Below, piece by piece: positions 1 to 64,000 of a DNA stretch of 64,000 bases. How positions within the stretch are numbered: the first letter of the stretch is position 1; every line of letters starts with the position of its first letter. A program made the translations under genes and the position numbers. The notes under the pieces are model-generated. The model did no database searches. It was not told the origin of the DNA and saw nothing but the letters and a program-made list of their open reading frames with translations. Where the stretch lies: positions 1-64,000 of the forward strand of contig CAIKNP010000015.1 in assembly GCA_903828785.1 (NCBI GenBank). The letters run 5' to 3'. The stretch comes from an uncultured Actinomycetes bacterium. Its GTDB lineage: Bacteria; Actinomycetota; Acidimicrobiia; Acidimicrobiales; RAAP-2.

Positions 1-118
1 AACTGTCGGCGCCAAGGTCATCGGCGAAAGAAGCTTCGAGTGTCACTTGCGCGGCGTCAACGGCGAGGACGTCGACGACGTTCTCAGTGAATTTAACTAG
101 TGCTTCGTTGCGGTCCAT
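1..118 (-). CDS. acpP: acyl carrier protein, N-terminal part (cut by window edge)
   Basis: Only the first 39 codons lie in the window. The reverse strand reads MDRNEAL and ends in DDLGADS, which is the start of the phosphopantetheine attachment motif (DLGADSLD) of acyl carrier proteins; the modified Ser is the last residue visible. The protein carries growing acyl chains as thioesters in the cytosol during type II fatty acid synthesis. The ATG at 118 has a good ribosome binding site (GGGAG, 7 nt upstream, at 126-130). It lies 61 bases after fabG on the same strand, so a fabD-fabG-acpP transcript is likely. The rest of the gene, and any fabF, would be to the left of the window. Confidence 0.9.
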   Translation of the reverse strand, partial: MDRNEALVKFTENVVDVLAVDAAQVTLEASFADDLGADS

Positions 119-135
119 GTTTGTTCTCCCTGAAA

Positions 136-151
136 AGTGGTTTGACCCACT
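136..151 (-). promoter_or_regulatory. small hairpin between fabG and acpP
   Basis: On the minus strand AGTGG-GTCAAA-CCACT forms a 5-bp stem with a 6-nt loop, followed by TTTT, just ahead of the acpP ribosome binding site. It could act as a weak attenuator or mRNA-processing site that sets acpP expression apart from fabDG. The stem is short, so this is only a suggestion. Confidence 0.2.
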
Positions 152-179
152 CTACTAAAAACACGGCTGATTACGTGAA

Positions 180-884
180 CTAGAGACCCATTGAAAGGCC
201 GCCATCGACGGCTATTACCTGGCCCGTCAAGTAACGACTGTGGTTACTGGCGAGAAACCCAACGACACCGGCAATATCGGCCACTTCACCGATGCGACCC
301 ATGGGTATGAGGGCCGTCATTTCGTCGGTGGTCGATCCGAGATTGCTCGTCATATCGGTATCCACGAAGCCTGGTGCGACGACATTGACTGTCACCCCGC
401 GACCCGCAACTTCGCGGGCCAACGAGCGCGCGAGGCCGACTAGACCAGCCTTTGACGCTGCGTAATTCGCTTGACCGGGAACACCGTAGAAGGGACTAAT
501 CGACGAGATGAAGATGATTGAACCTTGCCGATTACGAATCATGGAGGAAAGTACGGCCCGAGCGCTAAAAAACGCCCCGTCGAGGTTGATTGACAGGACG
601 GACCGCCATTGTTCATCCGACATACGCATGGCCAAACCATCGTGGGTGATTCCAGCATTGGCAACCAATACGTCGACCGGCCCAAATTTGGCGATCGACT
701 CCTTGATGACGCTATTCATTTGTTCACTGCTCGCGACATCAACCGGCGCGGCCCAAACGGCTCCGGCCGGTCCCTGACCCGAGCGCGAGAGGGCCACGAC
801 GTGGTCGCCCTCGGCGATGAAGAGTTCGGCTATGGCGTGGCCTATACCTCGACTGGCTCCGGTCACGATTACGTGTCTATTCAT
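180..884 (-). CDS. fabG: 3-oxoacyl-[acyl-carrier-protein] reductase
   Basis: A short-chain dehydrogenase of 234 residues that reduces 3-oxoacyl-ACP to 3-hydroxyacyl-ACP with NADPH. The Rossmann motif TGASRGIG is at residues 8-15, NAG at 76-78, the catalytic Ser in ISS near 127-128, and the YxxxK pair at Tyr141 and Lys145. The C-terminus (AVDGGLSMGL) is typical of FabG. The ATG overlaps the fabD stop by 4 nt (881-884), so translation is probably coupled. Its place between fabD and acpP supports the fatty acid role over that of a general short-chain dehydrogenase. Confidence 0.93.
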   Translation of the reverse strand: MNRHVIVTGASRGIGHAIAELFIAEGDHVVALSRSGQGPAGAVWAAPVDVASSEQMNSVIKESIAKFGPVDVLVANAGITHDGLAMRMSDEQWRSVLSINLDGAFFSARAVLSSMIRNRQGSIIFISSISPFYGVPGQANYAASKAGLVGLARSLAREVAGRGVTVNVVAPGFVDTDMTSNLGSTTDEMTALIPMGRIGEVADIAGVVGFLASNHSRYLTGQVIAVDGGLSMGL

Positions 885-1798
885 TGGGCGAGCTCCTTCA
901 TTTCTTGGTAGCTACCAGGGCACCACTGCGCTTCAAATTCTCGAATTCGACGCGTGAGACCGGTGAGAACGTTGCCTGGTGGCATTTCGATGCTGTGCGT
1001 AACTGATGCAGGTAGGGCTTGCGTCGCGGCTAAAAATTCGACGGGCGACGTCAATTGTCGCGATAGCAATTGTCGCCACTCGTCAGCGTCCGTGTGTGCC
1101 TTTCCGTCGACGTTGGCAATGAGAATGTGATCGGTACGCTCCCAGGCGACGCTTTCAAGAACCGCGTCGAGTTGATTCTGGGCGGGGGCCATCAGGGGTG
1201 AGTGAAAGGCTCCACCGACGGGGAGTGGTGTTGCTCGCTTCCAGCCCAGTTCGCGGTGGTTCTCGAGCACGTAGGACAAGCCTTCAACTGTGCCACTCAA
1301 GACAATTTGGCCGGATCCGTTGATGTTCGCCACCCAAACGTCCGGAAGATTTTCGAGAGCGTGGCGTGCTTCTAACTCTCCACCCATCACCGCGACCATA
1401 GAGCCATCGACCACGGTGGCAGCCTGGGCCATCGCGCTTCCGCGGGCGGCGATGACGCGGGCGCCATCTTCGATAGACAGCAAGCCCGAAGCCACCAACG
1501 CGCTGAATTCGCCCAAGCTGTGGCCGAGGAGGTAGCGAGGATTGAGTCCAGTGTCTCGCATGTCGTAGTAGCCAACGAGGGACAGGGTAAAGGTCGCGAT
1601 CTGCGCACGGTCGGTGCGCACGAGCTCTGAGGTAGGGGAGTTCAGAAGTAGCTCGGCCACATCGATGTCAGAGACTTCTGACACTCGCGAGACGATTGAC
1701 CAATGTGGTGAGTTCTGCCAGGGCGCGCCGACCCCCTCGCTGATCGAGCCTTGCCCCGGAAAGAGCACTACGGTGTCGTCTCGCATGAGCTGGGTCAT
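881..1798 (-). CDS. fabD: malonyl-CoA:ACP transacylase
   Basis: A 305-residue acyltransferase that moves malonyl from CoA to ACP, the committed loading step of fatty acid synthesis. The nucleophile elbow GHSLG places the catalytic Ser at residue 94, FPGQG is near the N-terminus, and the His of GAFHSPLM lies near residue 199. It is first in a fabD-fabG-acpP string. The ATG at 1798 has TAGCGT exactly six nt upstream (1805-1810 on the minus strand) and no Shine-Dalgarno sequence, so the transcript is probably leaderless. An in-frame ATG four codons on is a possible alternative start. Confidence 0.93.
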   Translation of the reverse strand: MTQLMRDDTVVLFPGQGSISEGVGAPWQNSPHWSIVSRVSEVSDIDVAELLLNSPTSELVRTDRAQIATFTLSLVGYYDMRDTGLNPRYLLGHSLGEFSALVASGLLSIEDGARVIAARGSAMAQAATVVDGSMVAVMGGELEARHALENLPDVWVANINGSGQIVLSGTVEGLSYVLENHRELGWKRATPLPVGGAFHSPLMAPAQNQLDAVLESVAWERTDHILIANVDGKAHTDADEWRQLLSRQLTSPVEFLAATQALPASVTHSIEMPPGNVLTGLTRRIREFEAQWCPGSYQEMKELAQ

Positions 1799-1804
1799 AG
1801 GTCA

Positions 1805-1810
1805 ACGCTA
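1805..1810 (-). promoter_or_regulatory. -10 box, leaderless promoter of fabD
   Basis: TAGCGT on the minus strand, followed by exactly six bases and the fabD ATG. It matches the actinobacterial TANNNT -10 consensus. No recognisable -35 box. Confidence 0.5.
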
Positions 1811-1870
1811 ACAGCGCCTCAGTGACCATGGAGGGAATCCGCGCCCGCACGACGAAAGCAAATGTGATTC

Positions 1871-1887
1871 GCGCCGAGGCTCGGCGC
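1871..1887 (-). terminator. GC-rich palindrome downstream of tRNA-Leu(CAA)
   Basis: GCGCCGAG and CTCGGCGC are separated by one base, giving a hairpin with a 6-bp GC stem and an AGCCT loop. It begins about 25 bases after the 3' end of the tRNA on the minus strand and is followed by a moderately T-rich stretch (ATTTGCTTTC). It probably ends the tRNA transcript before fabD. It could instead be an operator for fabD, since it lies about 60 bases upstream of that promoter. Confidence 0.4.
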
Positions 1888-1911
1888 CAATACTTTCCTA
1901 CGGCTGCAGCG

Positions 1912-1994
1912 TGCCCAGAGTGGGACTCGAACCCACACGCCCTCTCAGGCAAAGGATTTTGAGTCCTCCGCGTCTGCCATTCCGCCATCCGGGC
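1912..1994 (-). tRNA. tRNA-Leu (anticodon CAA)
   Basis: The minus strand gives a complete class II tRNA. A 7-bp acceptor stem pairs GCCCGGA with TCTGGGC, the discriminator is A, and the anticodon stem-loop has a 7-nt CTCAAAA loop with anticodon CAA at 1961-1959. There is a variable arm and a GTTCGAGTC T loop. The 3' CCA is not encoded. It reads UUG. A TAGCGT -10 box (2004-2009, minus) lies nine bases upstream. Confidence 0.95.
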
Positions 1995-2003
1995 TGCAGT
2001 TCT

Positions 2004-2009
2004 ACGCTA
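2004..2009 (-). promoter_or_regulatory. -10 box of tRNA-Leu(CAA)
   Basis: TAGCGT on the minus strand, nine bases before the mature 5' end. The other two tRNAs in the window have a TANNNT box ten bases upstream, so the spacing is consistent. It is back to back with the menC -10 candidate at 2020-2025. Confidence 0.4.
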
Positions 2010-2032
2010 TCAGTATCCGTAAGGTGGTGTTC

Positions 2033-3088
2033 GTGCGTGTATCGCTCTTCGTCTTTTCCTCAGAGCTGTCGTCGTCGGTTCGAGCGGCCAGCCAAAGCCA
2101 CACCCGCCGTCAGCACCTCGTCTTGCGTCTCTTCTCGGATGGGGTATCGGGTTGGGGTGAAGTAAGCCCCCAGCCCTTTCACCTCAATGGCGATCCGTCC
2201 TTCGAGGAAGTCGCTCGGGAACTCGGAGAGTACCTTCTTCCACTATTTGCGGATACTTTTCGCCGGGAGGGAGCGATTCCCCATTGGAGTCGAATCTCGC
2301 GCTTCGCCGGTTCACGTTCCGCCTCACCGTGGGCCGCGGCGCTCGTTGAAATGGCCGCTCTTGACTGGCTCGAGCGCAACTCGAATCGAGCGATAGCCGA
2401 GCAGTGGCCCCCTCGCTTTTCGGTGCCCGTAATGCAAACCGTAGGGGCTCTGGATGATGAGTGGCCCATAGACCTCAGCCGGACGGCACAACTTCGGCTG
2501 AAGGTCGACGGTCGGGCGCTGAGCGACCGAATTCTCGAGCGCTTGCGAACAGTGGCAGTGCCGATCCTGCTCGATTACAACTGCAGCACTCCGCAGGGTG
2601 ACGAAATTGCCCACCACCTCCGCCAGCTGGAAAACCTGGTTGAAGTTGTTGCCGTCGAGCAACCCTACGCACCCGGCAACGTGGTTGATCACAGCCTGCT
2701 CGCGGCCGCTCTTCCGGTAGCGGTGAGTTTGGATGAGGGCATACGATCAGCCCGAGATATTAGTTACGCCGCACGCTACGCGGCGGCCACATTCATTTGC
2801 CTAAAGCCGGCTCGTCTGGGGGGCTATGCGGTGGCGCGAACCTGTGCCGCCCTCGCACTGGAATTGGGCTTGCGCCCTTACATTGGTGGCTTCTTCGAAG
2901 GTCCTCTGGGGCGCAGTGCGAATCGAATCCTCGCCCAGAATTCGGTCACTGAGCCCAGTGACATAGCGACAGTAGTAACCAAAGAACAAGCGACGTGGGG
3001 GATTGCGAACGATGGATGGGGAGTGGTACCCAGTGCCGAATGGCTCGAGCAAACAGTGCTGTTGAGCGATATTAAGGCGGAGGCGTAA
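2033..3088 (+). CDS. menC: o-succinylbenzoate synthase-like enolase-superfamily enzyme
   Basis: About 351 residues, an enolase-superfamily protein most like o-succinylbenzoate synthase, which dehydrates SHCHC in menaquinone synthesis. Counted from the GTG at 2024, the active-site set is present: Lys160 (RLKVDG), the metal ligands Asp184 (LLDYN), Glu212 (VEQP) and Asp237 (SLDEG), and Lys261 (CLKPARLGG). The first Lys of the usual KxK is Arg here. GTG codons at 2024, 2027 and 2033 are all possible starts. I prefer 2033 because TAAGGT lies seven bases upstream, as for leaderless genes nearby, and the N-terminus then begins VRVSLF as in the family. No other men genes are here, so N-acylamino-acid racemase or dipeptide epimerase activity cannot be excluded. 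Confidence 0.8.
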
Positions 3089-3091
3089 AGT
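3086..3091 (+). promoter_or_regulatory. -10 box, leaderless promoter of the 97-residue gene and pdtaR
   Basis: TAAAGT, six bases before the ATG at 3098. It overlaps the menC stop codon (TAA at 3086-3088). Confidence 0.45.
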
Positions 3092-3097
3092 TCCTTC

Positions 3098-3391
3098 ATG
3101 AGTGAGCGCGCCCAAAGAAGGCACCTGGACGACGTACAGCGTCGATTGATGTTGGCGCGAGAGAGCATGCGCATTCTCGAAGAACAAGTAGCCGTCTGGA
3201 ATGATTCGCTCGAAGAGGCCCGTATTCGCTCGCTCGTGTCGGAAACGCCACAACAACAAGCTGACTACAACGAACTACTTAAACACGTGACGGTAGCCAA
3301 TGATGAGTTACTTCGGCGTCGTGCCGACGTGGCAAACTTATTGAGGGAACGCGACGAATCGTTGCGTCGCTACACATCCAAGGAGTCGTAA
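3098..3391 (+). CDS. hypothetical coiled-coil protein upstream of pdtaR
   Basis: A 97-residue, highly charged protein without membrane segments or a signal peptide. Its sequence is mostly helical, with heptad-like Leu spacing from about residue 8 to 40 and again from 60 to 90, so a coiled-coil or helical hairpin is likely. I do not recognise a named family. Its TAA stop overlaps the pdtaR ATG by one base (TAATG at 3389-3393), so the two are probably translated together. That coupling makes a role linked to the response regulator plausible, but this is inference from position only. Confidence 0.8.
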   Translation: MSERAQRRHLDDVQRRLMLARESMRILEEQVAVWNDSLEEARIRSLVSETPQQQADYNELLKHVTVANDELLRRRADVANLLRERDESLRRYTSKES

Positions 3392-3957
3392 TGAGTGTTC
3401 GAGTCGTGATTGCTGACGATGAATCAATAATCCGCATGGACCTTAAGGAGATTCTCGAGTCGGCGGAGTACTTGGTCGTTGGCGAAGCAGCCAACGGGAC
3501 CGACGCGCTGACTCTTATCCAGGACTTGCAGCCCGACTTGGCATTGCTGGACATCAAGATGCCGGGCCTTGACGGCTTGCAGGTGGCGCAGGCAGTCAAG
3601 GGATCATCCACCTCGGTGGTCCTCCTCACGGCCTTTAGCCAACGCCACCTCATCGAGAGCGCCCGGGACGCGGGAGCGTTGGCCTACTTAGTTAAACCCT
3701 TTCGCTCTTCCGAAATCTTGCCGAAATTGGCCTCACTGCTCGATCCCGACGCAGCCAAAGTGATGTCGGAGCCCGTGGTGGCTGACGACAAGATCGAGAC
3801 GAGAGAAATCGTGCAGGCGGCGAAAGAGCAGCTGATGGATGAGAAGGGTTGGGACGAAGCTACGGCCTTTGAATTCATTCAACAGACGGCAATGCGTGGT
3901 CGCAGCCGGATGCGTGACGTGGCACAGGCGATTCTGAAGGGCACAGTTCTTGACTGA
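3391..3957 (+). CDS. pdtaR: ANTAR-domain response regulator (PdtaR-like)
   Basis: 188 residues with an N-terminal receiver domain (1-120) and a C-terminal ANTAR RNA-binding domain (about 127-180). The acidic pair is Asp9-Asp10, the phosphoacceptor is Asp54 (LLDIKMPGLDG), the switch Thr is in LLTAF, and Lys102 is in VKPF. ANTAR proteins bind paired hexaloop hairpins in mRNA leaders and prevent termination. The architecture matches mycobacterial PdtaR (Rv1626), whose kinase PdtaS is usually encoded elsewhere; no kinase is seen here. Coupled to the upstream coiled-coil gene, and overlapped by 8 nt by polA. Confidence 0.9.
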   Translation: MSVRVVIADDESIIRMDLKEILESAEYLVVGEAANGTDALTLIQDLQPDLALLDIKMPGLDGLQVAQAVKGSSTSVVLLTAFSQRHLIESARDAGALAYLVKPFRSSEILPKLASLLDPDAAKVMSEPVVADDKIETREIVQAAKEQLMDEKGWDEATAFEFIQQTAMRGRSRMRDVAQAILKGTVLD

Positions 3958-6562
3958 AACCGCAGACCGTCGACCACTTTTGTTACTCGATGGAATGTCA
4001 CTCGCCTTTAGGGCCTTTTTCGCCTTGTCGCCCGAGATTGCTACCTCGAGCGGTCTCGTTACCAATGCCCTTCACGGTTTTGCGTCAATGGTGCATTCCC
4101 TGATTCGTTCGCAGGAGCCGCGATCGTTAGCGGTGGCTTTTGATCTTCCTGGTGGCACATTCCGAGACGCCATGACGGAAGACTACAAAGGTGGGAGAGC
4201 GCAGACGCCGCCGGAGCTGGAGCCCCAGTTCGCGTTGATACGTGAATTTTGTGAGGTACTAGGTATTCCGGTGGTGGGCATTCCCGGCTTCGAAGCTGAT
4301 GACGTACTTGCGACCCTGGCAACCTGGGGCCGCGACGCCCATATGCCCGTGGTGATTGTCACTGGCGATCGAGACTCGTTTCAACTCGTAGAAGACCCCT
4401 ACGTTCGCGTGTTGTACAACCGTCGGGGGGTGTCGGATTACTCGCTCTACGATGAGGCGGGGATTTTTGAGCGCTGCGGAATCGAGCCGCTGCGCTACCC
4501 TTTGCTGGCCGCGTTGCGGGGCGATGCTTCTGACAATTTGCCGGGAGTTCCCGGCGTGGGCGAGAAGACGGCCGCCAAGTTGTTTGCGCAGTATCGCGAC
4601 CTCGACGACCTATATAACAATCTCGATGCGCTGACGCCAAAGCTGCGAGAGAACCTCGCCACTTACGAAGATCGAGCACGTCAAAACGTCGCGCTGATGC
4701 AACTGGTGCGCACGGTGCCCATCGACGCGCGCTTGGAGGATTTCGTTATCGGAGGCTGGAAGGCCGGTGACGTTGCCGCCTTCTTTGACCGATACGAGAT
4801 GAGGGCGATGCGGTCACGTTTCGAGAAATTGGTACGCGACGGGCTCTTTGGCGAGGCCTTGACTGACCCCACTCCAGTGCAGAAATCAGCAATCGCTTCG
4901 GCTATCACCCCTACTCTCGTGACCACTGTTACTGGCTGGCAAAGCGAGTTGATCGTGGCGAGTGCTGAAGGCAGTCGTGTGGGGCTCTTCAACGCCCAGC
5001 GCAATGAAGTGTGGGTGGGTGATCTTGATGATGCGATAGCCATCATTTCATCCAACAATCTTGCGGGCCATGATTTGAAGCCCATCTACCGTCGCGCATC
5101 GGAACGAGGAGTCGTTCTCAACGCGCCCGTTGACGATCTCGCGATAATGGCGTACTTGGTTGACGTAAACGCCGGACGCTACGACGTGGCCGATTTAAGT
5201 ACCCGTTACCTCAACGAGAATTTGACGTCGTCAACACCTTCACTTTTCGACTCCAACGCCGACGACGATGCCGTGCGGGCGCGCGTTGTCGCGGTGACCC
5301 GTATGCTCCCGCTCTTGCGAGCGGAGGTCGCGCAGTGGGAAATGCAGTTTGTCTACACCGCTATAGAACTGCCCTTGGTTGCCGTACTGGGAAAGATGGA
5401 GGCGCGAGGTGTCAGCGTTGACGTAGAACTGCTGCGCAGCATCAACGCCGAGTTCACGCTTGAGGTGGCCCCACTCGATCAGGAAATCCAGACGCTGGCG
5501 GGTCACCCCTTCAAGGTCAATTCACCCAGCCAACTAGCAGTGGTGCTTTTTGATGAGATGGGTCTCACGCACGGCAAGAAGACGAAGACTGGTTTCTCAA
5601 CCGACGCGCAGACACTCGAATCCATTGTCGACGAACATCGCATAGTTCCGCTCATTCTTCGATTCCGCGAAATCGAGAAATTGCGGTCCACCTACGGACA
5701 GCCCCTCATCGACGCTGTTGGGGCTGATGGGCGCATTCACGCGCAGTTTCAACAGACCGTCGCTCGAACGGGTCGTCTGAGTTCGGAAAACCCCAACTTG
5801 CACAACATTCCCGTGCGCTCAACTGAGGGTCGACGCTTGCGTTACGCCTTCGTTCCCCAGGAGGGCTGGTTGCTGGCGGTGGCCGATTACAACCAAATTG
5901 AGTTGCGCATACTCGCTCACCTCTCCCATGACGAAGGCTTGCTGGCCGCTTTCGCGTCAGATCAAGACGTGCATAGATCGATCGCGTCGTCGGTGTTCGG
6001 TGTTGCCCCGAGCGAGGTGACTCACGAGCAACGCGAACAAGCGAAGGCTGTTTCCTACGGATTGGCGTACGGGATGGAGGCCTTCGGGCTTAGTCAACGA
6101 CTCGGTATTCCGGTGAGTCAAGCGCGCGGCATTATGGATCGCTATTTCGCCGGATTTCCCTCCATCAAGGCTTACATGGAAGAAACCATTCGTTCAATAG
6201 CCACGGCGGGGTTCTCGCGTACGGAATTCGGACGCGTTCGTCCTTTCCCCGACTTGCTGACCGCTATTGGTCCGGCACGAGCGGGTGCGGAGCGTCAGGC
6301 GATGAATGCGGGTATCCAGGGACTGGCGGCGGACATTTTTAAAGCCGCGTTGGTCCGTCTTGATGAGCGATTGACGGCTGAAGGACTCGAAGCTCGATTG
6401 ATCCTTCAAGTGCATGATGAAGTGCTGGTGGAGTCGCCCCCGCACGAGCGCGAACAGGTAGAAGTCGCAATTCTTGAGACCTTGGCCAATGTGGCGGCGT
6501 TATCAGTGCCGCTGGAAGTTTCCTTGCACTGGGGAAAGAGCTGGGCCGACGCCAAAGGGTAG
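3950..6562 (+). CDS. polA: DNA polymerase I
   Basis: 870 residues, full length. The N-terminal 5' nuclease (about 1-295) keeps the flap-endonuclease acidic motifs (EADDVLATLA, VTGDRDSFQLV). The middle region (about 310-470) has the shape of the 3'-5' exonuclease domain but lacks the DxE motif, so proofreading is probably absent, as in mycobacterial and Thermus enzymes. The polymerase domain has motif A Asp646 (VADYNQIELR), motif B Lys699 to Tyr703 (KAVSYG), and motif C Asp823 (QVHDEV). The start is TTG at 3950, inside the pdtaR end with an 8-nt overlap. It fills gaps in repair and removes primer RNA. Confidence 0.95.
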   Translation: MTETADRRPLLLLDGMSLAFRAFFALSPEIATSSGLVTNALHGFASMVHSLIRSQEPRSLAVAFDLPGGTFRDAMTEDYKGGRAQTPPELEPQFALIREFCEVLGIPVVGIPGFEADDVLATLATWGRDAHMPVVIVTGDRDSFQLVEDPYVRVLYNRRGVSDYSLYDEAGIFERCGIEPLRYPLLAALRGDASDNLPGVPGVGEKTAAKLFAQYRDLDDLYNNLDALTPKLRENLATYEDRARQNVALMQLVRTVPIDARLEDFVIGGWKAGDVAAFFDRYEMRAMRSRFEKLVRDGLFGEALTDPTPVQKSAIASAITPTLVTTVTGWQSELIVASAEGSRVGLFNAQRNEVWVGDLDDAIAIISSNNLAGHDLKPIYRRASERGVVLNAPVDDLAIMAYLVDVNAGRYDVADLSTRYLNENLTSSTPSLFDSNADDDAVRARVVAVTRMLPLLRAEVAQWEMQFVYTAIELPLVAVLGKMEARGVSVDVELLRSINAEFTLEVAPLDQEIQTLAGHPFKVNSPSQLAVVLFDEMGLTHGKKTKTGFSTDAQTLESIVDEHRIVPLILRFREIEKLRSTYGQPLIDAVGADGRIHAQFQQTVARTGRLSSENPNLHNIPVRSTEGRRLRYAFVPQEGWLLAVADYNQIELRILAHLSHDEGLLAAFASDQDVHRSIASSVFGVAPSEVTHEQREQAKAVSYGLAYGMEAFGLSQRLGIPVSQARGIMDRYFAGFPSIKAYMEETIRSIATAGFSRTEFGRVRPFPDLLTAIGPARAGAERQAMNAGIQGLAADIFKAALVRLDERLTAEGLEARLILQVHDEVLVESPPHEREQVEVAILETLANVAALSVPLEVSLHWGKSWADAKG

Positions 6563-6658
6563 CGGGGACTGGTAAGGTGGTAAGTCCTGCGCCAACACCG
6601 GTGGCGTGGGTTCCTACTGTCTAGTTAGCCCCGGTGTGGTCTAAACAAAGGTTTTACA
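6563..6658 (+). promoter_or_regulatory. rpsA promoter and leader region
   Basis: The 96 bases between polA and rpsA hold two -10-like hexamers (TAAGGT at 6573-6578, TACTGT at 6615-6620). An inverted pair, ACACCGG (6595-6601) and CCGGTGT (6631-6637), could form a 7-bp stem. The Shine-Dalgarno AAAGG lies seven bases before the ATG. S1 is autoregulated in several bacteria, so the stem may be a translational operator; this is untested inference. Confidence 0.35.
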
Positions 6659-8011
6659 ATGTCGAACGGCTCCAGCCTCCTCTCCACGGTGCAAATGGGC
6701 ACCTTTGACGCCGAGGGAAATTACATTCCCCGCGTCATTACCGAAGACAACTTGGTCGGTACCGACCTAACCGCCTTGGTCGAAAATTCAGTTCTGGAAT
6801 TTGAAGACGGTGACCTGGTCACTGGAACGGTCGTCAAGATCGATCACGACGAAGTCCTTCTGGACATTGGCTTCAAGTCCGAAGGTGTTATTCCCGGTCG
6901 AGAACTGTCGATTCGCAATGACGTCGACCCGCACACCATCGTCTCGATCGGCGAGAAGGTGGAGTGCCTCGTTCTCCAAAAGGAGGACAAGGAGGGTCGT
7001 CTGGTTCTCTCGAAGAAGCGTGCTCAGTACGAAAAGGCTTGGGCCAACATTGAAGAACTCAAGAACCGTGGTGAGATGGTTTCCGGAATGGTTATTGAAG
7101 TTGTTAAGGGTGGCTTGATTGTGGACATTGGCCTCCGCGGCTTCTTGCCTGCGTCCCTGGTTGAACTGCGTCGGGTTCGCGAACTTCAGCCCTACATTGG
7201 CAAGACTGTTGAAGCGAAGATCATTGAGCTTGACCGCAACCGTAACAACGTGGTCCTCTCTCGTCGAGCCTGGCTCGAGGAGAACCAGAAGGAACAGCGC
7301 GGCGATTTCCTCAACAACCTCAAGCCCGGCGAACGCCGTCACGGTGTTATTTCCTCCGTTGTTAACTTCGGCGCCTTCGTGGACTTGGGCGGCATGGACG
7401 GCCTCATTCACGTTTCCGAACTCAGCTGGAAGCACATCGATCACCCCAACCAGGTGGTGGCCGTGGGCGACGAAGTTGACGTGGAAGTGCTCGAGGTCGA
7501 TTTCTCGAAGGAGCGCATCTCACTCTCCCTCAAGGCGACGCAGTCCGACCCCTGGCAGGTCTTTGCCGAGGGCCACGCCGTTGACCAGCTGGTCTACGGT
7601 CGCGTCACGAAGTTGGTGCCCTTTGGCGCATTCGTCCAGGTTGGCGACGGCATCGAAGGTTTGGTGCACATTTCCGAATTGGCCGCACACCACGTCGAGT
7701 CTCCCGACCAGGTGGTCAGCGCGGGCGAAGAATTGTGGGTCAAGATTATCGAGCTCGACACCGCTCGTCGACGCATCAGCTTGTCCATCAAGCAGGCGGC
7801 TGAGGGTGGCGAAGTGTCAGCGGAGTACCGCGAGGCCTTTGGTTCACACGCCTACGACACCGAGGGCAACTACATCGGCGGTTTTGAGTTCGGCCAATTT
7901 ACTCCAGAAACTGAAGCACAGGCTGCGTGGGCCGAATACGCCACTGAAGTCACCCCCAAGGCTGACGACGTCGAAGCTCCGGCCGATGACGTCACGGCTG
8001 AAGAGGCCTAG
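6659..8011 (+). CDS. rpsA: 30S ribosomal protein S1
   Basis: 450 residues with four S1 RNA-binding repeats, at about 48-120, 138-205, 222-292 and 307-378, each recognisable by a GxV…G.. F/LV.. G..G..H.SEL pattern. Four-repeat S1 is the usual actinobacterial form, shorter than the six-repeat enterobacterial protein. The C-terminal tail after about 395 is acidic and Ala-rich (EAPADDVTAEEA), as in mycobacterial S1. It binds mRNA on the 30S subunit and assists initiation on structured leaders. It has its own Shine-Dalgarno sequence and is followed by a strong intrinsic terminator, so it is likely monocistronic. Confidence 0.97.
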   Translation: MSNGSSLLSTVQMGTFDAEGNYIPRVITEDNLVGTDLTALVENSVLEFEDGDLVTGTVVKIDHDEVLLDIGFKSEGVIPGRELSIRNDVDPHTIVSIGEKVECLVLQKEDKEGRLVLSKKRAQYEKAWANIEELKNRGEMVSGMVIEVVKGGLIVDIGLRGFLPASLVELRRVRELQPYIGKTVEAKIIELDRNRNNVVLSRRAWLEENQKEQRGDFLNNLKPGERRHGVISSVVNFGAFVDLGGMDGLIHVSELSWKHIDHPNQVVAVGDEVDVEVLEVDFSKERISLSLKATQSDPWQVFAEGHAVDQLVYGRVTKLVPFGAFVQVGDGIEGLVHISELAAHHVESPDQVVSAGEELWVKIIELDTARRRISLSIKQAAEGGEVSAEYREAFGSHAYDTEGNYIGGFEFGQFTPETEAQAAWAEYATEVTPKADDVEAPADDVTAEEA

Positions 8012-8036
8012 AACACCATCATTCGGCTGATGAATT

Positions 8037-8076
8037 CCCACGGTCGCTGCGGCGGTCGTGGGTTTCATCATCTTTT
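8037..8076 (+). terminator. intrinsic terminator after rpsA
   Basis: An 11-bp stem (8037-8047 with 8052-8062, two G-U pairs) closes a TGCG tetraloop and is followed by TTTCATCATCTTTT. It sits 26 bases after the rpsA stop. It is the clearest intrinsic terminator in the window. Confidence 0.8.
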
Positions 8077-8079
8077 GGC

Positions 8080-8085
8080 TACGGT
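8080..8085 (+). promoter_or_regulatory. -10 box, leaderless promoter of coaE-uvrB
   Basis: TACGGT followed by six bases and the coaE ATG at 8092. It starts right after the T-run of the rpsA terminator, so terminator and promoter abut. Confidence 0.45.
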
Positions 8086-8091
8086 TGAACA

Positions 8092-8676
8092 ATGAAGCGT
8101 ATCGCTCTGTCGGGTGGAATTGGTTCGGGCAAGTCTGCGGTCACTGCATACCTTCGCTCTCGCCACTTCACGGTGGTGGACGCCGACGAAATTGCTCACC
8201 AGCAGGCCCAGGGCGATTCACCAGTCGTGGCGGCGCTCGTGGATGCCTTCGGGGCTGGCATCCTGCGAGACGGGGTGTTCGACCGAGCCTTTCTCGCCCA
8301 ACTAGTGTTCGCCAGTGAGGTCAATCGTGCGCGATTGAACGCGATTACGCACGGACCAATTGGCCGCGAAATGCGACGGCAGATAGACGAGGCCGAAGGA
8401 TCAGCGGTGTTTGTTGCTATCCCACTATTTCGGCCCGAGCACCGCTCCCTGGGTCTCGACGAGGTGTGGATGATTCTCACGGATCCTTCGTTGGCGCTGG
8501 AGCGACTGGTTGAACAGCGGGGGATGACACCGGCCGACGCTCGCGCTCGCATTGACGCGCAAGAATCAAACGACGAGCGTCGTTCCCACGCCGACCTGAT
8601 TCTCGACAACAACGCTTCGCTGGAGGGACTCCTGACCCAGGTGGATCAGGCGCTACTGGATCGCGGATTGTCGTGA
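8092..8676 (+). CDS. coaE: dephospho-CoA kinase
   Basis: 194 residues. It phosphorylates dephospho-CoA at the ribose 3'-OH, the last step of CoA synthesis. The P-loop GGIGSGKS is at residues 8-15, followed by the CoaE motif VVDADEIAH and the LID-region motif Q-x-S/N-N-D-E-R (AQESNDERR). Its stop overlaps the uvrB GTG by 4 nt. In many actinobacteria coaE likewise lies between rpsA and uvrB. Length is normal for a single-domain CoaE; the C-terminal GrpB-like extension known from mycobacteria is absent. Confidence 0.95.
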   Translation: MKRIALSGGIGSGKSAVTAYLRSRHFTVVDADEIAHQQAQGDSPVVAALVDAFGAGILRDGVFDRAFLAQLVFASEVNRARLNAITHGPIGREMRRQIDEAEGSAVFVAIPLFRPEHRSLGLDEVWMILTDPSLALERLVEQRGMTPADARARIDAQESNDERRSHADLILDNNASLEGLLTQVDQALLDRGLS

Positions 8677-10691
8677 ACCAATTCATCGTTGAATCGCCGT
8701 TTCGACCGAGTGGAGATCAACCGCGAGCAATAGCCACTCTCGCCGAAGGTGTCACCTCCGGATTGCGATATCAGACTCTCGAGGGTATTACCGGTTCGGG
8801 CAAGACGGCCACTATCGCTTGGCTCGTCGAGCAGGTGCAACGCCCCACGCTCATTTTGGAGCCCAACAAATCACTCGCAGCACAGTTGGCATCTGAGCTG
8901 AAGGAAATGTTGCCGCACAACCGGGTTGAATTCTTTGTGTCGTACTACGACTACTACCAGCCCGAGGCCTACATCCCTCGTACCGATACTTTCATTGAGA
9001 AGGATTCGGCCATCAACGAAGAGATTGACCGGCTCCGCCACTCGGCCACTTCGTCACTGCTCACTCATCGCGACACAATTGTTGTGGCGTCGGTGTCGTG
9101 CATCTACGGTCTCGGGTCGCCACTCGAGTATCGCGAACGAATGTTACGTTTCGAGGTTGGTGGCCACTTCGTTCAGCGGGCGCTCCTGCGCCGCTTGGTG
9201 GAGATGCAGTACAACCGCAACGAGTTGGTGCTCGAACGAGGTACCTTTCGCGTTAAGGGTGACACGATGGAATTGCAACCGGCCTATTCCAACGAGGCTA
9301 TTCGTCTCTCATTCTTCGGTGATGAGCTCGAAGAGATTCGATTCTTCAATCCCGTCACGCTGGAGGAGACGGGCAAGGTTGATGACATCACGCTCTTCGC
9401 GGCCTCTCACTACGCCACGAGTAGTGAAACGCTCAATCGTGCTTGTCGAGGCATAGAAGCGGAGTTGCAGCAGCAGCTGGCGCTCTTTGCTGAACAGGGC
9501 AAGTTGCTCGAAGCGCAGCGACTTCGATCGCGAACCGAGCACGATCTTGAAATGCTCGAAGAGACCGGCATTTGTGCCGGCATTGAGAATTACTCGGCCC
9601 ACCTTGATGGTCGAGCCCGAGGGGAGCGGCCCTTCACCTTATTGGATTATTTTCCCAGTGATTTTCTTGTCGTCATCGACGAAAGTCACGTTGCGGTGCC
9701 ACAGATTCGCGGTCAACATTCGGGTGACCGATCCCGCAAGGAGACCCTGGTCGAGCACGGCTTCCGCTTACCGAGTGCCCTTGATAATCGGCCGCTCAAT
9801 TTCGATGAATTTATCGATCTAGTCCCTCAGATAGTCTTCGTGTCCGCCACTCCGGGTCCCTACGAAATCGAGCATTCTGACCAAGTGGCCGAACAAGTGA
9901 TCCGTCCCACTGGTTTGCTCGACCCGGTTTTGACGGTGGTGCCAACCAAGAATCAGATTGACGATCTGCGTGGTCGACTCGATGCGGTGATTGCCCGTGG
10001 TGAGCGCGCACTCATTACGACGTTGACCAAGCGAATGTCCGAAGATTTAACGACGTACTTGGTGAAGGCGGGCTACCGCGTCCAATACCTGCACAGTGAC
10101 ATTGACACCATCCAGCGCATTGAAATCTTGCGATCTCTTCGCTTAGGGGAATTCGACATCCTGGTCGGCATCAACTTGCTGCGGGAGGGCTTAGATCTCC
10201 CCGAAGTCTCACTGGTGGCAATTTTGGATGCGGACAAGGAAGGTTTTTTGCGTTCACGCAGCGCCCTAATCCAGACCATAGGACGGGCCGCCCGCAACGC
10301 GAATGGTGAGGCGATTCTCTACGCTGACCGAATCACCGATTCAATGCGTGAGGCCATCTCGACAACCGAACGGCGTCGACGAGCTCAGATCGCCTACAAC
10401 GAAGAGCGCGGAATCATCCCGACCACGGTGACCAAGAACGTGGCCGATATTCTCGGACGACTGCGCTCCGAGTCGGCCCATCAGCCCGCCAATAAGGTCC
10501 ACGGCATTTCGTCACTGGAAACGCTCCAGTCCGATGATTTAGCCCTCGAGATCGCCAGGGTGGAAGAGGCCATGCTGCAAGCGGCCGGCGATTTGCGCTT
10601 CGAGGAAGCGGCGGCCTTGCGTGACTATCTGCATTCTCTCCAACTGCAGGGTCTGAACGTTGACGACTTGCGAATCCAATTGGAATCCTGA
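8673..10691 (+). CDS. uvrB: excinuclease ABC subunit B
   Basis: 672 residues, a normal length. UvrB is the damage-verifying helicase-like subunit loaded by UvrA. Visible are the Walker A motif GITGSGKTA (near 40-48), the beta-hairpin YYDYYQPEAYIPRTDTFIEK that probes the strands, the DEAD-like motif VIDESHV, motif V/VI with IGRAARN, and a C-terminal UVR domain (about 625-660, EEAMLQAAGDLRFEEAAALRD region) that docks UvrC. The start is GTG at 8673, overlapping coaE by 4 nt. It heads a contiguous uvrB-uvrA-uvrC block. Confidence 0.97.
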   Translation: MNQFIVESPFRPSGDQPRAIATLAEGVTSGLRYQTLEGITGSGKTATIAWLVEQVQRPTLILEPNKSLAAQLASELKEMLPHNRVEFFVSYYDYYQPEAYIPRTDTFIEKDSAINEEIDRLRHSATSSLLTHRDTIVVASVSCIYGLGSPLEYRERMLRFEVGGHFVQRALLRRLVEMQYNRNELVLERGTFRVKGDTMELQPAYSNEAIRLSFFGDELEEIRFFNPVTLEETGKVDDITLFAASHYATSSETLNRACRGIEAELQQQLALFAEQGKLLEAQRLRSRTEHDLEMLEETGICAGIENYSAHLDGRARGERPFTLLDYFPSDFLVVIDESHVAVPQIRGQHSGDRSRKETLVEHGFRLPSALDNRPLNFDEFIDLVPQIVFVSATPGPYEIEHSDQVAEQVIRPTGLLDPVLTVVPTKNQIDDLRGRLDAVIARGERALITTLTKRMSEDLTTYLVKAGYRVQYLHSDIDTIQRIEILRSLRLGEFDILVGINLLREGLDLPEVSLVAILDADKEGFLRSRSALIQTIGRAARNANGEAILYADRITDSMREAISTTERRRRAQIAYNEERGIIPTTVTKNVADILGRLRSESAHQPANKVHGISSLETLQSDDLALEIARVEEAMLQAAGDLRFEEAAALRDYLHSLQLQGLNVDDLRIQLES

Positions 10692-10694
10692 GGG

Positions 10695-10700
10695 TAGATT
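10695..10700 (+). promoter_or_regulatory. -10 box, leaderless promoter of uvrA
   Basis: TAGATT followed by six bases and the uvrA ATG at 10707. There is no Shine-Dalgarno sequence at normal spacing, and the uvrB stop is 15 bases away, so this looks like an internal leaderless promoter. Confidence 0.5.
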
Positions 10701-10706
10701 TTTAGT

Positions 10707-13544
10707 ATGGCGTCAACAATTCGGGTCCAGGGCGCACGCGTTCACAACTTAAAAAACCTCTCGGTGGAGATACCGCGAGACAAATTGGTGGTCTTCACGG
10801 GTCTCTCGGGATCGGGCAAATCCTCACTGGCCTTCGACACCATTTACGCCGAAGGACAGCGGCGCTACGTCGAGAGCCTCTCGGCTTACGCGCGGCAGTT
10901 TTTGGGGCAGATGGACAAACCCGACGTTGACTTCATCGAGGGCCTGTCACCCGCGATTTCCATTGACCAAAAGACGGCGTCGCGGAACCCGCGTTCAACC
11001 GTGGGCACCATCACCGAGATCCACGACTACCTCCGCCTGCTCTTCGCCCGCATTGGTGTGGTGCATTGCCACCGCTGCGGTCGACCGGTGTCTCGACAAA
11101 CCTCGCAGCAAATTGTTGACAACGTGCTCGCACGGACTGAAGCGGGTCGGTTTTTGGTCCTGGCCACCGTGGTCGAGGGGCGCAAGGGGGAGTATTCCAC
11201 GCTCCTGACAGAATTGGCCCAGCAGGGATTCTCTCGAGTTCGGGTGGACGGCACAGTGTGGGAGCTTTCCGAGCGCGAGCAAATCAATCTCGCCCGCTAC
11301 GAACTGCACACCATTGACGTGGTGCTCGACCGCCTGACGGTCAAGTCCGCAAATCGCCAACGGCTTACCGAATCGGTTGAATCCGCCCTGAAATTGACCA
11401 AGGGCCTGGTCTCTTTCCTTTTCGTCGACAGTGATGAAGAGGTCACTTTCTCCGAAAAGATGGCCTGTACGCCTTGTGGTATCAGCTTCACGGAATTGGC
11501 GCCCCGTGATTTTTCCTTCAACTCGCCCTACGGCGCCTGCCCCACCTGCACGGGACTGGGAACTCGCTTCGAGGTTGATCCCGATCTGGTGGTTCCTGAT
11601 CCCACCCTGAGCCTGGCGGAGGGTGCCCTGGCCCCCTGGGGTGGCAATCGACTGAAATATTTCGATCGCTTGATTGAGGGTGTCGCGAGTTTGGGTGGCT
11701 TCGACCTTGATACTCCGTGGAACAAGTTGCGACCAAAAGATCGTAAGTTGGTGCTCTTCGGTGTCGAGACGAAATCGGTGCCCGTTAAATTTCGTAATCG
11801 TTACGGCAAGGTACGCACCTACGACACTTCTTTCAATGGCATCGTTGATTGGTTGGAGCGAAAGCGTAACGAAGCCGACGGCGATTGGTCTCGGGAGCAA
11901 GCCGAGCAATACATGCGAGAGGTGGAGTGCACCGCATGCTCGGGCCAGCGTTTGCGGCCCGAAATTCTTGCGGTTCGCGTTCAGGGAGTGAACATTGCTG
12001 AAGTAAATGCCATGACCATCGACGAGACGATCGCTTTCTTCAACCAATTGAACTTAAGCGAACGCGATCTCACCATTGCCCGTCAAGTGGTTAAGGAGAT
12101 TATCTCGAGGCTGACGTTCTTGATGGACGTGGGGCTCGACTATCTCACCTTGAGCCGCGCATCTGCTTCGCTGTCGGGTGGCGAAGCGCAGCGCATTCGT
12201 CTGGCCAGCCAAATTGGTAGCTATCTCGTCGGTGTTTTGTACGTGCTCGACGAGCCATCCATTGGCCTGCATCAAAGGGATAATCGCCGTTTGATCACTA
12301 CTCTGGAGCGCTTACGCGACCTTGGCAATTCAGTCATTGTGGTGGAACACGATGAAGAAACGATTCGGCTCGCCGACTACGTGGTTGATATCGGGCCCGG
12401 CGCTGGAGAGTTTGGTGGAGAAGTTGTCCACGCGGGCAGCTACAAAGCCCTGCTCGCCAATAAGGAGTCCATCACCGGTCAATACCTATCGGGTCGGCGG
12501 CGCATTGACATTCCCAGCACTCGTCGACTGGGCAGCGGCCAAAAAGTGGTCATCAAGGGCGCTAAGGCTAACAATTTGCGCGACGTAACGGTTGGGGTAC
12601 CCCTGGGCACTTTTGTGGCGGTGACTGGTGTTTCAGGCTCGGGAAAGTCCACTCTCATCAACGGCATCTTGCTGGCTTCGTTGGAGCGTCAAATCAATAG
12701 GGCCAAGACTATTGTCGCTGAACACGAAACCATTACCGGCGTGAAACTGCTCGACAAAGTCGTCGCCGTCGACCAGCAACCGATCGGACGTACACCGCGG
12801 TCGAACCCCGCTACCTATACCGGCGTTTTCGACAAGATCCGAAAACTGTTCGCCGACGTAGCGGAGTCCAAGGTCCGCGGGTATCAGCAGGGACGCTTCT
12901 CCTTCAACGTAAAGGGTGGTCGCTGCGAGGCCTGCTCCGGCGACGGCACCCTCAGAATTGAAATGAATTTCCTCCCTGACGTGTACGTAAACTGCGAAAC
13001 CTGTGGCGGGGCCCGCTACAACCGAGAAACCCTGGAAATTAAGTACCGCGGCAAGTCGATCGCCGATGTGCTGAACATGCCCATCATTGAGGCCCTCGAC
13101 TTCTTTGAGCGCCAGCCTACAATTCTTCGTCACATTCAGAGTCTGGTTGACGTGGGTCTGGGTTACGTGCGACTGGGACAGCCCGCCCCCACATTGTCTG
13201 GTGGCGAGGCCCAGCGAGTCAAGCTAGCGGCGGAATTAGCCCGTCGCCCTACGGGGCACACGCTCTACGTAATGGACGAGCCAACTACCGGACTGCACTT
13301 TGAGGACGTCAACCGGTTGCTCCAGGTTCTGCACCGTCTGGTCGACCAGGGCAACACCGTGCTGGTTATCGAACACAACCTTGACGTCGTTAAGACGGCT
13401 GACTGGATCATTGACTTGGGGCCGGATGGTGGTCGACGTGGCGGCCTCATCGTAGGGGAGGGCACCCCCGAAGCTATCGCGCAATTGCCAACGGCAACGG
13501 GGCAGGTGCTTCGAGAGGTGCTGGATCAACACGGCCGAGCCTGA
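10707..13544 (+). CDS. uvrA: excinuclease ABC subunit A
   Basis: 945 residues. UvrA is the ABC-type ATPase dimer that finds helix-distorting damage and loads UvrB. Two P-loops are seen (GLSGSGKS near 32-39, GVSGSGKS near 640), two ABC signature segments ([23 protein letters not shown]), and two Walker B segments ([20 protein letters not shown]). Zinc-binding Cys pairs include CHRCG near 120 and the C-terminal CEAC…CETC module near 740-765. Its TGA overlaps the uvrC ATG by one base. Confidence 0.97.
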
Positions 13545-15403
13545 TGTTCGCTAAGCCTGACGGCATTCCGCGGTCGAGTGGCTGCTACCTCTTCCGCAAT
13601 GCCATGGGGACGATCATTTACGTTGGCAAAGCCAAGGTACTGCAGCAGCGACTGTCGAGTTACTTTCAAAAGGCTGAAGCCCTAACGCCGAAAACGCAAG
13701 CGCTGATGGTCGAAGCGGCATCCGTTGAGTGGATAGTGACGCCCACCGAAAATGACGCGTTACTGCTCGAAAACGAACTGATAAAGGTCAATCAGCCGCG
13801 CTACAACATGCGCCTCAAGGACGACAAGTCCTATCCCTTTGTCGCCATCGACTCTCGAAGTGCTTTCCCCGTGCCCTACATCACTCGCGGCAAGCACGTA
13901 AAGGGCGTTCGCTATTACGGACCCTTCGTTGACGTTCGGGCTCTTCGAGCAACCATGGAAGAACTCCTGCAAATTTTCCCACTGCGTTCCTGCACGTCAG
14001 CGAAATTCGTGAGCCACCAACGACAGAAGCGACCCTGCCTTCTCTACGACATTGGAAAGTGTTCGGGACCCTGTGTCGGCGCGGTTGACGCCCAGGGCTA
14101 CGCCGATCTAGTGAGTGGCTGGTCGCGTTTCTTCGACGGCGACGTTCGACAATTGCGAACTTTGCTGACGAACCGAATGAATGACGCGGCGGAGAACAAA
14201 AAATACGAAGCCGCTGCGAAGTTTCGTGATGGTCTATTGGCCCTAGACCGGGCTGACAAGGCTCAGAGCGTCATTCTCGATGATCGCACCTCGCTCGACG
14301 TTATTACCGTAGCAACTGGTGGGGGTCGCGCGGCTCTCGTCCACTTTCGGGTGCGCCACGGCCGTATCGTCGGGCGAAACGTGCAAATGGCCGACCGCTC
14401 GCTTGATGAAACGTCGGCGGAGATATTCGACGCACTGGTGACCTCCGCCTTCGCTTCCTCCGACGTTGCCCCCACGGTACTCACTGATTCCGCCACAGCC
14501 CTCTGCGAATGGGCGCCGCACTACCTCAGTTCGCGACGAGGAAGACCGGTTTCGGTGACCGTGCCCCAGCGAGGAAAGCGATTGGCCCTCTTGGCGCTCG
14601 CGCAACGAGACGCTCAATCGGTTATTAACCGTGACTCCCTGCGTCGGCAGGCCGATCACAACGTCCGCGCTCGGGCCCTGCAAGAGCTTGGTGACGCACT
14701 CGGCCTCGACCAACCTCCCTACCGCATTGAGTGTTTCGATATGAGTCACTTACAGGGGACTAATTACGTCGGTTCCATGGTCGTTTTCGAAGACGGACTG
14801 CCAATTAAGAATCAGTACCGGCACTTCAACGTGAAGGAAATACTTGGCAACGATGACGCCGGTGCCATGGAAGAGGTGGTCCGTCGACGACTCGGGTACT
14901 GGGGTGAGGATGTGGCCAGCTCCAAATTCCGACGAGCGAACCTCCTGATTATTGACGGTGGCCTTCCGCAACTGCACGCCGCCCAGATCGCCGCCGCTAA
15001 CGCTGGCGTGAGTGACAGCGTCGAATTGGTCGCCCTCGCCAAGCGCGAAGAACTCTTGTACCGGCCGGGTTCCTCGCAGCCCATCGCCCTCGAGCGAGGT
15101 AGCGAAAGTCTGTATCTCGTTCAGCGAATTCGAGACGAGGCTCACCGTTTCGCCATATCCTTCCACCGAAGCAAGCGAGCGAAATCAATGATTGCGACCG
15201 TACTCGACGGCGTTCCCGGACTCGGGAGCAAGCGGCGCGATCGCCTGCTCCTCGAGATGGGCTCGCTCGACAATCTCCGTCAGGCCACCCTCGAAGAATT
15301 GAACGCCCGGTCGTGGCTCCCAGCAGAGGTGGCTAAAAGCATCTACGATCATCTGCGGGCACCCGCGGAGCCCAAGCTGCGAAGGGAGCGCGACAATGAC
15401 TGA
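13544..15403 (+). CDS. uvrC: excinuclease ABC subunit C
   Basis: 619 residues. UvrC makes both incisions around a lesion. The N-terminal GIY-YIG nuclease (1-90) shows CYLF…IIYVGKAK, and there is a Cys-rich zinc site (CTSAK…RPCLLYDIGKCSGPC), a UVR motif near 205-240, an RNase H-like nuclease with CFDMSHLQG and LIIDGG, and C-terminal helix-hairpin-helix repeats (VPGLGSKRRDRLL). The ATG overlaps the uvrA stop (TGATG). All three Uvr subunits are adjacent and in one direction, so they can be made from one transcript. Confidence 0.97.
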   Translation: MFAKPDGIPRSSGCYLFRNAMGTIIYVGKAKVLQQRLSSYFQKAEALTPKTQALMVEAASVEWIVTPTENDALLLENELIKVNQPRYNMRLKDDKSYPFVAIDSRSAFPVPYITRGKHVKGVRYYGPFVDVRALRATMEELLQIFPLRSCTSAKFVSHQRQKRPCLLYDIGKCSGPCVGAVDAQGYADLVSGWSRFFDGDVRQLRTLLTNRMNDAAENKKYEAAAKFRDGLLALDRADKAQSVILDDRTSLDVITVATGGGRAALVHFRVRHGRIVGRNVQMADRSLDETSAEIFDALVTSAFASSDVAPTVLTDSATALCEWAPHYLSSRRGRPVSVTVPQRGKRLALLALAQRDAQSVINRDSLRRQADHNVRARALQELGDALGLDQPPYRIECFDMSHLQGTNYVGSMVVFEDGLPIKNQYRHFNVKEILGNDDAGAMEEVVRRRLGYWGEDVASSKFRRANLLIIDGGLPQLHAAQIAAANAGVSDSVELVALAKREELLYRPGSSQPIALERGSESLYLVQRIRDEAHRFAISFHRSKRAKSMIATVLDGVPGLGSKRRDRLLLEMGSLDNLRQATLEELNARSWLPAEVAKSIYDHLRAPAEPKLRRERDND

Positions 15404-16238
15404 CGTGTTACTCGTAACCGGCATGTCGGGAGCTGGACGATCGACGGTTTCGTCGGCACTCGACGACCTCGGGTGGTTCATTATTGACAACCTGCCCGTG
15501 GAACTGATTGTTCGCGTGAGCGGCTTAGTATCCGCTGGTGGCAACTTCGGCCTCGGTGTGGCCTTCATTGTGGGACGATCAGGTCGAGAAGAACCGGCCG
15601 AGCTCATGGCGATGGAACGAGAGTTGCGCGCCATGCACCCCAGTGTGAAGATGCTCTTTCTTGATGCTCCTGACGACGTCCTCATTAGTCGTTACGAGGG
15701 GACGCGTCGGCGTCACCCCCACCCGGGTGCCACCCTCGCTGAATCGATCGCTAACGAGCGAGCGTCACTCCAACCGGTGCGCCAGAGCGCTGATTTGGTT
15801 ATCGACACTGGTTCCATAACCCCTCATCAACTGCGGGCCCGAATTGTCGAGACGTATACCGAATCGGGTGGTCAGGCTATGCGCGTGTCCCTCGTGTCCT
15901 TCGGCTTCTCACACGGTTTACCTCGGGACGTGGACATCGTTCTCGATTGCCGTTTTTTGCCTAATCCTCACTGGATTGATAACTTGCGTCCTCTCACCGG
16001 ACTTGATGAGCCGGTGTCGAGCTACGTCTTGAGTCAGGAACCTGCGCAGCATTTCGTGTCTGACGTGGTGTCCATGCTTCGCTGGCAGATACCCGCTTTC
16101 GAGGCCGAGGGTAAGTCGTATCTGTCAATCGCCATTGGTTGTACGGGAGGCCGGCATCGCTCGGTCGCCATAGCCGAGGAGCTGCGTCGACTGCTGGAAA
16201 TTCAAACTCCCGTTTTCCATCGCGACATTCTTCGATAG
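15396..16238 (+). CDS. rapZ: RapZ/YvcJ-family nucleotide-binding protein
   Basis: 280 residues. The N-terminal P-loop GMSGAGRS (near 8-15) has Arg in place of Lys, a variant usual in actinobacterial members. The C-terminal domain has the conserved GCTGGRHRSVAIAEEL segment, which binds small RNA or metabolites in characterised homologues. Enterobacterial RapZ is an RNase adaptor controlling amino-sugar synthesis; the actinobacterial role is less clear. It overlaps uvrC by 8 nt. In many actinobacteria the next genes are yvcK and whiA; here a 338-base gap follows instead. Confidence 0.92.
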   Translation: MTDVLLVTGMSGAGRSTVSSALDDLGWFIIDNLPVELIVRVSGLVSAGGNFGLGVAFIVGRSGREEPAELMAMERELRAMHPSVKMLFLDAPDDVLISRYEGTRRRHPHPGATLAESIANERASLQPVRQSADLVIDTGSITPHQLRARIVETYTESGGQAMRVSLVSFGFSHGLPRDVDIVLDCRFLPNPHWIDNLRPLTGLDEPVSSYVLSQEPAQHFVSDVVSMLRWQIPAFEAEGKSYLSIAIGCTGGRHRSVAIAEELRRLLEIQTPVFHRDILR

Positions 16239-16244
16239 TTGCTA

Positions 16245-16427
16245 TCACCATCCGTCACCTCGGCAGGTGGAAGTGAATGGCACTTTCCACACTTGGTTCT
16301 TTTCTAGCCACTGGCAGAGGTAACTCCCATCTTCAGGATCACTCAGGTCTGCCGCTAAAGGATTGGCCCTAGCCCCGATCAACGAGCCGCCTTGCACAGT
16401 CACATCGTTCCTAGCCTCACTTGCCAC
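16245..16427 (-). CDS. possible small hypothetical protein
   Basis: A 60-codon frame starting GTG, ending in a Cys/Trp-containing tail (TSTCRGDGW). I do not recognise it. No Shine-Dalgarno sequence and no TANNNT box six bases upstream are present. Codon choice (two AGG, CTA, TTA) differs from neighbouring genes. It may be chance, or the remnant of a lost gene. Confidence 0.2.
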   Translation of the reverse strand: MASEARNDVTVQGGSLIGARANPLAADLSDPEDGSYLCQWLEKNQVWKVPFTSTCRGDGW

Positions 16428-16487
16428 CAGGCTCTGCTCAGTCTGCGTTCAACCGCACTCGCGACCCTGGTGGGTCTCGTGGTGTCC

Positions 16488-16493
16488 TAAACT
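16488..16493 (+). promoter_or_regulatory. candidate -10 box for gap-pgk-tpiA
   Basis: TAAACT, 83 bases before the gap ATG. It is the best TANNNT match in the interval. No convincing -35 box. Confidence 0.3.
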
Positions 16494-16536
16494 ACGAGCG
16501 ACGTGATTCCCAATGGCGCGAATACGCGAACCCGTT

Positions 16537-16555
16537 CCACCGTCTTGCTCGGTGG
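16537..16555 (+). promoter_or_regulatory. hairpin in the gap leader
   Basis: CCACCG and CGGTGG flank a 7-nt loop, followed by TCAAAAAAC and the AGGAG ribosome binding site (16566-16570). A 6-bp GC-rich stem this close to the start could affect mRNA stability or initiation. Confidence 0.35.
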
Positions 16556-16576
16556 TCAAAAAACTAGGAGAGTGCG

Positions 16577-17584
16577 ATGGCAATTCGTGTAGCAATTAAT
16601 GGTTTTGGTCGTATTGGCCGCAGTTACCTGCGCGCCACTTTAGACAACCCTTCGATCACAGTGGTTGCCGTCAACGACTTAACACCAGCGGCCACTAACG
16701 CTCACCTCCTCAAGTATGACTCCACCCAAGGTGTTCTGGCCCGCGACGTACGAGCGACCGACAGCGAAATGATCGTCGGTGACCAGGTCATCAAGATTTT
16801 CGCGCAGCGCAATCCGGCTGACTTGCCATGGGGCGAATTGGACATTGACGTCGTAATTGAGTCCACTGGTTTCTTCACTTCTCGCGAGAAGGCCGCGGCA
16901 CACTTGACCGCCGGTGCCAAGAAGGTCATCATTTCCGCACCCGCCACTGACGTTGACGGAACTTTCGTTGTTGGTGTCAACGAAAACACCTACGACAAAG
17001 AGACGCAACACATCGTTTCTAACGCCTCGTGCACGACGAATTGCTTCGTTCCAATGGTGAAGGTCCTTGACGATGCCGTCGGGGTCGTTACTGGCCTCAT
17101 GACCACCGTTCACGCTTACACGAATGACCAAAGCCTGTTGGATGTGGCGCACAGTGACCTTCGCAGAGCTCGCGCCGCGGCGGTCAACATTGTTCCTTCC
17201 TCCACGGGGGCCGCCCGCGCTACCAGCCTGGTCCTCGAGTCTATGAAGGGCAAGCTCGACGGAACCTCACTCCGCGTTCCTGTCCAGGATGGCTCGATCA
17301 CTGACTTCACCGCCATTGTTCGCTCAACCTCGGTTGAGGAGATCAACGACGCCTTCAAGGCTGCCGCCGCTGGCGCTCTGAAAGATGTCCTGGTCTACAC
17401 CGATGAGCCCATCGTTTCTTCTGACATCGTCGGCTCACCAGCGTCGTGCACCTTCGACTCCAAGATGACCATGGTGCAGCCCATCAGTGCCGAGCAGAGT
17501 TTGGTGAAGATCTTTGGGTGGTACGACAATGAATGGGGCTACTCCAATCGATTGGTAGACCTCACCACGGTGGTCGGGCAATAG
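16577..17584 (+). CDS. gap: glyceraldehyde-3-phosphate dehydrogenase, type I
   Basis: 335 residues. It oxidises glyceraldehyde 3-phosphate to 1,3-bisphosphoglycerate with NAD+ and phosphate. The nucleotide-binding motif NGFGRIGR is at residues 8-15, the catalytic Cys152 sits in ASCTTNC, and the C-terminus has WYDNEWGYSNRLVDL. The NDL at 33-35 fits NAD preference. The AGGAG ribosome binding site is six bases upstream of the ATG. First of gap-pgk-tpiA-secG, the classic triose-phase glycolytic operon. Confidence 0.97.
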   Translation: MAIRVAINGFGRIGRSYLRATLDNPSITVVAVNDLTPAATNAHLLKYDSTQGVLARDVRATDSEMIVGDQVIKIFAQRNPADLPWGELDIDVVIESTGFFTSREKAAAHLTAGAKKVIISAPATDVDGTFVVGVNENTYDKETQHIVSNASCTTNCFVPMVKVLDDAVGVVTGLMTTVHAYTNDQSLLDVAHSDLRRARAAAVNIVPSSTGAARATSLVLESMKGKLDGTSLRVPVQDGSITDFTAIVRSTSVEEINDAFKAAAAGALKDVLVYTDEPIVSSDIVGSPASCTFDSKMTMVQPISAEQSLVKIFGWYDNEWGYSNRLVDLTTVVGQ

Positions 17585-18720
17585 TGGCGATGACTCTCCC
17601 CAGCGACGAAGGGTGGGGCAGTTTGGTGGGCCGCAGGATACTGGTCCGGGTTGATTTCAACTGCCCAGTTGAGAACCGATCGGGCCAGCTTGAAGTCAGC
17701 GATGACTTTCGCATGCGAGCGGCTCTGCCACTTTTTGAGAATCTTCTGGCTCGTGGCGCAGAAGTGGTCGCCTGTACGCACTTTGGTCGTCCGGACGGAA
17801 AAGTCGTTGAGAAGTACTCTGTCGAACCACTTCGTCGTCGCCTTAAGGAGCTTGCTCCGCAGATAAGCCTCATGGAGAATCTCCGTTTCTCCGCCGGCGA
17901 GGAAGCCAACAGCGCGGAATTCGGAGCTTCGTTGGTTGAGGGTTTCGATTACTACGTCAACGAGGCTTTTGGCGCATCGCACCGATCCCACGCCTCAATC
18001 ATGATTCCACCCACGCTGATTCCCTCGGCCGCTGGACCTAACTTGAGGCGGGAAGTCTCCACACTGACGGCATTACTCGAGAGTCCCGCTCGACCTTTCG
18101 TCGCGATCGTTGGCGGAGCCAAGGTCAAGGACAAATTGGCCATTGTTCGAGTTCTTAGTGAGAAGGCCGACCGAGTGATTGTCGGTGGCGGCATGGCGTA
18201 CACCTTCTTGGCGGCGTTGGGTCACTCGATCGGTAACTCGTTGGTTGATTACGACTTCGTAGAAGATTGCCGCCGACTGCTGGACAGCGGAAAAATCGTG
18301 CTGCCCGTGGACTCGGTTATTTTGCCGGCCGGATCGGCTTTCGGCAGGGGTGGAGACGCTGCGACCGACGTCGTAGGTGAGGATATTCCAGACGGCTACA
18401 TGGGTTTAGACATAGGTCCGAACTCGCGGACGTACTTCGCTGAAGTGATCAGCAGTGCTGCTTCAATTTTGTGGAACGGCCCAATGGGTGTTTTCGAGGA
18501 CCCTCGATTGAGTGCGGGCACGGCCGCGGTGGCGCACGCCGTCGCTGACTCATCAGCGGTTTCAGTAATTGGTGGGGGCGATTCGGTAGCCGCTCTGACT
18601 CAGCTAGGCCTGGAGGATCGCGTCAGCTTCGTTTCTACGGGCGGGGGCGCATCGCTTGAATTGGTCGAACTGGGAGATTTGCCTGGCCTGCGGGCCCTGC
18701 GTGAAGGAATAAAACAATGA
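17584..18720 (+). CDS. pgk: phosphoglycerate kinase
   Basis: About 378 residues, slightly short for the family. It transfers phosphate between 1,3-bisphosphoglycerate and ADP. Seen are RVDFNCP near the N-terminus, THFGRPDG, ENLRFSAGEEAN, the hinge VGGAKVKDK, and the C-terminal nucleotide site GGGDSVAAL with STGGGASLE. The frame runs further upstream into gap, but the start is probably the GTG at 17584, which overlaps the gap stop as TAGTG. The same TAGTG junction occurs before rluB and the 61-residue gene. An ATG at 17590 is the alternative. Confidence 0.95.
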   Translation: MAMTLPSDEGWGSLVGRRILVRVDFNCPVENRSGQLEVSDDFRMRAALPLFENLLARGAEVVACTHFGRPDGKVVEKYSVEPLRRRLKELAPQISLMENLRFSAGEEANSAEFGASLVEGFDYYVNEAFGASHRSHASIMIPPTLIPSAAGPNLRREVSTLTALLESPARPFVAIVGGAKVKDKLAIVRVLSEKADRVIVGGGMAYTFLAALGHSIGNSLVDYDFVEDCRRLLDSGKIVLPVDSVILPAGSAFGRGGDAATDVVGEDIPDGYMGLDIGPNSRTYFAEVISSAASILWNGPMGVFEDPRLSAGTAAVAHAVADSSAVSVIGGGDSVAALTQLGLEDRVSFVSTGGGASLELVELGDLPGLRALREGIKQ

Positions 18721-19490
18721 TGCGACCCCTGGTAGTTGGTAACTGGAAGATGAATCTGGACTTCGTCGAGGCGATTCACCTAACGCAGCAGCTTGGCGTC
18801 GTTTTGCGAAGCCGACCCTTGGAGCATGTTGACATTGTTCTGGTGCCTCCCTTCGTCGATTTGCGATCGGTCACATCTATTATCGATTCCGAGCGAATGC
18901 CTGTCGAGGTTGGAGCCCAGCACGTAAGTATGCACGACAGCGGCGCCCACACCGGTGAGGTGAGTGCTTCGATGCTTCGGCGCCTCGCGGTCGATTGGGT
19001 ACTCGTAGGACACTCGGAGCGTCGCGCGATGTACGCGATGAGTGATGCGGTGGTTGCTGCCACCATGAAGGCTGCCCTGCGCCACGGTCTCAAGCCCATC
19101 CTCTGTGTGGGGGAGAGCCTCGAGGTCCGTGAGGCCGACGGCCACTTGGCCTTCGTGAGTGACCAATTGCAGTCAGCCCTGGCCGACCTTTCGGGGGGCG
19201 AAGACCTCATTACGGTTGCGTACGAGCCCGTGTGGGCAATCGGAACCGGTCGTACGGCGGGCACCGACCAAGTGCGTGAGATGATGCAGCACATACGTGG
19301 CGTTTTGAACACCCGAGGGCTCACAAACGCTCGTATTCTGTACGGTGGTTCGGTGAACCCGGAGAATGCTCGTGACCTCATGGTTGACGGTAAGGTCAAC
19401 GGTTTTCTCGTCGGAGGCGCTTCACTGAAGGCGGAATCGTTCTTGGCGATCGCTGATAACGCAAATGACTGCTACGATGGCAAACGCTAA
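18717..19490 (+). CDS. tpiA: triosephosphate isomerase
   Basis: 257 residues. It interconverts dihydroxyacetone phosphate and glyceraldehyde 3-phosphate. The active site is intact: Asn9 and Lys11 in GNWKMN, His99 in GHSERR, Glu170 in AYEPVWAIGTG, and the phosphate loop GGASLK. It overlaps pgk by 4 nt (ATGA), so translation is probably coupled. secG follows after 12 bases. Confidence 0.97.
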   Translation: MMRPLVVGNWKMNLDFVEAIHLTQQLGVVLRSRPLEHVDIVLVPPFVDLRSVTSIIDSERMPVEVGAQHVSMHDSGAHTGEVSASMLRRLAVDWVLVGHSERRAMYAMSDAVVAATMKAALRHGLKPILCVGESLEVREADGHLAFVSDQLQSALADLSGGEDLITVAYEPVWAIGTGRTAGTDQVREMMQHIRGVLNTRGLTNARILYGGSVNPENARDLMVDGKVNGFLVGGASLKAESFLAIADNANDCYDGKR

Positions 19491-19502
19491 TTGGAGGTTG
19501 TG

Positions 19503-19733
19503 ATGTTCACGTGGACATTCATTGTTATTGAGGCTGTTTCGGCGATAGCACTTATTTTTCTCGTCCTGTTGCACTCTGGTCGTGGTGGTGGCATCTCCGA
19601 TCTCATGGGTGGTTCCGTGAACACTATGGCCTCGGGCTCCACGGTAGTTGAGCGGAATCTCGACCGAATTACGGTAGCCGTGGCTATCGTTTTCGCTTTC
19701 GCAACGCTGACGCTTGATCTCCGTCTTCAATAG
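19503..19733 (+). CDS. secG: protein-export membrane protein SecG
   Basis: 76 residues with two predicted membrane helices (about 3-23 and 55-74) and the polar linker HSGRGGGISDLMGG between them, which is diagnostic of SecG. It is the small subunit of the SecYEG translocon. A GGAGG ribosome binding site (19493-19497) sits five bases before the ATG at 19503; a GTG at 19500 is possible. SecG after tpiA is a common order in actinobacteria. Its end overlaps the next frame by 20 nt. Confidence 0.93.
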   Translation: MFTWTFIVIEAVSAIALIFLVLLHSGRGGGISDLMGGSVNTMASGSTVVERNLDRITVAVAIVFAFATLTLDLRLQ

Positions 19734-21342
19734 TAGATTTCGTCGCAGCCTTCGAGCTGTCGCGGTTTTAGTGATTGTTGCATCGGTTCATTCACCGACT
19801 CTTTCTGGGGCGAGTTCCCCGAGCCCGTCTGAGGCGGCGGTGACTATTTCGGTCGCCTCACCCTTTCGCGGTTGCACCGCCCAGTCTCCCGACATTTCGC
19901 CAGCGATGTTGGGAATTCTTGACCTCACCCGGCCCTCGGCCTTCACGGTGGGTGCCCACAATCAGCTGGTGGGCGAGGGAGGTGCGATTGTTTCGGCCGA
20001 GATGGTCTCGCTGACACCTCAAACAGTGGTGTACACGATCGATACGCAGTTACGTTGGTCCAACGGTCGACGTTTCAGTGCTCGAGATCTGGTCAGTTGG
20101 TGGCGAAGTGTTCGATCGCTTCCATACGCCAAAGATCAGGGCTATCGCAGCATCAAACAGTTGACGCCTTCGAAGGATTTGAGCAGTGTCACCGCAGTAT
20201 TCGCATCGCCTGACGTTACGTGGAACTCACTCTTTCGTGACCTCGAGGCGCCGGGTGCGTTACCTCGGCATTGCTCCTTCGCCAGTTTGATCCGTCGAGC
20301 CTCCTTGGGTCCGTACCGCCTCGCCAGTTTGACGAGTTCCCGGGCAGTTTTGGTGCGCAATCCATTCTGGACGGAGAACTTCAACCGCTTCGGGCGAGTG
20401 ACTCTCCTCAACAGCTCCCGGACTTCTCCGGCGTCTACCAACTTCGTGTCCTACGCCGATCAGACTAACGCTGCCTTGCTGTCCGAACACCGCGTCGGTG
20501 CGCTGCTCAACGCCAAGTTAGGGACATCGAGCTTGCTCGAAGAACTGCAATTCGCCCCGAATCGGCCGCTCACTCGAAGTGCGGCCTTGCGGCGAACCTG
20601 GTCGTGGTTCGTGAATCGCCAGACCTTGGTTCGGGGACTCTTTGACAGTTACGTTCTCGCCAATCCGGTAGCCGATAGTGCCCTGTTCGCACAGAACCGC
20701 AAGGGCTTCGTGTCAGCGCCTGCGTCGGAGAACGTCCGATCCCTCGTCGGCGCATCACCACTTCTGGACTGTCTTACCTGTGCCAGGAATTATCTGAAGA
20801 GTCAAGGATTCTCACAACGTGCATCGCAGTGGCGGTATCGAGAAAGACCGGTGACCCTGTCCATAATTCGTGGTCCGAGTTTGGTGGACCGTGACACGAC
20901 CGACGCGTTGGTTGCCCAGTTGCAAGCCAATGGTTTGTTTGCCCGAGTTTCCGTCGCGGGGAGTGACGCGCAAGCGTCTCTCTTGACCTTCGGAAATCAC
21001 TACGACTTCGCGGTGTTGGGTAGGCCCTTTTCTTCGTCGGCCGCCTCCAACACTGCGAGTTTGACTCCGCCGTTTTACGGAGATTCATTCCCCGTGGGGC
21101 AGATTTCCGCCAGTGTTCAGCGCCAATTAGTCCTCGCCGGACTGGACTTCAATCCATTAACGGCCTTACCGATTCTCAAGTCAGTGGACCAGGCCACCGT
21201 GGCTTCGTTCTTGGTTCGTCCTCTCTTCACGCCACCTTCACTCCTGCAGTGGACGCCCGGCGTCGCGAATGTTGGTTTTCCCTCGGATGTCGGTGCGCTC
21301 ATTGATCAGGTCGTCAACTGGGGCTTCGTGCCATCGCGTTGA
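19714..21342 (+). CDS. periplasmic-type solute-binding protein, family 5-like (orphan)
   Basis: 542 residues, with an N-terminal export signal (RRSLRA then a hydrophobic stretch, then SGASS) and a family 5 extracellular solute-binding fold. The clearest match is RWSNGRRFSARDLVSWW near residue 110, the equivalent of the W-S-D-G…T-A-x-D-V motif of oligopeptide-binding proteins. There is no lipobox Cys at the cleavage site, unlike most such proteins in Gram-positives. No permease or ATPase genes are nearby, so substrate is unknown. The start is TTG at 19714, inside secG; a later start cannot be excluded, although the signal peptide supports this one. Confidence 0.72.
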   Translation: MISVFNSRFRRSLRAVAVLVIVASVHSPTLSGASSPSPSEAAVTISVASPFRGCTAQSPDISPAMLGILDLTRPSAFTVGAHNQLVGEGGAIVSAEMVSLTPQTVVYTIDTQLRWSNGRRFSARDLVSWWRSVRSLPYAKDQGYRSIKQLTPSKDLSSVTAVFASPDVTWNSLFRDLEAPGALPRHCSFASLIRRASLGPYRLASLTSSRAVLVRNPFWTENFNRFGRVTLLNSSRTSPASTNFVSYADQTNAALLSEHRVGALLNAKLGTSSLLEELQFAPNRPLTRSAALRRTWSWFVNRQTLVRGLFDSYVLANPVADSALFAQNRKGFVSAPASENVRSLVGASPLLDCLTCARNYLKSQGFSQRASQWRYRERPVTLSIIRGPSLVDRDTTDALVAQLQANGLFARVSVAGSDAQASLLTFGNHYDFAVLGRPFSSSAASNTASLTPPFYGDSFPVGQISASVQRQLVLAGLDFNPLTALPILKSVDQATVASFLVRPLFTPPSLLQWTPGVANVGFPSDVGALIDQVVNWGFVPSR

Positions 21343-21368
21343 GCAAAAGCCCCCTACAGCGAACACGC

Positions 21369-21374
21369 TAGAAT
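21369..21374 (+). promoter_or_regulatory. -10 box of tRNA-Leu(GAG)
   Basis: TAGAAT, ten bases before the mature tRNA 5' end, the same spacing as for tRNA-Pro. Confidence 0.5.
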
Positions 21375-21384
21375 GGGTTCCCAC

Positions 21385-21470
21385 GTCGAAGTGGTGAAAT
21401 GGCAGACACGCTAGCTTGAGGGGCTAGTGCTCGAAAGGGCGTGCGGGTTCAAGTCCCGCCTTCGACACCA
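21385..21470 (+). tRNA. tRNA-Leu (anticodon GAG), CCA encoded
   Basis: Acceptor stem GTCGAAG pairs with CTTCGAC, the discriminator is A at 21467, and CCA is encoded at 21468-21470. The anticodon stem CTAGC/GCTAG closes loop TTGAGGG with anticodon GAG at 21418-21420. It has a long variable arm and a GGTTCAAGTCC T arm. It reads CUC/CUU. Its 3' end overlaps the tail of the antisense membrane-protein gene by about 20 bases. Confidence 0.96.
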
Positions 21471-22837
21471 AGCGTTGTTTCGAAGTTATCCTCGTTGACC
21501 ACCATTGAGTGTTCATTCAATCCTGCCCTGGCCGGCCGTAGCGGCTGGACAATCCACCAAACCAGTAAGCCCACGAGGGTGACCTGCCAAAAGGCCACGG
21601 GGATATTGTTCTCGAAAAAGTCCGGCCGGCGGTGGTAGACGTCGAACGCTAAGACGTCACCGAGGAAAAACAACACTGTCGGCAGAGTCCACCGTTTGTT
21701 GACCAAGTCCCGCAGGACAACCACGAAGGACGCCGGCATCATGTAATAGCCCCACATGTTCTCTTCGAAAACCAGTCGCCAGGCGAAACAGAGGGCTATG
21801 AGTGAGAGCAGGGTCAGGGAATCTTGCAGCAACCAGGGTCGCCGGCGAACCCAGAGGGAGGTGGCAACAACCGCCACCAAGGGGAGTACCCGTGCCGTGA
21901 AGGTTGCTGCGCCGGAAGAGAACTGCAAGTAGTACAGCAGCGACTTGATCCGAAGATAGGAGTTTCCCACCCCCGTGCCCAGCAGCGAATTTCGGACTGC
22001 GTTGGGACCCGCCAGAATCGAAAGGGGGACGACTACCGCTGCGAAGGTAGCTACGAAACCTAATACGAAGCGCAGTCGAGATTCAAAGCTTGTCAGCACC
22101 AGGAAAAGGAAGAGGGCGACGAGGAAGGACATCGACTGCGAGAGAAAAGCGAAACCCAAGAGTGCACCCGTCCATAGGTACTGACCCCGACGGTAGGCCG
22201 CCACTGCTCCTAAGGTCAGGCCCATCGCCATGATGTCTTGTGGATGGAAAAAGGTAATTAGGGAATTCCACATGGTGGGCACAAGTGCGATCGTGAAGAG
22301 CGCCAGTATCTCGCGCCGAGTGGGAGTCGTCCAGATTGTTCGCAGTAATGAACGAACGCCGAGTAGAACGGCAAACCAAGCGAGATAGCCGCAACTAAGC
22401 GAGTGGGGAAGTGTCACCGGGTTCGCCTTCGACCAGTGCTGTAAGGCCAGGAGCGCTCCGCCGCAGGAAGGACCGTAGCTGGCCATCGATGGAAAGGGCG
22501 AGCCAGCTCCCAGACGAGTAATCTAGTCGTAGGCTGCTTCCACCAGCGTGAAACCCGGAGCGGCGGAAATGCCGAGTAGGCGGTTCGGCGGATAGGCGCA
22601 GGCAATTTGGCCGTGTGCGATCAACCAGCTCGAGTATTGAGAAACATTGGCGTCATCCTGCTCTGGCCCACCGAGTAGTCGCAGGACCACCCAGTACCAA
22701 GCAAAAGCCGCCCAGACGCCGAGCCAACTTTGCCAGGTGCGAATTGGTGCGTCAAGCCGCAAAAACCACAGTCCGCGTCGGGCTCCACGCACAGAGTCGC
22801 TCGCCATCTTCGCACCTACCATTGCATTAGAGCGCAA
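21449..22837 (-). pseudogene. polytopic membrane protein (glycosyltransferase-like), split by an in-frame amber codon
   Basis: Two open stretches in the same frame, 22837-22526 (104 residues) and 22522-21449 (about 357 residues), are separated by a single TAG at 22525-22523. Read through the TAG, they give one protein of about 460 residues with some ten membrane helices. The sequence before the stop (GGPEQDD, SWLIAHGQIACAYPP) runs on naturally after it (RLGAGSPFPS, YGPSCGGALL). A FHPQDIMAMGL segment follows. The layout resembles GT-C/GT87-type membrane glycosyltransferases, but function is not certain. Start candidates are TTG 22837 and ATG 22822 or 22807. The 3' end is antisense to tRNA-Leu(GAG). 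It may be a recent pseudogene, a sequencing error, or a stop-codon readthrough case. Confidence 0.7.
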
Positions 22838-22908
22838 CTACTTTTCCCACTCGGCAAGCATAACCTTCGTAGAAATCCTGATCGTGACTCGCCTTCTCCG
22901 GATGTCGG

Positions 22909-22914
22909 TACGAT
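22909..22914 (+). promoter_or_regulatory. candidate -10 box for nadK-recN
   Basis: TACGAT, 18 bases after TGACTC, which may serve as a -35 box. The transcript would begin near 22921, leaving room for the GGCGAGG ribosome binding site before the ATG at 22932. Confidence 0.35.
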
Positions 22915-22931
22915 GAAAGGCGAGGTGTGAC

Positions 22932-23738
22932 ATGAGTCAGATTGTTTTTACAGCGTTTTCCGACCGTGCCGACGCGGTTGAACTCGCCCAGCGAACGACG
23001 CGCTACCTCGAAGATCGGGGTTTGCCGTCGATTATGCATTTCCTAGACGACGGTGAGCACGTCGAAGTCAGCGAAGACAGTCTGCTTATTTCACTTGGCG
23101 GTGACGGCACATTCTTGAAGTCAGCCCGCATCGCTCACGCCAGTGGAGCCCGAGTATTGCCCGTCCACCTTGGTCGCGTTGGGTTTTTACTGGATGAGCC
23201 CAACGGCGAGTTAGTGAGCTCTATCGTCGAAGCCTTGTCGACCAACTCGTCAGAGGATCGCATGGCTCTGGAGCTCTTACTCGAAGACGGCCGTAGTGAC
23301 TTCGCTCTCAATGAGGTGGTGCTGGAGCGATCGGCCCCCGGGCAGATGGTCCACGTGACGACCTTCGTCGACGATCAGGAGTTTCTCAGTTACGCCGCCG
23401 ATGGCGTCATGGTGGCCACCCCGACCGGATCAACGGCTTACAACTTCTCAGCTGGTGGCCCAATTATCGACTCGGCCCTCAAAGTAATCGTGGTGACTCC
23501 CGTTGCGCCGCACTTCACTATCGATCGTTCAATAGTGGTCTCGTCATCGAGCGTCATTCGCCTGACCACGCGTCTCCGTCCGACGACCGTCCTCGCTGAC
23601 TCGAACGTCGTTGGTCTCTTGGAACCCGGTAGTTCCGTTACCGTTCAGCAAAGTCCCACACCCGTTCGAGTGGTCCGCTCTCGTTCCTTCGAGATGGGAT
23701 TTCGACTGCGCCAGAGTCTCCGAGAAGGACATGCCTAG
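22932..23738 (+). CDS. nadK: NAD kinase
   Basis: 268 residues. It makes NADP+ from NAD+ and ATP or polyphosphate. The catalytic GGDGT motif (SLGGDGTFLKSA) is near residues 54-65, NEVVLER near 120, and the Gly-rich TPTGSTAYNFSAGGP near 158-172. A GGCGAGG ribosome binding site precedes the ATG. nadK followed by recN is a conserved actinobacterial pair; tlyA, which often precedes them, is not here. recN begins 8 nt inside its end. Confidence 0.95.
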   Translation: MSQIVFTAFSDRADAVELAQRTTRYLEDRGLPSIMHFLDDGEHVEVSEDSLLISLGGDGTFLKSARIAHASGARVLPVHLGRVGFLLDEPNGELVSSIVEALSTNSSEDRMALELLLEDGRSDFALNEVVLERSAPGQMVHVTTFVDDQEFLSYAADGVMVATPTGSTAYNFSAGGPIIDSALKVIVVTPVAPHFTIDRSIVVSSSSVIRLTTRLRPTTVLADSNVVGLLEPGSSVTVQQSPTPVRVVRSRSFEMGFRLRQSLREGHA

Positions 23739-25317
23739 GGTCCAGCTTCACGAACTGTACGCACGACACATTGGGGTGATTGAGGAAGCTCGAGTGGGCT
23801 TCGGTCCGGGCTTCAATGTGATTACGGGCGAGACGGGTGCAGGAAAGACCCTGCTCCTCGGTGCTCTCGAGCTCTCCTTGGGCGCGGAGTCTCCCAGCGG
23901 TCGTTTTGCCCTGCAGAGCGATTCCAAAACCGCCGCACTTTTTGAGAGTGAAGGGGTGGAGAGAGTACTGGGCCGGGACACTACGGCCACCGGACGATTG
24001 CGAAGTTCACTCGATGGAGCACCTACGAGCGCCGAAGCGCTCCGTGAGCTGGCGGGAAGTTTGGTCGTCATCCAGGGACAACACGATTATCTCACCCTGC
24101 GCAATCGCAGCAACGTGCTACGGCTCCTTGACGACGCTGGATCTATTGACACGGCGCAGCTCAATCACCTGAGACTGCAACTCCACGATGCTCTTGACTT
24201 GAGGCTACGCCTCGGAGGTGATGAGGCGAGTCGGCAGCGCGAGATTGACTACTTGGACCACGTCGTCAACGAAATTACCTCGGCCAAAATTGCGGGTCCT
24301 GACGAACTAGATGAGACCTTAGCCGAGTTGCTGCGCGTGGAACATTTGATTGATTCGCTGGGAACAGTCACCGCCGTGATCGAAGGACTGGACGGGGAAG
24401 ACGATGATGCTTCCCTCAGTCGTACCGCGCAACTGGTGGATTCCCTGCCCACTGCGGACCCTTTTGGGGCCTTGCGGGGCGAGCTCTTCGGCTTCTTGGC
24501 CGAGTCTCGAGACGCGGTTGCTCGACTGCGTGAATTGGTTAATCCTGACATGATTGATTTCGAACGCCGAGCGGCGCTGACCGAGCGAGTAGGTGAATTA
24601 CGTCAGCTCGTTCGTAAGTACGGCGGAAGCCTCAGCGAGGTGTTGAAGTTGGCATTGGAGAGCGCTGAGCGAATCGCCGAGATGCGCAGTGATGCCGAGC
24701 GCTTCGTGTCCATCGAGGGTGAAATCCTTCGTTTGCAGGCGGCTGAACGCGAAGAATCGCGCAGAGTTCGCAAAGAACGAGAGTTTGCGGCGGTCACCCT
24801 TACCAACGCCATCCGTCAGCAATTACCGCGCGTGGCACTCCCACAAGCCTCTTTGCGTTTTGACGTGGATGGGGTGGACGGCAGCGAGGCCCAGATTCTT
24901 TTTCAGCCAAATCCGGGCATGCCCGAGGGCCCACTCCAGTCCCTCGCGAGCGGTGGCGAGCTCTCACGAGTTCTTTTGGCCATTGCGCTCGAGACCAACC
25001 AGGAGGGATTGGTCTCCGTTTTTGACGAAATTGACGCCGGCGTAGGAGGAGAAGTTGCACAACAAATTGGGTCCTGCTTGGCCCAACTTGGCCACAAGCA
25101 ACAGGTGATTGCCGTAACGCACTTGGCGTCCGTCGCGGCGAAAGCCACCCACCACTTCGTTATTGCCAAGAGCAGCGACGGCAATCGAACGACGACGACG
25201 GTGGTTGAGGTCAGCGGTGAGGCGCGAGTGGGTGAGATCGCGCGGATGCTGGCGGGCGACGCCGAGAGCCAGGAGGCGCTGGAATTAGCCCGTCGTCTCT
25301 TGACCGCGGAAAAATAA
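23731..25317 (+). CDS. recN: DNA repair protein RecN
   Basis: About 528 residues, an SMC-like ATPase that gathers double-strand breaks. Walker A GETGAGKT lies near residues 29-36, followed by a long charged coiled-coil middle region, the ABC signature LASGGELSRVLLA near 412, Walker B VFDEIDAGVGG, and the H-loop VTHLASVAA. The frame is open further upstream, but the ATG at 23731 is chosen because it gives the normal RecN N-terminus (MPRVQLHELY), has GAGAAGGA just upstream, and gives an 8-nt overlap with nadK like other pairs here. Confidence 0.95.
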   Translation: MPRVQLHELYARHIGVIEEARVGFGPGFNVITGETGAGKTLLLGALELSLGAESPSGRFALQSDSKTAALFESEGVERVLGRDTTATGRLRSSLDGAPTSAEALRELAGSLVVIQGQHDYLTLRNRSNVLRLLDDAGSIDTAQLNHLRLQLHDALDLRLRLGGDEASRQREIDYLDHVVNEITSAKIAGPDELDETLAELLRVEHLIDSLGTVTAVIEGLDGEDDDASLSRTAQLVDSLPTADPFGALRGELFGFLAESRDAVARLRELVNPDMIDFERRAALTERVGELRQLVRKYGGSLSEVLKLALESAERIAEMRSDAERFVSIEGEILRLQAAEREESRRVRKEREFAAVTLTNAIRQQLPRVALPQASLRFDVDGVDGSEAQILFQPNPGMPEGPLQSLASGGELSRVLLAIALETNQEGLVSVFDEIDAGVGGEVAQQIGSCLAQLGHKQQVIAVTHLASVAAKATHHFVIAKSSDGNRTTTTVVEVSGEARVGEIARMLAGDAESQEALELARRLLTAEK

Positions 25318-25334
25318 CCAGCGAATCTCGCTGG
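25318..25334 (+). terminator. hairpin directly after recN
   Basis: CCAGCG-AATCT-CGCTGG, a 6-bp stem with a 5-nt loop starting at the first base after the recN stop. No T-run follows, so it may be a weak or factor-dependent terminator, or a 3'-end stabiliser. Confidence 0.35.
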
Positions 25335-25341
25335 CAGTCGC

Positions 25342-25347
25342 TAGGCT
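25342..25347 (+). promoter_or_regulatory. candidate -10 box for pyrG
   Basis: TAGGCT, the hexamer also used before ispH, the PDZ/radical-SAM gene and fbiC. Here it is 28 bases before the pyrG ATG, so the mRNA would have a leader of about 20 nt without a clear Shine-Dalgarno sequence. Confidence 0.35.
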
Positions 25348-25363
25348 GTAAGTCCGTGAGTGA

Positions 25364-27028
<1,665 letters not shown>

Positions 27029-27029
27029 C

Positions 27030-27947
27030 GTGGGCCAGGTAGTGACCCCGGCGCACAATCCACTTTTAGCGGACTACGTCGAGTGGTTGACCGTCGAAAA
27101 GGGTCGCAGCCGCGCGACTATTGAGTCCTATTCCCGTGACCTCGGCCAATTCCTCGTGTGGTTGGAGGCGCGCCACACCTCGGTGGACGATGTCTCGACC
27201 AGCGACCTCGAGAACTATTTCGCCCATTTGCGTTCCCTAAAGGCACCGTCGTCGGTGGCCCGCGCTACCTCTGCCGTGCGGGGTTGGATGAGTTATTTGG
27301 CTGATGAACAACTACTAGTGAGCGATCCCTCTCAGAAACTGAAACCAACGAGACGGGGACGCAGTTTGCCCAAACCCATTGACGAGGTGGTCATGGCGAC
27401 CCTTCTCGACTCCTTTCCGCGTCACAGTCCCGTCGAGCGTCGCGACGCGGCGCTCCTCGAGTTTCTCTACGGAACCGGCGCACGCGTGAGTGAAGTGGTG
27501 GGACTGCGAATCGAGGACTTGGACTTCGACGAAGAACTGGTTCGCCTGACCGGGAAAGGGGCAAAGCAGCGTCTCGTTCCCATGGGTCGTTCACTGCGTG
27601 AGGCCTTGCGCCAGTACCTGACACCCAGCGGAAGAGGTGCGTTTCCGAGTCCCCGTCCCGTCGCCAACGTTTTCCTAAATCACCGTGGGGGAGGACTTAC
27701 GCGTCAAGGAATCGATCTCGTCATCGATCGACGAGCCCTGGAGGCGGGTGTCGACCGGAGCAGCGTCAGCGCTCACGTTTTTCGCCACAGCTGTGCCACG
27801 CACATGCTGGCGCACGGGGCGGACATTCGCGTCGTGCAAGAGCTCTTGGGTCACGCCAGCATCGCCACGACGCAGCTCTATACCGCCGTTTCGATAACCT
27901 CGTTGCAGCGGGCCTACCGCGATGCTCATCCGCGAGCCGTAAAGTGA
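27030..27947 (+). CDS. xerD: tyrosine recombinase XerD
   Basis: About 305 residues from GTG 27030 (GTG 27042 is also possible; the open frame further upstream lies inside pyrG). It resolves chromosome dimers at dif with XerC. An N-terminal SAM-like core-binding domain (10-100) precedes the catalytic domain. All active residues are present: Arg152 (GARVSE), Lys176 (GKGAKQR), His249 and Arg252 (HVFRHS), His275 (LLGHASI), Tyr284 (TQLYT). pyrG-xerD followed by scpAB nearby is a common actinobacterial order, usually with a NUDIX gene and parA in between, both absent here. Confidence 0.93.
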   Translation: MGQVVTPAHNPLLADYVEWLTVEKGRSRATIESYSRDLGQFLVWLEARHTSVDDVSTSDLENYFAHLRSLKAPSSVARATSAVRGWMSYLADEQLLVSDPSQKLKPTRRGRSLPKPIDEVVMATLLDSFPRHSPVERRDAALLEFLYGTGARVSEVVGLRIEDLDFDEELVRLTGKGAKQRLVPMGRSLREALRQYLTPSGRGAFPSPRPVANVFLNHRGGGLTRQGIDLVIDRRALEAGVDRSSVSAHVFRHSCATHMLAHGADIRVVQELLGHASIATTQLYTAVSITSLQRAYRDAHPRAVK

Positions 27948-27956
27948 GGAGTCGAC

Positions 27957-28574
27957 GTGGGTAACGTTTGGTTCATCGTCGTGCTCGTCCCCTCAATTAT
28001 CTTGCACGAGGTCAGTCATGGTTGGGTAGCCAATCTCTGCGGAGATCCCACTGCGAAACAGGCGGGACGATTGACACTTAACCCGATCAAGCACATTGAC
28101 CCCATTGGTTCAGTCCTGCTTCCGGCGGTCTTGGTTTTTCTCGGCGTCCCACCTTTTGGTTGGGCCAAACCGGTCCCAGTGAACATTTCGCGCCTTCGTA
28201 GCCCCCGCCGCCAAGCGCTCTACGTCTCCCTGGCCGGCCCCTTGGTCAATCTGCTTCTTTCGGGAATTGGACTGGCGCTGTGCGCCTACGCCTTCCACGT
28301 GAGTCAAAATGCTCAGCTCTTTCAGGTGGGTATCTACATCGGCGTCCCGAATCTCACCTTGGCGGTCTTTAATCTCGTGCCTATTCCGCCCCTGGACGGA
28401 TCAGCGATTATCGAACGGATAATTCCCCAGCACAAAATGCACAGCTACTACGCACTACGCGCAAGGGCCCTGCCCATTGTTATGGGACTGGTTATCCTCG
28501 ATAATTTCTCGTTTCACCTGCTGGGGAGGCTGTTCAACGACGTCATCAATTGGTGGATTTGGCTGGCGACCTAG
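27957..28574 (+). CDS. site-2 protease family (M50) membrane metalloprotease
   Basis: 205 residues with about five membrane helices. The zinc site HEVSH is at residues 17-21 in the first helix, and the second conserved motif NLVPIPPLDGS near 142-152 supplies the metal-binding Asp. There is no PDZ domain, so it is of the short group rather than RseP/Rip1. Members cut membrane-embedded substrates; the target is unknown. The GTG start has AGGAG (27947-27951) five bases upstream. Its stop interleaves with that of trpS on the other strand (28571-28574). Confidence 0.88.
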   Translation: MGNVWFIVVLVPSIILHEVSHGWVANLCGDPTAKQAGRLTLNPIKHIDPIGSVLLPAVLVFLGVPPFGWAKPVPVNISRLRSPRRQALYVSLAGPLVNLLLSGIGLALCAYAFHVSQNAQLFQVGIYIGVPNLTLAVFNLVPIPPLDGSAIIERIIPQHKMHSYYALRARALPIVMGLVILDNFSFHLLGRLFNDVINWWIWLAT

Positions 28575-29536
28575 AGTCCCATGGCCGTCGCTGCGGCGCG
28601 GTAGCGAGCCCCGGCGACTTCGTTGGCCTTCACCGCTCCCTGCTGGGCGATGCGCTCTAACTCGCTTGGTTGAGTCCGCAGTTCTTGGTAGCGCTCACGG
28701 ATGGGCGATAAGGATGAAATCACGAGTTCGGCCAGGTCTTTCTTTAAGTCACCGTAACGGCTATACGCCAAGGCCACTTCGCTCGGTGACTGCCCTGAAA
28801 AACTCGAGAAGATCTCCAGCAAATTGGCGAGACCAGGCTTGTGCTCCCAGTCGTAACGAACGTCACCGTCGGTGTCGGTGACCGCCTTCTTGATTTTCTT
28901 CTCGATGTCCGCGGGCTCGTCGAGCAGATAGAGCGTCCCCAAGGGACTCGAGAGTGACTTGGACATCTTGCGAGACGGTTCTTGGAGGTCCATGACGCGC
29001 GCCGAAGCGGGCGGTTGTACTCCTACGGGGATGGTAAAGACCTCTCCGTAACGATTGTTGAAACGCTCAGCAATGTCGCGGGTTAATTCCAGGTGCTGGC
29101 GTTGGTCGTCACCGACGGGCACTTGCTGGGCGCTGTAGAGAAGAATGTCACCCGCCATCAGGACGGGGTAGGTTAACAAGCCGACGCGATAGCCCTCTTG
29201 GCGGCCACTCTTCTCCTTGAACTGCGTCATACGACTGAGTTCGCCGTAGGAGGCGACGCATTCGAGTAGCCAACTCATCTGGGCGTGGTAGGGGACGTGG
29301 CTCTGTATGAAGAGAGTGCACTGGCTCGGATCGAGGCCTGCCGCCAACAGAGAGGCCATGGTGTCCCACGTTTGGGTCCGCAAGGCTTCGGGCTCAATTT
29401 CGAGGGTGAGGGCGTGCAGGTCCACCACGCAGTAGAACGCTTCGCTATTCTGGGCGGCGACCCACTGACGAACTGCTCCCAAGTAGTTACCCAGGTGCAT
29501 CGTTCCCGAAGGCTGAATTCCAGAAAGTATTCTCAC
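28571..29536 (-). CDS. trpS: tryptophanyl-tRNA synthetase
   Basis: 321 residues, a class I synthetase charging tRNA-Trp. The HIGH-like motif PSGTMHLGN is at residues 10-18, the KMSKS loop at RKMSKSLSS near 187-195, and the PVGDDQRQHLELTRDI segment matches bacterial TrpRS. The start is GTG at 29536; CAGAAT lies six bases upstream on the minus strand, one base off the TANNNT pattern used by other genes here, which suggests a leaderless transcript. It is convergent with the site-2 protease gene and overlaps it by 4 nt. Confidence 0.96.
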   Translation of the reverse strand: MRILSGIQPSGTMHLGNYLGAVRQWVAAQNSEAFYCVVDLHALTLEIEPEALRTQTWDTMASLLAAGLDPSQCTLFIQSHVPYHAQMSWLLECVASYGELSRMTQFKEKSGRQEGYRVGLLTYPVLMAGDILLYSAQQVPVGDDQRQHLELTRDIAERFNNRYGEVFTIPVGVQPPASARVMDLQEPSRKMSKSLSSPLGTLYLLDEPADIEKKIKKAVTDTDGDVRYDWEHKPGLANLLEIFSSFSGQSPSEVALAYSRYGDLKKDLAELVISSLSPIRERYQELRTQPSELERIAQQGAVKANEVAGARYRAAATAMGL

Positions 29537-29576
29537 CCCCTAATTCTGCCAGACACGCGGTGGGCACTAAGCAAAC

Positions 29577-29582
29577 TATGAT
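29577..29582 (+). promoter_or_regulatory. -10 box, leaderless promoter of scpA-scpB-rluB
   Basis: TATGAT followed by six bases and the scpA GTG at 29589. No Shine-Dalgarno sequence is present. Confidence 0.5.
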
Positions 29583-29588
29583 TTCCTC

Positions 29589-30365
29589 GTGACCTACGTC
29601 GTGACGACGCCGTCGTTTAGCGGCCCGATAGAGCTGCTCTTGCAGTTGATCTCCCAACACGACCTCGAGATACTGGACGTACCCTTGGCTCCCGTGGTCG
29701 ATGGCTTCGTCCTCGCATTGCGCGATGTCGCCGTGGAAATCTCTACGGACGAACTGTCCGAGTTCCTCCTCATCGCCGCCATTTTGCTAGAGATGAAAAG
29801 TCATCGACTCCTGCCTACCCGCGAGGTAGCAGAGCCCGATGAGGAATTTGTTGGCTGGGAGGAGCGCGATGTTCTCCTCGCTCGACTATGGGAGTTGCGC
29901 ACTTACGCCGCTATTGCGGACGGATTTGTATCGCTGTTCGAACGAGCGGCGCGGTCCTACCCGCGTCTGCGGGGAATAGACGCCGGTTTTGAAGTGCGAC
30001 CTCCCGACTTGCTGGCGGGCGTAACGCCCGCTCAGATTGCCACGGCCTATTTGCGCGGTATCGAGGTGAAGCCCGTGCCGGGTGTGCGCCTCCATCACGT
30101 CACTGTCGATGCGGTTACCGTGGCCGAGACCGTGGTCACCCTTTCGCAGCGCCTCCCGTCTTTGGGGCGCCTTTCGTTTCGCGACTTGATTGGTAGCGAC
30201 GCGACACGCATAGAAGTGATCGTCCATTTCTTGGCCGTCCTCGAACTCTGCAAGCTGGGTTACGTCGACTTAGGACAAGGGACGAACTTTGGTGACCTGG
30301 AAGTTGAATGGATCGACCACGCTAGGGGCGTGGACTTGGGAGGAATTGACAGTTATGAGGGATGA
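29589..30365 (+). CDS. scpA: segregation and condensation protein A
   Basis: 258 residues, the kleisin of the SMC-ScpAB complex that compacts and segregates the chromosome. The N-terminus has the family motif FSGPIELLLQLI…DLEILDVPLAPV, followed by EFLLIAAILLEMKSHRLLP, and the C-terminal winged helix (about 165-245) ends the protein. The start is GTG at 29589 with TATGAT six bases upstream. It overlaps scpB by 11 nt. The smc gene itself is not in the window. Confidence 0.94.
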   Translation: MTYVVTTPSFSGPIELLLQLISQHDLEILDVPLAPVVDGFVLALRDVAVEISTDELSEFLLIAAILLEMKSHRLLPTREVAEPDEEFVGWEERDVLLARLWELRTYAAIADGFVSLFERAARSYPRLRGIDAGFEVRPPDLLAGVTPAQIATAYLRGIEVKPVPGVRLHHVTVDAVTVAETVVTLSQRLPSLGRLSFRDLIGSDATRIEVIVHFLAVLELCKLGYVDLGQGTNFGDLEVEWIDHARGVDLGGIDSYEG

Positions 30366-30942
30366 AACTTCGCTCGAACAACGACTCGAAGCCATGATTA
30401 CGGTGGCGCTGGAGCCCGTCTCCGCGGCCGAGCTCGCCGACGTATTGGAGGTCGAGACCGCCGTTGTCACGGCGAGCTTGAATGCCCTGCGTGACGAATA
30501 CTTGGAGCAGCGACGCGGCTTTCAACTGACTGAATTGGCTTCGGGTTGGGTTATGCAGTCGTCCCCCGACGTGGCCGACACCGTCAGTCGCTTCGCCAAT
30601 CGCGACGTTTCACACCGGCTGAGTTCCGCGGCCCTGGAAACCCTGGCCATCATTGCGTACCGGCAACCCATTTCCCGAGCGCAGGTTTCGGCACTCCGTG
30701 GGGTGAATGTTGATGGAGTGGTGCGTCTCTTGGAGCAGCGGGGCTACATCGAGGAAAAGGGTCGGGCCAATGGCCCCGGCTTGCCAATCATCTACGGCAC
30801 CAGTGAACTCTTTTTGGATCGGCTCGGCTTGGCGGCCATCGACCAGTTACCACCCATTGAAAGCTTCATGGAGCCCATCGAGGCGGCCTTGGCAGTGGCT
30901 GACCACATCATCAATGCCGGTGCCGACGTTGAGGCCTCGTAG
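30355..30942 (+). CDS. scpB: segregation and condensation protein B
   Basis: About 195 residues with tandem winged-helix domains. ScpB dimers bind the middle of ScpA. Family hallmarks are LSSAALETLAIIAYRQPISRAQVSALRGVNVDGVV and the RGYIEEKGRANGPGLPI region with YGTSELFLDRLGL. The frame is open upstream, but the ATG at 30355 gives a normal N-terminus and an 11-nt overlap with scpA. Its stop overlaps the rluB GTG as TAGTG. Confidence 0.95.
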   Translation: MRDETSLEQRLEAMITVALEPVSAAELADVLEVETAVVTASLNALRDEYLEQRRGFQLTELASGWVMQSSPDVADTVSRFANRDVSHRLSSAALETLAIIAYRQPISRAQVSALRGVNVDGVVRLLEQRGYIEEKGRANGPGLPIIYGTSELFLDRLGLAAIDQLPPIESFMEPIEAALAVADHIINAGADVEAS

Positions 30943-31688
30943 TGGTTGAGGGCGAGGGCGAGCGCCTACAGAAGGTTTTGGCTCGCGCGGGTTACGGCTC
31001 GAGACGAACCTGCGAGATTCTTATTGATCAAGGTCGAGTCACGATTGATGGTCGAGTGGCGCACTTGGGCAATCGCATCGACCCCGCCGTGAATGTGGTG
31101 TGCGTCGACGGCAAGTTGGCTCCCATCGTCGACGGAACAATTTACTTCTTGGTCAACAAACCCACCGGCGTCGTTACCACCGCTTACGATCCCCAAGGAC
31201 GTCCCAGCATCCTGGAGCTCGTGCACGCCCCAGTGCGAGTGTTTCCGGTAGGTCGCCTCGACATGGATACCGAAGGACTGATTCTGGTGACGAATGACGG
31301 ACGTCTAGCGCACCTCTTGACGCACCCTTCTTCGGGAATTCAAAAGGAGTATTTGGCGCGCGTGCAGGGTGACCCCTCACCCGGGGCTCTGCGACGTCTG
31401 CGCGAAGGAGTCGAACTGGAAGATGGGCGTACGGCGCCAGCGCAAGTCAGTCGGGTCAGTGAGGGACTTCTGCGCATTGTCATTCACGAAGGTCGCAATC
31501 GTCAGGTGCGGCGAATGTGTGAAGCCATCGGCCATGACGTCCTTCGTCTCGTGCGTACTCGTATCGGTCCACTCAGCGATCCGAACCTGACGCCGGGCTC
31601 CAATCGCCAACTCTCCCAGAGCGAGGTGCGTCGACTGATGGACGCAGTTGGAATGACGAAGGACATCGCCTCTACGATGCCTGTATGA
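30942..31688 (+). CDS. rluB: 23S rRNA pseudouridine synthase, RluB family
   Basis: 248 residues. An N-terminal S4 RNA-binding domain (RLQKVLARAGYGSRRTCE, residues 5-65) is followed by the RsuA/RluB catalytic domain with the active Asp in GRLDMDTEGL near residue 108 and the EGRNRQVRRMCEAIGH motif. RluB-type enzymes modify U2605 of 23S rRNA (E. coli numbering). GTG start from a TAGTG junction with scpB; 4-nt overlap with aroH. scpA-scpB-rluB is a conserved trio. Confidence 0.94.
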   Translation: MVEGEGERLQKVLARAGYGSRRTCEILIDQGRVTIDGRVAHLGNRIDPAVNVVCVDGKLAPIVDGTIYFLVNKPTGVVTTAYDPQGRPSILELVHAPVRVFPVGRLDMDTEGLILVTNDGRLAHLLTHPSSGIQKEYLARVQGDPSPGALRRLREGVELEDGRTAPAQVSRVSEGLLRIVIHEGRNRQVRRMCEAIGHDVLRLVRTRIGPLSDPNLTPGSNRQLSQSEVRRLMDAVGMTKDIASTMPV

Positions 31689-32053
31689 CAATTCCTATGG
31701 TGCGAGCGCTGCGCGGCGCAATTACGTGCGACCACGACACTCCCGAAGAGATTGGCGACGCTGCTCGGGAAGTTGTTCGGGCCATGCTGGAACGCAATTC
31801 CTTGACCTCGAGTGACGTCATCAGCATCCTGTTCACCACCACGCCGGACTTAACCAGTGGTTTTCCCGCCACCGCGGTGCGGCTCGATGGCTTCGAGGAA
31901 GTGCCGCTCATGGGTGCCGCTGAAATTCCGGTGGCGTCAGCATTGCCTCGCGTGATTCGGGTGATGATGCACGCGTATTCGTCGGCGCCCCGCTCGGAGA
32001 TTCGCCACGTCTATTTGCGCGGCGCGGTAGTGCTTCGGAGCGATCTTGACTGA
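31685..32053 (+). CDS. aroH: chorismate mutase, AroH type
   Basis: 122 residues, the monofunctional trimeric chorismate mutase found in Bacillus and actinobacteria. It rearranges chorismate to prephenate. The family pattern is clear: VRALRGAITCDHDTPEEI at the N-terminus (Arg8 region), LFTTTPDLTSGFPATAVR, EVPLMGAAEIPV, and RHVYLRGAVVLR at the end, which carries the catalytic Arg. It overlaps rluB by 4 nt and tyrA by 8 nt, so the prephenate made here can be passed on by the next gene product. Confidence 0.94.
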   Translation: MTIPMVRALRGAITCDHDTPEEIGDAAREVVRAMLERNSLTSSDVISILFTTTPDLTSGFPATAVRLDGFEEVPLMGAAEIPVASALPRVIRVMMHAYSSAPRSEIRHVYLRGAVVLRSDLD

Positions 32054-33110
32054 TCGCCGTGCGCACGTTGTGGGATTAGGGCTTATCGGTGCATCGGTGT
32101 CCCTGGCGCTCCGCGATGCGGGCTGGATGGTGTCAGGAAACGACATCGAGCCCGAGGTTGAGGTTTCGGCAGTGCGCGAGGGCGTGATCGAGCAGGTCGG
32201 GCCGCATGCTTCCACCCGTTTCGTCGTCGTGGCGACCCCCGCCGGGGTGGTTGCACAGGTATTGCGTTCCTTGTTTGTCACACTCAGTGACCGGAACGTT
32301 ATTTTCACTGACGTGGCCGGAGTGAAGCGCGACATTGTCGAATCAATCGATGACCCCCGCTTCCTCGGAGGGCACCCCATGGCGGGTTCCGAACTTCGGG
32401 GCCTCCGAGGCGCTCGGGCTGATCTCTTTAGCGGATGCACGTGGATTCTCACGCCAACCGAGGCCACTTCGGCAGACCTCTACACCCGTCTGCACGGCAT
32501 ACTGCGCGAGCTCGAAGCATCGGTCGTCGCGGTGTCGGCGATCGACCACGACCGACTCGTCGCACTGGCGAGCCACGTGCCCCACGTGCTCGCCGGAACT
32601 CTGATGAACCAAGCGGCGGAAGCGGCCCAAGAAGACGCCGTTCTGCTGCAACTGGCGGCCGGGGGCTTTCGCGATATGACGAGAATTGCCGCTGGTGATC
32701 CGACCATTTGGCCAGACATTCTCATTCAGAATCGTGAGGCCATTAGTGAAGGATTGTTGGCCATTGAGCATCGTCTGGCGTCCACGCGAGCGGCCCTGGC
32801 CGCCGGGGACCGTGGCCGGATCGAAGCGTCGCTGCAAACAGCCTCGGTAGCCCGACGCCTCTTACCGGGCCGCGCATTGGCGAGTGATCAGATGACCTAT
32901 CTACGAGTGCCCATGCCTGACCGCCCCGGCGTCTTGGCGACCATCACCATGATTGCTTCGGAATTATTGGTGAATATTTACGATATTGAAATCGCCCACG
33001 GCATCGAGGGGGAGCGGGGAACCCTGCTCCTCACAGTTGATTTAGCGCAAGCCGACGTGTTTCAAGAGGCACTCGTTCGAGCCTCCTTCGTGGTGGGACG
33101 CGAACAATGA
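32046..33110 (+). CDS. tyrA: prephenate dehydrogenase with C-terminal ACT domain
   Basis: 354 residues. The NAD(P)-binding motif GLGLIGAS is near 10-17, GGHPMAGSE (with the catalytic His) near 113-121, and SHVPHVLAGTL near 178. After residue 285 an ACT domain (PDRPGVLATITMIASE) probably binds an aromatic amino acid for feedback control. The start is TTG at 32046, giving an 8-nt overlap with aroH. It overlaps aroA by 4 nt. It oxidises prephenate for tyrosine synthesis; arogenate as substrate cannot be excluded. Confidence 0.93.
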   Translation: MTDRRAHVVGLGLIGASVSLALRDAGWMVSGNDIEPEVEVSAVREGVIEQVGPHASTRFVVVATPAGVVAQVLRSLFVTLSDRNVIFTDVAGVKRDIVESIDDPRFLGGHPMAGSELRGLRGARADLFSGCTWILTPTEATSADLYTRLHGILRELEASVVAVSAIDHDRLVALASHVPHVLAGTLMNQAAEAAQEDAVLLQLAAGGFRDMTRIAAGDPTIWPDILIQNREAISEGLLAIEHRLASTRAALAAGDRGRIEASLQTASVARRLLPGRALASDQMTYLRVPMPDRPGVLATITMIASELLVNIYDIEIAHGIEGERGTLLLTVDLAQADVFQEALVRASFVVGREQ

Positions 33111-34384
33111 CCGCCGTTGTTATTTCCAAAGCAACCCAACTGCGCGGTTCGGTGCGGGTGCCCGGGGACAAGAGCGCCTCCCACCGCGCCTTGATGCTAA
33201 GCGCACTGGCTGATGGGGTCAGTACCATTGCGGGTCTTTCCCCCGGCCTCGACGTCCGTGGAACGAGCGACATTATTCAACAACTCGGTGCCAAGCGTGT
33301 CGATGACGCGGGCCTGGTGAGTATCGAAGGTCCTTCGGCGGGACTCGTGAGCTCAGCTAGTGATTTGGATTGTGGCAATTCCGGCACCACCATGCGTTTG
33401 CTCACTGGCCTACTGAGTGCCGTGGACGGAAAGCACCGCCTCAAGGGTGATCCCTCACTGTCACAACGACCCATGGACCGGGTGGCCGTACCCCTTCGGC
33501 TCATGGGTGCGGAGATCAGCGGAGTAGGGCAGCGGGTGCTTGCACCACTGACGGTGACCGGCTCGACGCTGCGAGGAATCAACTACAACATTCCCGTTCC
33601 CAGTGCGCAGGTAAAGTCGGCAATCATTCTGGCTGGGCTCAGCGCCAGCGACACCACCGTGATCACCGAAGCTGTTCGTACCCGAACCACGACTGAGGAT
33701 ATGCTGCGCGATTGTGGCGTTGATGTCGTGAGCAACCTTCTCGGCGCTGGTCGGGAGGTGACCATTACACCAGGACGACCACGATCCCACCACTGGCAAG
33801 TACCCGCTGATCCCTCCCAGGCCGCTTTCTTCTGCGTGCTCGGCGCCATTCATCACGACGGGGATATTCGAGTTGAGAATGTGGAAGCAAGCGACGAACG
33901 TATTGGCTTTCTCAAGGTGCTCGAACGCATGGGGGCTTCGCTGCGGATAGAGCGCGTAGGGGCCGCTGTGGATATCACCGCTCGGTCGTCGCAGTTGCAC
34001 GCCACCGAAATTCATTCCAATGAGATCCCGTCCGTAGATGAGGCACCAATACTGACTATCGCCGCCGCGGCGGCGAGCGGGACGACCGCCTTTCGTGACA
34101 TGGGTGAACTTCGGCTCAAGGAGTCCGATCGCTTCGAAGGCTGCCTCACCCTGGCTCGCTCTCTCGGCGCCCGCGCCTGGAGCGAAGGGGATGACTTCTT
34201 CGTCGAGGGTCTAGGAGGTGCCAGTGCCTTCACGACCTTCTCAATTGAGGCGGGACTGGACCATCGCATTGTTATGTCTAGTGCAGTTGCGGGTGTGGCA
34301 GGAAACGGTTGCACTATCCACGGTGCCGATACCGTTGCCTCGTCGTATCCCCATTTCTTCGACGACGTCCGGCGCCTCCAATGA
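33107..34384 (+). CDS. aroA: 3-phosphoshikimate 1-carboxyvinyltransferase (EPSP synthase)
   Basis: 425 residues, normal length. It joins phosphoenolpyruvate to shikimate 3-phosphate. Motifs: PGDKSASHRALML near 17-29, DCGNSGTTMRLLTGLLS near 88-104, GDPSLSQRPMDRV near 114-126, and LRLKESDRFEG near 335. Gly in GNSGTTMR is in the position that sets glyphosate sensitivity in class I enzymes. The order aroH-tyrA-aroA groups the chorismate branch around its neighbours. It overlaps cmk by 4 nt. Confidence 0.96.
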   Translation: MTAVVISKATQLRGSVRVPGDKSASHRALMLSALADGVSTIAGLSPGLDVRGTSDIIQQLGAKRVDDAGLVSIEGPSAGLVSSASDLDCGNSGTTMRLLTGLLSAVDGKHRLKGDPSLSQRPMDRVAVPLRLMGAEISGVGQRVLAPLTVTGSTLRGINYNIPVPSAQVKSAIILAGLSASDTTVITEAVRTRTTTEDMLRDCGVDVVSNLLGAGREVTITPGRPRSHHWQVPADPSQAAFFCVLGAIHHDGDIRVENVEASDERIGFLKVLERMGASLRIERVGAAVDITARSSQLHATEIHSNEIPSVDEAPILTIAAAAASGTTAFRDMGELRLKESDRFEGCLTLARSLGARAWSEGDDFFVEGLGGASAFTTFSIEAGLDHRIVMSSAVAGVAGNGCTIHGADTVASSYPHFFDDVRRLQ

Positions 34385-34989
34385 GCGAGGTCATTGCCAT
34401 CGACGGGCCCGCCGGCTCTGGCAAGTCGACCGTCGCTCGTGCGGTGGCTGAGCGTCTGGGCTGGACCTATTTGGACACTGGTGCCATGTACCGGGCGCTG
34501 GCAATCGCGGCCCGCCGCCGGGGATTCAACATTGAAGACGAGGTAGCTCTCGGAGCGCTCAGCCAGAGCGCGAAGCTCGAGTTAGGCGAAAGAGTGTTGG
34601 TAGATGGTGATGACGTCACCGACGACTTGCGCTTGGACAGGACGAATCGCGATGTTTCAATCGTGGCGGCTAACGCGGAAGTTCGCTCCAGCATGGTGCA
34701 GCGTCAGCGCGATTACGTAGCCACCGCCCCCGGTGGTGTCGTCGTCGAAGGTCGTGACATCACAACCGTGGTCTTTCCCGACGCCCGACTTAAGATTTTC
34801 TTGACCGCAAGCCTCGAGGAGCGTGCTCGCCGCCGCGGCGAGGAAGACGTCGAATCCATTGCGCGCCGCGACGAGGCGGACAGCACGCGAACGACATCGC
34901 CACTACGTAAAGCAGACGATGCGTTGTTCATCGATACCACCGGTCGTTCAGTTGATCTCATTGTGGAAGAGATCGTTCAATGCCTGTAA
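34381..34989 (+). CDS. cmk: cytidylate kinase
   Basis: About 202 residues from the ATG at 34381, which overlaps the aroA stop as ATGA; the frame is open further upstream but inside aroA. It phosphorylates CMP and dCMP. The P-loop IDGPAGSGKSTVA is at 6-18, the CMP-binding DTGAMYRA near 32-39, and EGRDITTVVFPDA near 124. aroA-cmk adjacency is widespread in bacteria. plsC starts 10 nt before its end. Confidence 0.95.
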   Translation: MSEVIAIDGPAGSGKSTVARAVAERLGWTYLDTGAMYRALAIAARRRGFNIEDEVALGALSQSAKLELGERVLVDGDDVTDDLRLDRTNRDVSIVAANAEVRSSMVQRQRDYVATAPGGVVVEGRDITTVVFPDARLKIFLTASLEERARRRGEEDVESIARRDEADSTRTTSPLRKADDALFIDTTGRSVDLIVEEIVQCL

Positions 34990-35636
34990 CGCCCGGCCTT
35001 CATCTCAACCCGAAGAAGACCTGGTTCTACTTGACCGTCTCGGGGATTATTCGCTTTCTCTCACTCGTGGTCTACCGGCCCACCATCGTGGGACGTGAAA
35101 ATATTCCTCTAAAGGGGCCCGTGATTATCGCTCCGATCCACCGCTCGAATGCCGACTTTGCTTTTTCACTCTTCCTCTCAAGGCGAAAAATCTTCTTCAT
35201 GTCCAAGGATTCCCTCTTCCGCGTGGCCTTACTCGGGCCGGCAATTGCGACCCTGGGAGCCTTCCCGGTGAACCGGGCCAGTGCCGACCGAGAGTCGATG
35301 CGCGCTTCCGAAGCGGTGCTCGAAGCAGGCGAGGCGCTCTTGCTCTTTCCCGAGGGAACTAGAAAATTTGGGCCGTCGGTTCTCGATTTGCGAGACGGGG
35401 CAATGTTTATCGCCGGTCGCACCCAAGCGTCGGTGGTGCCGGTGGGCATAGCGGGATCCGACCACCTCTTTGGGCCCAAGGGGAACCGCCACTGGCCCCA
35501 CGTACGCATCGTCATTGGAGCCCCGATTTTGCCACCGCGCAACGAGGGACGAGTATCGCGCCGTGAGGTAAGCGCAAAGACTGAAGAACTACGCGTGGCC
35601 CTGCAGGCGGCCTACCACGAAGCTTTAGCTAATTAG
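34980..35636 (+). CDS. plsC: 1-acyl-sn-glycerol-3-phosphate acyltransferase family protein
   Basis: 218 residues. The acyltransferase motifs are HRSNAD (the HxxxxD catalytic dyad, near 51-56) and FPEGTRKFG (near 122-130). It likely acylates lysophosphatidic acid at the inner membrane face; one hydrophobic N-terminal segment (about 16-30) can anchor it. A cmk-plsC-der arrangement occurs in many Gram-positives. The stop interleaves with that of the convergent GT2 gene (35633-35636). Confidence 0.9.
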   Translation: MPVTPGLHLNPKKTWFYLTVSGIIRFLSLVVYRPTIVGRENIPLKGPVIIAPIHRSNADFAFSLFLSRRKIFFMSKDSLFRVALLGPAIATLGAFPVNRASADRESMRASEAVLEAGEALLLFPEGTRKFGPSVLDLRDGAMFIAGRTQASVVPVGIAGSDHLFGPKGNRHWPHVRIVIGAPILPPRNEGRVSRREVSAKTEELRVALQAAYHEALAN

Positions 35637-36451
35637 GCCGTGCGGGCCAAGCGCCGAGCGCGACTGTACGTGCCAAACACCACGCGGGCGTAGCGGAAAC
35701 CGAAGAGCCAGTTCTTGCCCTTTTTCGTAGTTCCTGAGGCGCGCGGGTGCCACACCGTTGGGACGTCGGCTGGTCGATAGCCCAACTTCATGCAAATGAT
35801 GAGAAGCTCCGCCGTTTGGTACTGATCCTGAATGAGGTGATCGACTGCTTGCGCCAGCATGGACACGCGCAGACCTCGGTAGCCGGTAGAGGTGTCGGTG
35901 ATCTTCGTACCGCACATCTTGTTCACGATGAAGGAGAAGAACCGCACCCCCGTCTTGCGAACGGCGTCGGATGTCTTGTCCTCGCCGAGGACGCGACTGG
36001 TGAGTACGAAGTCCGCGGTGTCGTTAGCTAGCGGAGCCAAGATGTTCGGCAATTCGGCGGGGTCGTTCTGGCCATCGGCATCGAGAGTGAGGCAGTACTT
36101 AACGTTATTGGCGACGCAGTATCGATAGGTGACCTGGAGGGCGACGCCGTGGCCCAGGTTGACGGGGAATTCAAACACTTTGACCCCGGGGTACTGGCGA
36201 GCCACCTCGGCCGTGCGGTCGTCGCCGCCATCGACCACCACGAAGACCGTAAACGGGGCACCGTTGATAGTCGAGGGCATTTTGGCGAGCACGTCACCAA
36301 TATTCTTCTCTTCCTCGTACGCGCAAAGGGACACCAGAATCTCTTCGGGCTTGAAGTTCGGGTAGTCGGCGTCGAAGCGCTCCTGGGCCTGGGCTATCGC
36401 GAAGGAACGCAAGCGTTCCATGCGCTTCCTCTCTAGATCAACGTGCGACAC
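35633..36451 (-). CDS. family 2 glycosyltransferase (polyprenyl-phosphate sugar transferase-like)
   Basis: 272 residues. A GT-A fold glycosyltransferase with VSLCAYEEEKNIGDVL near 40, VVDGGDDRT, and DADGQNDP (DxD metal site) near 125. The pattern resembles dolichyl/polyprenol-phosphate mannose synthases and related UDP-sugar transferases, but no C-terminal membrane anchor is visible. The start is GTG at 36451 with an AAGGAG ribosome binding site five bases upstream. Substrate unknown. ispH on the same strand lies about 150 bases upstream. Confidence 0.85.
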   Translation of the reverse strand: MSHVDLERKRMERLRSFAIAQAQERFDADYPNFKPEEILVSLCAYEEEKNIGDVLAKMPSTINGAPFTVFVVVDGGDDRTAEVARQYPGVKVFEFPVNLGHGVALQVTYRYCVANNVKYCLTLDADGQNDPAELPNILAPLANDTADFVLTSRVLGEDKTSDAVRKTGVRFFSFIVNKMCGTKITDTSTGYRGLRVSMLAQAVDHLIQDQYQTAELLIICMKLGYRPADVPTVWHPRASGTTKKGKNWLFGFRYARVVFGTYSRARRLARTA

Positions 36452-36471
36452 CCTACTCCTTTAGGTACATT

Positions 36472-36493
36472 GCGTTGCACAACAAGGCAACGC
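36472..36493 (-). promoter_or_regulatory. inverted repeat upstream of the GT2 gene
   Basis: GCGTTGC and GCAACGC flank 8 bases, about 20-40 bases before the GT2 GTG start. A dyad here could be an operator or a hairpin ending the ispH transcript; no T-run follows on either strand. Confidence 0.3.
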
Positions 36494-36603
36494 GGTGAAT
36501 CAAAGTTTCTTCTTCAAAAGCTCTTCACGGCGAACATCTCTATCGGCCGAGCAAAACGCTTCTTTAAGTAAGCATCCTACTCGTTCGGGGTGGAAAATGG
36601 TGC

Positions 36604-37638
36604 CTAGTTGGACGACGAAAGTACTTCGGCGGCGGTGAATTCTCGATCTCCAATGGAGTCAAACGATGACGCCACCGGCGCCCCCAGCGCCACGTCCAAC
36701 ACTGAACCTAGAACCCTCAACACTTCGCGTAACTCGGGAGGTGGTGGAAAATACTCGTCCTCAACGACGTCTCTGTATTCCTCCACCCCTTCGCTAGGGT
36801 TGAGAAAAGCCAGAACTTCAGCTACCAGTGACTCTGGCGCCGATGCTCCTGCGGTAACGGCCACCACGCCTTCGAGGTTTGAGGGCAACTCCTCAACCCC
36901 GTTCACTCGCAACACGAGGGGGCAGCCGGCATTTTTGGCAACTTTCGTTAAGGCCACGGTGTTGGAGGAATTTGCCGATCCGATGACAATGACCACGTCA
37001 GCTCGGTGGGCAATTGCTCGGAGAGCTCCCTGACGGTTGGTCGTGGCGAAACAAAGGTCGGAGCGCGCTGGCATCCATAGTTCAGGGAAAACTTCTTCGG
37101 CGTGTTCACGCAAACCACTCCACTCGTCCATGCTCAAAGTGGTTTGCGAGAGTAGCGCGAAGGGTCCGGAGGCACCTACGAGCGCATCAATATCGGAGGT
37201 CGACTGGATCAAGTGCACCGACTCCGGGGCCACCGCCATTGTGCCGACGGCCTCTTCGTGGCCTTCGTGACCCACGTACAGGACCGTGTAGCCCTTTCGA
37301 GCGCGCACTTTGAGCTCGTGGTGCACTTTCGTCACGAGCGGGCACACCGCATCAATGACCGTGCCTCCGCCCCTTTGGGCCGCCGCGATGACTTCGGGCG
37401 GCGATCCGTGCGCACTCAGCATGATGGGAAAGCCCGCTGGAACCTCGGCTACGTCGTCGACGAAGACGACGCCCAGGCCCTCGAAATGACTGACAACGAA
37501 CTGATTGTGCACAATTTCGTGGTAGCAGTACACCGGGGGAGCGAACACTCGGGTCATCCAGTCCAAGGCCTTAATCGCCTTTTCGACACCCGCGCAAAAA
37601 CCGCGAGGTGAGGCGAGGAGAACCTTTTGCACTGGCAC
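36604..37638 (-). CDS. ispH: 4-hydroxy-3-methylbut-2-enyl diphosphate reductase
   Basis: 344 residues. An iron-sulfur enzyme that makes IPP and DMAPP in the last step of the MEP isoprenoid pathway. The three cluster Cys are Cys15 (RGFCAGVEKA), Cys99 (DAVCPLVTKVH) and Cys196 (SDLCFATTNRQ). The TNRQ and GSANSSNT motifs are also present. The start is GTG at 37638 with TAGGCT exactly six bases upstream, so the mRNA is probably leaderless. It diverges from the PDZ/radical-SAM gene. Confidence 0.96.
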   Translation of the reverse strand: MPVQKVLLASPRGFCAGVEKAIKALDWMTRVFAPPVYCYHEIVHNQFVVSHFEGLGVVFVDDVAEVPAGFPIMLSAHGSPPEVIAAAQRGGGTVIDAVCPLVTKVHHELKVRARKGYTVLYVGHEGHEEAVGTMAVAPESVHLIQSTSDIDALVGASGPFALLSQTTLSMDEWSGLREHAEEVFPELWMPARSDLCFATTNRQGALRAIAHRADVVIVIGSANSSNTVALTKVAKNAGCPLVLRVNGVEELPSNLEGVVAVTAGASAPESLVAEVLAFLNPSEGVEEYRDVVEDEYFPPPPELREVLRVLGSVLDVALGAPVASSFDSIGDREFTAAEVLSSSN

Positions 37639-37644
37639 ACCGCC

Positions 37645-37650
37645 AGCCTA
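37645..37650 (-). promoter_or_regulatory. -10 box, leaderless promoter of ispH
   Basis: TAGGCT on the minus strand, followed by six bases and the GTG at 37638. Confidence 0.55.
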
Positions 37651-37674
37651 GTTTCCCCACTGCGCTAATGCCTC

Positions 37675-37680
37675 TAGGCT
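37675..37680 (+). promoter_or_regulatory. -10 box, leaderless promoter of the PDZ/radical-SAM gene and der
   Basis: TAGGCT followed by six bases and GTG at 37687. It mirrors the ispH box 24 bases away, giving a symmetric divergent promoter pair. Confidence 0.55.
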
Positions 37681-37686
37681 AGAGAG

Positions 37687-39063
37687 GTGTCGGGTGCTCG
37701 TATTTCTGCAATTTCGCCGTCGTCGCCCGCTGCGCAGTGCGACATCGCGATAGGTGACGTCCTCGTTTCAGTAAATGGGCGCCAGCCGACAGACATCATT
37801 GAGTACCAACAACTCATCGACGGCCCCGAAGTTATCTTGTTACTACAGCGAGACGGCGAGGCGCTCAAGCGCCGAGTTCGCATTGTGAAGGACGCGGGAC
37901 AGCCGCTCGGTCTCTCTATTGATTCGGCAGTTTTTGACCGAATTCGAACCTGCGATAACCACTGTTCTTTCTGCTTTATTTACCAACTCCCCAAGGGAAT
38001 GCGTCGGTCGCTCTACGTTAAGGATGACGACTTTCGCTTGTCATTTCTTTACGGCAACTACACCACGCTGACGCGTTTCACCGAGTTTGACCTCGAACGA
38101 GTTATCGAGGAGAAACTCAGCCCCCTCTACGTTTCCATCCACAGCACGAATCCCGAATTACGCGCCGACATGCTCCGCAATCCCCGGGGGGCAACCAGCC
38201 TACGCTGGCTGCGCGAGCTCTTGAAGGCTGGAGTCGAGGTGCACGCGCAGTTGGTGGTCTGCCCCGGTGTGAACGACGGTGACGAACTTGAACGAACGCT
38301 CATCGACGCTCTATCCCTGTATCCCGAATTGACCTCGGTGGCACTGGTTCCCGTTGGCGTCTCGGCCTTCTCTCTCGAAAGCAGCATGCGCTCCCACGAA
38401 GTCGAAGAAGCGCTGGTGGTCGTGGCACTCGCCGAACGCTTCCAGCAGCTCTCCTCGGATCTGCTCGGTCGGGTGTCGGTCTTCGCATCGGACGAGTTCT
38501 ACCTCGTGGCGGGACTGACGCCACCTTCGGCCACGAAGTTTGACAGTCTGGACCAGGCCGAAAACGGCATCGGACTGGTCGCCGCCTTCGTCGAGAGTTT
38601 CACCGGAGCTCGCGACATGGAGAAATTAGGCACTGGCTTCTTTCAATCCGTTGATGGCGCACCAGCGTGGGGTTATCGAGCTGAACACGGTGGGAGGGAA
38701 GATCTTGATCGTGGCGACGCGGTTGTGATCATTACGGGAGAATACGCTCAGCCCATTTTGCGAGGTTTGTTGGATGACGCCGGATTCACCGACGTTGAGG
38801 TCATCGCCGTCCCCAACGACTATTTCGGTGGGAATATCAAAGTCGCCGGGCTCATCACGGGTGTCGATCTCGCCAAAACGCTCCAAGGTATCCCGGAGAG
38901 TACCGTCTGTCTCATCCCGGATGTCTGTCTATCCGAAGGACGCTTCCTCGATGGCTTGACGCTGGACGATCTGCCACGACCCGTGACTACCGTTCGTACG
39001 ACGGGCCAGGATCTTCGCACCACCCTTGAGCGCTCGCGCCACGAACGATTGGTTAGATCATGA
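37687..39063 (+). CDS. DUF512 protein: PDZ domain plus radical-SAM-like domain
   Basis: 458 residues. An N-terminal PDZ-like domain (residues 1-65, ISPSSPAAQCDIAIGDVLVSVNG) precedes a radical-SAM-like core with Cys89, Cys93 and Cys96 (CDNHCSFC) and the family segment FIYQLPKGMRRSLYVKDDDFRLSFLYGN. The C-terminal DUF512 region spans about 230-430. The family is conserved in Gram-positives and often lies beside der, but its reaction is unknown. It overlaps der by 4 nt, which suggests a link with ribosome assembly or RNA modification; that is inference. Confidence 0.9.
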   Translation: MSGARISAISPSSPAAQCDIAIGDVLVSVNGRQPTDIIEYQQLIDGPEVILLLQRDGEALKRRVRIVKDAGQPLGLSIDSAVFDRIRTCDNHCSFCFIYQLPKGMRRSLYVKDDDFRLSFLYGNYTTLTRFTEFDLERVIEEKLSPLYVSIHSTNPELRADMLRNPRGATSLRWLRELLKAGVEVHAQLVVCPGVNDGDELERTLIDALSLYPELTSVALVPVGVSAFSLESSMRSHEVEEALVVVALAERFQQLSSDLLGRVSVFASDEFYLVAGLTPPSATKFDSLDQAENGIGLVAAFVESFTGARDMEKLGTGFFQSVDGAPAWGYRAEHGGREDLDRGDAVVIITGEYAQPILRGLLDDAGFTDVEVIAVPNDYFGGNIKVAGLITGVDLAKTLQGIPESTVCLIPDVCLSEGRFLDGLTLDDLPRPVTTVRTTGQDLRTTLERSRHERLVRS

Positions 39064-40355
39064 AAAAGCCCCAGGTTGTCATTGTCGGCCGCCCCAACGT
39101 AGGGAAGAGTTCATTAGTCAATCGGCTGGCCGCCAAGCGCATCGCGGTTGTCGAAGAACACCGCGGCGTCACCCGAGACCGTAAGGCCGTCGAGGTGGAG
39201 TGGACCGGCACCACCTTTGACGTGGTCGATACTGGTGGCTGGTTGGAATCAGGCAGCGAGCTCGAATCTAAGGTGTCCAAGCAAGCCGATCTGGCACTCT
39301 CCGAAGCTGATCTCGTCTTGCTCGTGGTCGATGTACTCACCGGCCTGGTTGATGAAGACACGCACGCAGCCCGGTGGGCCCTGCGCAGTGGTCGACCAGT
39401 AATGCTGGTGGTCAATAAAGTTGACGACACCTTGCACGAAGCTAGTTCGTGGGAATTTCTTTCCCTCGGGGCCGGCGAGCCGCATTGCATTTCCGCCCTC
39501 CACGGTCGCGGTGCGGGCGACCTTCTCGACGCCATCGTCGCCCAGGTCGGCGCCTTGCAACCCAATATGCCCGGGGACGACATGACCGAAGACGGAGCGC
39601 TTCGCGTTGCTCTGGTCGGACGACCCAATGTTGGCAAATCAACCCTGTTTAATCAACTCATTGGTGAAGAACGCTCTGTCGTGCACGACATGCCCGGCAC
39701 AACGCGTGACGCCATTGACACGCTGATTGAGACGGAGCAAGGGTTGATTCGTTTTATCGACACTGCGGGTATGCGCCGTCGAGCGAAGACGGAAGCGGGA
39801 CTCGAAACCTACGCAGTCCTACGAAGTCTTGATGCGCTGGATCGAGCGGACATCGCAATTTTGGTCATTGACGCCACGGTGGGCGCAACGGGTCAGGATC
39901 AGCGTTTGGCGGAACGAATTTCGGCCGCCGGCTGCCCTTCCCTCGTCGTGTTGAACAAGTGGGAGCTCGTTCCAGTGGAAGGTCGAGACTCAGTCTTGGC
40001 TGGCGTGGGCGAGAAACTGGCTTTCTTGGGTGACGCTCCCGTCATAAAGACAACCGCCACTTCGGGGAAGGGAGTCCACAAGATTCTGCCAGCGCTGTCC
40101 ATTGCGGCTGAGGATTACGTCAAACGAGTCCCCACTGGATCACTCAATCGAGCTATCCGCGACCTACAGATGAAACAGCCTGCTCCAACTGGCAAGATTC
40201 GCTACGCCGTGCAAGGGGCTTCGGAGCCGCCAACCTTCACTCTTTTCGTCTCTGGTCGCTTGCCCACTACCTACCTTCGCTACGTCGAGCGTTCGTTGCG
40301 GGAACGTTTCGAATTGGGTTCGACGCCAATCAGAGTTCGGGTGCGAACCGAATAG
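39060..40355 (+). CDS. der: ribosome-assembly GTPase Der (EngA)
   Basis: 431 residues with tandem GTPase domains: G1 motifs GRPNVGKSS (near 9-17) and GRPNVGKST (near 187-195), G3 motifs DTGG and DTAG, G4 motifs NKVD and NKW. The C-terminal KH-like domain (about 355-431) ends in RVRVRTE. Der matures the 50S subunit. It overlaps the DUF512 gene by 4 nt and shares a TAGTG junction with the following 61-residue gene. Confidence 0.96.
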   Translation: MKKPQVVIVGRPNVGKSSLVNRLAAKRIAVVEEHRGVTRDRKAVEVEWTGTTFDVVDTGGWLESGSELESKVSKQADLALSEADLVLLVVDVLTGLVDEDTHAARWALRSGRPVMLVVNKVDDTLHEASSWEFLSLGAGEPHCISALHGRGAGDLLDAIVAQVGALQPNMPGDDMTEDGALRVALVGRPNVGKSTLFNQLIGEERSVVHDMPGTTRDAIDTLIETEQGLIRFIDTAGMRRRAKTEAGLETYAVLRSLDALDRADIAILVIDATVGATGQDQRLAERISAAGCPSLVVLNKWELVPVEGRDSVLAGVGEKLAFLGDAPVIKTTATSGKGVHKILPALSIAAEDYVKRVPTGSLNRAIRDLQMKQPAPTGKIRYAVQGASEPPTFTLFVSGRLPTTYLRYVERSLRERFELGSTPIRVRVRTE

Positions 40356-40540
40356 TGGCGAATTGGTGCGAACATTGTGACCGTCCCGTCGAAGGAGAGG
40401 TTTGCGAAGTGTGCAATCAAGCCATTGTCGCCCCAACGCGCGAAGCCTTACCCTGGCGCTGGCGCTTCTTTATCTTCGCCTCAGTGATTTATCTTATTTA
40501 CCGCTTGTACCAAGTGGCAACGTGGTTATTGCGTAAATAG
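40355..40540 (+). CDS. small zinc-ribbon membrane protein
   Basis: 61 residues. An N-terminal CxxC pair (CEHC, then CEVC) at residues 5-20 can form a treble-clef or rubredoxin-like zinc knuckle, and one membrane helix follows (about 36-58, RFFIFASVIYLIYRLY). GTG start overlapping the der stop as TAGTG. I do not know a function. Its coupling to der suggests co-expression with the ribosome-assembly GTPase. Confidence 0.75.
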   Translation: MANWCEHCDRPVEGEVCEVCNQAIVAPTREALPWRWRFFIFASVIYLIYRLYQVATWLLRK

Positions 40541-40580
40541 TTATTCGTCGTCGAAGGCAAGCCCTACTGCTTCTTTCAGC

Positions 40581-41603
40581 TCACGAGTTGCTTGCCGCCA
40601 CGGCTCGGTCAAGTACATCGCTGGCCCGACCGCTCACCACCGCTTCGCTGGCGAGTTCGAACCCTTCTGACAAAGAATTCGCGCGGTTAGCCGCCACGAG
40701 GGCGAGGCCCGCGTTCGCGCAAACGACGTCAAAAACGGCTCCGCGCTCTCCCGCAAGAAAGCGACGGAAGACATCGAGGTTGTGAGTCAAATCCCCACCC
40801 CGCATTGCATCAGCGTCGTAGCGAAGACCTAGTTCCGTGCTCGCGTCGATACTGGTCTCCTCGACCCCCTCAGGCGTGACGATTCGAAGACTGCTGGGAC
40901 CACTGAGGCTGAGTTCGTCCAGTCCGTCATCCCCACGAACCATCACGACCCGCTGAACTCCTCGAGCCAGAAGCACCTGGGCCATAGGAGTGAGTAACTT
41001 CAATTGCGCCACACCAATGAGCGCGTGTTGAACGCGGGCCGGATTGGCCAATGGACCAAGCACGTTGAAAATGGTTCGAAATCCCAGCTGGCGTCGAATG
41101 GGCGCCAGGGTACCCAGATTGGGGTGAAACGCGGGGGCGTAGTAAAAGCCGAAGCCCGACGACTCAATGGAGGCTCGCACCGTTGCGGCATCCAGGACGA
41201 GTCGAATCCCTAGGGCTTCGAGCACATCCGCGCTGCCCACTGAGGAAGTGGCCGAACGATTCCCGTGTTTGGCAACGGGGACGCCTGCTCCGGCCACGGC
41301 GAAGGCAGCCATCGACGAGACATTGACCGAGTGCAACTGGTCGCCTCCAGTGCCGACGACGTCAACGCAATTGGCGGGGGCGTCGGCCGGCAGGGCGCGT
41401 GACATCATCGCGTCGACGAAGCCGGCCATCTCATCAACCGACTCACCCTTGGTAGTGAGTGCCGTCAGGAAGGTGGCAATCTGCACGGCTTCGATTTGGC
41501 CATCGAGCACCATTTCCAGTCCAGTCCGCGCCTCGTCACGAGTCAGACTCTTACCCCGCACCAGCGGCGCGATGTATTCTCGAGAAAATTCAGCAGTCAC
41601 CAT
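40581..41603 (-). CDS. trpD: anthranilate phosphoribosyltransferase
   Basis: About 340 residues. It attaches phosphoribosyl from PRPP to anthranilate. Motifs: VVGTGGDQLHSVNVSS near 79-94, KHGNRSATSSVGSADVLE near 106-123, and NVLGPLANPA near 180. The frame continues upstream, but the ATG at 41603 (or GTG 41600) has GGAG just before it and gives a normal TrpD N-terminus; TACACT at 41631-41636 (minus) is a likely -10 box. It is divergent from trpCFBA, an unusual arrangement. Confidence 0.94.
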   Translation of the reverse strand: MVTAEFSREYIAPLVRGKSLTRDEARTGLEMVLDGQIEAVQIATFLTALTTKGESVDEMAGFVDAMMSRALPADAPANCVDVVGTGGDQLHSVNVSSMAAFAVAGAGVPVAKHGNRSATSSVGSADVLEALGIRLVLDAATVRASIESSGFGFYYAPAFHPNLGTLAPIRRQLGFRTIFNVLGPLANPARVQHALIGVAQLKLLTPMAQVLLARGVQRVVMVRGDDGLDELSLSGPSSLRIVTPEGVEETSIDASTELGLRYDADAMRGGDLTHNLDVFRRFLAGERGAVFDVVCANAGLALVAANRANSLSEGFELASEAVVSGRASDVLDRAVAASNS

Positions 41604-41630
41604 CACTCCGTTCGGCGCAGGGTCTTTCAC

Positions 41631-41636
41631 AGTGTA
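41631..41636 (-). promoter_or_regulatory. candidate -10 box of trpD
   Basis: TACACT on the minus strand. The transcript would start about 20 nt before the ATG and include the GGAG ribosome binding site. Confidence 0.4.
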
Positions 41637-41657
41637 GGGAAGTAATCCCGTCGATAC

Positions 41658-41663
41658 TAAGGT
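41658..41663 (+). promoter_or_regulatory. -10 box, leaderless promoter of trpCFBA
   Basis: TAAGGT followed by six bases and the trpC GTG at 41670. A leaderless mRNA leaves no room for a trp attenuator or leader peptide. Confidence 0.55.
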
Positions 41664-41669
41664 TTTTCC

Positions 41670-42467
41670 GTGACCAGTACCTATCTTGATGCCATTGGCG
41701 ATTGGCATCGACAGCGGGCCGCCCGCGATGAGCGTCAGTGGCGTGAGCGCGTCGCCCCCTCCTACGGAGGCCCATCCTTTCGATCCGCCCTACGAGCCAA
41801 CGACGCCTTCGTTGCCGTCATCGCTGAAATCAAGCGCCGCAGTCCCTCGAAGGGCTGGCTGAACGAAAACTTGGACGCGCTGGCCCTGGCGGACGTGTAC
41901 CAAACTGCCGGAGCATCAGCTTTGTCAGTGCTTACTGACCGCGAGCACTTCGGCGCGCGCGCAGAGGACCTCTCTTCCGTCGCCCAGCAGGTCACCATCC
42001 CCTGCCTGCGAAAAGATTTCACGGTGAGCGAGAATGACGTTCTCGACGCGAGAGAAATGGGCGCGGCCGCCGTGCTCCTCATCGTGGCCCTGTTGAGCGA
42101 CAGCGAGCTTCATCGTTACCGGGAACTCGCTGAATCGGTCTCCATGGATGCATTGGTGGAGGTTCACAGCGAAGAGGAGGCGCGACGTGCGCTCGACGCA
42201 GGGGCCACCGTCATTGGAGTGAATCAGCGCAATCTCCATACCTTCGTCGTTGATCCCACCCACGCCGCCTCGGTCATTGCTTCCTTGCCACTTTCAGTGA
42301 TGCGCGTTGCGGAATCGGGCTTGCGCACGTCCCACGACGTCCGGGTGGCCGGTGACGCTGGCTTCGACGCAGTCTTGGTTGGCGAGTCTTTTGTGACGAG
42401 TTCCTCGATTCAACAGGTCGTGCACGAGTTCTCCAGCGTCCCTCGAAGCCTCGACTTCCAGCGATGA
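41670..42467 (+). CDS. trpC: indole-3-glycerol phosphate synthase
   Basis: 265 residues, a (beta/alpha)8 barrel. Active-site segments: AEIKRRSPSKGW (catalytic Lys near 52-54), CLRKDF (Lys near 111), VEVHSEEEA (Glu), GVNQRNL (Asn), and AESGLRT. It closes the indole ring from CdRP. The start is GTG at 41670 with TAAGGT six bases upstream. It is first of trpC-trpF-trpB-trpA, all overlapping by 4 nt. Confidence 0.95.
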   Translation: MTSTYLDAIGDWHRQRAARDERQWRERVAPSYGGPSFRSALRANDAFVAVIAEIKRRSPSKGWLNENLDALALADVYQTAGASALSVLTDREHFGARAEDLSSVAQQVTIPCLRKDFTVSENDVLDAREMGAAAVLLIVALLSDSELHRYRELAESVSMDALVEVHSEEEARRALDAGATVIGVNQRNLHTFVVDPTHAASVIASLPLSVMRVAESGLRTSHDVRVAGDAGFDAVLVGESFVTSSSIQQVVHEFSSVPRSLDFQR

Positions 42468-43099
42468 CCCTCATGCCTTCGTTCGTCAAAGTCTGTGGGG
42501 TCACCTCAGTAGCCGACGCCTCCATGGTCGCACGCAGCGGAGCGGACGCACTGGGGCTCATCTTTGCACCCGAGTCACGTCGGCTGGTGGGCCACGATAT
42601 CGCCAGGCAAATCATCGTCGAGTGCGGAGCAGCGCTGCACTGCGTCGGAGTATTTCGTCATCAGTCTGAAGATGACATTTTGTCGACGGTGGCCAGTTTG
42701 CACTTGTCCTGGGTGCAATTACACGACGCACCATCAAGGGAACTGCTCCAAGACCTGCGGGCGGCTGGTGTCACCTTCGTCATTCGCGCTCTTGCCTACG
42801 ATGACGCCACCACGCTGGACGACGAATTCTTTGACGCCATTTTGCTCGACGCGCCACAGCCCGGCAGTGGCGCCCTCGTTGCGTGGGGCGACACCCTCCC
42901 ACGAAGCTGGTCACGCCCAGTCATTATTGCGGGGGGGCTTAATGACTCGAACGTCGCCGAGCTGGTTTACACGCTTTCACCCTGGGGCGTAGACGGCGCG
43001 AGTGGAACAGAAAAGTCTCCCGGGGTCAAAGACGGTGAAAAAGTCGCTAGTTTCGTACGCAATGCCAGAGTTGCTCTGGAAGGGAAAGAGGACTCGTGA
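42464..43099 (+). CDS. trpF: phosphoribosylanthranilate isomerase
   Basis: 211 residues. It performs the Amadori rearrangement of PRA to CdRP. The general base Cys is in FVKVCGVT near residue 11, the general acid Asp in ILLDAPQPG near 130, and the phosphate loop is AGGLNDSN with [19 protein letters not shown] overlapping trpC as ATGA. Actinobacteria such as Mycobacterium and Streptomyces often use PriA for this step; the dedicated TrpF here fits lineages outside those. Confidence 0.93.
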
Positions 43100-44277
43100 G
43101 TCTCGCAATGCATATGCAACAACCCGACGAAAGTGGTCGTTTCGGCGACTTCGGGGGACGCTTTGTCCCCGAAGCTCTCATGCCGGCGTGCCTTGAGCTC
43201 GAAGCCGCCTTCAAGGAGGCCTGGAGTGATCCGGCCTTCGTTGGGGAGTTTCGCCATGTTCTCGCCGAATTCGGGGGGCGACCAACGCCAATCACTCACC
43301 TCAGTCGGCTTTCCGACAAACTCGGTGTGCGCATCTTCGCTAAGCGCGAAGACCTCGCCCACACCGGCTCGCACAAAATCAACAACGTGGTTGGTCAAAC
43401 GCTACTCACCAAGCGCATGGGCAAGACGAGGGTCATCGCCGAAACGGGCGCGGGCCAACACGGTGTCGCTACCGCTACTGCGGCCGCCCGCTTAGGACTT
43501 GGTTGCACCGTCTACATGGGTGAGCTTGATACACAGCGCCAAGAGCTGAATATGTTTCGAATGGAATTACTTGGGGCGCGGGTCGTTCCGGTCACTTCGG
43601 GGAGTCGAACTCTCAAGGATGCGGTGAATGAAGCCATGCGCGAATGGGTGACGTGCGTGGAGGATACCCACTACTGCCTCGGAAGTGTTATGGGTCCGCA
43701 CCCCTTTCCGTGGATGGTTCGAGAGTTCCAGAGCATCATTGGTCAAGAGGCGCGCGAACAGATGCTGAGCCGCGGCGAAGGTGTGCCCGACATGGTTGTC
43801 GCCTGCGTGGGTGGTGGCTCCAACGCCGCCGGTATCTTTGCGGGTTTCGCCAATACCACGAGTCGCCTCATTGGCGCAGAAGCGGCCGGAGGCGCTGCCG
43901 TGGCCAACGGAAGCCCCGGGGTCTTACACGGCATGAAGTCGATGCTTATTCAAAGTGAGTTTGGGCAAATCGAAGAAGCCCACTCAATCTCCGCTGGTCT
44001 GGACTACCCAGGTATTGGTCCCGAACACGCCCACCTAGCAGCCACGGGTCGCGCCGAATACGTGCCCGTCAGTGACGACGAAGTGATCCCCGCCCTCCAA
44101 CTCATGAGTGAATTGGAGGGCATCATCCCAGCACTGGAATCGGCGCACGCCGTGGCGTGGATTATCCGCGAGGCGGGACGGGCCATCCCCAGCGGATCGA
44201 GCGTTCTGCTCAACCTTTCGGGTCGTGGCGACAAGGACGTGGCCCAGGTTCGCGAGATGCTTAAGGGGCAGCAGTGA
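43096..44277 (+). CDS. trpB: tryptophan synthase beta chain
   Basis: 393 residues. A PLP enzyme joining indole and serine. The N-terminus [17 protein letters not shown] is diagnostic of TrpB1. The PLP Lys94 is in HTGSHKINN, the substrate loop [13 protein letters not shown] follows, and the phosphate-binding loop is [13 protein letters not shown] start, overlapping trpF by 4 nt; trpA overlaps its end by 4 nt. It forms the alpha2beta2 complex with TrpA. Confidence 0.97.
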
Positions 44278-45044
44278 AGTCACTCGAACGCGCACTGCGA
44301 CAAATCCGTGGTGAGGGTCGCAAAGCCCTCGTGCCGTACTTCATGGCGGGCGTAACACCGAATTGGCGTGATTACGTTCACGCAGCAATACAGGGTGGCG
44401 CCGACGCGGTCGAGATTGGATTGCCCTTCTCTGACCCACTGATGGATGGAGTCGTCATTCAAGAAGCAGGTCTGCGCGCTCTCAACGCCGGAACCACTTT
44501 GGCGTCGGTGTGTGCCGAACTCCAGCAAGAATCGTTTTCTGTCCCGCTGGTGGCTATGACCTACTACAACCTTTTTCACTACGACGGACTCGAACGAGCC
44601 GCTGGTCGTCTGCAGCAAGCGGGCATCACCGGCGCCATCGTGCCGGATTTGACACTCGAAGAGTCCACTCATTGGCGTGCCGTCTGCGCCTCTTCCGACG
44701 TGGCGACTATTTTCATGGTGGCCCCGTCAACCACGAGTGACCGATTCGTGCAATTGGCGGCCGCCACCGAAGGCTTCTGCTACGCCGCCGCCCGAATGGC
44801 GGTCACTGGTCGAGCCGCCGGAGCCGGGGACGCCCAGCGTGTCGTTGATTCTGTGCGCGAAGTTTCTGACGTTCCTACCTACGTGGGTATTGGCATTACG
44901 CAGCCCGAACAGGCTCGCGAGTCCTCCGCCTTCAGCGATGGCGTCATCGTGGGTTCCGCGCTCGTCGCACGGGTGCTCGCGGGCGATAGTCCGGTGGAAA
45001 TTGAAGGGCTGATCGCGACCTTTCGAGACGCAATTGACGGTTAG
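44274..45044 (+). CDS. trpA: tryptophan synthase alpha chain
   Basis: 256 residues, a TIM barrel that cleaves indole-3-glycerol phosphate to indole. The catalytic Glu is in [15 protein letters not shown] near 46 and the catalytic Asp in IVPDLTLEE near 123. [12 protein letters not shown] and GVIVGSALV form the phosphate site. GTG start overlapping trpB by 4 nt. It is the last trp gene; trpE and trpG are not in the window. Confidence 0.96.
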
Positions 45045-45090
45045 TCATCGAGCAGGAAACTCTTTGCTCAGTTGATCGATCACTTCTTTG

Positions 45091-45096
45091 TATGAT
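45091..45096 (+). promoter_or_regulatory. candidate -10 box of acs
   Basis: TATGAT, about 55 bases before the acs ATG. It is a close match to the consensus; the -35 region is poor. Confidence 0.35.
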
Positions 45097-45149
45097 TGCC
45101 TTCGAAGAGCAGACGTAGTCGCGACGCGCTCGTCGCTGGAGAGGGATCA

Positions 45150-47117
45150 ATGGCTGAAGCAAAGCTTGAGGCGTGGCTCGAAGAAAATCGGCGCTACGCT
45201 CCGTCTCCCGACTTTTCCGCCAGGGCGAATGCCCAACCGGGCATCTACGAGCTGGCTGACGCCGATCCCGAGGGATGGTGGCGGCAGCAGGCTGAGCGTT
45301 TGACCTGGGACCAGACACCTACCAAGATCCTGGAATGGGACGCGCCCTTCGCTCGCTGGTTTAGCGACGGCACACTGAACGCGAGTGTGAACTGCGTCGA
45401 TAGGCACGTTGCCGCTGGTCGCGGTGATCAGGTGGCCTTCCACTGGATAGCCGACGCTGTTGGCGAGACGAGAACAATTACCTACGCGCAGCTCCTCGAG
45501 ATGGTGGCTCAAGCTGCCAACGCTTTACAAGAACTGGGCGTCCGCGCGGGAGACCGGGTAGCGATGTACATGCCCATGATTCCAGAAGCCGTGGTGGCGA
45601 TGCTCGCCATCGTCCGCTTGGGTGCCATGCATTCGGTGGTTTTTGGCGGTTTCTCGGCGGATGCCTTGGCTAGTCGGATTTTGGACTCCGACTGCCACTT
45701 CGTCATCACCGCCGATGGGGCATTTCGACGAGGAACTGCTTCGCCGCTTAAGCCAGCCGTTGACGAAGCCCTCAAGAGTTGCCCCAACGTTCAAGCCGTG
45801 TTGGTCGTTCGTCGGACCGAGGGGGAGGTGGATTGGGTTCCGGGCCGCGATCATTGGTGGCACGAAGTGGTGCAACGCCAAAGTGTGCAACACCGCCCCG
45901 AATCCTTCCCGGCGGAACAGCCCTTGTTTCTGATGTATACCTCGGGAACCACCGCGAAGCCCAAGGGAATATTCCACACCACGGCTGGGTATCTCACCCA
46001 GGTGGCGACTACGTATTTTTACGTCTTCGACGCTAAGCCCGACAGCGACGTTTGCTGGACCGCCGCCGATATTGGCTGGATCACGGGCCACAGCTACATC
46101 GTCTACGGACCACTCATCAATGGTGTTACTCAGGTTATGTACGAGGGTTTGCCGGACTCTGACGGCAAAGATCGCTGGTGGCGAATTATCGAAGAGTACG
46201 GCGTCACCATGCTCTACACCGCTCCAACGACAATTCGAACTTTGATGAAGTGGGGTGACGAATACCCCCAAAGTCGCGACCTGAGTAGTTTGCGCCTCCT
46301 CGGTTCAGTCGGCGAACCAATTAACCCCGAAGCGTGGATGTGGTACCGCGAACAGGTGGGCCGCAACAACTGCCCCATCGTGGATACCTGGTGGCAGACT
46401 GAGACGGGTGCTCTCATGATTTCCCCTCTGCCGGGCATTTCAGTGACGAAGCCTGGTGCGGGCATGCGGGCCTTGCCCGGGATTCAAGTCGCCATCGTCG
46501 ACAACGAGGGACGTCATCTCGGCAAAGGTGAGGGTGGTTATCTGACCATCACCCACCCGTGGCCCTCAATGACCCGAGGCATCTACGGAGATCCGGAGCG
46601 TTTTTTTGAAACCTATTGGAGCCGTTTTCCGGGTTCCTATTTCGCTGGTGACGGCGCCAAGTACGACAGTGATGGAGACATCTGGCTGCTGGGTCGAGTT
46701 GATGACGTCATGAATGTGTCAGGCCACCGGCTGTCGACTACCGAAATTGAGCACGCCCTCGTTGGTCACCACGCTGTGGCGGAGGCCGCGGTCGTGGGAG
46801 CATCGGATGATCTAACGGGACAAGCGGTGGTGGCCTTCGTCACGCTAAAGGCGCACAGCGAGACCAGCGACGATCACGCCGCCATTATCGAACAATTGCG
46901 GATACATGTCGCAACCCAAATCAGTCCCATTGCCCGGCCCCGCCAAATCATTTTGACCCCCGAGTTACCCAAAACTCGCTCGGGCAAGATTATGCGTCGC
47001 CTCTTACGTGACGTGGCCGAGCATCGATCCTTGGGTGACGTCACGACGCTCACCGATCCAACGGTGGTCGCAATGATCGCAGGGCTCATGGAAATCCACG
47101 CCTCCAGCGACGACTAG
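45150..47117 (+). CDS. acs: acetyl-CoA synthetase
   Basis: About 655 residues from the ATG at 45150, chosen over an upstream in-frame start because GGAGAGGGA lies just before it. It activates acetate through acetyl-AMP. Motifs: YTSGTTAKPKG (adenylate-forming P-loop), TAADIGWITGHSYIVYGPL, DTWWQTETGALMISPLPG, GRVDDVMNVSGHRLSTTEIE, and PKTRSGKIMRR, whose Lys is the regulatory acetylation site in homologues. Convergent with the FAD oxidase gene, overlapping by 4 nt. Confidence 0.95.
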   Translation: MAEAKLEAWLEENRRYAPSPDFSARANAQPGIYELADADPEGWWRQQAERLTWDQTPTKILEWDAPFARWFSDGTLNASVNCVDRHVAAGRGDQVAFHWIADAVGETRTITYAQLLEMVAQAANALQELGVRAGDRVAMYMPMIPEAVVAMLAIVRLGAMHSVVFGGFSADALASRILDSDCHFVITADGAFRRGTASPLKPAVDEALKSCPNVQAVLVVRRTEGEVDWVPGRDHWWHEVVQRQSVQHRPESFPAEQPLFLMYTSGTTAKPKGIFHTTAGYLTQVATTYFYVFDAKPDSDVCWTAADIGWITGHSYIVYGPLINGVTQVMYEGLPDSDGKDRWWRIIEEYGVTMLYTAPTTIRTLMKWGDEYPQSRDLSSLRLLGSVGEPINPEAWMWYREQVGRNNCPIVDTWWQTETGALMISPLPGISVTKPGAGMRALPGIQVAIVDNEGRHLGKGEGGYLTITHPWPSMTRGIYGDPERFFETYWSRFPGSYFAGDGAKYDSDGDIWLLGRVDDVMNVSGHRLSTTEIEHALVGHHAVAEAAVVGASDDLTGQAVVAFVTLKAHSETSDDHAAIIEQLRIHVATQISPIARPRQIILTPELPKTRSGKIMRRLLRDVAEHRSLGDVTTLTDPTVVAMIAGLMEIHASSDD

Positions 47118-48538
47118 GAATCAAATCCCAGTCCCAAGGCGTCGAGCAGCTTCAACCAGAGGTTGCGACGGCCCTGGTTCCTGTCGGCCCGAGCAATTGA
47201 CCATTGCGTTAAGCGAATAAAGATCCAGCGAAAGGGTTCCGGGGGAAAGGGGAGTGGTTTGCGTCGGACCATACGGAGCCGGGTTCGCTCCGTGTCGAGC
47301 CCGTCGAGCAGATCGAGCATGACATTGGCCCCGAACCTGGTTGCGGCGACACCTAAGCCGGTGTAGCCCAGCACGTAGGCCACTCGACCGTCGTGCGCCG
47401 TACCCCAAAAGGGCGAGAAGCGCGTACAGGTGTCAATCGCGCCACCCCAGCCATTGGTGAAGGCAATGCCTTCCAACTGGGGGAAGGTTTTAAGAAAATG
47501 GGCCGCGAGGGTCGCGAAGGTCTCGGCGTTAAAGTCGTACTCTCGGTGCGCTTTGGCGCGGTAGTTGTAGATGGCGTCGTAGCCACCCCAGAGAATGCGC
47601 TGGTCTGCCGTTAGTCGGTAATAGTGGAATTGATTGCCCGAGTCAGAAACCCCCTCGCGACCGGCCCATCCGATGGCCCGGCGCTGTTCATCACTGAGAG
47701 GCTCGGTAATAATCTGAAAGTCGAGCACGGGAACCACGTACTTGCGCGCCGAGCGAACCAGGGAAGGAAAGACGTTGGTGGCGAGCGCGACGCGGCTGGC
47801 GGTGACGGTGCCGTAGGGAGTGTGGACACGCACACCCTCTCGCACATCTTCGAGCTGAACGACCTTGGAATTCTCATAAATTTCGACGCCCAAGGACAAG
47901 CACACTCGCTCTAATCCCCACACCAAACGAGCGGGGTCGAGGACGGCGTTACCGTCGGGATCCCAGAGGGCACCGACGTAAAGAGGGGAGTTGACCCGGG
48001 CCCTGGTGGCTTCGGCGTCCAGTACGACAACGTGGTCGCCCATGTCGTTTCGCATCTGTGCCTCTTGCGCCATACCCTCAAATTGCCACGGCTCAACCGC
48101 CACTAACAGCTCGCCGCTTCGCTCGAAGTCACAATCAATCCCGTAGCGTTCAATTGTGGCTTGCAGTTCATCCAGGTTTCGACGCCCCATGTCTTCGAGT
48201 TGGGCGATTTCTTTAGGGAATCGGCGGCGACCGTTGCCGAAGCCGTGAGTGATTGAGGCCGAGCAGAATCCGCCGTTGCGACCAGAGGCTCCGGCACCGG
48301 TTTCGTACTGCTCAAGAATGATCACTCGTCGATGGGGGTCTCGCTCTTTCGCCAGCAAGGCAGTCCACAGACCGGTGTAGCCGGCGCCTACGACGCAAAG
48401 ATCGGCTTCCACCTCGCCGATGAGCGAGGCCCGGGCCTCTGGCTCCAAGGGGTCGGCGTCGCTCCACCACATTTCGGGCTTCAAGTTACTGAGGTGTCGT
48501 AAGACGAAGGGATCCTTCTTCTGCATACCGTCCAGCAC
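47114..48538 (-). CDS. FAD-dependent amine/amino-acid oxidoreductase (DAO family)
   Basis: 474 residues. The FAD-binding motif VVGAGYTGLWTALLAKERDP (near 48-67) and GAGASGRNGGFCSA (near 83-96) are those of the PuuB/DadA branch of the DAO family. The C-terminal domain has GGAIDTCTRFSP and YVLGYTGLGVAATRFGA. Members oxidise secondary amines or amino acids with H2O2 release; the substrate here is unknown. GTG 48538 and ATG 48526 are both possible starts. A TAGAAT hexamer (48584-48589, minus) is a likely -10 box. No puu genes are nearby. Confidence 0.83.
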   Translation of the reverse strand: MLDGMQKKDPFVLRHLSNLKPEMWWSDADPLEPEARASLIGEVEADLCVVGAGYTGLWTALLAKERDPHRRVIILEQYETGAGASGRNGGFCSASITHGFGNGRRRFPKEIAQLEDMGRRNLDELQATIERYGIDCDFERSGELLVAVEPWQFEGMAQEAQMRNDMGDHVVVLDAEATRARVNSPLYVGALWDPDGNAVLDPARLVWGLERVCLSLGVEIYENSKVVQLEDVREGVRVHTPYGTVTASRVALATNVFPSLVRSARKYVVPVLDFQIITEPLSDEQRRAIGWAGREGVSDSGNQFHYYRLTADQRILWGGYDAIYNYRAKAHREYDFNAETFATLAAHFLKTFPQLEGIAFTNGWGGAIDTCTRFSPFWGTAHDGRVAYVLGYTGLGVAATRFGANVMLDLLDGLDTERTRLRMVRRKPLPFPPEPFRWIFIRLTQWSIARADRNQGRRNLWLKLLDALGLGFDS

Positions 48539-48583
48539 GTTGCTGGCTCACCTACTCTCGTTATTGACTCGGCAGTCCTCCAA

Positions 48584-48589
48584 ATTCTA
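48584..48589 (-). promoter_or_regulatory. candidate -10 box for the DAO-family gene
   Basis: TAGAAT on the minus strand, about 45 bases before the GTG at 48538. The 198-base interval to the next gene holds this box and that of the divergent hydrolase gene. Confidence 0.35.
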
Positions 48590-48701
48590 CAGATTGAGGC
48601 TAGGCACCAATGTGGATGAGTGGTTGAAGTAGAGCTATCGATGCTCAAAACAGAACGCTCTTATCACTGCGCAGTCTCAATCAATTCTTAAAGTGCGCAG
48701 G

Positions 48702-48707
48702 TACACT
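48702..48707 (+). promoter_or_regulatory. candidate -10 box for the fumarylacetoacetate-hydrolase-family gene
   Basis: TACACT, 29 bases before the ATG at 48737. Confidence 0.35.
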
Positions 48708-48736
48708 GAAACTTCCCAACGAGAAAGTCCCCCCAC

Positions 48737-49600
48737 ATGCGTATTGCCTCATTGAATGGACGGGCTTCGCTCGTCATCTCCGGCGGATTTATTGACGTCC
48801 ACGAGGCTTCCGAAGGGAAGTTGTCAACGTCGATACGCGAAAACCTCTCGCGCCTCGACGAGCTGCGAGCGCTTAACGCCACCCTCGAAGGAACCAATGT
48901 AAGTGCCGACGACATTGCCGAGTTGTCCAATGACGAGCGACTCGATGTTGTCGTCGACAGCCCACAGCAGATTTTCTGCGTCGGACTGAACTATAGAGAG
49001 CACGCCGTCGAAATGGGACTGGCGAGCCCCAAAGCGCCAATGGTGTTCACGAAGTTCGTATCCGCGCTCAGTGGGCAGCACGCCCTGATTCCCGTGGTCT
49101 CTGAGCAAACCGACTGGGAAGCCGAACTTGTCGTGGTCATCGGCAGTGGTGGGCGCAACATCGATAAAGAAAGCGCACTCGACGCGGTTGCTGGTTTTGC
49201 CGTAGGGCAGGATGTTTCGGACCGGATACTCCAGATGGCTGGTACCAATGCGCAGTTTTCCATGGGGAAGAGTTGGCCGAACTTTGGCCCGGTCGGTCCG
49301 TGGATCACCACCTTGGACGAAATCGCTCATCCCGAAGACCTCGCCATCTCTTGCGCCGTGTCGGGGACGATGTATCAGGACTCGCGAACGTCTGACATGG
49401 TGTTTAGCGTCAGCGAGATCGTGTCGTACCTGTCGACGGTGGTTGAACTTCGTCCCGGTGACTTGATTTTCACTGGTTCACCGCACGGTGTTGGCCAGGG
49501 CCAAAACCCCCCATTGTTCCTCAAGCCCGGTGACAATATCACCACCACAATTGAGGGCTTAGGTATTTTGTACTGCGAAGCGGTCGCTGCCGGAAGTTGA
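48737..49600 (+). CDS. fumarylacetoacetate hydrolase family protein
   Basis: 287 residues. The FAH fold is recognisable from FCVGLNYREHAVEMG near 78, the metal-binding DWEAELVVVIG near 128, and the SMGKSWPNFGPVGPW segment followed by GTMYQDSRTSDMVFSVSEIVSYLS. The end GDLIFTGSPHGVG is also typical. Members include oxaloacetate decarboxylases, acylpyruvases and catabolic hydratases/isomerases; which reaction applies cannot be told from sequence. It has its own promoter, and is flanked by a divergent oxidase and a convergent tRNA. Confidence 0.87.
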   Translation: MRIASLNGRASLVISGGFIDVHEASEGKLSTSIRENLSRLDELRALNATLEGTNVSADDIAELSNDERLDVVVDSPQQIFCVGLNYREHAVEMGLASPKAPMVFTKFVSALSGQHALIPVVSEQTDWEAELVVVIGSGGRNIDKESALDAVAGFAVGQDVSDRILQMAGTNAQFSMGKSWPNFGPVGPWITTLDEIAHPEDLAISCAVSGTMYQDSRTSDMVFSVSEIVSYLSTVVELRPGDLIFTGSPHGVGQGQNPPLFLKPGDNITTTIEGLGILYCEAVAAGS

Positions 49601-49609
49601 CGCCGCTAG

Positions 49610-49688
49610 TGGTCGGGCTGGGGAGATTTGAACTCCCGATCTCTCGGCCCCCAGCCGAGCGCTCTAGACCAAACTAAGCCACAGCCCG
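49610..49688 (-). tRNA. tRNA-Pro (anticodon GGG), CCA encoded
   Basis: The minus strand gives acceptor stem CGGGCTG/CAGCCCG, discriminator A at 49613 and an encoded CCA at 49612-49610. The anticodon stem CTCGG/CCGAG closes loop CTGGGGG with anticodon GGG, and the T arm contains GAGTTCAAATCTC. It reads CCC/CCU. The TAACAT -10 box is ten bases upstream. Confidence 0.96.
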
Positions 49689-49692
49689 CGAA

Positions 49693-49705
49693 GTAACGAT
49701 GTTAC
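49693..49705 (-). promoter_or_regulatory. tRNA-Pro promoter with overlapping palindrome
   Basis: GTAAC-GAT-GTTAC is a 13-bp dyad containing the TAACAT -10 box (49704-49699, minus), which is ten bases before the mature tRNA 5' end. The dyad could bind a regulator, or be chance. Confidence 0.35.
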
Positions 49706-49727
49706 TCGCTCGCCGCCCGTCCCTGTC

Positions 49728-49922
49728 TCATCCACCCGCTGTCGCAGTCACCACTTCAACTTGGTCACTGGGCAGAGGCACCGTTTGCGGCCAGTCGTTG
49801 CGGCGGATGACGTGAGCGTTGACCGCGACCGCGACGCCCCTGGTTTGAACGCCGGCCCGGGCCAGGAGTTCATCAATACTGCAACCATCGAGATCCGGGC
49901 GATCGATGCCGTTGAACTTCAC
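49728..49922 (-). CDS. thiS: sulfur carrier protein ThiS
   Basis: About 64 residues from the GTG at 49922, ending in the diagnostic Gly-Gly (ATAGG) that is thiocarboxylated to donate sulfur to the thiazole of thiamine. The beta-grasp pattern VKFNG…GCSIDELL…VAVAVNAHVIRR…DQVEVVTATAGG is clear. The open frame extends upstream but overlaps thiO; the GTG at 49922 gives a 4-nt overlap and the normal length. thiG, the usual next gene, is not present downstream; tRNA-Pro follows. Confidence 0.9.
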   Translation of the reverse strand: MKFNGIDRPDLDGCSIDELLARAGVQTRGVAVAVNAHVIRRNDWPQTVPLPSDQVEVVTATAGG

Positions 49923-50983
49923 TGCAGCACTCCCTGCACGAAGGCGAGAGCGTCTTCGGTCGCCAGCGGAGCGAGGGTCACCCCGTGGCGATAGTGGCCC
50001 GACATCCACGCCCATCGTTCATCAGGGTGGGCGTCGAAGAATGGCTCACCCGAAGGTGACGCCGGCCGTCGACCAGTTCGTATTTCTTGCCACTCCAGCG
50101 TTTCGAGCGTCGGCATCACATCGAGCGCATCGCGAAGGAGGCGGTGCAGTTCACCAATTTCCACTGAAAGTGCATCCTTTTCTTCGGCGCTCGCGCCAAA
50201 AAGGACTTCGCCCTCGCGGCGACCCACTAAATAAAAGGGGCGACCACGGACGAATGCCCTAAGCATCGGCAAACCGAAGCGGTCGAAACCGCGGCCGCGG
50301 ATGGTGGACCCCCGTACGGAACGCACCGATTCTCTTGACTCGATTCCCTCAACGAGGGATTCGGCACCCGTCGCCACCAGCACGGCGTCGAAACGTCGCT
50401 TGCAACCACCCACCCCAAGGCGTACGTGACCGCCGACGGGGGTGATGGTCTCAACGCGGCTGGCAACCCATTCAACGCCTCGAAGGGTGAGGCCCGTTCG
50501 CAGGGCGAAGAGGGCTTCGTCGGGATCGAGCCAACCGTCATCCTCCATGAAAATGCCCTGCGAAATGCGATCACTCACCCCGTCGAAAAAGTGGGGGAGT
50601 TCGCTCCTTTGTATCTCGCGATACTCAGCGCCAAAACTACGCAGCACCGTTGCGTGCTGGGCCACGGAGCGACGGTCGCTCGCATCCCACCCCACGAGCA
50701 AGGTTCCGACCTGGTGCACCCCAATAGCGGGGGCTCCGAAGGATTCCAACTCTCGACTGAGTGCTCGCCAGCGCGTGGTGCTGTCGCGTTGCAATTTGTA
50801 GTTCGTCTCTTCGCCAACCACAACTTCCGCCGAGGGCGCGAGCATCCCAGCGGCGGCGTAACTCGCGCCGCGACCAACGGCCGGATCAAAGACGGTGACC
50901 TGCAGGCCAGTGGACTGCAATCGCCATGCCGTGGCCAAGCCAACGACACCCCCGCCAACCACCGCCACCGTTCCACTTCGCAC
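49919..50983 (-). CDS. thiO: glycine oxidase ThiO
   Basis: About 354 residues. A DAO-family flavoenzyme that oxidises glycine to iminoacetate (dehydroglycine) for the thiazole of thiamine. The FAD motif VAVVGGGVVGLATAWRL is at the N-terminus, GRGASYAAAGMLAP follows, and the C-terminus has the GRRPASPSGEPFF and SGHYRHGVTLAP segments typical of ThiO. The frame is open up to 51199, but the GTG at 50983 is chosen: TACGAT lies exactly six bases upstream, and upstream codons would overlap gltB. thiS follows with a 4-nt overlap. Confidence 0.92.
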   Translation of the reverse strand: MRSGTVAVVGGGVVGLATAWRLQSTGLQVTVFDPAVGRGASYAAAGMLAPSAEVVVGEETNYKLQRDSTTRWRALSRELESFGAPAIGVHQVGTLLVGWDASDRRSVAQHATVLRSFGAEYREIQRSELPHFFDGVSDRISQGIFMEDDGWLDPDEALFALRTGLTLRGVEWVASRVETITPVGGHVRLGVGGCKRRFDAVLVATGAESLVEGIESRESVRSVRGSTIRGRGFDRFGLPMLRAFVRGRPFYLVGRREGEVLFGASAEEKDALSVEIGELHRLLRDALDVMPTLETLEWQEIRTGRRPASPSGEPFFDAHPDERWAWMSGHYRHGVTLAPLATEDALAFVQGVLQ

Positions 50984-50989
50984 GCACTC

Positions 50990-50995
50990 ATCGTA
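50990..50995 (-). promoter_or_regulatory. -10 box, leaderless promoter of thiO-thiS
   Basis: TACGAT on the minus strand, six bases before the GTG at 50983. A leaderless start leaves no space for a TPP riboswitch, and none is visible. Confidence 0.55.
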
Positions 50996-51000
50996 GAGGC

Positions 51001-51027
51001 TTGAGGACTCGTTGTTCCTAGTAGTAT
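51001..51027 (+). promoter_or_regulatory. candidate gltB promoter
   Basis: TTGAGG (51001-51006) and TAGTAT (51022-51027) with a 15-bp spacer. The predicted transcript starts near 51034. Confidence 0.35.
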
Positions 51028-51039
51028 TGACGCGGGTCA

Positions 51040-51060
51040 GCGTTGCCCCAGAGACAACGC
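51040..51060 (+). promoter_or_regulatory. hairpin abutting the gltB start codon
   Basis: GCGTTG and CAACGC flank a 9-nt loop and end two bases before the ATG at 51062. No Shine-Dalgarno sequence is present, so the stem occupies the place where the ribosome would bind. A role in translational control is possible. Confidence 0.4.
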
Positions 51061-51061
51061 C

Positions 51062-54000
51062 ATGAAGACCACCCCCTCTCTCTACGATCCTTCCTTTGAG
51101 CACGACGCTTGCGGCGTCGGAATGATTGCCGACCTTACTGGAGAGACCAAACACGAAACCGTCTCCGATGCGCTCACCATCCTCGAGAATCTCGAGCACC
51201 GCGGCGCAGTGGGTTCCGACGTGGATTCCGGAGATGGTGCCGGTATTCTGCTGCAGCTACCCGACACCTTCTTTCGACGAGAATTGTCCGTCACGCTGCC
51301 TCCCAAAGGTGATTACGGTGTCGCTCAGTGGATGTGGCCACGTGGGGCCAGCGAGGCTCTGCGGGATGAAATTGTTCTACTTTTTGGTGCACTCGGTCTC
51401 AGTACCATCGCCTGGCGAGATGTTCCCGTCGACTCAGCGGTACTGGGGCCAACGTCGTCGAGCTCAGAACCTGGGTTTCGCCAACAGTTCGTGGTCGCCG
51501 CCCACGATTCGATAGACCTCGAAAAGTCGCTCTTCGCCGCACGAAAGCTGGCGGAACATCGCTTCGACGTGTACGCCGCCTCCTGTTCAACGCGCATCAT
51601 CATCTATAAGGGGATGCTGTCCGCACCCCAATTGCGACGCTATTTCGACGACTTGCGCAAGCCCGAGGTAACCAGCGCGGTGGCGGTAGTTCACAGCCGC
51701 TTTTCCACCAACGTCATGCCCCGCTGGGATCTCGCGCAGCCCTTCCGCTACATCTCGCACAACGGAGAAATCAATACCGTTCGGGGGAACCGGCACTGGA
51801 TGACGGCCCGTGAATCGACCCTGCAAAGCGACGACCTTCCGGTATCGGTGCAGGACCTGGCGCCAATCGTTACTCCGGACATGAGCGATTCGGCGTCCTT
51901 TGATGAAGTCGTCGAACTCTTGGTGCAGGGAGGTCGCAGCCTGCCCCACGCCGTCTTGATGATGATTCCCGAGGCCTGGGAGAAGGCTCCCGCCATGCCC
52001 GAGGATCGTCGTGATTTCTATCGCTTTCACGCGGCCTTGATGGAACCCTGGGACGGACCCGCGTCCGTCACATTCTGTGACGGCCGCGTTGCGGGAGCGG
52101 TTCTCGACCGTAACGGACTGCGTCCTGCTCGCTACTGGGTGACCAAAGATGGTCGAGTAATCCTTTCGTCCGAGGTTGGGGTCCTGGACATCGACCCAGC
52201 TCTCATTGAACGAAAGGGGCGTCTGCAGCCCGGAAAGATTTTCCTGGTTGACCTCGAAGAAGGGCGAATCGTCGAGGACGCCGAGTTGAAAGACGATCTC
52301 GCGAGTCAGGCTCCCTACGGTGCGTGGCTCGACGCCCAGCAGCACTCGCTCAGTGACCTTCCCGCCCGCACCATGCTCACTCCCTCGCACGCTTCAGTGG
52401 TGGAACGACAGCGAGTTTTTGGCTACAGCGATGAGGATGTTCGTCTTATACTCACGCCAATGGCCCAGCGAGGTGAGGAGCCGATTGGCTCAATGGGCTC
52501 AGACGCCGCCCTCCCGGTTCTCTCCCGACAGCACCGCCCCCTCTTTGATTATTTCACCCAGCTCTTCGCCCAGGTGACGAACCCCGCCCTTGACGCGATT
52601 CGGGAGGAACTCGTCACGAGCACGCGGGTGTCTATTGGTGGTGAGGACAATCTTCTCAGCTCCTCTCCCGCCCACTGCCACCAGATCGTTCTGCCAACGC
52701 CGGTACTCAGCGTTGAAGAGTTGGCCAAAATTCGCTACATTCACGAAGCACCGGAGGATTGGCGTTTTCGTGCCGACGTGGTTGACCTACTGTTCGACGC
52801 TCACGGCGTTGGGACCAGCAGTGAGCGTCTCGCCGCCGCCATCGAGCGCATCGCCAGCGAGGTTGTTGCCCTCGTTCGCGCTGGCACCACCATTGTCATC
52901 CTTTCGGACCGAAATACCAGCCCAGCCCTCGCACCAATACCTACCCTGCTGGCCGTTTCCGCCATTCATCACCGACTCGTGCAAGAGCACCTGCGCACCG
53001 CCTCAGCACTCATCGTTGAGGGAGGCGACATTCGAGAGGTTCACCACGTCGCCGCTCTGTTGGGCATGGGTGCTTCAGCGGTATGTCCCTACCTCGCGTA
53101 CGAAACGGTTGAGGACTTGGCGGCCAATGGTTTCTTAGGTTCCGTCAGTGCCGCCCAGGGCACATACCAGTACGCCAAGGCCTTAACCAAGGGTGTCGTC
53201 AAGATTATGTCCAAGATGGGTGTCTCGACGGTGGCTAGTTACGTGGGCAGTCAACTCTTCGAAGCGGTGGGGCTCGACGACGACATTCTGCGCCCCTACT
53301 TCCCAGACTTTCGATCTCGATTTGGTGGCGTGACGCTTCAACACCTCAGCGAGGACGTCCTCGGTCAGCACGCCCAGGGCTATCGTCGCAGCAGTGTCAC
53401 GGACGTGGCGCTGCGCAACAAGGGCGAGTACCAGTGGCGTCGCGACGGCGAGATTCACCTGTTTAATCCTCGAACGGTGCAAAAACTGCAGCACGCCACG
53501 CGTGAGCGACGCTTCGACATTTTTAAGGAATATTCCACCCTGGTCAACGAGCAGGCTGATGGCGCAGTGACCTTGCGATCACGATTGCAATTGCGGCCCA
53601 CTGAGCCCATTGCCATTGACGAGGTTGAACCGATTAGCAGCATCGTCCGGCGATTCTCAACGGGCGCGATGTCCTACGGTTCCATTTCAAACGAAGCGCA
53701 CAGCACCTTGGCGATCGCCATGAATCGGCTGGGCGCGAAGTCCAATACGGGCGAGGGGGGAGAGGACGACGATCGACTTGAGGTGACCGATCCGCGCTTC
53801 AATCGTCGCAGCGCGATTAAGCAAGTTGCCTCGGGGCGTTTCGGCGTTACCAGTCGCTACCTGGTGAACGCTGACGACATCCAAATCAAAGTCGCGCAAG
53901 GAGCCAAGCCGGGCGAAGGCGGCCAGTTGCCAGGGAGCAAGGTTTATCCCTGGATTGCCACCACGCGCTTTTCGACCCCCGGCGTTGGTCTCATCTCTCC

Positions 54001-55504
54001 GCCGCCCCACCACGACATCTACTCCATCGAGGACCTTTCCCAACTGATCTTCGACCTCAAGAATGCCAACGAACAAGCTCGCATTCACGTCAAATTGGTC
54101 TCTGAGCAGGGGGTGGGAACCATTGCGGCCGGGGTGGCCAAGGCTCACGCCGACGTAATTTTGATCTCGGGGCATGATGGTGGCACTGGAGCGGCACCCC
54201 TTACCTCGCTCAAGCACGCCGGCACCCCTTGGGAGCTAGGACTCGCTGAAGCACACCAGACCCTGGCGCGTAACGGACTCCGTTCCCGAGTCGTCGTTCA
54301 AGTCGACGGTCAATTGAAGACCGGTCGTGACGTCATCATTGCTGCTCTGCTGGGTGCCGAGGAATTTGGCTTCGCGACTGCACCGCTGGTGGTTTCGGGC
54401 TGCATCATGATGCGGGTGTGTCACCTCGACACCTGCCCCGTCGGCATCGCCACCCAGAATCCCGAACTGCGAGAGCGTTTCACCGGCCAGCCGGAGTTTG
54501 TCGAAGCGTTCTTTGAGTTCATTGCCGAAGAAGTTCGCGAACTACTCGCCGAGTTAGGGTGCCGTAGTTTGGACGAAATCATTGGTGACACCAGTCGTCT
54601 GCAACTGCGAGCCAATAATGATGCTGACGCCAATCTCGATCTGTCCGCTTTGCTCGCCGAAACCGAACCCTCCCAGCGACGCCAGCACGTCCAGCAGGAT
54701 CACGCCCTCGAGGGAGTCATGGACCGCCGTTTCCTTTCCGCAGTGGCCGAGACCCTGCGCACAAGAAACGTTCTACACCTGACCTCGACGATCGGCAACG
54801 TGGACCGTGCGGTAGGAACCATGACTGGTTCATTGATCACCTCGACACTGGGGCGCGAAACGCTTGCACCGGACACCATCACTCTCGATCTCCAGGGTTC
54901 CGCCGGGCAGAGTCTCGGCGCCTTCATTCCACGCGGCTTGACTATTCGCCTCGAAGGAGATGCCAATGACTACCTCGGCAAGGGCTTGAGTGGGGGTCGG
55001 ATTGTCGTGCGCCAACCGTCAATGGCCACCTTTGAAAGCGAGCACAATGTGCTCTGCGGGAACGTTCTTGGTTACGGCGCCACCAGCGGGGAGCTCTTCA
55101 TCGCGGGCGTCGTAGGGGAGCGTTGTGCGGTTCGAAACTCGGGTGCGACGGTGGTCGTCGAAGGCGTAGGCGACCACGCCTGCGAATACATGACGGGAGG
55201 TACCGTCGTCATTTTGGGTCAAACGGGACGTAACCTGGCCGCCGGTATGAGTGGAGGAACGCTCTACCTTTACGATCCGCAGAATCACGTCTACGACGCC
55301 CTTTCCGCTGGTGTGTATGAGGTCGACCCGCTCGAGGTGCACGACGACGAGCTGCTCAAAGGTTTGGTGACTCGCTTCCGCGACCAGACCAACTCGCGAT
55401 TAGCTGAACGCTTGCTGAACGACTGGCGTAGCACCCGAATGAGTTTCGTTCGCATAGAAACCTCTGAGTACCAAAAGGCCCGAGAGGAGCTTCGCAATGG
55501 CTAA
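51062..55504 (+). CDS. gltB: glutamate synthase (NADPH/ferredoxin) large subunit
   Basis: 1480 residues, full length. It makes two glutamates from glutamine and 2-oxoglutarate. The N-terminal amidotransferase has Cys17 as nucleophile after removal of the leader (HDACGVGMIAD), then a central domain, the FMN-binding synthase domain (GEGGEDDDR…GAKPGEGGQLPG…SGHDGGTGAAPL), the 3Fe-4S Cys set Cys1114, Cys1120 and Cys1125 (CIMMRVCHLDTCPVGIAT), and a C-terminal beta-helix (GYGATSGELFIAG). The 8-nt overlap with gltD points to joint translation. Confidence 0.97.
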   Translation: MKTTPSLYDPSFEHDACGVGMIADLTGETKHETVSDALTILENLEHRGAVGSDVDSGDGAGILLQLPDTFFRRELSVTLPPKGDYGVAQWMWPRGASEALRDEIVLLFGALGLSTIAWRDVPVDSAVLGPTSSSSEPGFRQQFVVAAHDSIDLEKSLFAARKLAEHRFDVYAASCSTRIIIYKGMLSAPQLRRYFDDLRKPEVTSAVAVVHSRFSTNVMPRWDLAQPFRYISHNGEINTVRGNRHWMTARESTLQSDDLPVSVQDLAPIVTPDMSDSASFDEVVELLVQGGRSLPHAVLMMIPEAWEKAPAMPEDRRDFYRFHAALMEPWDGPASVTFCDGRVAGAVLDRNGLRPARYWVTKDGRVILSSEVGVLDIDPALIERKGRLQPGKIFLVDLEEGRIVEDAELKDDLASQAPYGAWLDAQQHSLSDLPARTMLTPSHASVVERQRVFGYSDEDVRLILTPMAQRGEEPIGSMGSDAALPVLSRQHRPLFDYFTQLFAQVTNPALDAIREELVTSTRVSIGGEDNLLSSSPAHCHQIVLPTPVLSVEELAKIRYIHEAPEDWRFRADVVDLLFDAHGVGTSSERLAAAIERIASEVVALVRAGTTIVILSDRNTSPALAPIPTLLAVSAIHHRLVQEHLRTASALIVEGGDIREVHHVAALLGMGASAVCPYLAYETVEDLAANGFLGSVSAAQGTYQYAKALTKGVVKIMSKMGVSTVASYVGSQLFEAVGLDDDILRPYFPDFRSRFGGVTLQHLSEDVLGQHAQGYRRSSVTDVALRNKGEYQWRRDGEIHLFNPRTVQKLQHATRERRFDIFKEYSTLVNEQADGAVTLRSRLQLRPTEPIAIDEVEPISSIVRRFSTGAMSYGSISNEAHSTLAIAMNRLGAKSNTGEGGEDDDRLEVTDPRFNRRSAIKQVASGRFGVTSRYLVNADDIQIKVAQGAKPGEGGQLPGSKVYPWIATTRFSTPGVGLISPPPHHDIYSIEDLSQLIFDLKNANEQARIHVKLVSEQGVGTIAAGVAKAHADVILISGHDGGTGAAPLTSLKHAGTPWELGLAEAHQTLARNGLRSRVVVQVDGQLKTGRDVIIAALLGAEEFGFATAPLVVSGCIMMRVCHLDTCPVGIATQNPELRERFTGQPEFVEAFFEFIAEEVRELLAELGCRSLDEIIGDTSRLQLRANNDADANLDLSALLAETEPSQRRQHVQQDHALEGVMDRRFLSAVAETLRTRNVLHLTSTIGNVDRAVGTMTGSLITSTLGRETLAPDTITLDLQGSAGQSLGAFIPRGLTIRLEGDANDYLGKGLSGGRIVVRQPSMATFESEHNVLCGNVLGYGATSGELFIAGVVGERCAVRNSGATVVVEGVGDHACEYMTGGTVVILGQTGRNLAAGMSGGTLYLYDPQNHVYDALSAGVYEVDPLEVHDDELLKGLVTRFRDQTNSRLAERLLNDWRSTRMSFVRIETSEYQKAREELRNG

Positions 55505-56915
55505 ACCAACCGGCTTCTTGGAACACGAACGCCGTGGACCGTCGACGCGAAGCGTGGCCGTGCGCTTGCGCGACTGGCGAGAGGTCTATGAGCCTCAAAC
55601 CGACGACGAAATCATCACCCAGGCCGCTCGTTGCATGGACTGTGGAATTCCCTTCTGTACTCAGGGCTGCCCACTCGGCAATCGCATTCCGCACTTCAAT
55701 GATTTGGTCTACCAGGGACGCTGGAGCGAAGCAGCCCAGCAGTTGTTCGCCACCAATAATTTCCCCGAGTTCACTGGACGTTTGTGTCCGGCGCCATGCG
55801 AGTCGGCCTGCGTCTTAGGGATTTCTGCGGACCCAGTTACGATCGAGCGTCTCGAATACGAAGTGGCCGAACACGCCTTTTCCCTTGGACTAGTGCCTTC
55901 CGCCGCCGGCCTCGTTGAGAGTGGCCGCCGAGTTGCGGTCGTTGGATCGGGTCCTAGTGGTCTGGCCGCCGCCGCTCAATTGCGATCAGTCGGTCACGCC
56001 GTCACCGTCTTTGAACGGGCCGATGCTATTGGCGGATTACTCCGCTACGGTATTCCGGAGTTCAAAATGGAGAAGTCTGTTCTCGATCGCCGCCTGGCGG
56101 TGATGGAACGCGACGGTGTGCAGTTCGTAACGAACACCACCGTGAACGCTGCTTACTTGGACGAATTGCGTCACTCCTTTGATGCAGTCGTGCTCGCTCT
56201 GGGTTCCACTCGACCTCGTTTGATCGAAGCTTCCGGAGCGTCTCTCCCCGGCGTACATCCCGCCATGGAGTACCTCGAATCGGCGAACCGAGCGGTAGCT
56301 GGGGCTCAGACGCCGCGAATCTCAGTTGAGGGAGCCGACGTGGTAATCCTCGGAGGTGGGGACACTGGAGCAGACTGCCTGGGAACGGCGCATCGCCAGG
56401 GCGCGCATCGAGTGACGCAAATTGAGATTATGGATGAGCCACCCACATCGCGACCCAGCGACCAGCCCTGGCCGACCATGGCGAGGCTCTTCAAAGTCAC
56501 CACGGCCCACGAGGAAGGTGGCGAACGACTCTTCTCCGCGGAAACGCTGGCTTTCCGGGGTTCCTCGTCACTGGAAGGACTGAGCTTGCGTGATCGACGC
56601 AGTGGTGACACCATCGCCATTGATGCCCAGTTCGCCTTTATCGCGGCCGGCTTCGTCGGACCCGAACTCGAAGCCTTCGCGCTACGCAGTGATGAAGTCA
56701 CTGCTCGAGGTTCCTTGCAGGTAGACAGTAGTTGGCGTCTCGACCACGCCGGCGAGGGAGCGCCCGTTTTTGCCTGCGGTGACGCCGTTCGCGGGCAAAG
56801 TCTCATCGTCTGGGCAATTGCGGAAGGACGTAGTTGTGCCGCCAGCGTCCACCGATTCCTCGGTGGCGATGACGAATTGCCGACGGCCGTCGCACCCTAC
56901 AGCCTCTCATGGTGA
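55497..56915 (+). CDS. gltD: glutamate synthase small subunit
   Basis: 472 residues. It carries electrons from NADPH through FAD and two 4Fe-4S clusters to GltB. The Cys-rich N-terminus shows CMDCGIPFCTQGCPLGNRIP and CPAPCESACVLG, the FAD motif VAVVGSGPSGLAAAAQL near 142, and the NADPH motif VVILGGGDTGADCLGTAHRQG near 281. The AIAEGRSCAASVHRFL near the end is typical. Translation is coupled to gltB by an 8-nt overlap. Confidence 0.96.
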   Translation: MAKPTGFLEHERRGPSTRSVAVRLRDWREVYEPQTDDEIITQAARCMDCGIPFCTQGCPLGNRIPHFNDLVYQGRWSEAAQQLFATNNFPEFTGRLCPAPCESACVLGISADPVTIERLEYEVAEHAFSLGLVPSAAGLVESGRRVAVVGSGPSGLAAAAQLRSVGHAVTVFERADAIGGLLRYGIPEFKMEKSVLDRRLAVMERDGVQFVTNTTVNAAYLDELRHSFDAVVLALGSTRPRLIEASGASLPGVHPAMEYLESANRAVAGAQTPRISVEGADVVILGGGDTGADCLGTAHRQGAHRVTQIEIMDEPPTSRPSDQPWPTMARLFKVTTAHEEGGERLFSAETLAFRGSSSLEGLSLRDRRSGDTIAIDAQFAFIAAGFVGPELEAFALRSDEVTARGSLQVDSSWRLDHAGEGAPVFACGDAVRGQSLIVWAIAEGRSCAASVHRFLGGDDELPTAVAPYSLSW

Positions 56916-56938
56916 CGGTTTTTCGCCTCAAACTTTTG

Positions 56939-56944
56939 TAGCAT
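56939..56944 (+). promoter_or_regulatory. candidate -10 box of the acyl-CoA synthetase gene
   Basis: TAGCAT, followed by a short leader carrying the GAGGA ribosome binding site before the ATG at 56972. Confidence 0.35.
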
Positions 56945-56971
56945 CAAGGTAGGCCCAGCGAGGAATATGCC

Positions 56972-58588
56972 ATGAAGAGCACCATGCAAGATGCGCCATT
57001 GCTCATTCGCGACATCGTGCTCCGCGGTGAGCAGATCTACGGCACGAAACAAGTTTTTACGTTAACACCGCAAGGGGTAGACGTCGCCAGCTTCAGCCAA
57101 GTGGCCGCCAACGCCCGCCGCTTGGCAAATGCATTCGCCCGCCTTGGCGTGAGCGCCGATACTCGAGTAGCCACCCTGATGTGGAACACCCAGGCGCACA
57201 TGGAGGTGTACCTGGCGACGCCAACCATGGGTGCAATTTTGCACACGCTCAACGTTCGGCTTTTTCCGGAGCAATTGTCCTTCATTATCAACGACGCCGA
57301 GGACTACGTAATCGTCGTCGAGGAGACCCTCATACCGATTCTGGCGCGGGTTCGCAGCCTGATCCCCTCGGTTCGACACATCATCGTTAAGGGTCACGAC
57401 AGTGAGGGCCTGCTCGGGGATGTCCTCAATTACGACGAGCTTCTGGCCGTGGAGACGGACCACTTTGATTGGCCCGATCTTGACGAGCGACAAGCGGCCA
57501 TTCTCTGCTACACATCGGGCACAACCGGCGACCCCAAGGGCGTGCTCTATTCACACCGCAGTACTTGGTTGCACTCAATGGCGTCCACCGTGACTAATTC
57601 AGTGGGTCTGAGTGAGAGCGACCGTGTATTGGCGGTGGTGCCGATGTTTCACGTCAACGCTTGGGGGTTGGTCTACACCGCTTTCATGGCGGGTACTGAC
57701 CTGATTATGCCCAACATGCTGTTCAAGGGCGAGTACCTCTTAAGCATGATCGAACAGTTGCGACCAACAATCGCCTTGGGCGTTCCCACCATTTGGAATG
57801 ACCTGTTGCGGGCCGCGAGTGAGAAGACCACCAGCGACTTCAGTTCGCTGCGTGGGATCTTGGCGGGCGGAGCTGCCGTACCGCGCAGCATGATTGAGGC
57901 CTTTAAGGAGCGTCACGGCGTCGATGTCATCCAAGGGTGGGGAATGACCGAGACGTCACCACTCGCGGCCGTGGCCATCCCACCGGGTGCGAGTTCGCCC
58001 GAGGAAGAAATTACCTACCGGGCCAAGACTGGCCGCATTATTGCCGGAATCGAGGTTCGTCTGAAGGACGTGGACGGCCAGGCTCTTCCCTGGGATGGCG
58101 TCAGTGTCGGTGAGTTCGAACTGCGCGGCCCGTGGGTCACCGGCTCGTACTATCACGGACAAGGTTCGGAATCCTTCCGCGATGGTTGGCTGCGCACCGG
58201 TGATATAGGTACGCTCGACGCCCAAGGATTTATGGTCATCACCGATAGGACGAAGGACGTCATCAAGTCGGGTGGTGAGTGGATCAGTTCAGTGGATCTC
58301 GAGAACAAGTTGATGGGTCACCCCGCCGTGTTTGAGGCCGCGGTGGTGGCCGTGCCGGACGATCGTTGGGACGAGCGGCCCCTGGCCTGCGTCGTTTTCC
58401 GGAGCGACCAGACGGCTACCGTGGAGGAACTGGCTACTTTCTTGGCTGACCATGTCGTCAAGTGGTGGATTCCCGAACGTTGGGCTTTCGTGGAATCAAT
58501 TCCCAAAACCAGCGTAGGGAAATTTGACAAGAAAGTTCTCCGGGCCTCCTACGCCGCGGGTGCCTTAGAGATTACGCAACGCTCGTGA
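56972..58588 (+). CDS. fatty-acid--CoA ligase (acyl-CoA synthetase)
   Basis: 538 residues of the adenylate-forming superfamily. The P-loop is CYTSGTTGDPKGVLYSHRS near 174-192, followed by VPMFHVNAWGLVYTAFMAG, GWGMTETSPLAA, the hinge DRTKDVIKSGGEWISSVDLE, and the catalytic Lys in PKTSVGKFDKK near 510-520. The pattern is that of medium/long-chain acyl-CoA synthetases used in fatty acid activation; chain length preference is not evident. GAGGA ribosome binding site nine bases upstream. It overlaps the following 64-residue gene by 4 nt. Confidence 0.9.
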   Translation: MKSTMQDAPLLIRDIVLRGEQIYGTKQVFTLTPQGVDVASFSQVAANARRLANAFARLGVSADTRVATLMWNTQAHMEVYLATPTMGAILHTLNVRLFPEQLSFIINDAEDYVIVVEETLIPILARVRSLIPSVRHIIVKGHDSEGLLGDVLNYDELLAVETDHFDWPDLDERQAAILCYTSGTTGDPKGVLYSHRSTWLHSMASTVTNSVGLSESDRVLAVVPMFHVNAWGLVYTAFMAGTDLIMPNMLFKGEYLLSMIEQLRPTIALGVPTIWNDLLRAASEKTTSDFSSLRGILAGGAAVPRSMIEAFKERHGVDVIQGWGMTETSPLAAVAIPPGASSPEEEITYRAKTGRIIAGIEVRLKDVDGQALPWDGVSVGEFELRGPWVTGSYYHGQGSESFRDGWLRTGDIGTLDAQGFMVITDRTKDVIKSGGEWISSVDLENKLMGHPAVFEAAVVAVPDDRWDERPLACVVFRSDQTATVEELATFLADHVVKWWIPERWAFVESIPKTSVGKFDKKVLRASYAAGALEITQRS

Positions 58589-58779
58589 GTTCAACTGACG
58601 ACTTGGCCAACGAGATTCAAGCCATAGAGTCAAAGGTCAGCGAGCTCATCTTTGACTCCGTCCGCGCACAATTGCGTGGTGAGGATGACGGCGCCGCCGA
58701 CGTGGAACGGCGCCTCAGTAAGGTTCGCCGGTCCTTGCAAAAGGCCGAACAACTACTGCGGGGAGCCTCGGAGGACTAA
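58585..58779 (+). CDS. small coiled-coil protein downstream of acyl-CoA synthetase
   Basis: 64 residues, charged and helical throughout, with heptad-like hydrophobics (IQAIESKVSELIFDSV; VERRLSKVRRSLQKAEQLL). No membrane segment. I do not recognise a family. GTG start overlapping the ligase stop by 4 nt; its own stop interleaves with that of the convergent LOG-family gene (58776-58779). Confidence 0.65.
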   Translation: MSSTDDLANEIQAIESKVSELIFDSVRAQLRGEDDGAADVERRLSKVRRSLQKAEQLLRGASED

Positions 58780-59606
58780 TCCGTCCAGCCGTTGACTTGA
58801 TCGATGAGTCGGCGCAGAAGTGAATAGTTTCTGCCCTCGTAGGTGAAGAGCAGAGCGAGGGACTCAGGGTCAAATCGAGCGTCCGGAAAAAGTTCTCGAA
58901 CCCCCGCCAAAGCGACTTCTGACGGGCCACGACGCAGGGTCATTCGTGCTTGCCCGTCAGAAAATTCATACGCAACGAAGTTACGGTAGAACTGATCAAT
59001 GAGGGCGACGGCGTCGTCGGCGCTGGCCACCAAGTTGTAGGTGCAGGCGTCACCCGCGCTGAGGTAGCCCGGTTCGATGACCATGTCATTCATAAAGCTG
59101 GCCCAACGGGACCAGAAACTGCCGTCGGGCGTGTCCAGGAGCACTACGGGAATTGGCGGCGTTTTAGCGGTGTGGAGCAAAGTGAGAACTTCGTACAATT
59201 CATCCAAGGTGCCCACGCCACCGGGGAGAAAGACGAACGCCCGGCTCGCTCGCGTCATGATCACCTTTCGGGTAAAGAAGTGACTCATCGTGACTTGACG
59301 AATTGGATGGATGTGGGGATTGGTGCCGTGCTCAAAGGGCAGTTCAATATTGACCCCAACGGAGGAGTCCTTCCCCGCCCCACGATTCGCCGCTTCCATA
59401 ATGCCTGGACCCGCACCCGTCACTACTTGCCAGCCCCGGTCGGCGAGTGCGGCCGCGACATCGTGCGCCAATGCGCCCAGCGGGCTCGACTGCGGGGTGC
59501 GCGCCGAACCGCATATGGTCACGATAGGACCTCGCCCCAATGATGCGAAGAGCGCCGCCCCTCGCTGCAGATCGTCGTGCGCGCTGGAAAAGAAACGACT
59601 AGCCAC
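58776..59606 (-). CDS. LOG-family (TIGR00730-like) nucleotide monophosphate phosphoribohydrolase-like protein
   Basis: 276 residues. The Rossmann-like LOG fold shows VTICGSARTP near 29-38, GAGPGIMEAANRGA near 63-76, and the diagnostic PGGVGTLDELYEV near 128-140. Characterised members release the base from nucleoside 5'-monophosphates (cytokinin-activating LOG, E. coli PpnN); the substrate here is open. The protein is longer than plant-type LOGs, with a C-terminal extension after about 200. It overlaps fbiC by 8 nt, so it is probably co-translated with the F420 gene. Confidence 0.85.
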   Translation of the reverse strand: MASRFFSSAHDDLQRGAALFASLGRGPIVTICGSARTPQSSPLGALAHDVAAALADRGWQVVTGAGPGIMEAANRGAGKDSSVGVNIELPFEHGTNPHIHPIRQVTMSHFFTRKVIMTRASRAFVFLPGGVGTLDELYEVLTLLHTAKTPPIPVVLLDTPDGSFWSRWASFMNDMVIEPGYLSAGDACTYNLVASADDAVALIDQFYRNFVAYEFSDGQARMTLRRGPSEVALAGVRELFPDARFDPESLALLFTYEGRNYSLLRRLIDQVNGWTD

Positions 59607-61866
59607 GAGCCCACGTCCCGTAGAGGGTGGTGCGCTGCACCAGAGGCCTCTCTAGTGGCTCCACGAGCGAGTGAAGCATGTCGACATCCATCAACTGCCC
59701 GTGAACGGCACCCGCGGCCCGAGAGATATTTTCGTCCATCAGCGTCCCCCCGACGTCATTGGCGCCGGCCTGGAGGATTCGACGAGTACCTTCTACACCC
59801 ATCTTCACCCAACTCACCTGTATGTTGTCGATCAAGGTGGCGTAATGCAGGCGCGCGACGGCGTGCATGAGTACCGCTTCGCGAGTCGTTGGTCCCTTTC
59901 GCCCCTTACCTTGCAAGAAGAGTGGTGTGGCCATGTGCACAAAGGGCAGCGGCACAAACTCGGTAAACCCGCCCGTGACCTTCTGCAAGTCGCGCGTGCG
60001 CTGTAGGTGAGTAGCCCAGTGACGAGGTTCTTCCACGGCGCCGAACATGACGGTGATATTGGAGCGCAGCCCCACGGAGTGGGCTGCCGCGTGAACTTCG
60101 AGCCACTGATCACTCGACAACTTGTCCGGACAGAGAATTGCCCTCACATCATCCGAAAGGATCTCGGCCGCGGTCCCGGGCAAGGTTTTGAGGCCGGCAT
60201 CTCGCAATCTGGTCAAGTACGTTACGAGGTCTTGCTGCGAACGACGAGCGCCCTCGAAGACCTCCAGCGCACTGAAGGCGTGAATGTGAATGTCGGGCGA
60301 ACCGGCCCGCACGGCCGCTACGACGTCAATGTAATACTCACCGTCAAATTTTGGATGAATACCGCCCTGGAGGCAGACCTCCGTCGCCCCCCGTTCTTCT
60401 GCTTCGCGCACGCGTTCGGTGATGTCATCGAGGGTCAGCAGGTAGGGGTTTCCTCGCAAGTTGAGAGAAAGCGGACCCTTCGAGAACGCGCAGAAGCGGC
60501 ACTTAAAGGTGCACACATTGGTGTAGTTGATATTCCGGTTTATGACGAAAGTGACATCGTCGCCAACCAATTCGCGGCGCAGCGCGTCCGCCCGCTCAAC
60601 CACTGCGTGGTAGTCGCCACCGCGGGCGTTAAACAAGGCCACTAGGGCGTCCCCGTCGAGTTCGGTCCCCGGTTCGTAGGCATCGAGAATTGCCGTCACC
60701 AACGAAGTTCTAGGTTGGCGCGGCGGAACGGTTGACAAGGGATCATCAGAACCAGCCGACCAGGCATCAACCCGCGCCCACCCATTGGCGTCGCTCAGGG
60801 CGAGGACGCGCGGGCGAACCGCGGGATCGAGGAATTTCGTCTCCATGCCCACGAAGGATGGGTACGCCGTGAGTCGGGGGGTGAGATGGAAACCTCGTTC
60901 GGCGGCGGCGCTCGCGAGCGTTTCCACGGCCGGCCACGCGCGCTCGGGGTTGACGTGGTCTTTCGTCACTGGCGAAATTCCGCCAAAGTCGTCAATTCCA
61001 AAGTCCAGTAATTGCGAGGGATTGTCGCTGAGATTAGGCGGCGCCTGCAGATGAATGCTTGTGGGAAGAATGAGGCGCGCAACGGCAATGGTCCAGTGGA
61101 ATTCCTCGGAGGTGGCCGCGGGAGATTTGGCCATCAGCGTTCCTGGTTTCGGCATGAAGTTTTGAATAATCACTTCTTGAACATGTCCGAACTCGAGGTG
61201 CGAGCGAGCTATGGCGAGCAGGGTATCGATTCGGTCTTGGCGGCTTTCACCGATGCCAACCAATAGTCCCGTCGTGAAGGGAATGGCGAGCTCTCCCGCG
61301 AGACGAAGCGTATCGAGGCGCCGCTGAGGAACCTTGTCAGGTGCCAAACGATGAGCGATCAGGTCGGCGAGAGACTCCATCATCATGCCCTGAGACGCGC
61401 TCACGGGCCGTAATTGGCGCAGTTCGTGCTCGTAGAGAGCACCGGCATTGATGTGGGGGAGGAGCGACGTTGATTCGAGTACCATTTGCGCCGCGTTGGC
61501 CACGTAATCAACCGTGCTTCTATATCCCCGAGCGGCGAGCCACTTCGCGGCTTCGTCGTAACGGAGCTCGGGACGTTCACCCAAAGTGAAGAGGGCTTCG
61601 GTTACCCCAGCGGCTTCACCGGCTTTGGCCACCGCCATCACGTCATCGAGGCTCATGAAGGGCGAAGGGAGCCGAGCCGGAGCTTGCGCGAAGGTGCAGT
61701 AACCACAACGATCGCGGCACAACTGGGTTAAGGGGATAAAGACTTTGGGCGAATACGTGACATTCCAGCCAAAGGCCTCGCGAGCGAGCGCGAAGGCCGC
61801 AGGGCTCAGCTCTTCCGCGGACGCCTTGAGCAGGGACTCTAACTGCAGCGTCGTTTCAATGTTCAC
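59599..61866 (-). CDS. fbiC: 7,8-didemethyl-8-hydroxy-5-deazariboflavin (FO) synthase, fused CofG-CofH
   Basis: 755 residues. Two radical SAM modules in one chain: the CofG half with Cys50, Cys54 and Cys57 (CRDRCGYC) and the CofH half with Cys452, Cys456 and Cys459 (CTFKCRFC). Together they build the deazaflavin chromophore of coenzyme F420 from tyrosine and a flavin precursor. The fused form is typical of F420-making actinobacteria. The start is GTG at 61866 with TAGGCT six bases upstream; the first three bases of that box are the pgi stop codon. FbiA, FbiB and FbiD are not in the window. Confidence 0.96.
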   Translation of the reverse strand: MNIETTLQLESLLKASAEELSPAAFALAREAFGWNVTYSPKVFIPLTQLCRDRCGYCTFAQAPARLPSPFMSLDDVMAVAKAGEAAGVTEALFTLGERPELRYDEAAKWLAARGYRSTVDYVANAAQMVLESTSLLPHINAGALYEHELRQLRPVSASQGMMMESLADLIAHRLAPDKVPQRRLDTLRLAGELAIPFTTGLLVGIGESRQDRIDTLLAIARSHLEFGHVQEVIIQNFMPKPGTLMAKSPAATSEEFHWTIAVARLILPTSIHLQAPPNLSDNPSQLLDFGIDDFGGISPVTKDHVNPERAWPAVETLASAAAERGFHLTPRLTAYPSFVGMETKFLDPAVRPRVLALSDANGWARVDAWSAGSDDPLSTVPPRQPRTSLVTAILDAYEPGTELDGDALVALFNARGGDYHAVVERADALRRELVGDDVTFVINRNINYTNVCTFKCRFCAFSKGPLSLNLRGNPYLLTLDDITERVREAEERGATEVCLQGGIHPKFDGEYYIDVVAAVRAGSPDIHIHAFSALEVFEGARRSQQDLVTYLTRLRDAGLKTLPGTAAEILSDDVRAILCPDKLSSDQWLEVHAAAHSVGLRSNITVMFGAVEEPRHWATHLQRTRDLQKVTGGFTEFVPLPFVHMATPLFLQGKGRKGPTTREAVLMHAVARLHYATLIDNIQVSWVKMGVEGTRRILQAGANDVGGTLMDENISRAAGAVHGQLMDVDMLHSLVEPLERPLVQRTTLYGTWARG

Positions 61867-61872
61867 GGCAGT

Positions 61873-61878
61873 AGCCTA
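61873..61878 (-). promoter_or_regulatory. -10 box, leaderless promoter of fbiC
   Basis: TAGGCT on the minus strand, six bases before GTG 61866. Its TAG is the stop codon of pgi. Confidence 0.55.
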
Positions 61879-63186
61879 CGGCGTTAATCCCAGCACGGTG
61901 CTCACTTCACTGACGTCGTCAACCATAATTTGGTACACCGAACGCCCCGCGGCGCGCATGGCGAGAAAGTCACTGTTGGCTTGAGCCATGTGCAGATCGT
62001 GAAAGGAATAGCGACGCCCGGCAATTCGCTGAGGCGGCGATTTTGGTCGCTGCAGGATCTGAAGTCCCAGCACGCTATCGGGACCACCTTTGTGAAGTTG
62101 CCCCGTCGAATGCAGATAACGAGGGCCGAGATTGGCCGTCGTGGTGGTGAAGTGTGTTTGCATCAGCATGCGGATCTGAGCCACGGCGGCCTGCGAAGTG
62201 AAAGGGGCAAAAGCTTGCACCGTGAGGTACGAAGCTTCGCGAAGGTCATTGAAGAAGTCGGCTCTCTCGAAGGCCGGGGTTTCCCAGGTCTGCGCGTCAC
62301 GCAAAAGAGAAAACACTTGCTTCTTGGCCAGCTCAACATCTGGCTGGTTAAAGGGGTCGACGTCAAGACCATTGGCGAGCAGAGCAGCGAGGAGTTGAAA
62401 GTACATGATCCGGTTGGGCGCAATCTGTGGCCCACTCTCATTGAGAACAGGGATGAAACCGCGCCCACTCTTTCCCGTTGTTTCGGCTACTAACTGGTCA
62501 AGCCACATTCCCGCCCCGGTCATCACGGGATCAGCGGAAAGCGGGAATACGATCTCGCCCGCGTGGTGACCCTCGATGAGCATCGCCGAGTCTGCGACCA
62601 CGCTGCCAAGAAGCTCCCCGGTCAGGGTGTTGGCTTCGAGCAGTGCGTCGAGCTGGGCGAGTGTCCATCCGGCGTAGAGGGCGGGGACTAAGCCAAAAGG
62701 GGAAAGGGCAGAAAAACGGCCACCGGTAGCGGGGTCGCCAAAAATCACCAATGCCCCTAGCGAAAATCCAAGCTCCGCGAGCGAGGTCCCTGGATCAGTG
62801 ATGATTACCAGGTCGGCTGGCTCAAGGCCCGAGGCGAGAGCGTGGGCGAGTAGCGTCTGCGTTTCTACCGTCGTTCCAGATTTCGATGACGCTATAACGG
62901 TGGTTTGCTCGAAAGAGAGACTGGCAACGGTGTCGGGGTGTGTCGTGTCGACGACCGTCAGATTCTCGCTCGCCATGGCGTCCGCATAAAAGCGTGCGGG
63001 TGAACTCGAACCACCCATCCCGAACAACAAGACCTTGGGATAGCGGCGAGGCAAACGAGCCTCGACGTCTCGCAGCCACTGTCCGCGGTATCGCTCGGGG
63101 TGGCTCAGCCAACCGGTCGCCGACTTCGCGGTGTCGCCGGCGAAGAAAGAGACGTCACCGGAAAGAAGTTGTTCGACGATTGCCAT
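61876..63186 (-). CDS. pgi: glucose-6-phosphate isomerase (Tal-Pgi type)
   Basis: About 436 residues. Sugar isomerase (SIS) motifs are LFGMGGSSSPARF near 53-65 and IASSKSGTTVETQT near 93-106, and the C-terminal part has the GPRYLHSTGQLHKGGPD segment carrying the catalytic Gln and His region of PGI. The sequence is nearest in layout to the isomerase half of fused transaldolase-PGI proteins, but here it is a separate gene. ATG 63186 overlaps the tal stop as TGATG; a TTG one codon earlier is possible. It links glucose 6-phosphate with fructose 6-phosphate. Confidence 0.9.
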   Translation of the reverse strand: MAIVEQLLSGDVSFFAGDTAKSATGWLSHPERYRGQWLRDVEARLPRRYPKVLLFGMGGSSSPARFYADAMASENLTVVDTTHPDTVASLSFEQTTVIASSKSGTTVETQTLLAHALASGLEPADLVIITDPGTSLAELGFSLGALVIFGDPATGGRFSALSPFGLVPALYAGWTLAQLDALLEANTLTGELLGSVVADSAMLIEGHHAGEIVFPLSADPVMTGAGMWLDQLVAETTGKSGRGFIPVLNESGPQIAPNRIMYFQLLAALLANGLDVDPFNQPDVELAKKQVFSLLRDAQTWETPAFERADFFNDLREASYLTVQAFAPFTSQAAVAQIRMLMQTHFTTTTANLGPRYLHSTGQLHKGGPDSVLGLQILQRPKSPPQRIAGRRYSFHDLHMAQANSDFLAMRAAGRSVYQIMVDDVSEVSTVLGLTP

Positions 63187-64000
63187 CAAGCGAGCGCCCG
63201 CAACTTCGCGGCAACCGTTTCCAGCAATTCATCATGCGATGCGACGAATGCCCTTACGCCATCAACTTCCAACTTTTCCGTGATGTCATCAAGTGAAACC
63301 TCACCCGCCAATCCCTGAAGAAGTGAGGCGGTGGTAGCACGGAGCTCGGGATCGATGAGCAGTGACTTTTCGAAATTGCCATGGTTCTGAGCAGCCCGCA
63401 GAGTGGGATCGGGCATGGTGTTCACCGTCTCATCACCCACGATGGAGTCGACGTAGAGTAACTCGTCGTAACTGGGATTTTTGGTGGACGTCGACGCCCA
63501 CAAGGGTCGTTGCACCTGAGCGCCTTGAGCGAGCAGGCGCTGCGTTGACGCTGCGTTGACGTGACGAAGGTACACCTCGTAGGCCGCGGCGACCTGCGCA
63601 TTAGCTATGGTCCCTCGGCGATGGTCGCCTTCGGGAAGCAAGGAATCAACCGAGGCGTCAACCCGGGACACGAAGAAACTGGCGACCGAAGCGATAGCCG
63701 AAAGGTCGTGACCATTGCTGAGGGCCCTCTCGAGGCCCAGCGTCCAGGCATCGAGAACCGCCTGGTAGCGGTCGAGCGAGAAAATCAAGGTGACGTTGAC
63801 GTTGATGCCGCTTCCGAGGACTTCGGTAATTGCCGGAAGTCCTTCGATTGTCGCGGGAATTTTGATCATGACATTGGGACGAGCCACGCGAGCGAACAGG
63901 TCACGAGCAGCCGCCACTGTGGCCTCGGTGTCACGCGCAAGCCTTGGAGATACTTCGAGCGAAACAAAACCATCGCAGTACCGGCGCAGGCCCGCCGCGA
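63186..64000 (-). CDS. tal: transaldolase, C-terminal part (cut by window edge)
   Basis: At least 270 codons; the N-terminus lies to the right of the window. In frame up to the edge it shows [11 protein letters not shown], then the Schiff-base Lys in [35 protein letters not shown], and [15 protein letters not shown], all hallmarks of bacterial transaldolase type used in the pentose phosphate pathway. An internal GTG at 63917 is not the true start because the conserved sequence continues beyond it. It overlaps pgi by one base. A transketolase and zwf may follow outside the window. Confidence 0.94.

Follow-up and report, generated by a model that had tools for sequence, protein, structure and literature searches.

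A DUF512 radical-SAM gene is linked to der well above chance adjacency in Actinomycetota, and in the window (the whole stretch of 64,000 nucleotides analysed here) the two genes are probably joined with the gene of a 61-residue peptide in one short operon at positions 37,687 to 40,540. We see an even chance that this operon encodes an optional B12-dependent protein methylase for Der or for a 50S intermediate handled by Der, together with a peptide that is separate from this function. The wider claim, that DUF512 enzymes of the PDZ type use B12 to methylate Der or a protein in the Der-bound 50S intermediate and have been lost repeatedly with Der visibly unchanged, is tentative and rather unlikely to hold as a whole. 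The weak step in both is the one from der linkage to substrate, which stands at about even.

Gene organization and predicted transcript

The unit, its divergent neighbour and the codons discussed below are as follows.

36,604 to 37,638, minus strand: ispH, the divergent neighbour, sharing a 48-bp intergenic region with the DUF512 gene; context, outside the unit
37,675 to 37,680, plus strand: -10-like TANNNT box, TAGGCT, 6 nt 5' of the DUF512 start codon; probable start signal of a leaderless message
37,687 to 39,063, plus strand: PDZ, radical SAM and DUF512 protein of 458 aa, GTG start; cobalamin-dependent radical-SAM enzyme family, matched to 9cg1 by sequence and fold
37,951 to 37,977, plus strand: codons of C89, C93 and C96 (CX3CX2C) and of F97, the FeS cluster loop; invariant among 23 sequences
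38,023 to 38,031, plus strand: codons of D113 to D115, the DDD motif (D111 to D113 of csDUF512); invariant, role according to PMC11659888
39,060 to 40,355, plus strand: der (engA), ribosome-biogenesis GTPase of 431 aa with two G domains and a KH-like domain (Pfam, NCBIfam), ATG start
40,355 to 40,540, plus strand: zinc-ribbon-like protein of 61 aa with a single membrane helix, GTG start; unnamed Acidimicrobiia family

The ORF calls reproduce to the base the coordinates and the two junctions given in an earlier note on this DNA: the DUF512 gene and der overlap by four nucleotides (ATGA), and at the TAGTG junction the G of the der stop codon TAG doubles as the first base of the next start. This coupling recurs in related genomes. 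An NTGA overlap start between the DUF512 gene and der is available in all 46 genus-like loci (from the genus of the window or near it), in 66 of 88 other Acidimicrobiia loci (the counts of 46 and 88 include a few duplicate records) and in 9 of 38 loci elsewhere, and the 1-nt overlap of der and the peptide gene is found in 37 of 39 genus-like loci, compared to 2 of 76 others. A TANNNT box lies 5 to 8 nt 5' of the chosen DUF512 start in 101 of 118 distinct Acidimicrobiia loci, whereas 14 control offsets show it in 0 to 9 of the 118. Because of this position of the box, a leaderless message starting at the DUF512 gene is the simple reading for Acidimicrobiia, and in the window the three genes would share such a transcript.

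A predicted cobalamin-dependent radical-SAM enzyme

The first protein of the unit matches PDZ_6 (47.5 bits), Radical_SAM_2 (204.9) and DUF512 (121.7) in Pfam, all above cut-off. Its best solved relative is csDUF512 from Clostridium sporogenes (9cg1), at E 4.6e-72 by sequence, followed by 9cg2, the Pyrococcus enzyme, and then by Mmp10. The fold of the model (mean pLDDT 76.9, low at residues 84-89, 107-124 and 315-336) matches 9cg1 with a Foldseek E of 2.1e-32, TM of 0.64/0.66 and rmsd of 7.0, at ~31% identity in the fold alignment. The two proteins share the order PDZ, radical SAM, DUF512, the CX3CX2C-F and DDD motifs, the Thr contacting DMB, the Leu below cobalt and the carboxylate loop of the PDZ domain. 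In the window protein, C89, C93, C96, F97, D113-D115, T350, L389 and the L74-G75 PDZ loop correspond to C87/C91/C94, F95, DDD, the DMB-contacting Thr, Leu366 and the PDZ carboxylate loop of csDUF512. L389 is aligned with L366 by HMMER. T350 is aligned with the Thr of the Pyrococcus enzyme at the DMB tail, one residue off the published number, and is matched to T323 of csDUF512 solely through the ITG motif, a stretch that the HMMER alignment did not pair.

These residues are well conserved beyond the alignment of 23 sequences (made without L044). At 88 other Acidimicrobiia loci, the Cys residues, F97, DDD and L389 do not vary, and position 350 holds T or S. The FeS-loop residues are present in all locus groups compared, bar two truncated loci, and T occupies the DMB-contacting position in 21 of 31 PDZ-containing loci of other families. 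To judge from its sequence, the window protein is a member of the PDZ-type cobalamin-dependent radical-SAM enzyme family with the key residues conserved. It had been called unassigned in the earlier note, which is not wholly so, as it is a relative of the cobalamin-binding 9cg1.

Cobalamin binding by the DUF512 domain was demonstrated in 2024, and csDUF512 and three other proteins bind Cbl and convert OHCbl to MeCbl with SAM, producing little 5'-dA, as described in the accessible part of PMC11659888. In that part the DUF512 substrate is unidentified, and the main text there is without the words GTPase and EngA. The accessible part of a 2025 review (PMC13331322) places the DUF512 proteins among the class 2 cobalamin radical-SAM enzymes and asks for their function; the substrate of ~6000 DUF512 proteins is left open by the structural paper and the review alike. 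A search of the literature and of open-access passages, with most subscription papers outside it, gave no named DUF512 substrate and nothing that links Der and ribosome assembly with cobalamin and radical SAM.

Three other systems are close to the window protein. Mmp10, the arginine methylase of methyl-coenzyme M reductase, shares the class of C-terminal cobalamin domain (fold match, and the accessible part of PMC13331322) but is without PDZ, and the window protein scores 48.3 bits against a cut-off of 350 for TIGR03278. For TIGR03279 (cyano_FeS_chp), the score is 303.7 bits, with the best stretch at residues 5-307, which is below the equivalog cut-off of 574.7. The Synechocystis gene slr2030 and der are presumably not neighbours, which would speak against a universal adjacency. 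Published constructs, in their accessible descriptions, carry cassettes inserted between slr2030 and slr2031. The PDZ 'Fe-S oxidoreductase' encoded near engA and gpsA, for which a translation role was proposed in 2019 (PMC6411480), shares architecture and neighbourhood with the window protein, whereas the accessible text of that account contains no cobalamin assignment and does not name DUF512; the Geobacter sulfurreducens gene GSU1997 is mentioned there. The engA/gpsA neighbourhood and the translation role (2019) and cobalamin binding (2024) were therefore already known; new here, compared to the accessible text of PMC6411480, are the persistence next to der only, the clean losses of DUF512 and the peptide family.

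Cobalamin use by the window's organism is plausible, because its genome (an assembly of 1.56 Mb in 28 contigs) encodes a corrinoid adenosyltransferase and, at two further sites, B12-binding domains above cut-off. Within the DUF512 family such use may not be universal, since the B12-binding domain PF02310 was not found in five DUF512-containing genomes (G394, G450, G330, G403 and G376) and some families have another residue in place of the DMB-contacting Thr. Replacement of this Thr was considered as a mark of lost cobalamin use and rejected: A, C or S stands in its place in family f54 too (L188, L197, L155), and two f54 genomes with the replacement that were tested have 10 and 19 PF02310 matches. 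As regards B12 economy as a reason for DUF512 loss, two genomes with DUF512 and two lacking it were tested in genus g192, and all four are without PF02310.

We infer that the enzyme methylates in its organism, most likely an unreactive carbon in a protein. Following the scheme in the accessible part of PMC11659888, cob(I)alamin would be methylated by SAM, a second SAM would give rise to the 5'-dA radical, a hydrogen atom would be abstracted from the unreactive carbon of the client and the methyl group would be donated by MeCbl. A protein is the likely client, given that Mmp10, which belongs to this class, acts on one and that the enzyme carries a PDZ domain; recognition could be via the active-site face, the PDZ groove as putative docking site, or both.

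Der functions in 50S assembly, and the radical-SAM enzymes RlmN and Cfr methylate A2503. Both are in favour of another possibility, that the enzyme methylates a 23S rRNA base that is accessible when Der sits on the 50S precursor. This appears improbable, since Mmp10 methylates a protein arginine (accessible part of PMC11659888), the PDZ domain suggests that the partner is a protein and no RNA-binding domain was found in the DUF512 protein by the Pfam search.

Linkage to der and loss of the DUF512 gene

The second protein of the unit is assigned to Der/EngA by MMR_HSR1 (PF01926) in two stretches and KH_dom-like (PF14714) in Pfam and by GTPase_EngA (TIGR03594) in NCBIfam, at 462.8 bits against a cut-off of 306.7. 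Among 396 Actinomycetota genomes, DUF512 is found in 148 and the Der KH domain in 369. At the DNA level, the gene that follows DUF512 on its strand is der at all 166 distinct Actinomycetota loci, of which 127 were fetched by the DUF512 match or its place alone, 20 come from the 79 genomes described below and 19 from unassessed genomes. Seven duplicate loci were removed from this count, which was made before L231-L234 and is hence without G136. In the 19 loci from genomes not preselected for adjacency, der is next in every case.

A separate count, of Der matches among those listed, gave adjacency in 75 of 79 genomes; three of the other four have a distance of 1.8-2.8 kb between DUF512 and der, and one (G127) has the match on another contig, with DUF512 at a contig end, where a Der-like N-terminus starts and is cut off after 41 residues. 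The 79 were drawn from 127 of the 148 DUF512 genomes, the omitted 21 being 19 of the window's order, G206 and G341; in G341, der is next to DUF512. Of the three genomes at 1.8-2.8 kb, G405 and G351 have gaps of ~0.7-0.8 kb between the two genes, and G136 is the true exception, in which two ORFs (183 and 220 aa, same strand) stand between DUF512 and der; it leaves the probabilities given here unchanged.

The partners other than der are less constant. Within 700 bp upstream of DUF512, ispH is found in 68 of 83 testable Acidimicrobiia loci and in 21 of 34 testable loci outside this class, or 23 of 34 with L151 and L184, where ispH and DUF512 share a few bases and ispH was scored as absent. Acidimicrobiia have neither plsY nor gpsA at any of 71 loci, compared to 24 and 29, respectively, of 34 other loci; unlike csDUF512 and other PDZ-type systems, the window has the divergent ispH on one side and, after der, a lineage-specific peptide gene rather than plsY/gpsA. 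Upstream sequence of 4.5 kb or more is available at 77 loci, and 8 of these lack aroA, cmk, plsC and ispH altogether and retain DUF512-der. In family f38, whose enzymes are PDZ-less because they align only from the radical-SAM part onward, der adjoins in all 8 loci fetched. The co-occurrence thus goes past the simple adjacency that, according to the earlier note, would speak against its proposal: it holds at every one of the 166 loci and persists after other cluster genes are lost.

The linkage could also be inherited from an old mixed growth cluster, aroA-cmk-plsC-ispH-DUF512-der-plsY-gpsA, with the enzyme acting on a target unrelated to Der, such as a membrane-lipid or isoprenoid enzyme or product. 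In many distantly related Actinomycetota the neighbours do belong to shikimate, nucleotide, phospholipid and isoprenoid metabolism, and IspH, the frequent upstream neighbour, is an FeS enzyme as well. On the other hand, Der is the sole partner in all 166 distinct loci, while ispH, cmk, plsC, plsY and gpsA are each absent somewhere, and we give this explanation a real chance that is well short of even.

Because der is the most faithful partner, the proposed methylase likely has Der as its client, or else a protein within the 50S intermediate on which Der acts, and enzyme and client would be made together. To our knowledge, a cobalamin-dependent step in ribosome assembly has no precedent. The adjacency to der, outlasting that to every other cluster gene, narrows the substrate search to a widely essential GTPase and its 50S client. 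If the reading centred on Der is wrong, the lesson would be that a gene next to der in this cluster need not be a ribosome factor.

DUF512 has been lost from der-containing clusters. At 12 of 20 DUF512-free loci, ispH still adjoins der and DUF512 alone is missing, and the other 8 have different gene orders; two of the 12 (L159, L160) share a genus with the DUF512-containing L148 and L149. Clean loss is also seen in the window's order, in G019 (of the window's own genus), G204 and G056. G035 and G036 look like assembly gaps instead, since a true Der is absent from them together with DUF512. Among 14 control genomes, DUF512 is present in 2, of which Synechococcus elongatus is one, and Der in 10, with Escherichia coli and Bacillus subtilis being Der-only. 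As the genomes with cluster losses, E. coli and B. subtilis keep Der, Der does not require the DUF512 enzyme in DUF512-free lineages. The proposed modification would then be optional tuning, with Der working in its absence. In Clostridioides difficile, der presumably lies downstream of the DUF512 gene. The latter was scored as essential there by Tn-seq, a kind of call that polarity can mislead (PMC12548448, accessible part).

Two possible traces of the enzyme in Der itself were looked for and rejected. A residue signature following DUF512 presence did not emerge, in that no alignment column separates 37 Der proteins of DUF512-containing genomes from 18 of DUF512-free ones at the cut-offs used (above 85% in the former and at least 30 points lower in the latter). 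The C-terminus of Der as PDZ ligand was likewise dismissed, as the tails vary freely in lineages with PDZ. For Der as a PDZ ligand or as a specially evolved substrate, sequence support is therefore lacking. As a separate observation, Der of the PDZ-less family f38 ends flush in KFKY-like residues in the 7 loci, out of 8, that could be read, which is a lead from a single lineage.

An unnamed Acidimicrobiia peptide family

The 61-residue protein reaches no named family above cut-off in Pfam or NCBIfam (DZR, 16.1 bits against 27.3), and the commonest weak match across 29 members of its family is Zn_ribbon_19, in 17 members with a best E of 1.1e-4, short of a named zinc-ribbon assignment. The 29 aligned relatives keep the CxxC pair, one of them without the last Cys, and a conserved membrane segment, the core being W-C-x2-C ... 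C-x2-C ... PW(H)F ... YL-x-W-R. AlphaFold gives an N-terminus of short strands and a long helix at residues 34-60 (mean pLDDT 85.5). The description as a CxxC membrane protein in the earlier note is thereby borne out, whereas its zinc ribbon has no named family above cut-off.

By an HMM built from the same loci that were searched, with 36 loci of too little post-der sequence skipped, relatives lie near der at 77 of 82 testable Acidimicrobiia loci. They stand directly behind der in all 34 testable genus-like loci; in other Acidimicrobiia, they are found in 43 of 48 loci, 17 within 120 bp of der, 19 at 0.1-1.7 kb and 7 at 1.7-3.7 kb. Strong full-length matches occur in 30 of the 396 phylum genomes, all in the window's class, 29 of them within ~6 kb of DUF512 or der and one (G038) ~130 kb from DUF512 by a by-eye comparison. 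The conservation of the three genes across actinobacteria, named as a check in the earlier note, hence applies to DUF512 and der and, by these strong matches, stops at the class for the peptide. Weaker matches outside the class are mostly partial and inside frames of 500-980 residues.

The peptide outlives DUF512: of two DUF512-free genomes, G019 still has it coupled to der and G204 has it immediately after der. Because it persists near der after this loss, it is a real unnamed Acidimicrobiia family tied to the chromosomal place of der and not to DUF512. These data bear on a three-part model, after the proposal of the earlier note, in which the proteins jointly carry out a membrane-tethered modification during ribosome assembly. 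The coupling of the three genes in the window's genus is in its favour; against it, strong matches are confined to Acidimicrobiia, the peptide stays with der in the two genomes just named, and in 26 of the 43 other Acidimicrobiia loci with a match it lies 0.1-3.7 kb from der, often at least one gene away. The three-part system is consequently rejected as highly improbable. The peptide would rather be a separate membrane-anchored protein, carried on the der transcript in this genus and without a tie to the enzyme chemistry.

Some members depart from the common pattern. Four relatives have fewer than three Cys residues and keep the PWHF-YLGYR-like membrane part, and a peptide of this PWHF-YLGYR-like type stands directly behind der in G258, which has no DUF512. 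At L041, a SpoIIE-type phosphatase gene is found between der and the peptide gene.

The ispH/DUF512 intergenic region

Of the 44 loci, duplicates included, that belong to the genus of the window or lie close to it, 30 carry AGCCTA, which reads TAGGCT on the other strand, at a distance of 15-70 bp before the start of DUF512. The corresponding feature is as follows:

37600-37690: region with AGCCTA upstream of the DUF512 start

This placement suggests that ispH and DUF512 are served by a divergent promoter pair.

Sequence variation in the DUF512 proteins

The DMB-contacting Thr (T350 in the window protein) is replaced by V, L, C, A or S in the DUF512 loci of several families.

Loci with a replaced DMB-contacting Thr, by family
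f46: L148, L149
f53: L153, L154, L195
f66: L151
f54: L155, L188, L197

No B12-binding domain (PF02310) was found in five DUF512-positive genomes from f46, f53 and f66. However, such domains are numerous in f54 genomes, although the Thr is replaced there too, and therefore its replacement and the absence of PF02310 are not tied to each other.

In family f38, the DUF512 proteins of all eight fetched loci (L179-L186) lack PDZ and can be aligned from the radical-SAM part onward only. The der gene still directly follows, and the seven Der proteins read among these loci lack the usual basic tail, with a flush C-terminus.

Genes around der and related records

A SpoIIE-type phosphatase gene is found behind der in two Acidimicrobiia loci, and in L041 it sets der apart from the peptide gene:

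L041:1722-2800: SpoIIE-type phosphatase gene
L034:1898-2992: SpoIIE-type phosphatase gene

In L231 (genome G136), DUF512 and der are separated at 4339-5545 by two ORFs on the same strand, one 183 aa and the other 220 aa long.

Some relatives of the 61-aa membrane peptide, encoded near der, retain the membrane motif but have few or none of the Cys residues of the zinc ribbon.

Cys-poor relatives of the 61-aa peptide, by locus (genome)
L075, L076, L081, L097
L174 (G258), L173 (G104), L152 (G116)

Acidimicrobiia-type DUF512 loci (L118, L122, L092) also occur on contigs in public records whose titles name Bifidobacterium breve or Acidobacteriota, and these titles look wrong.
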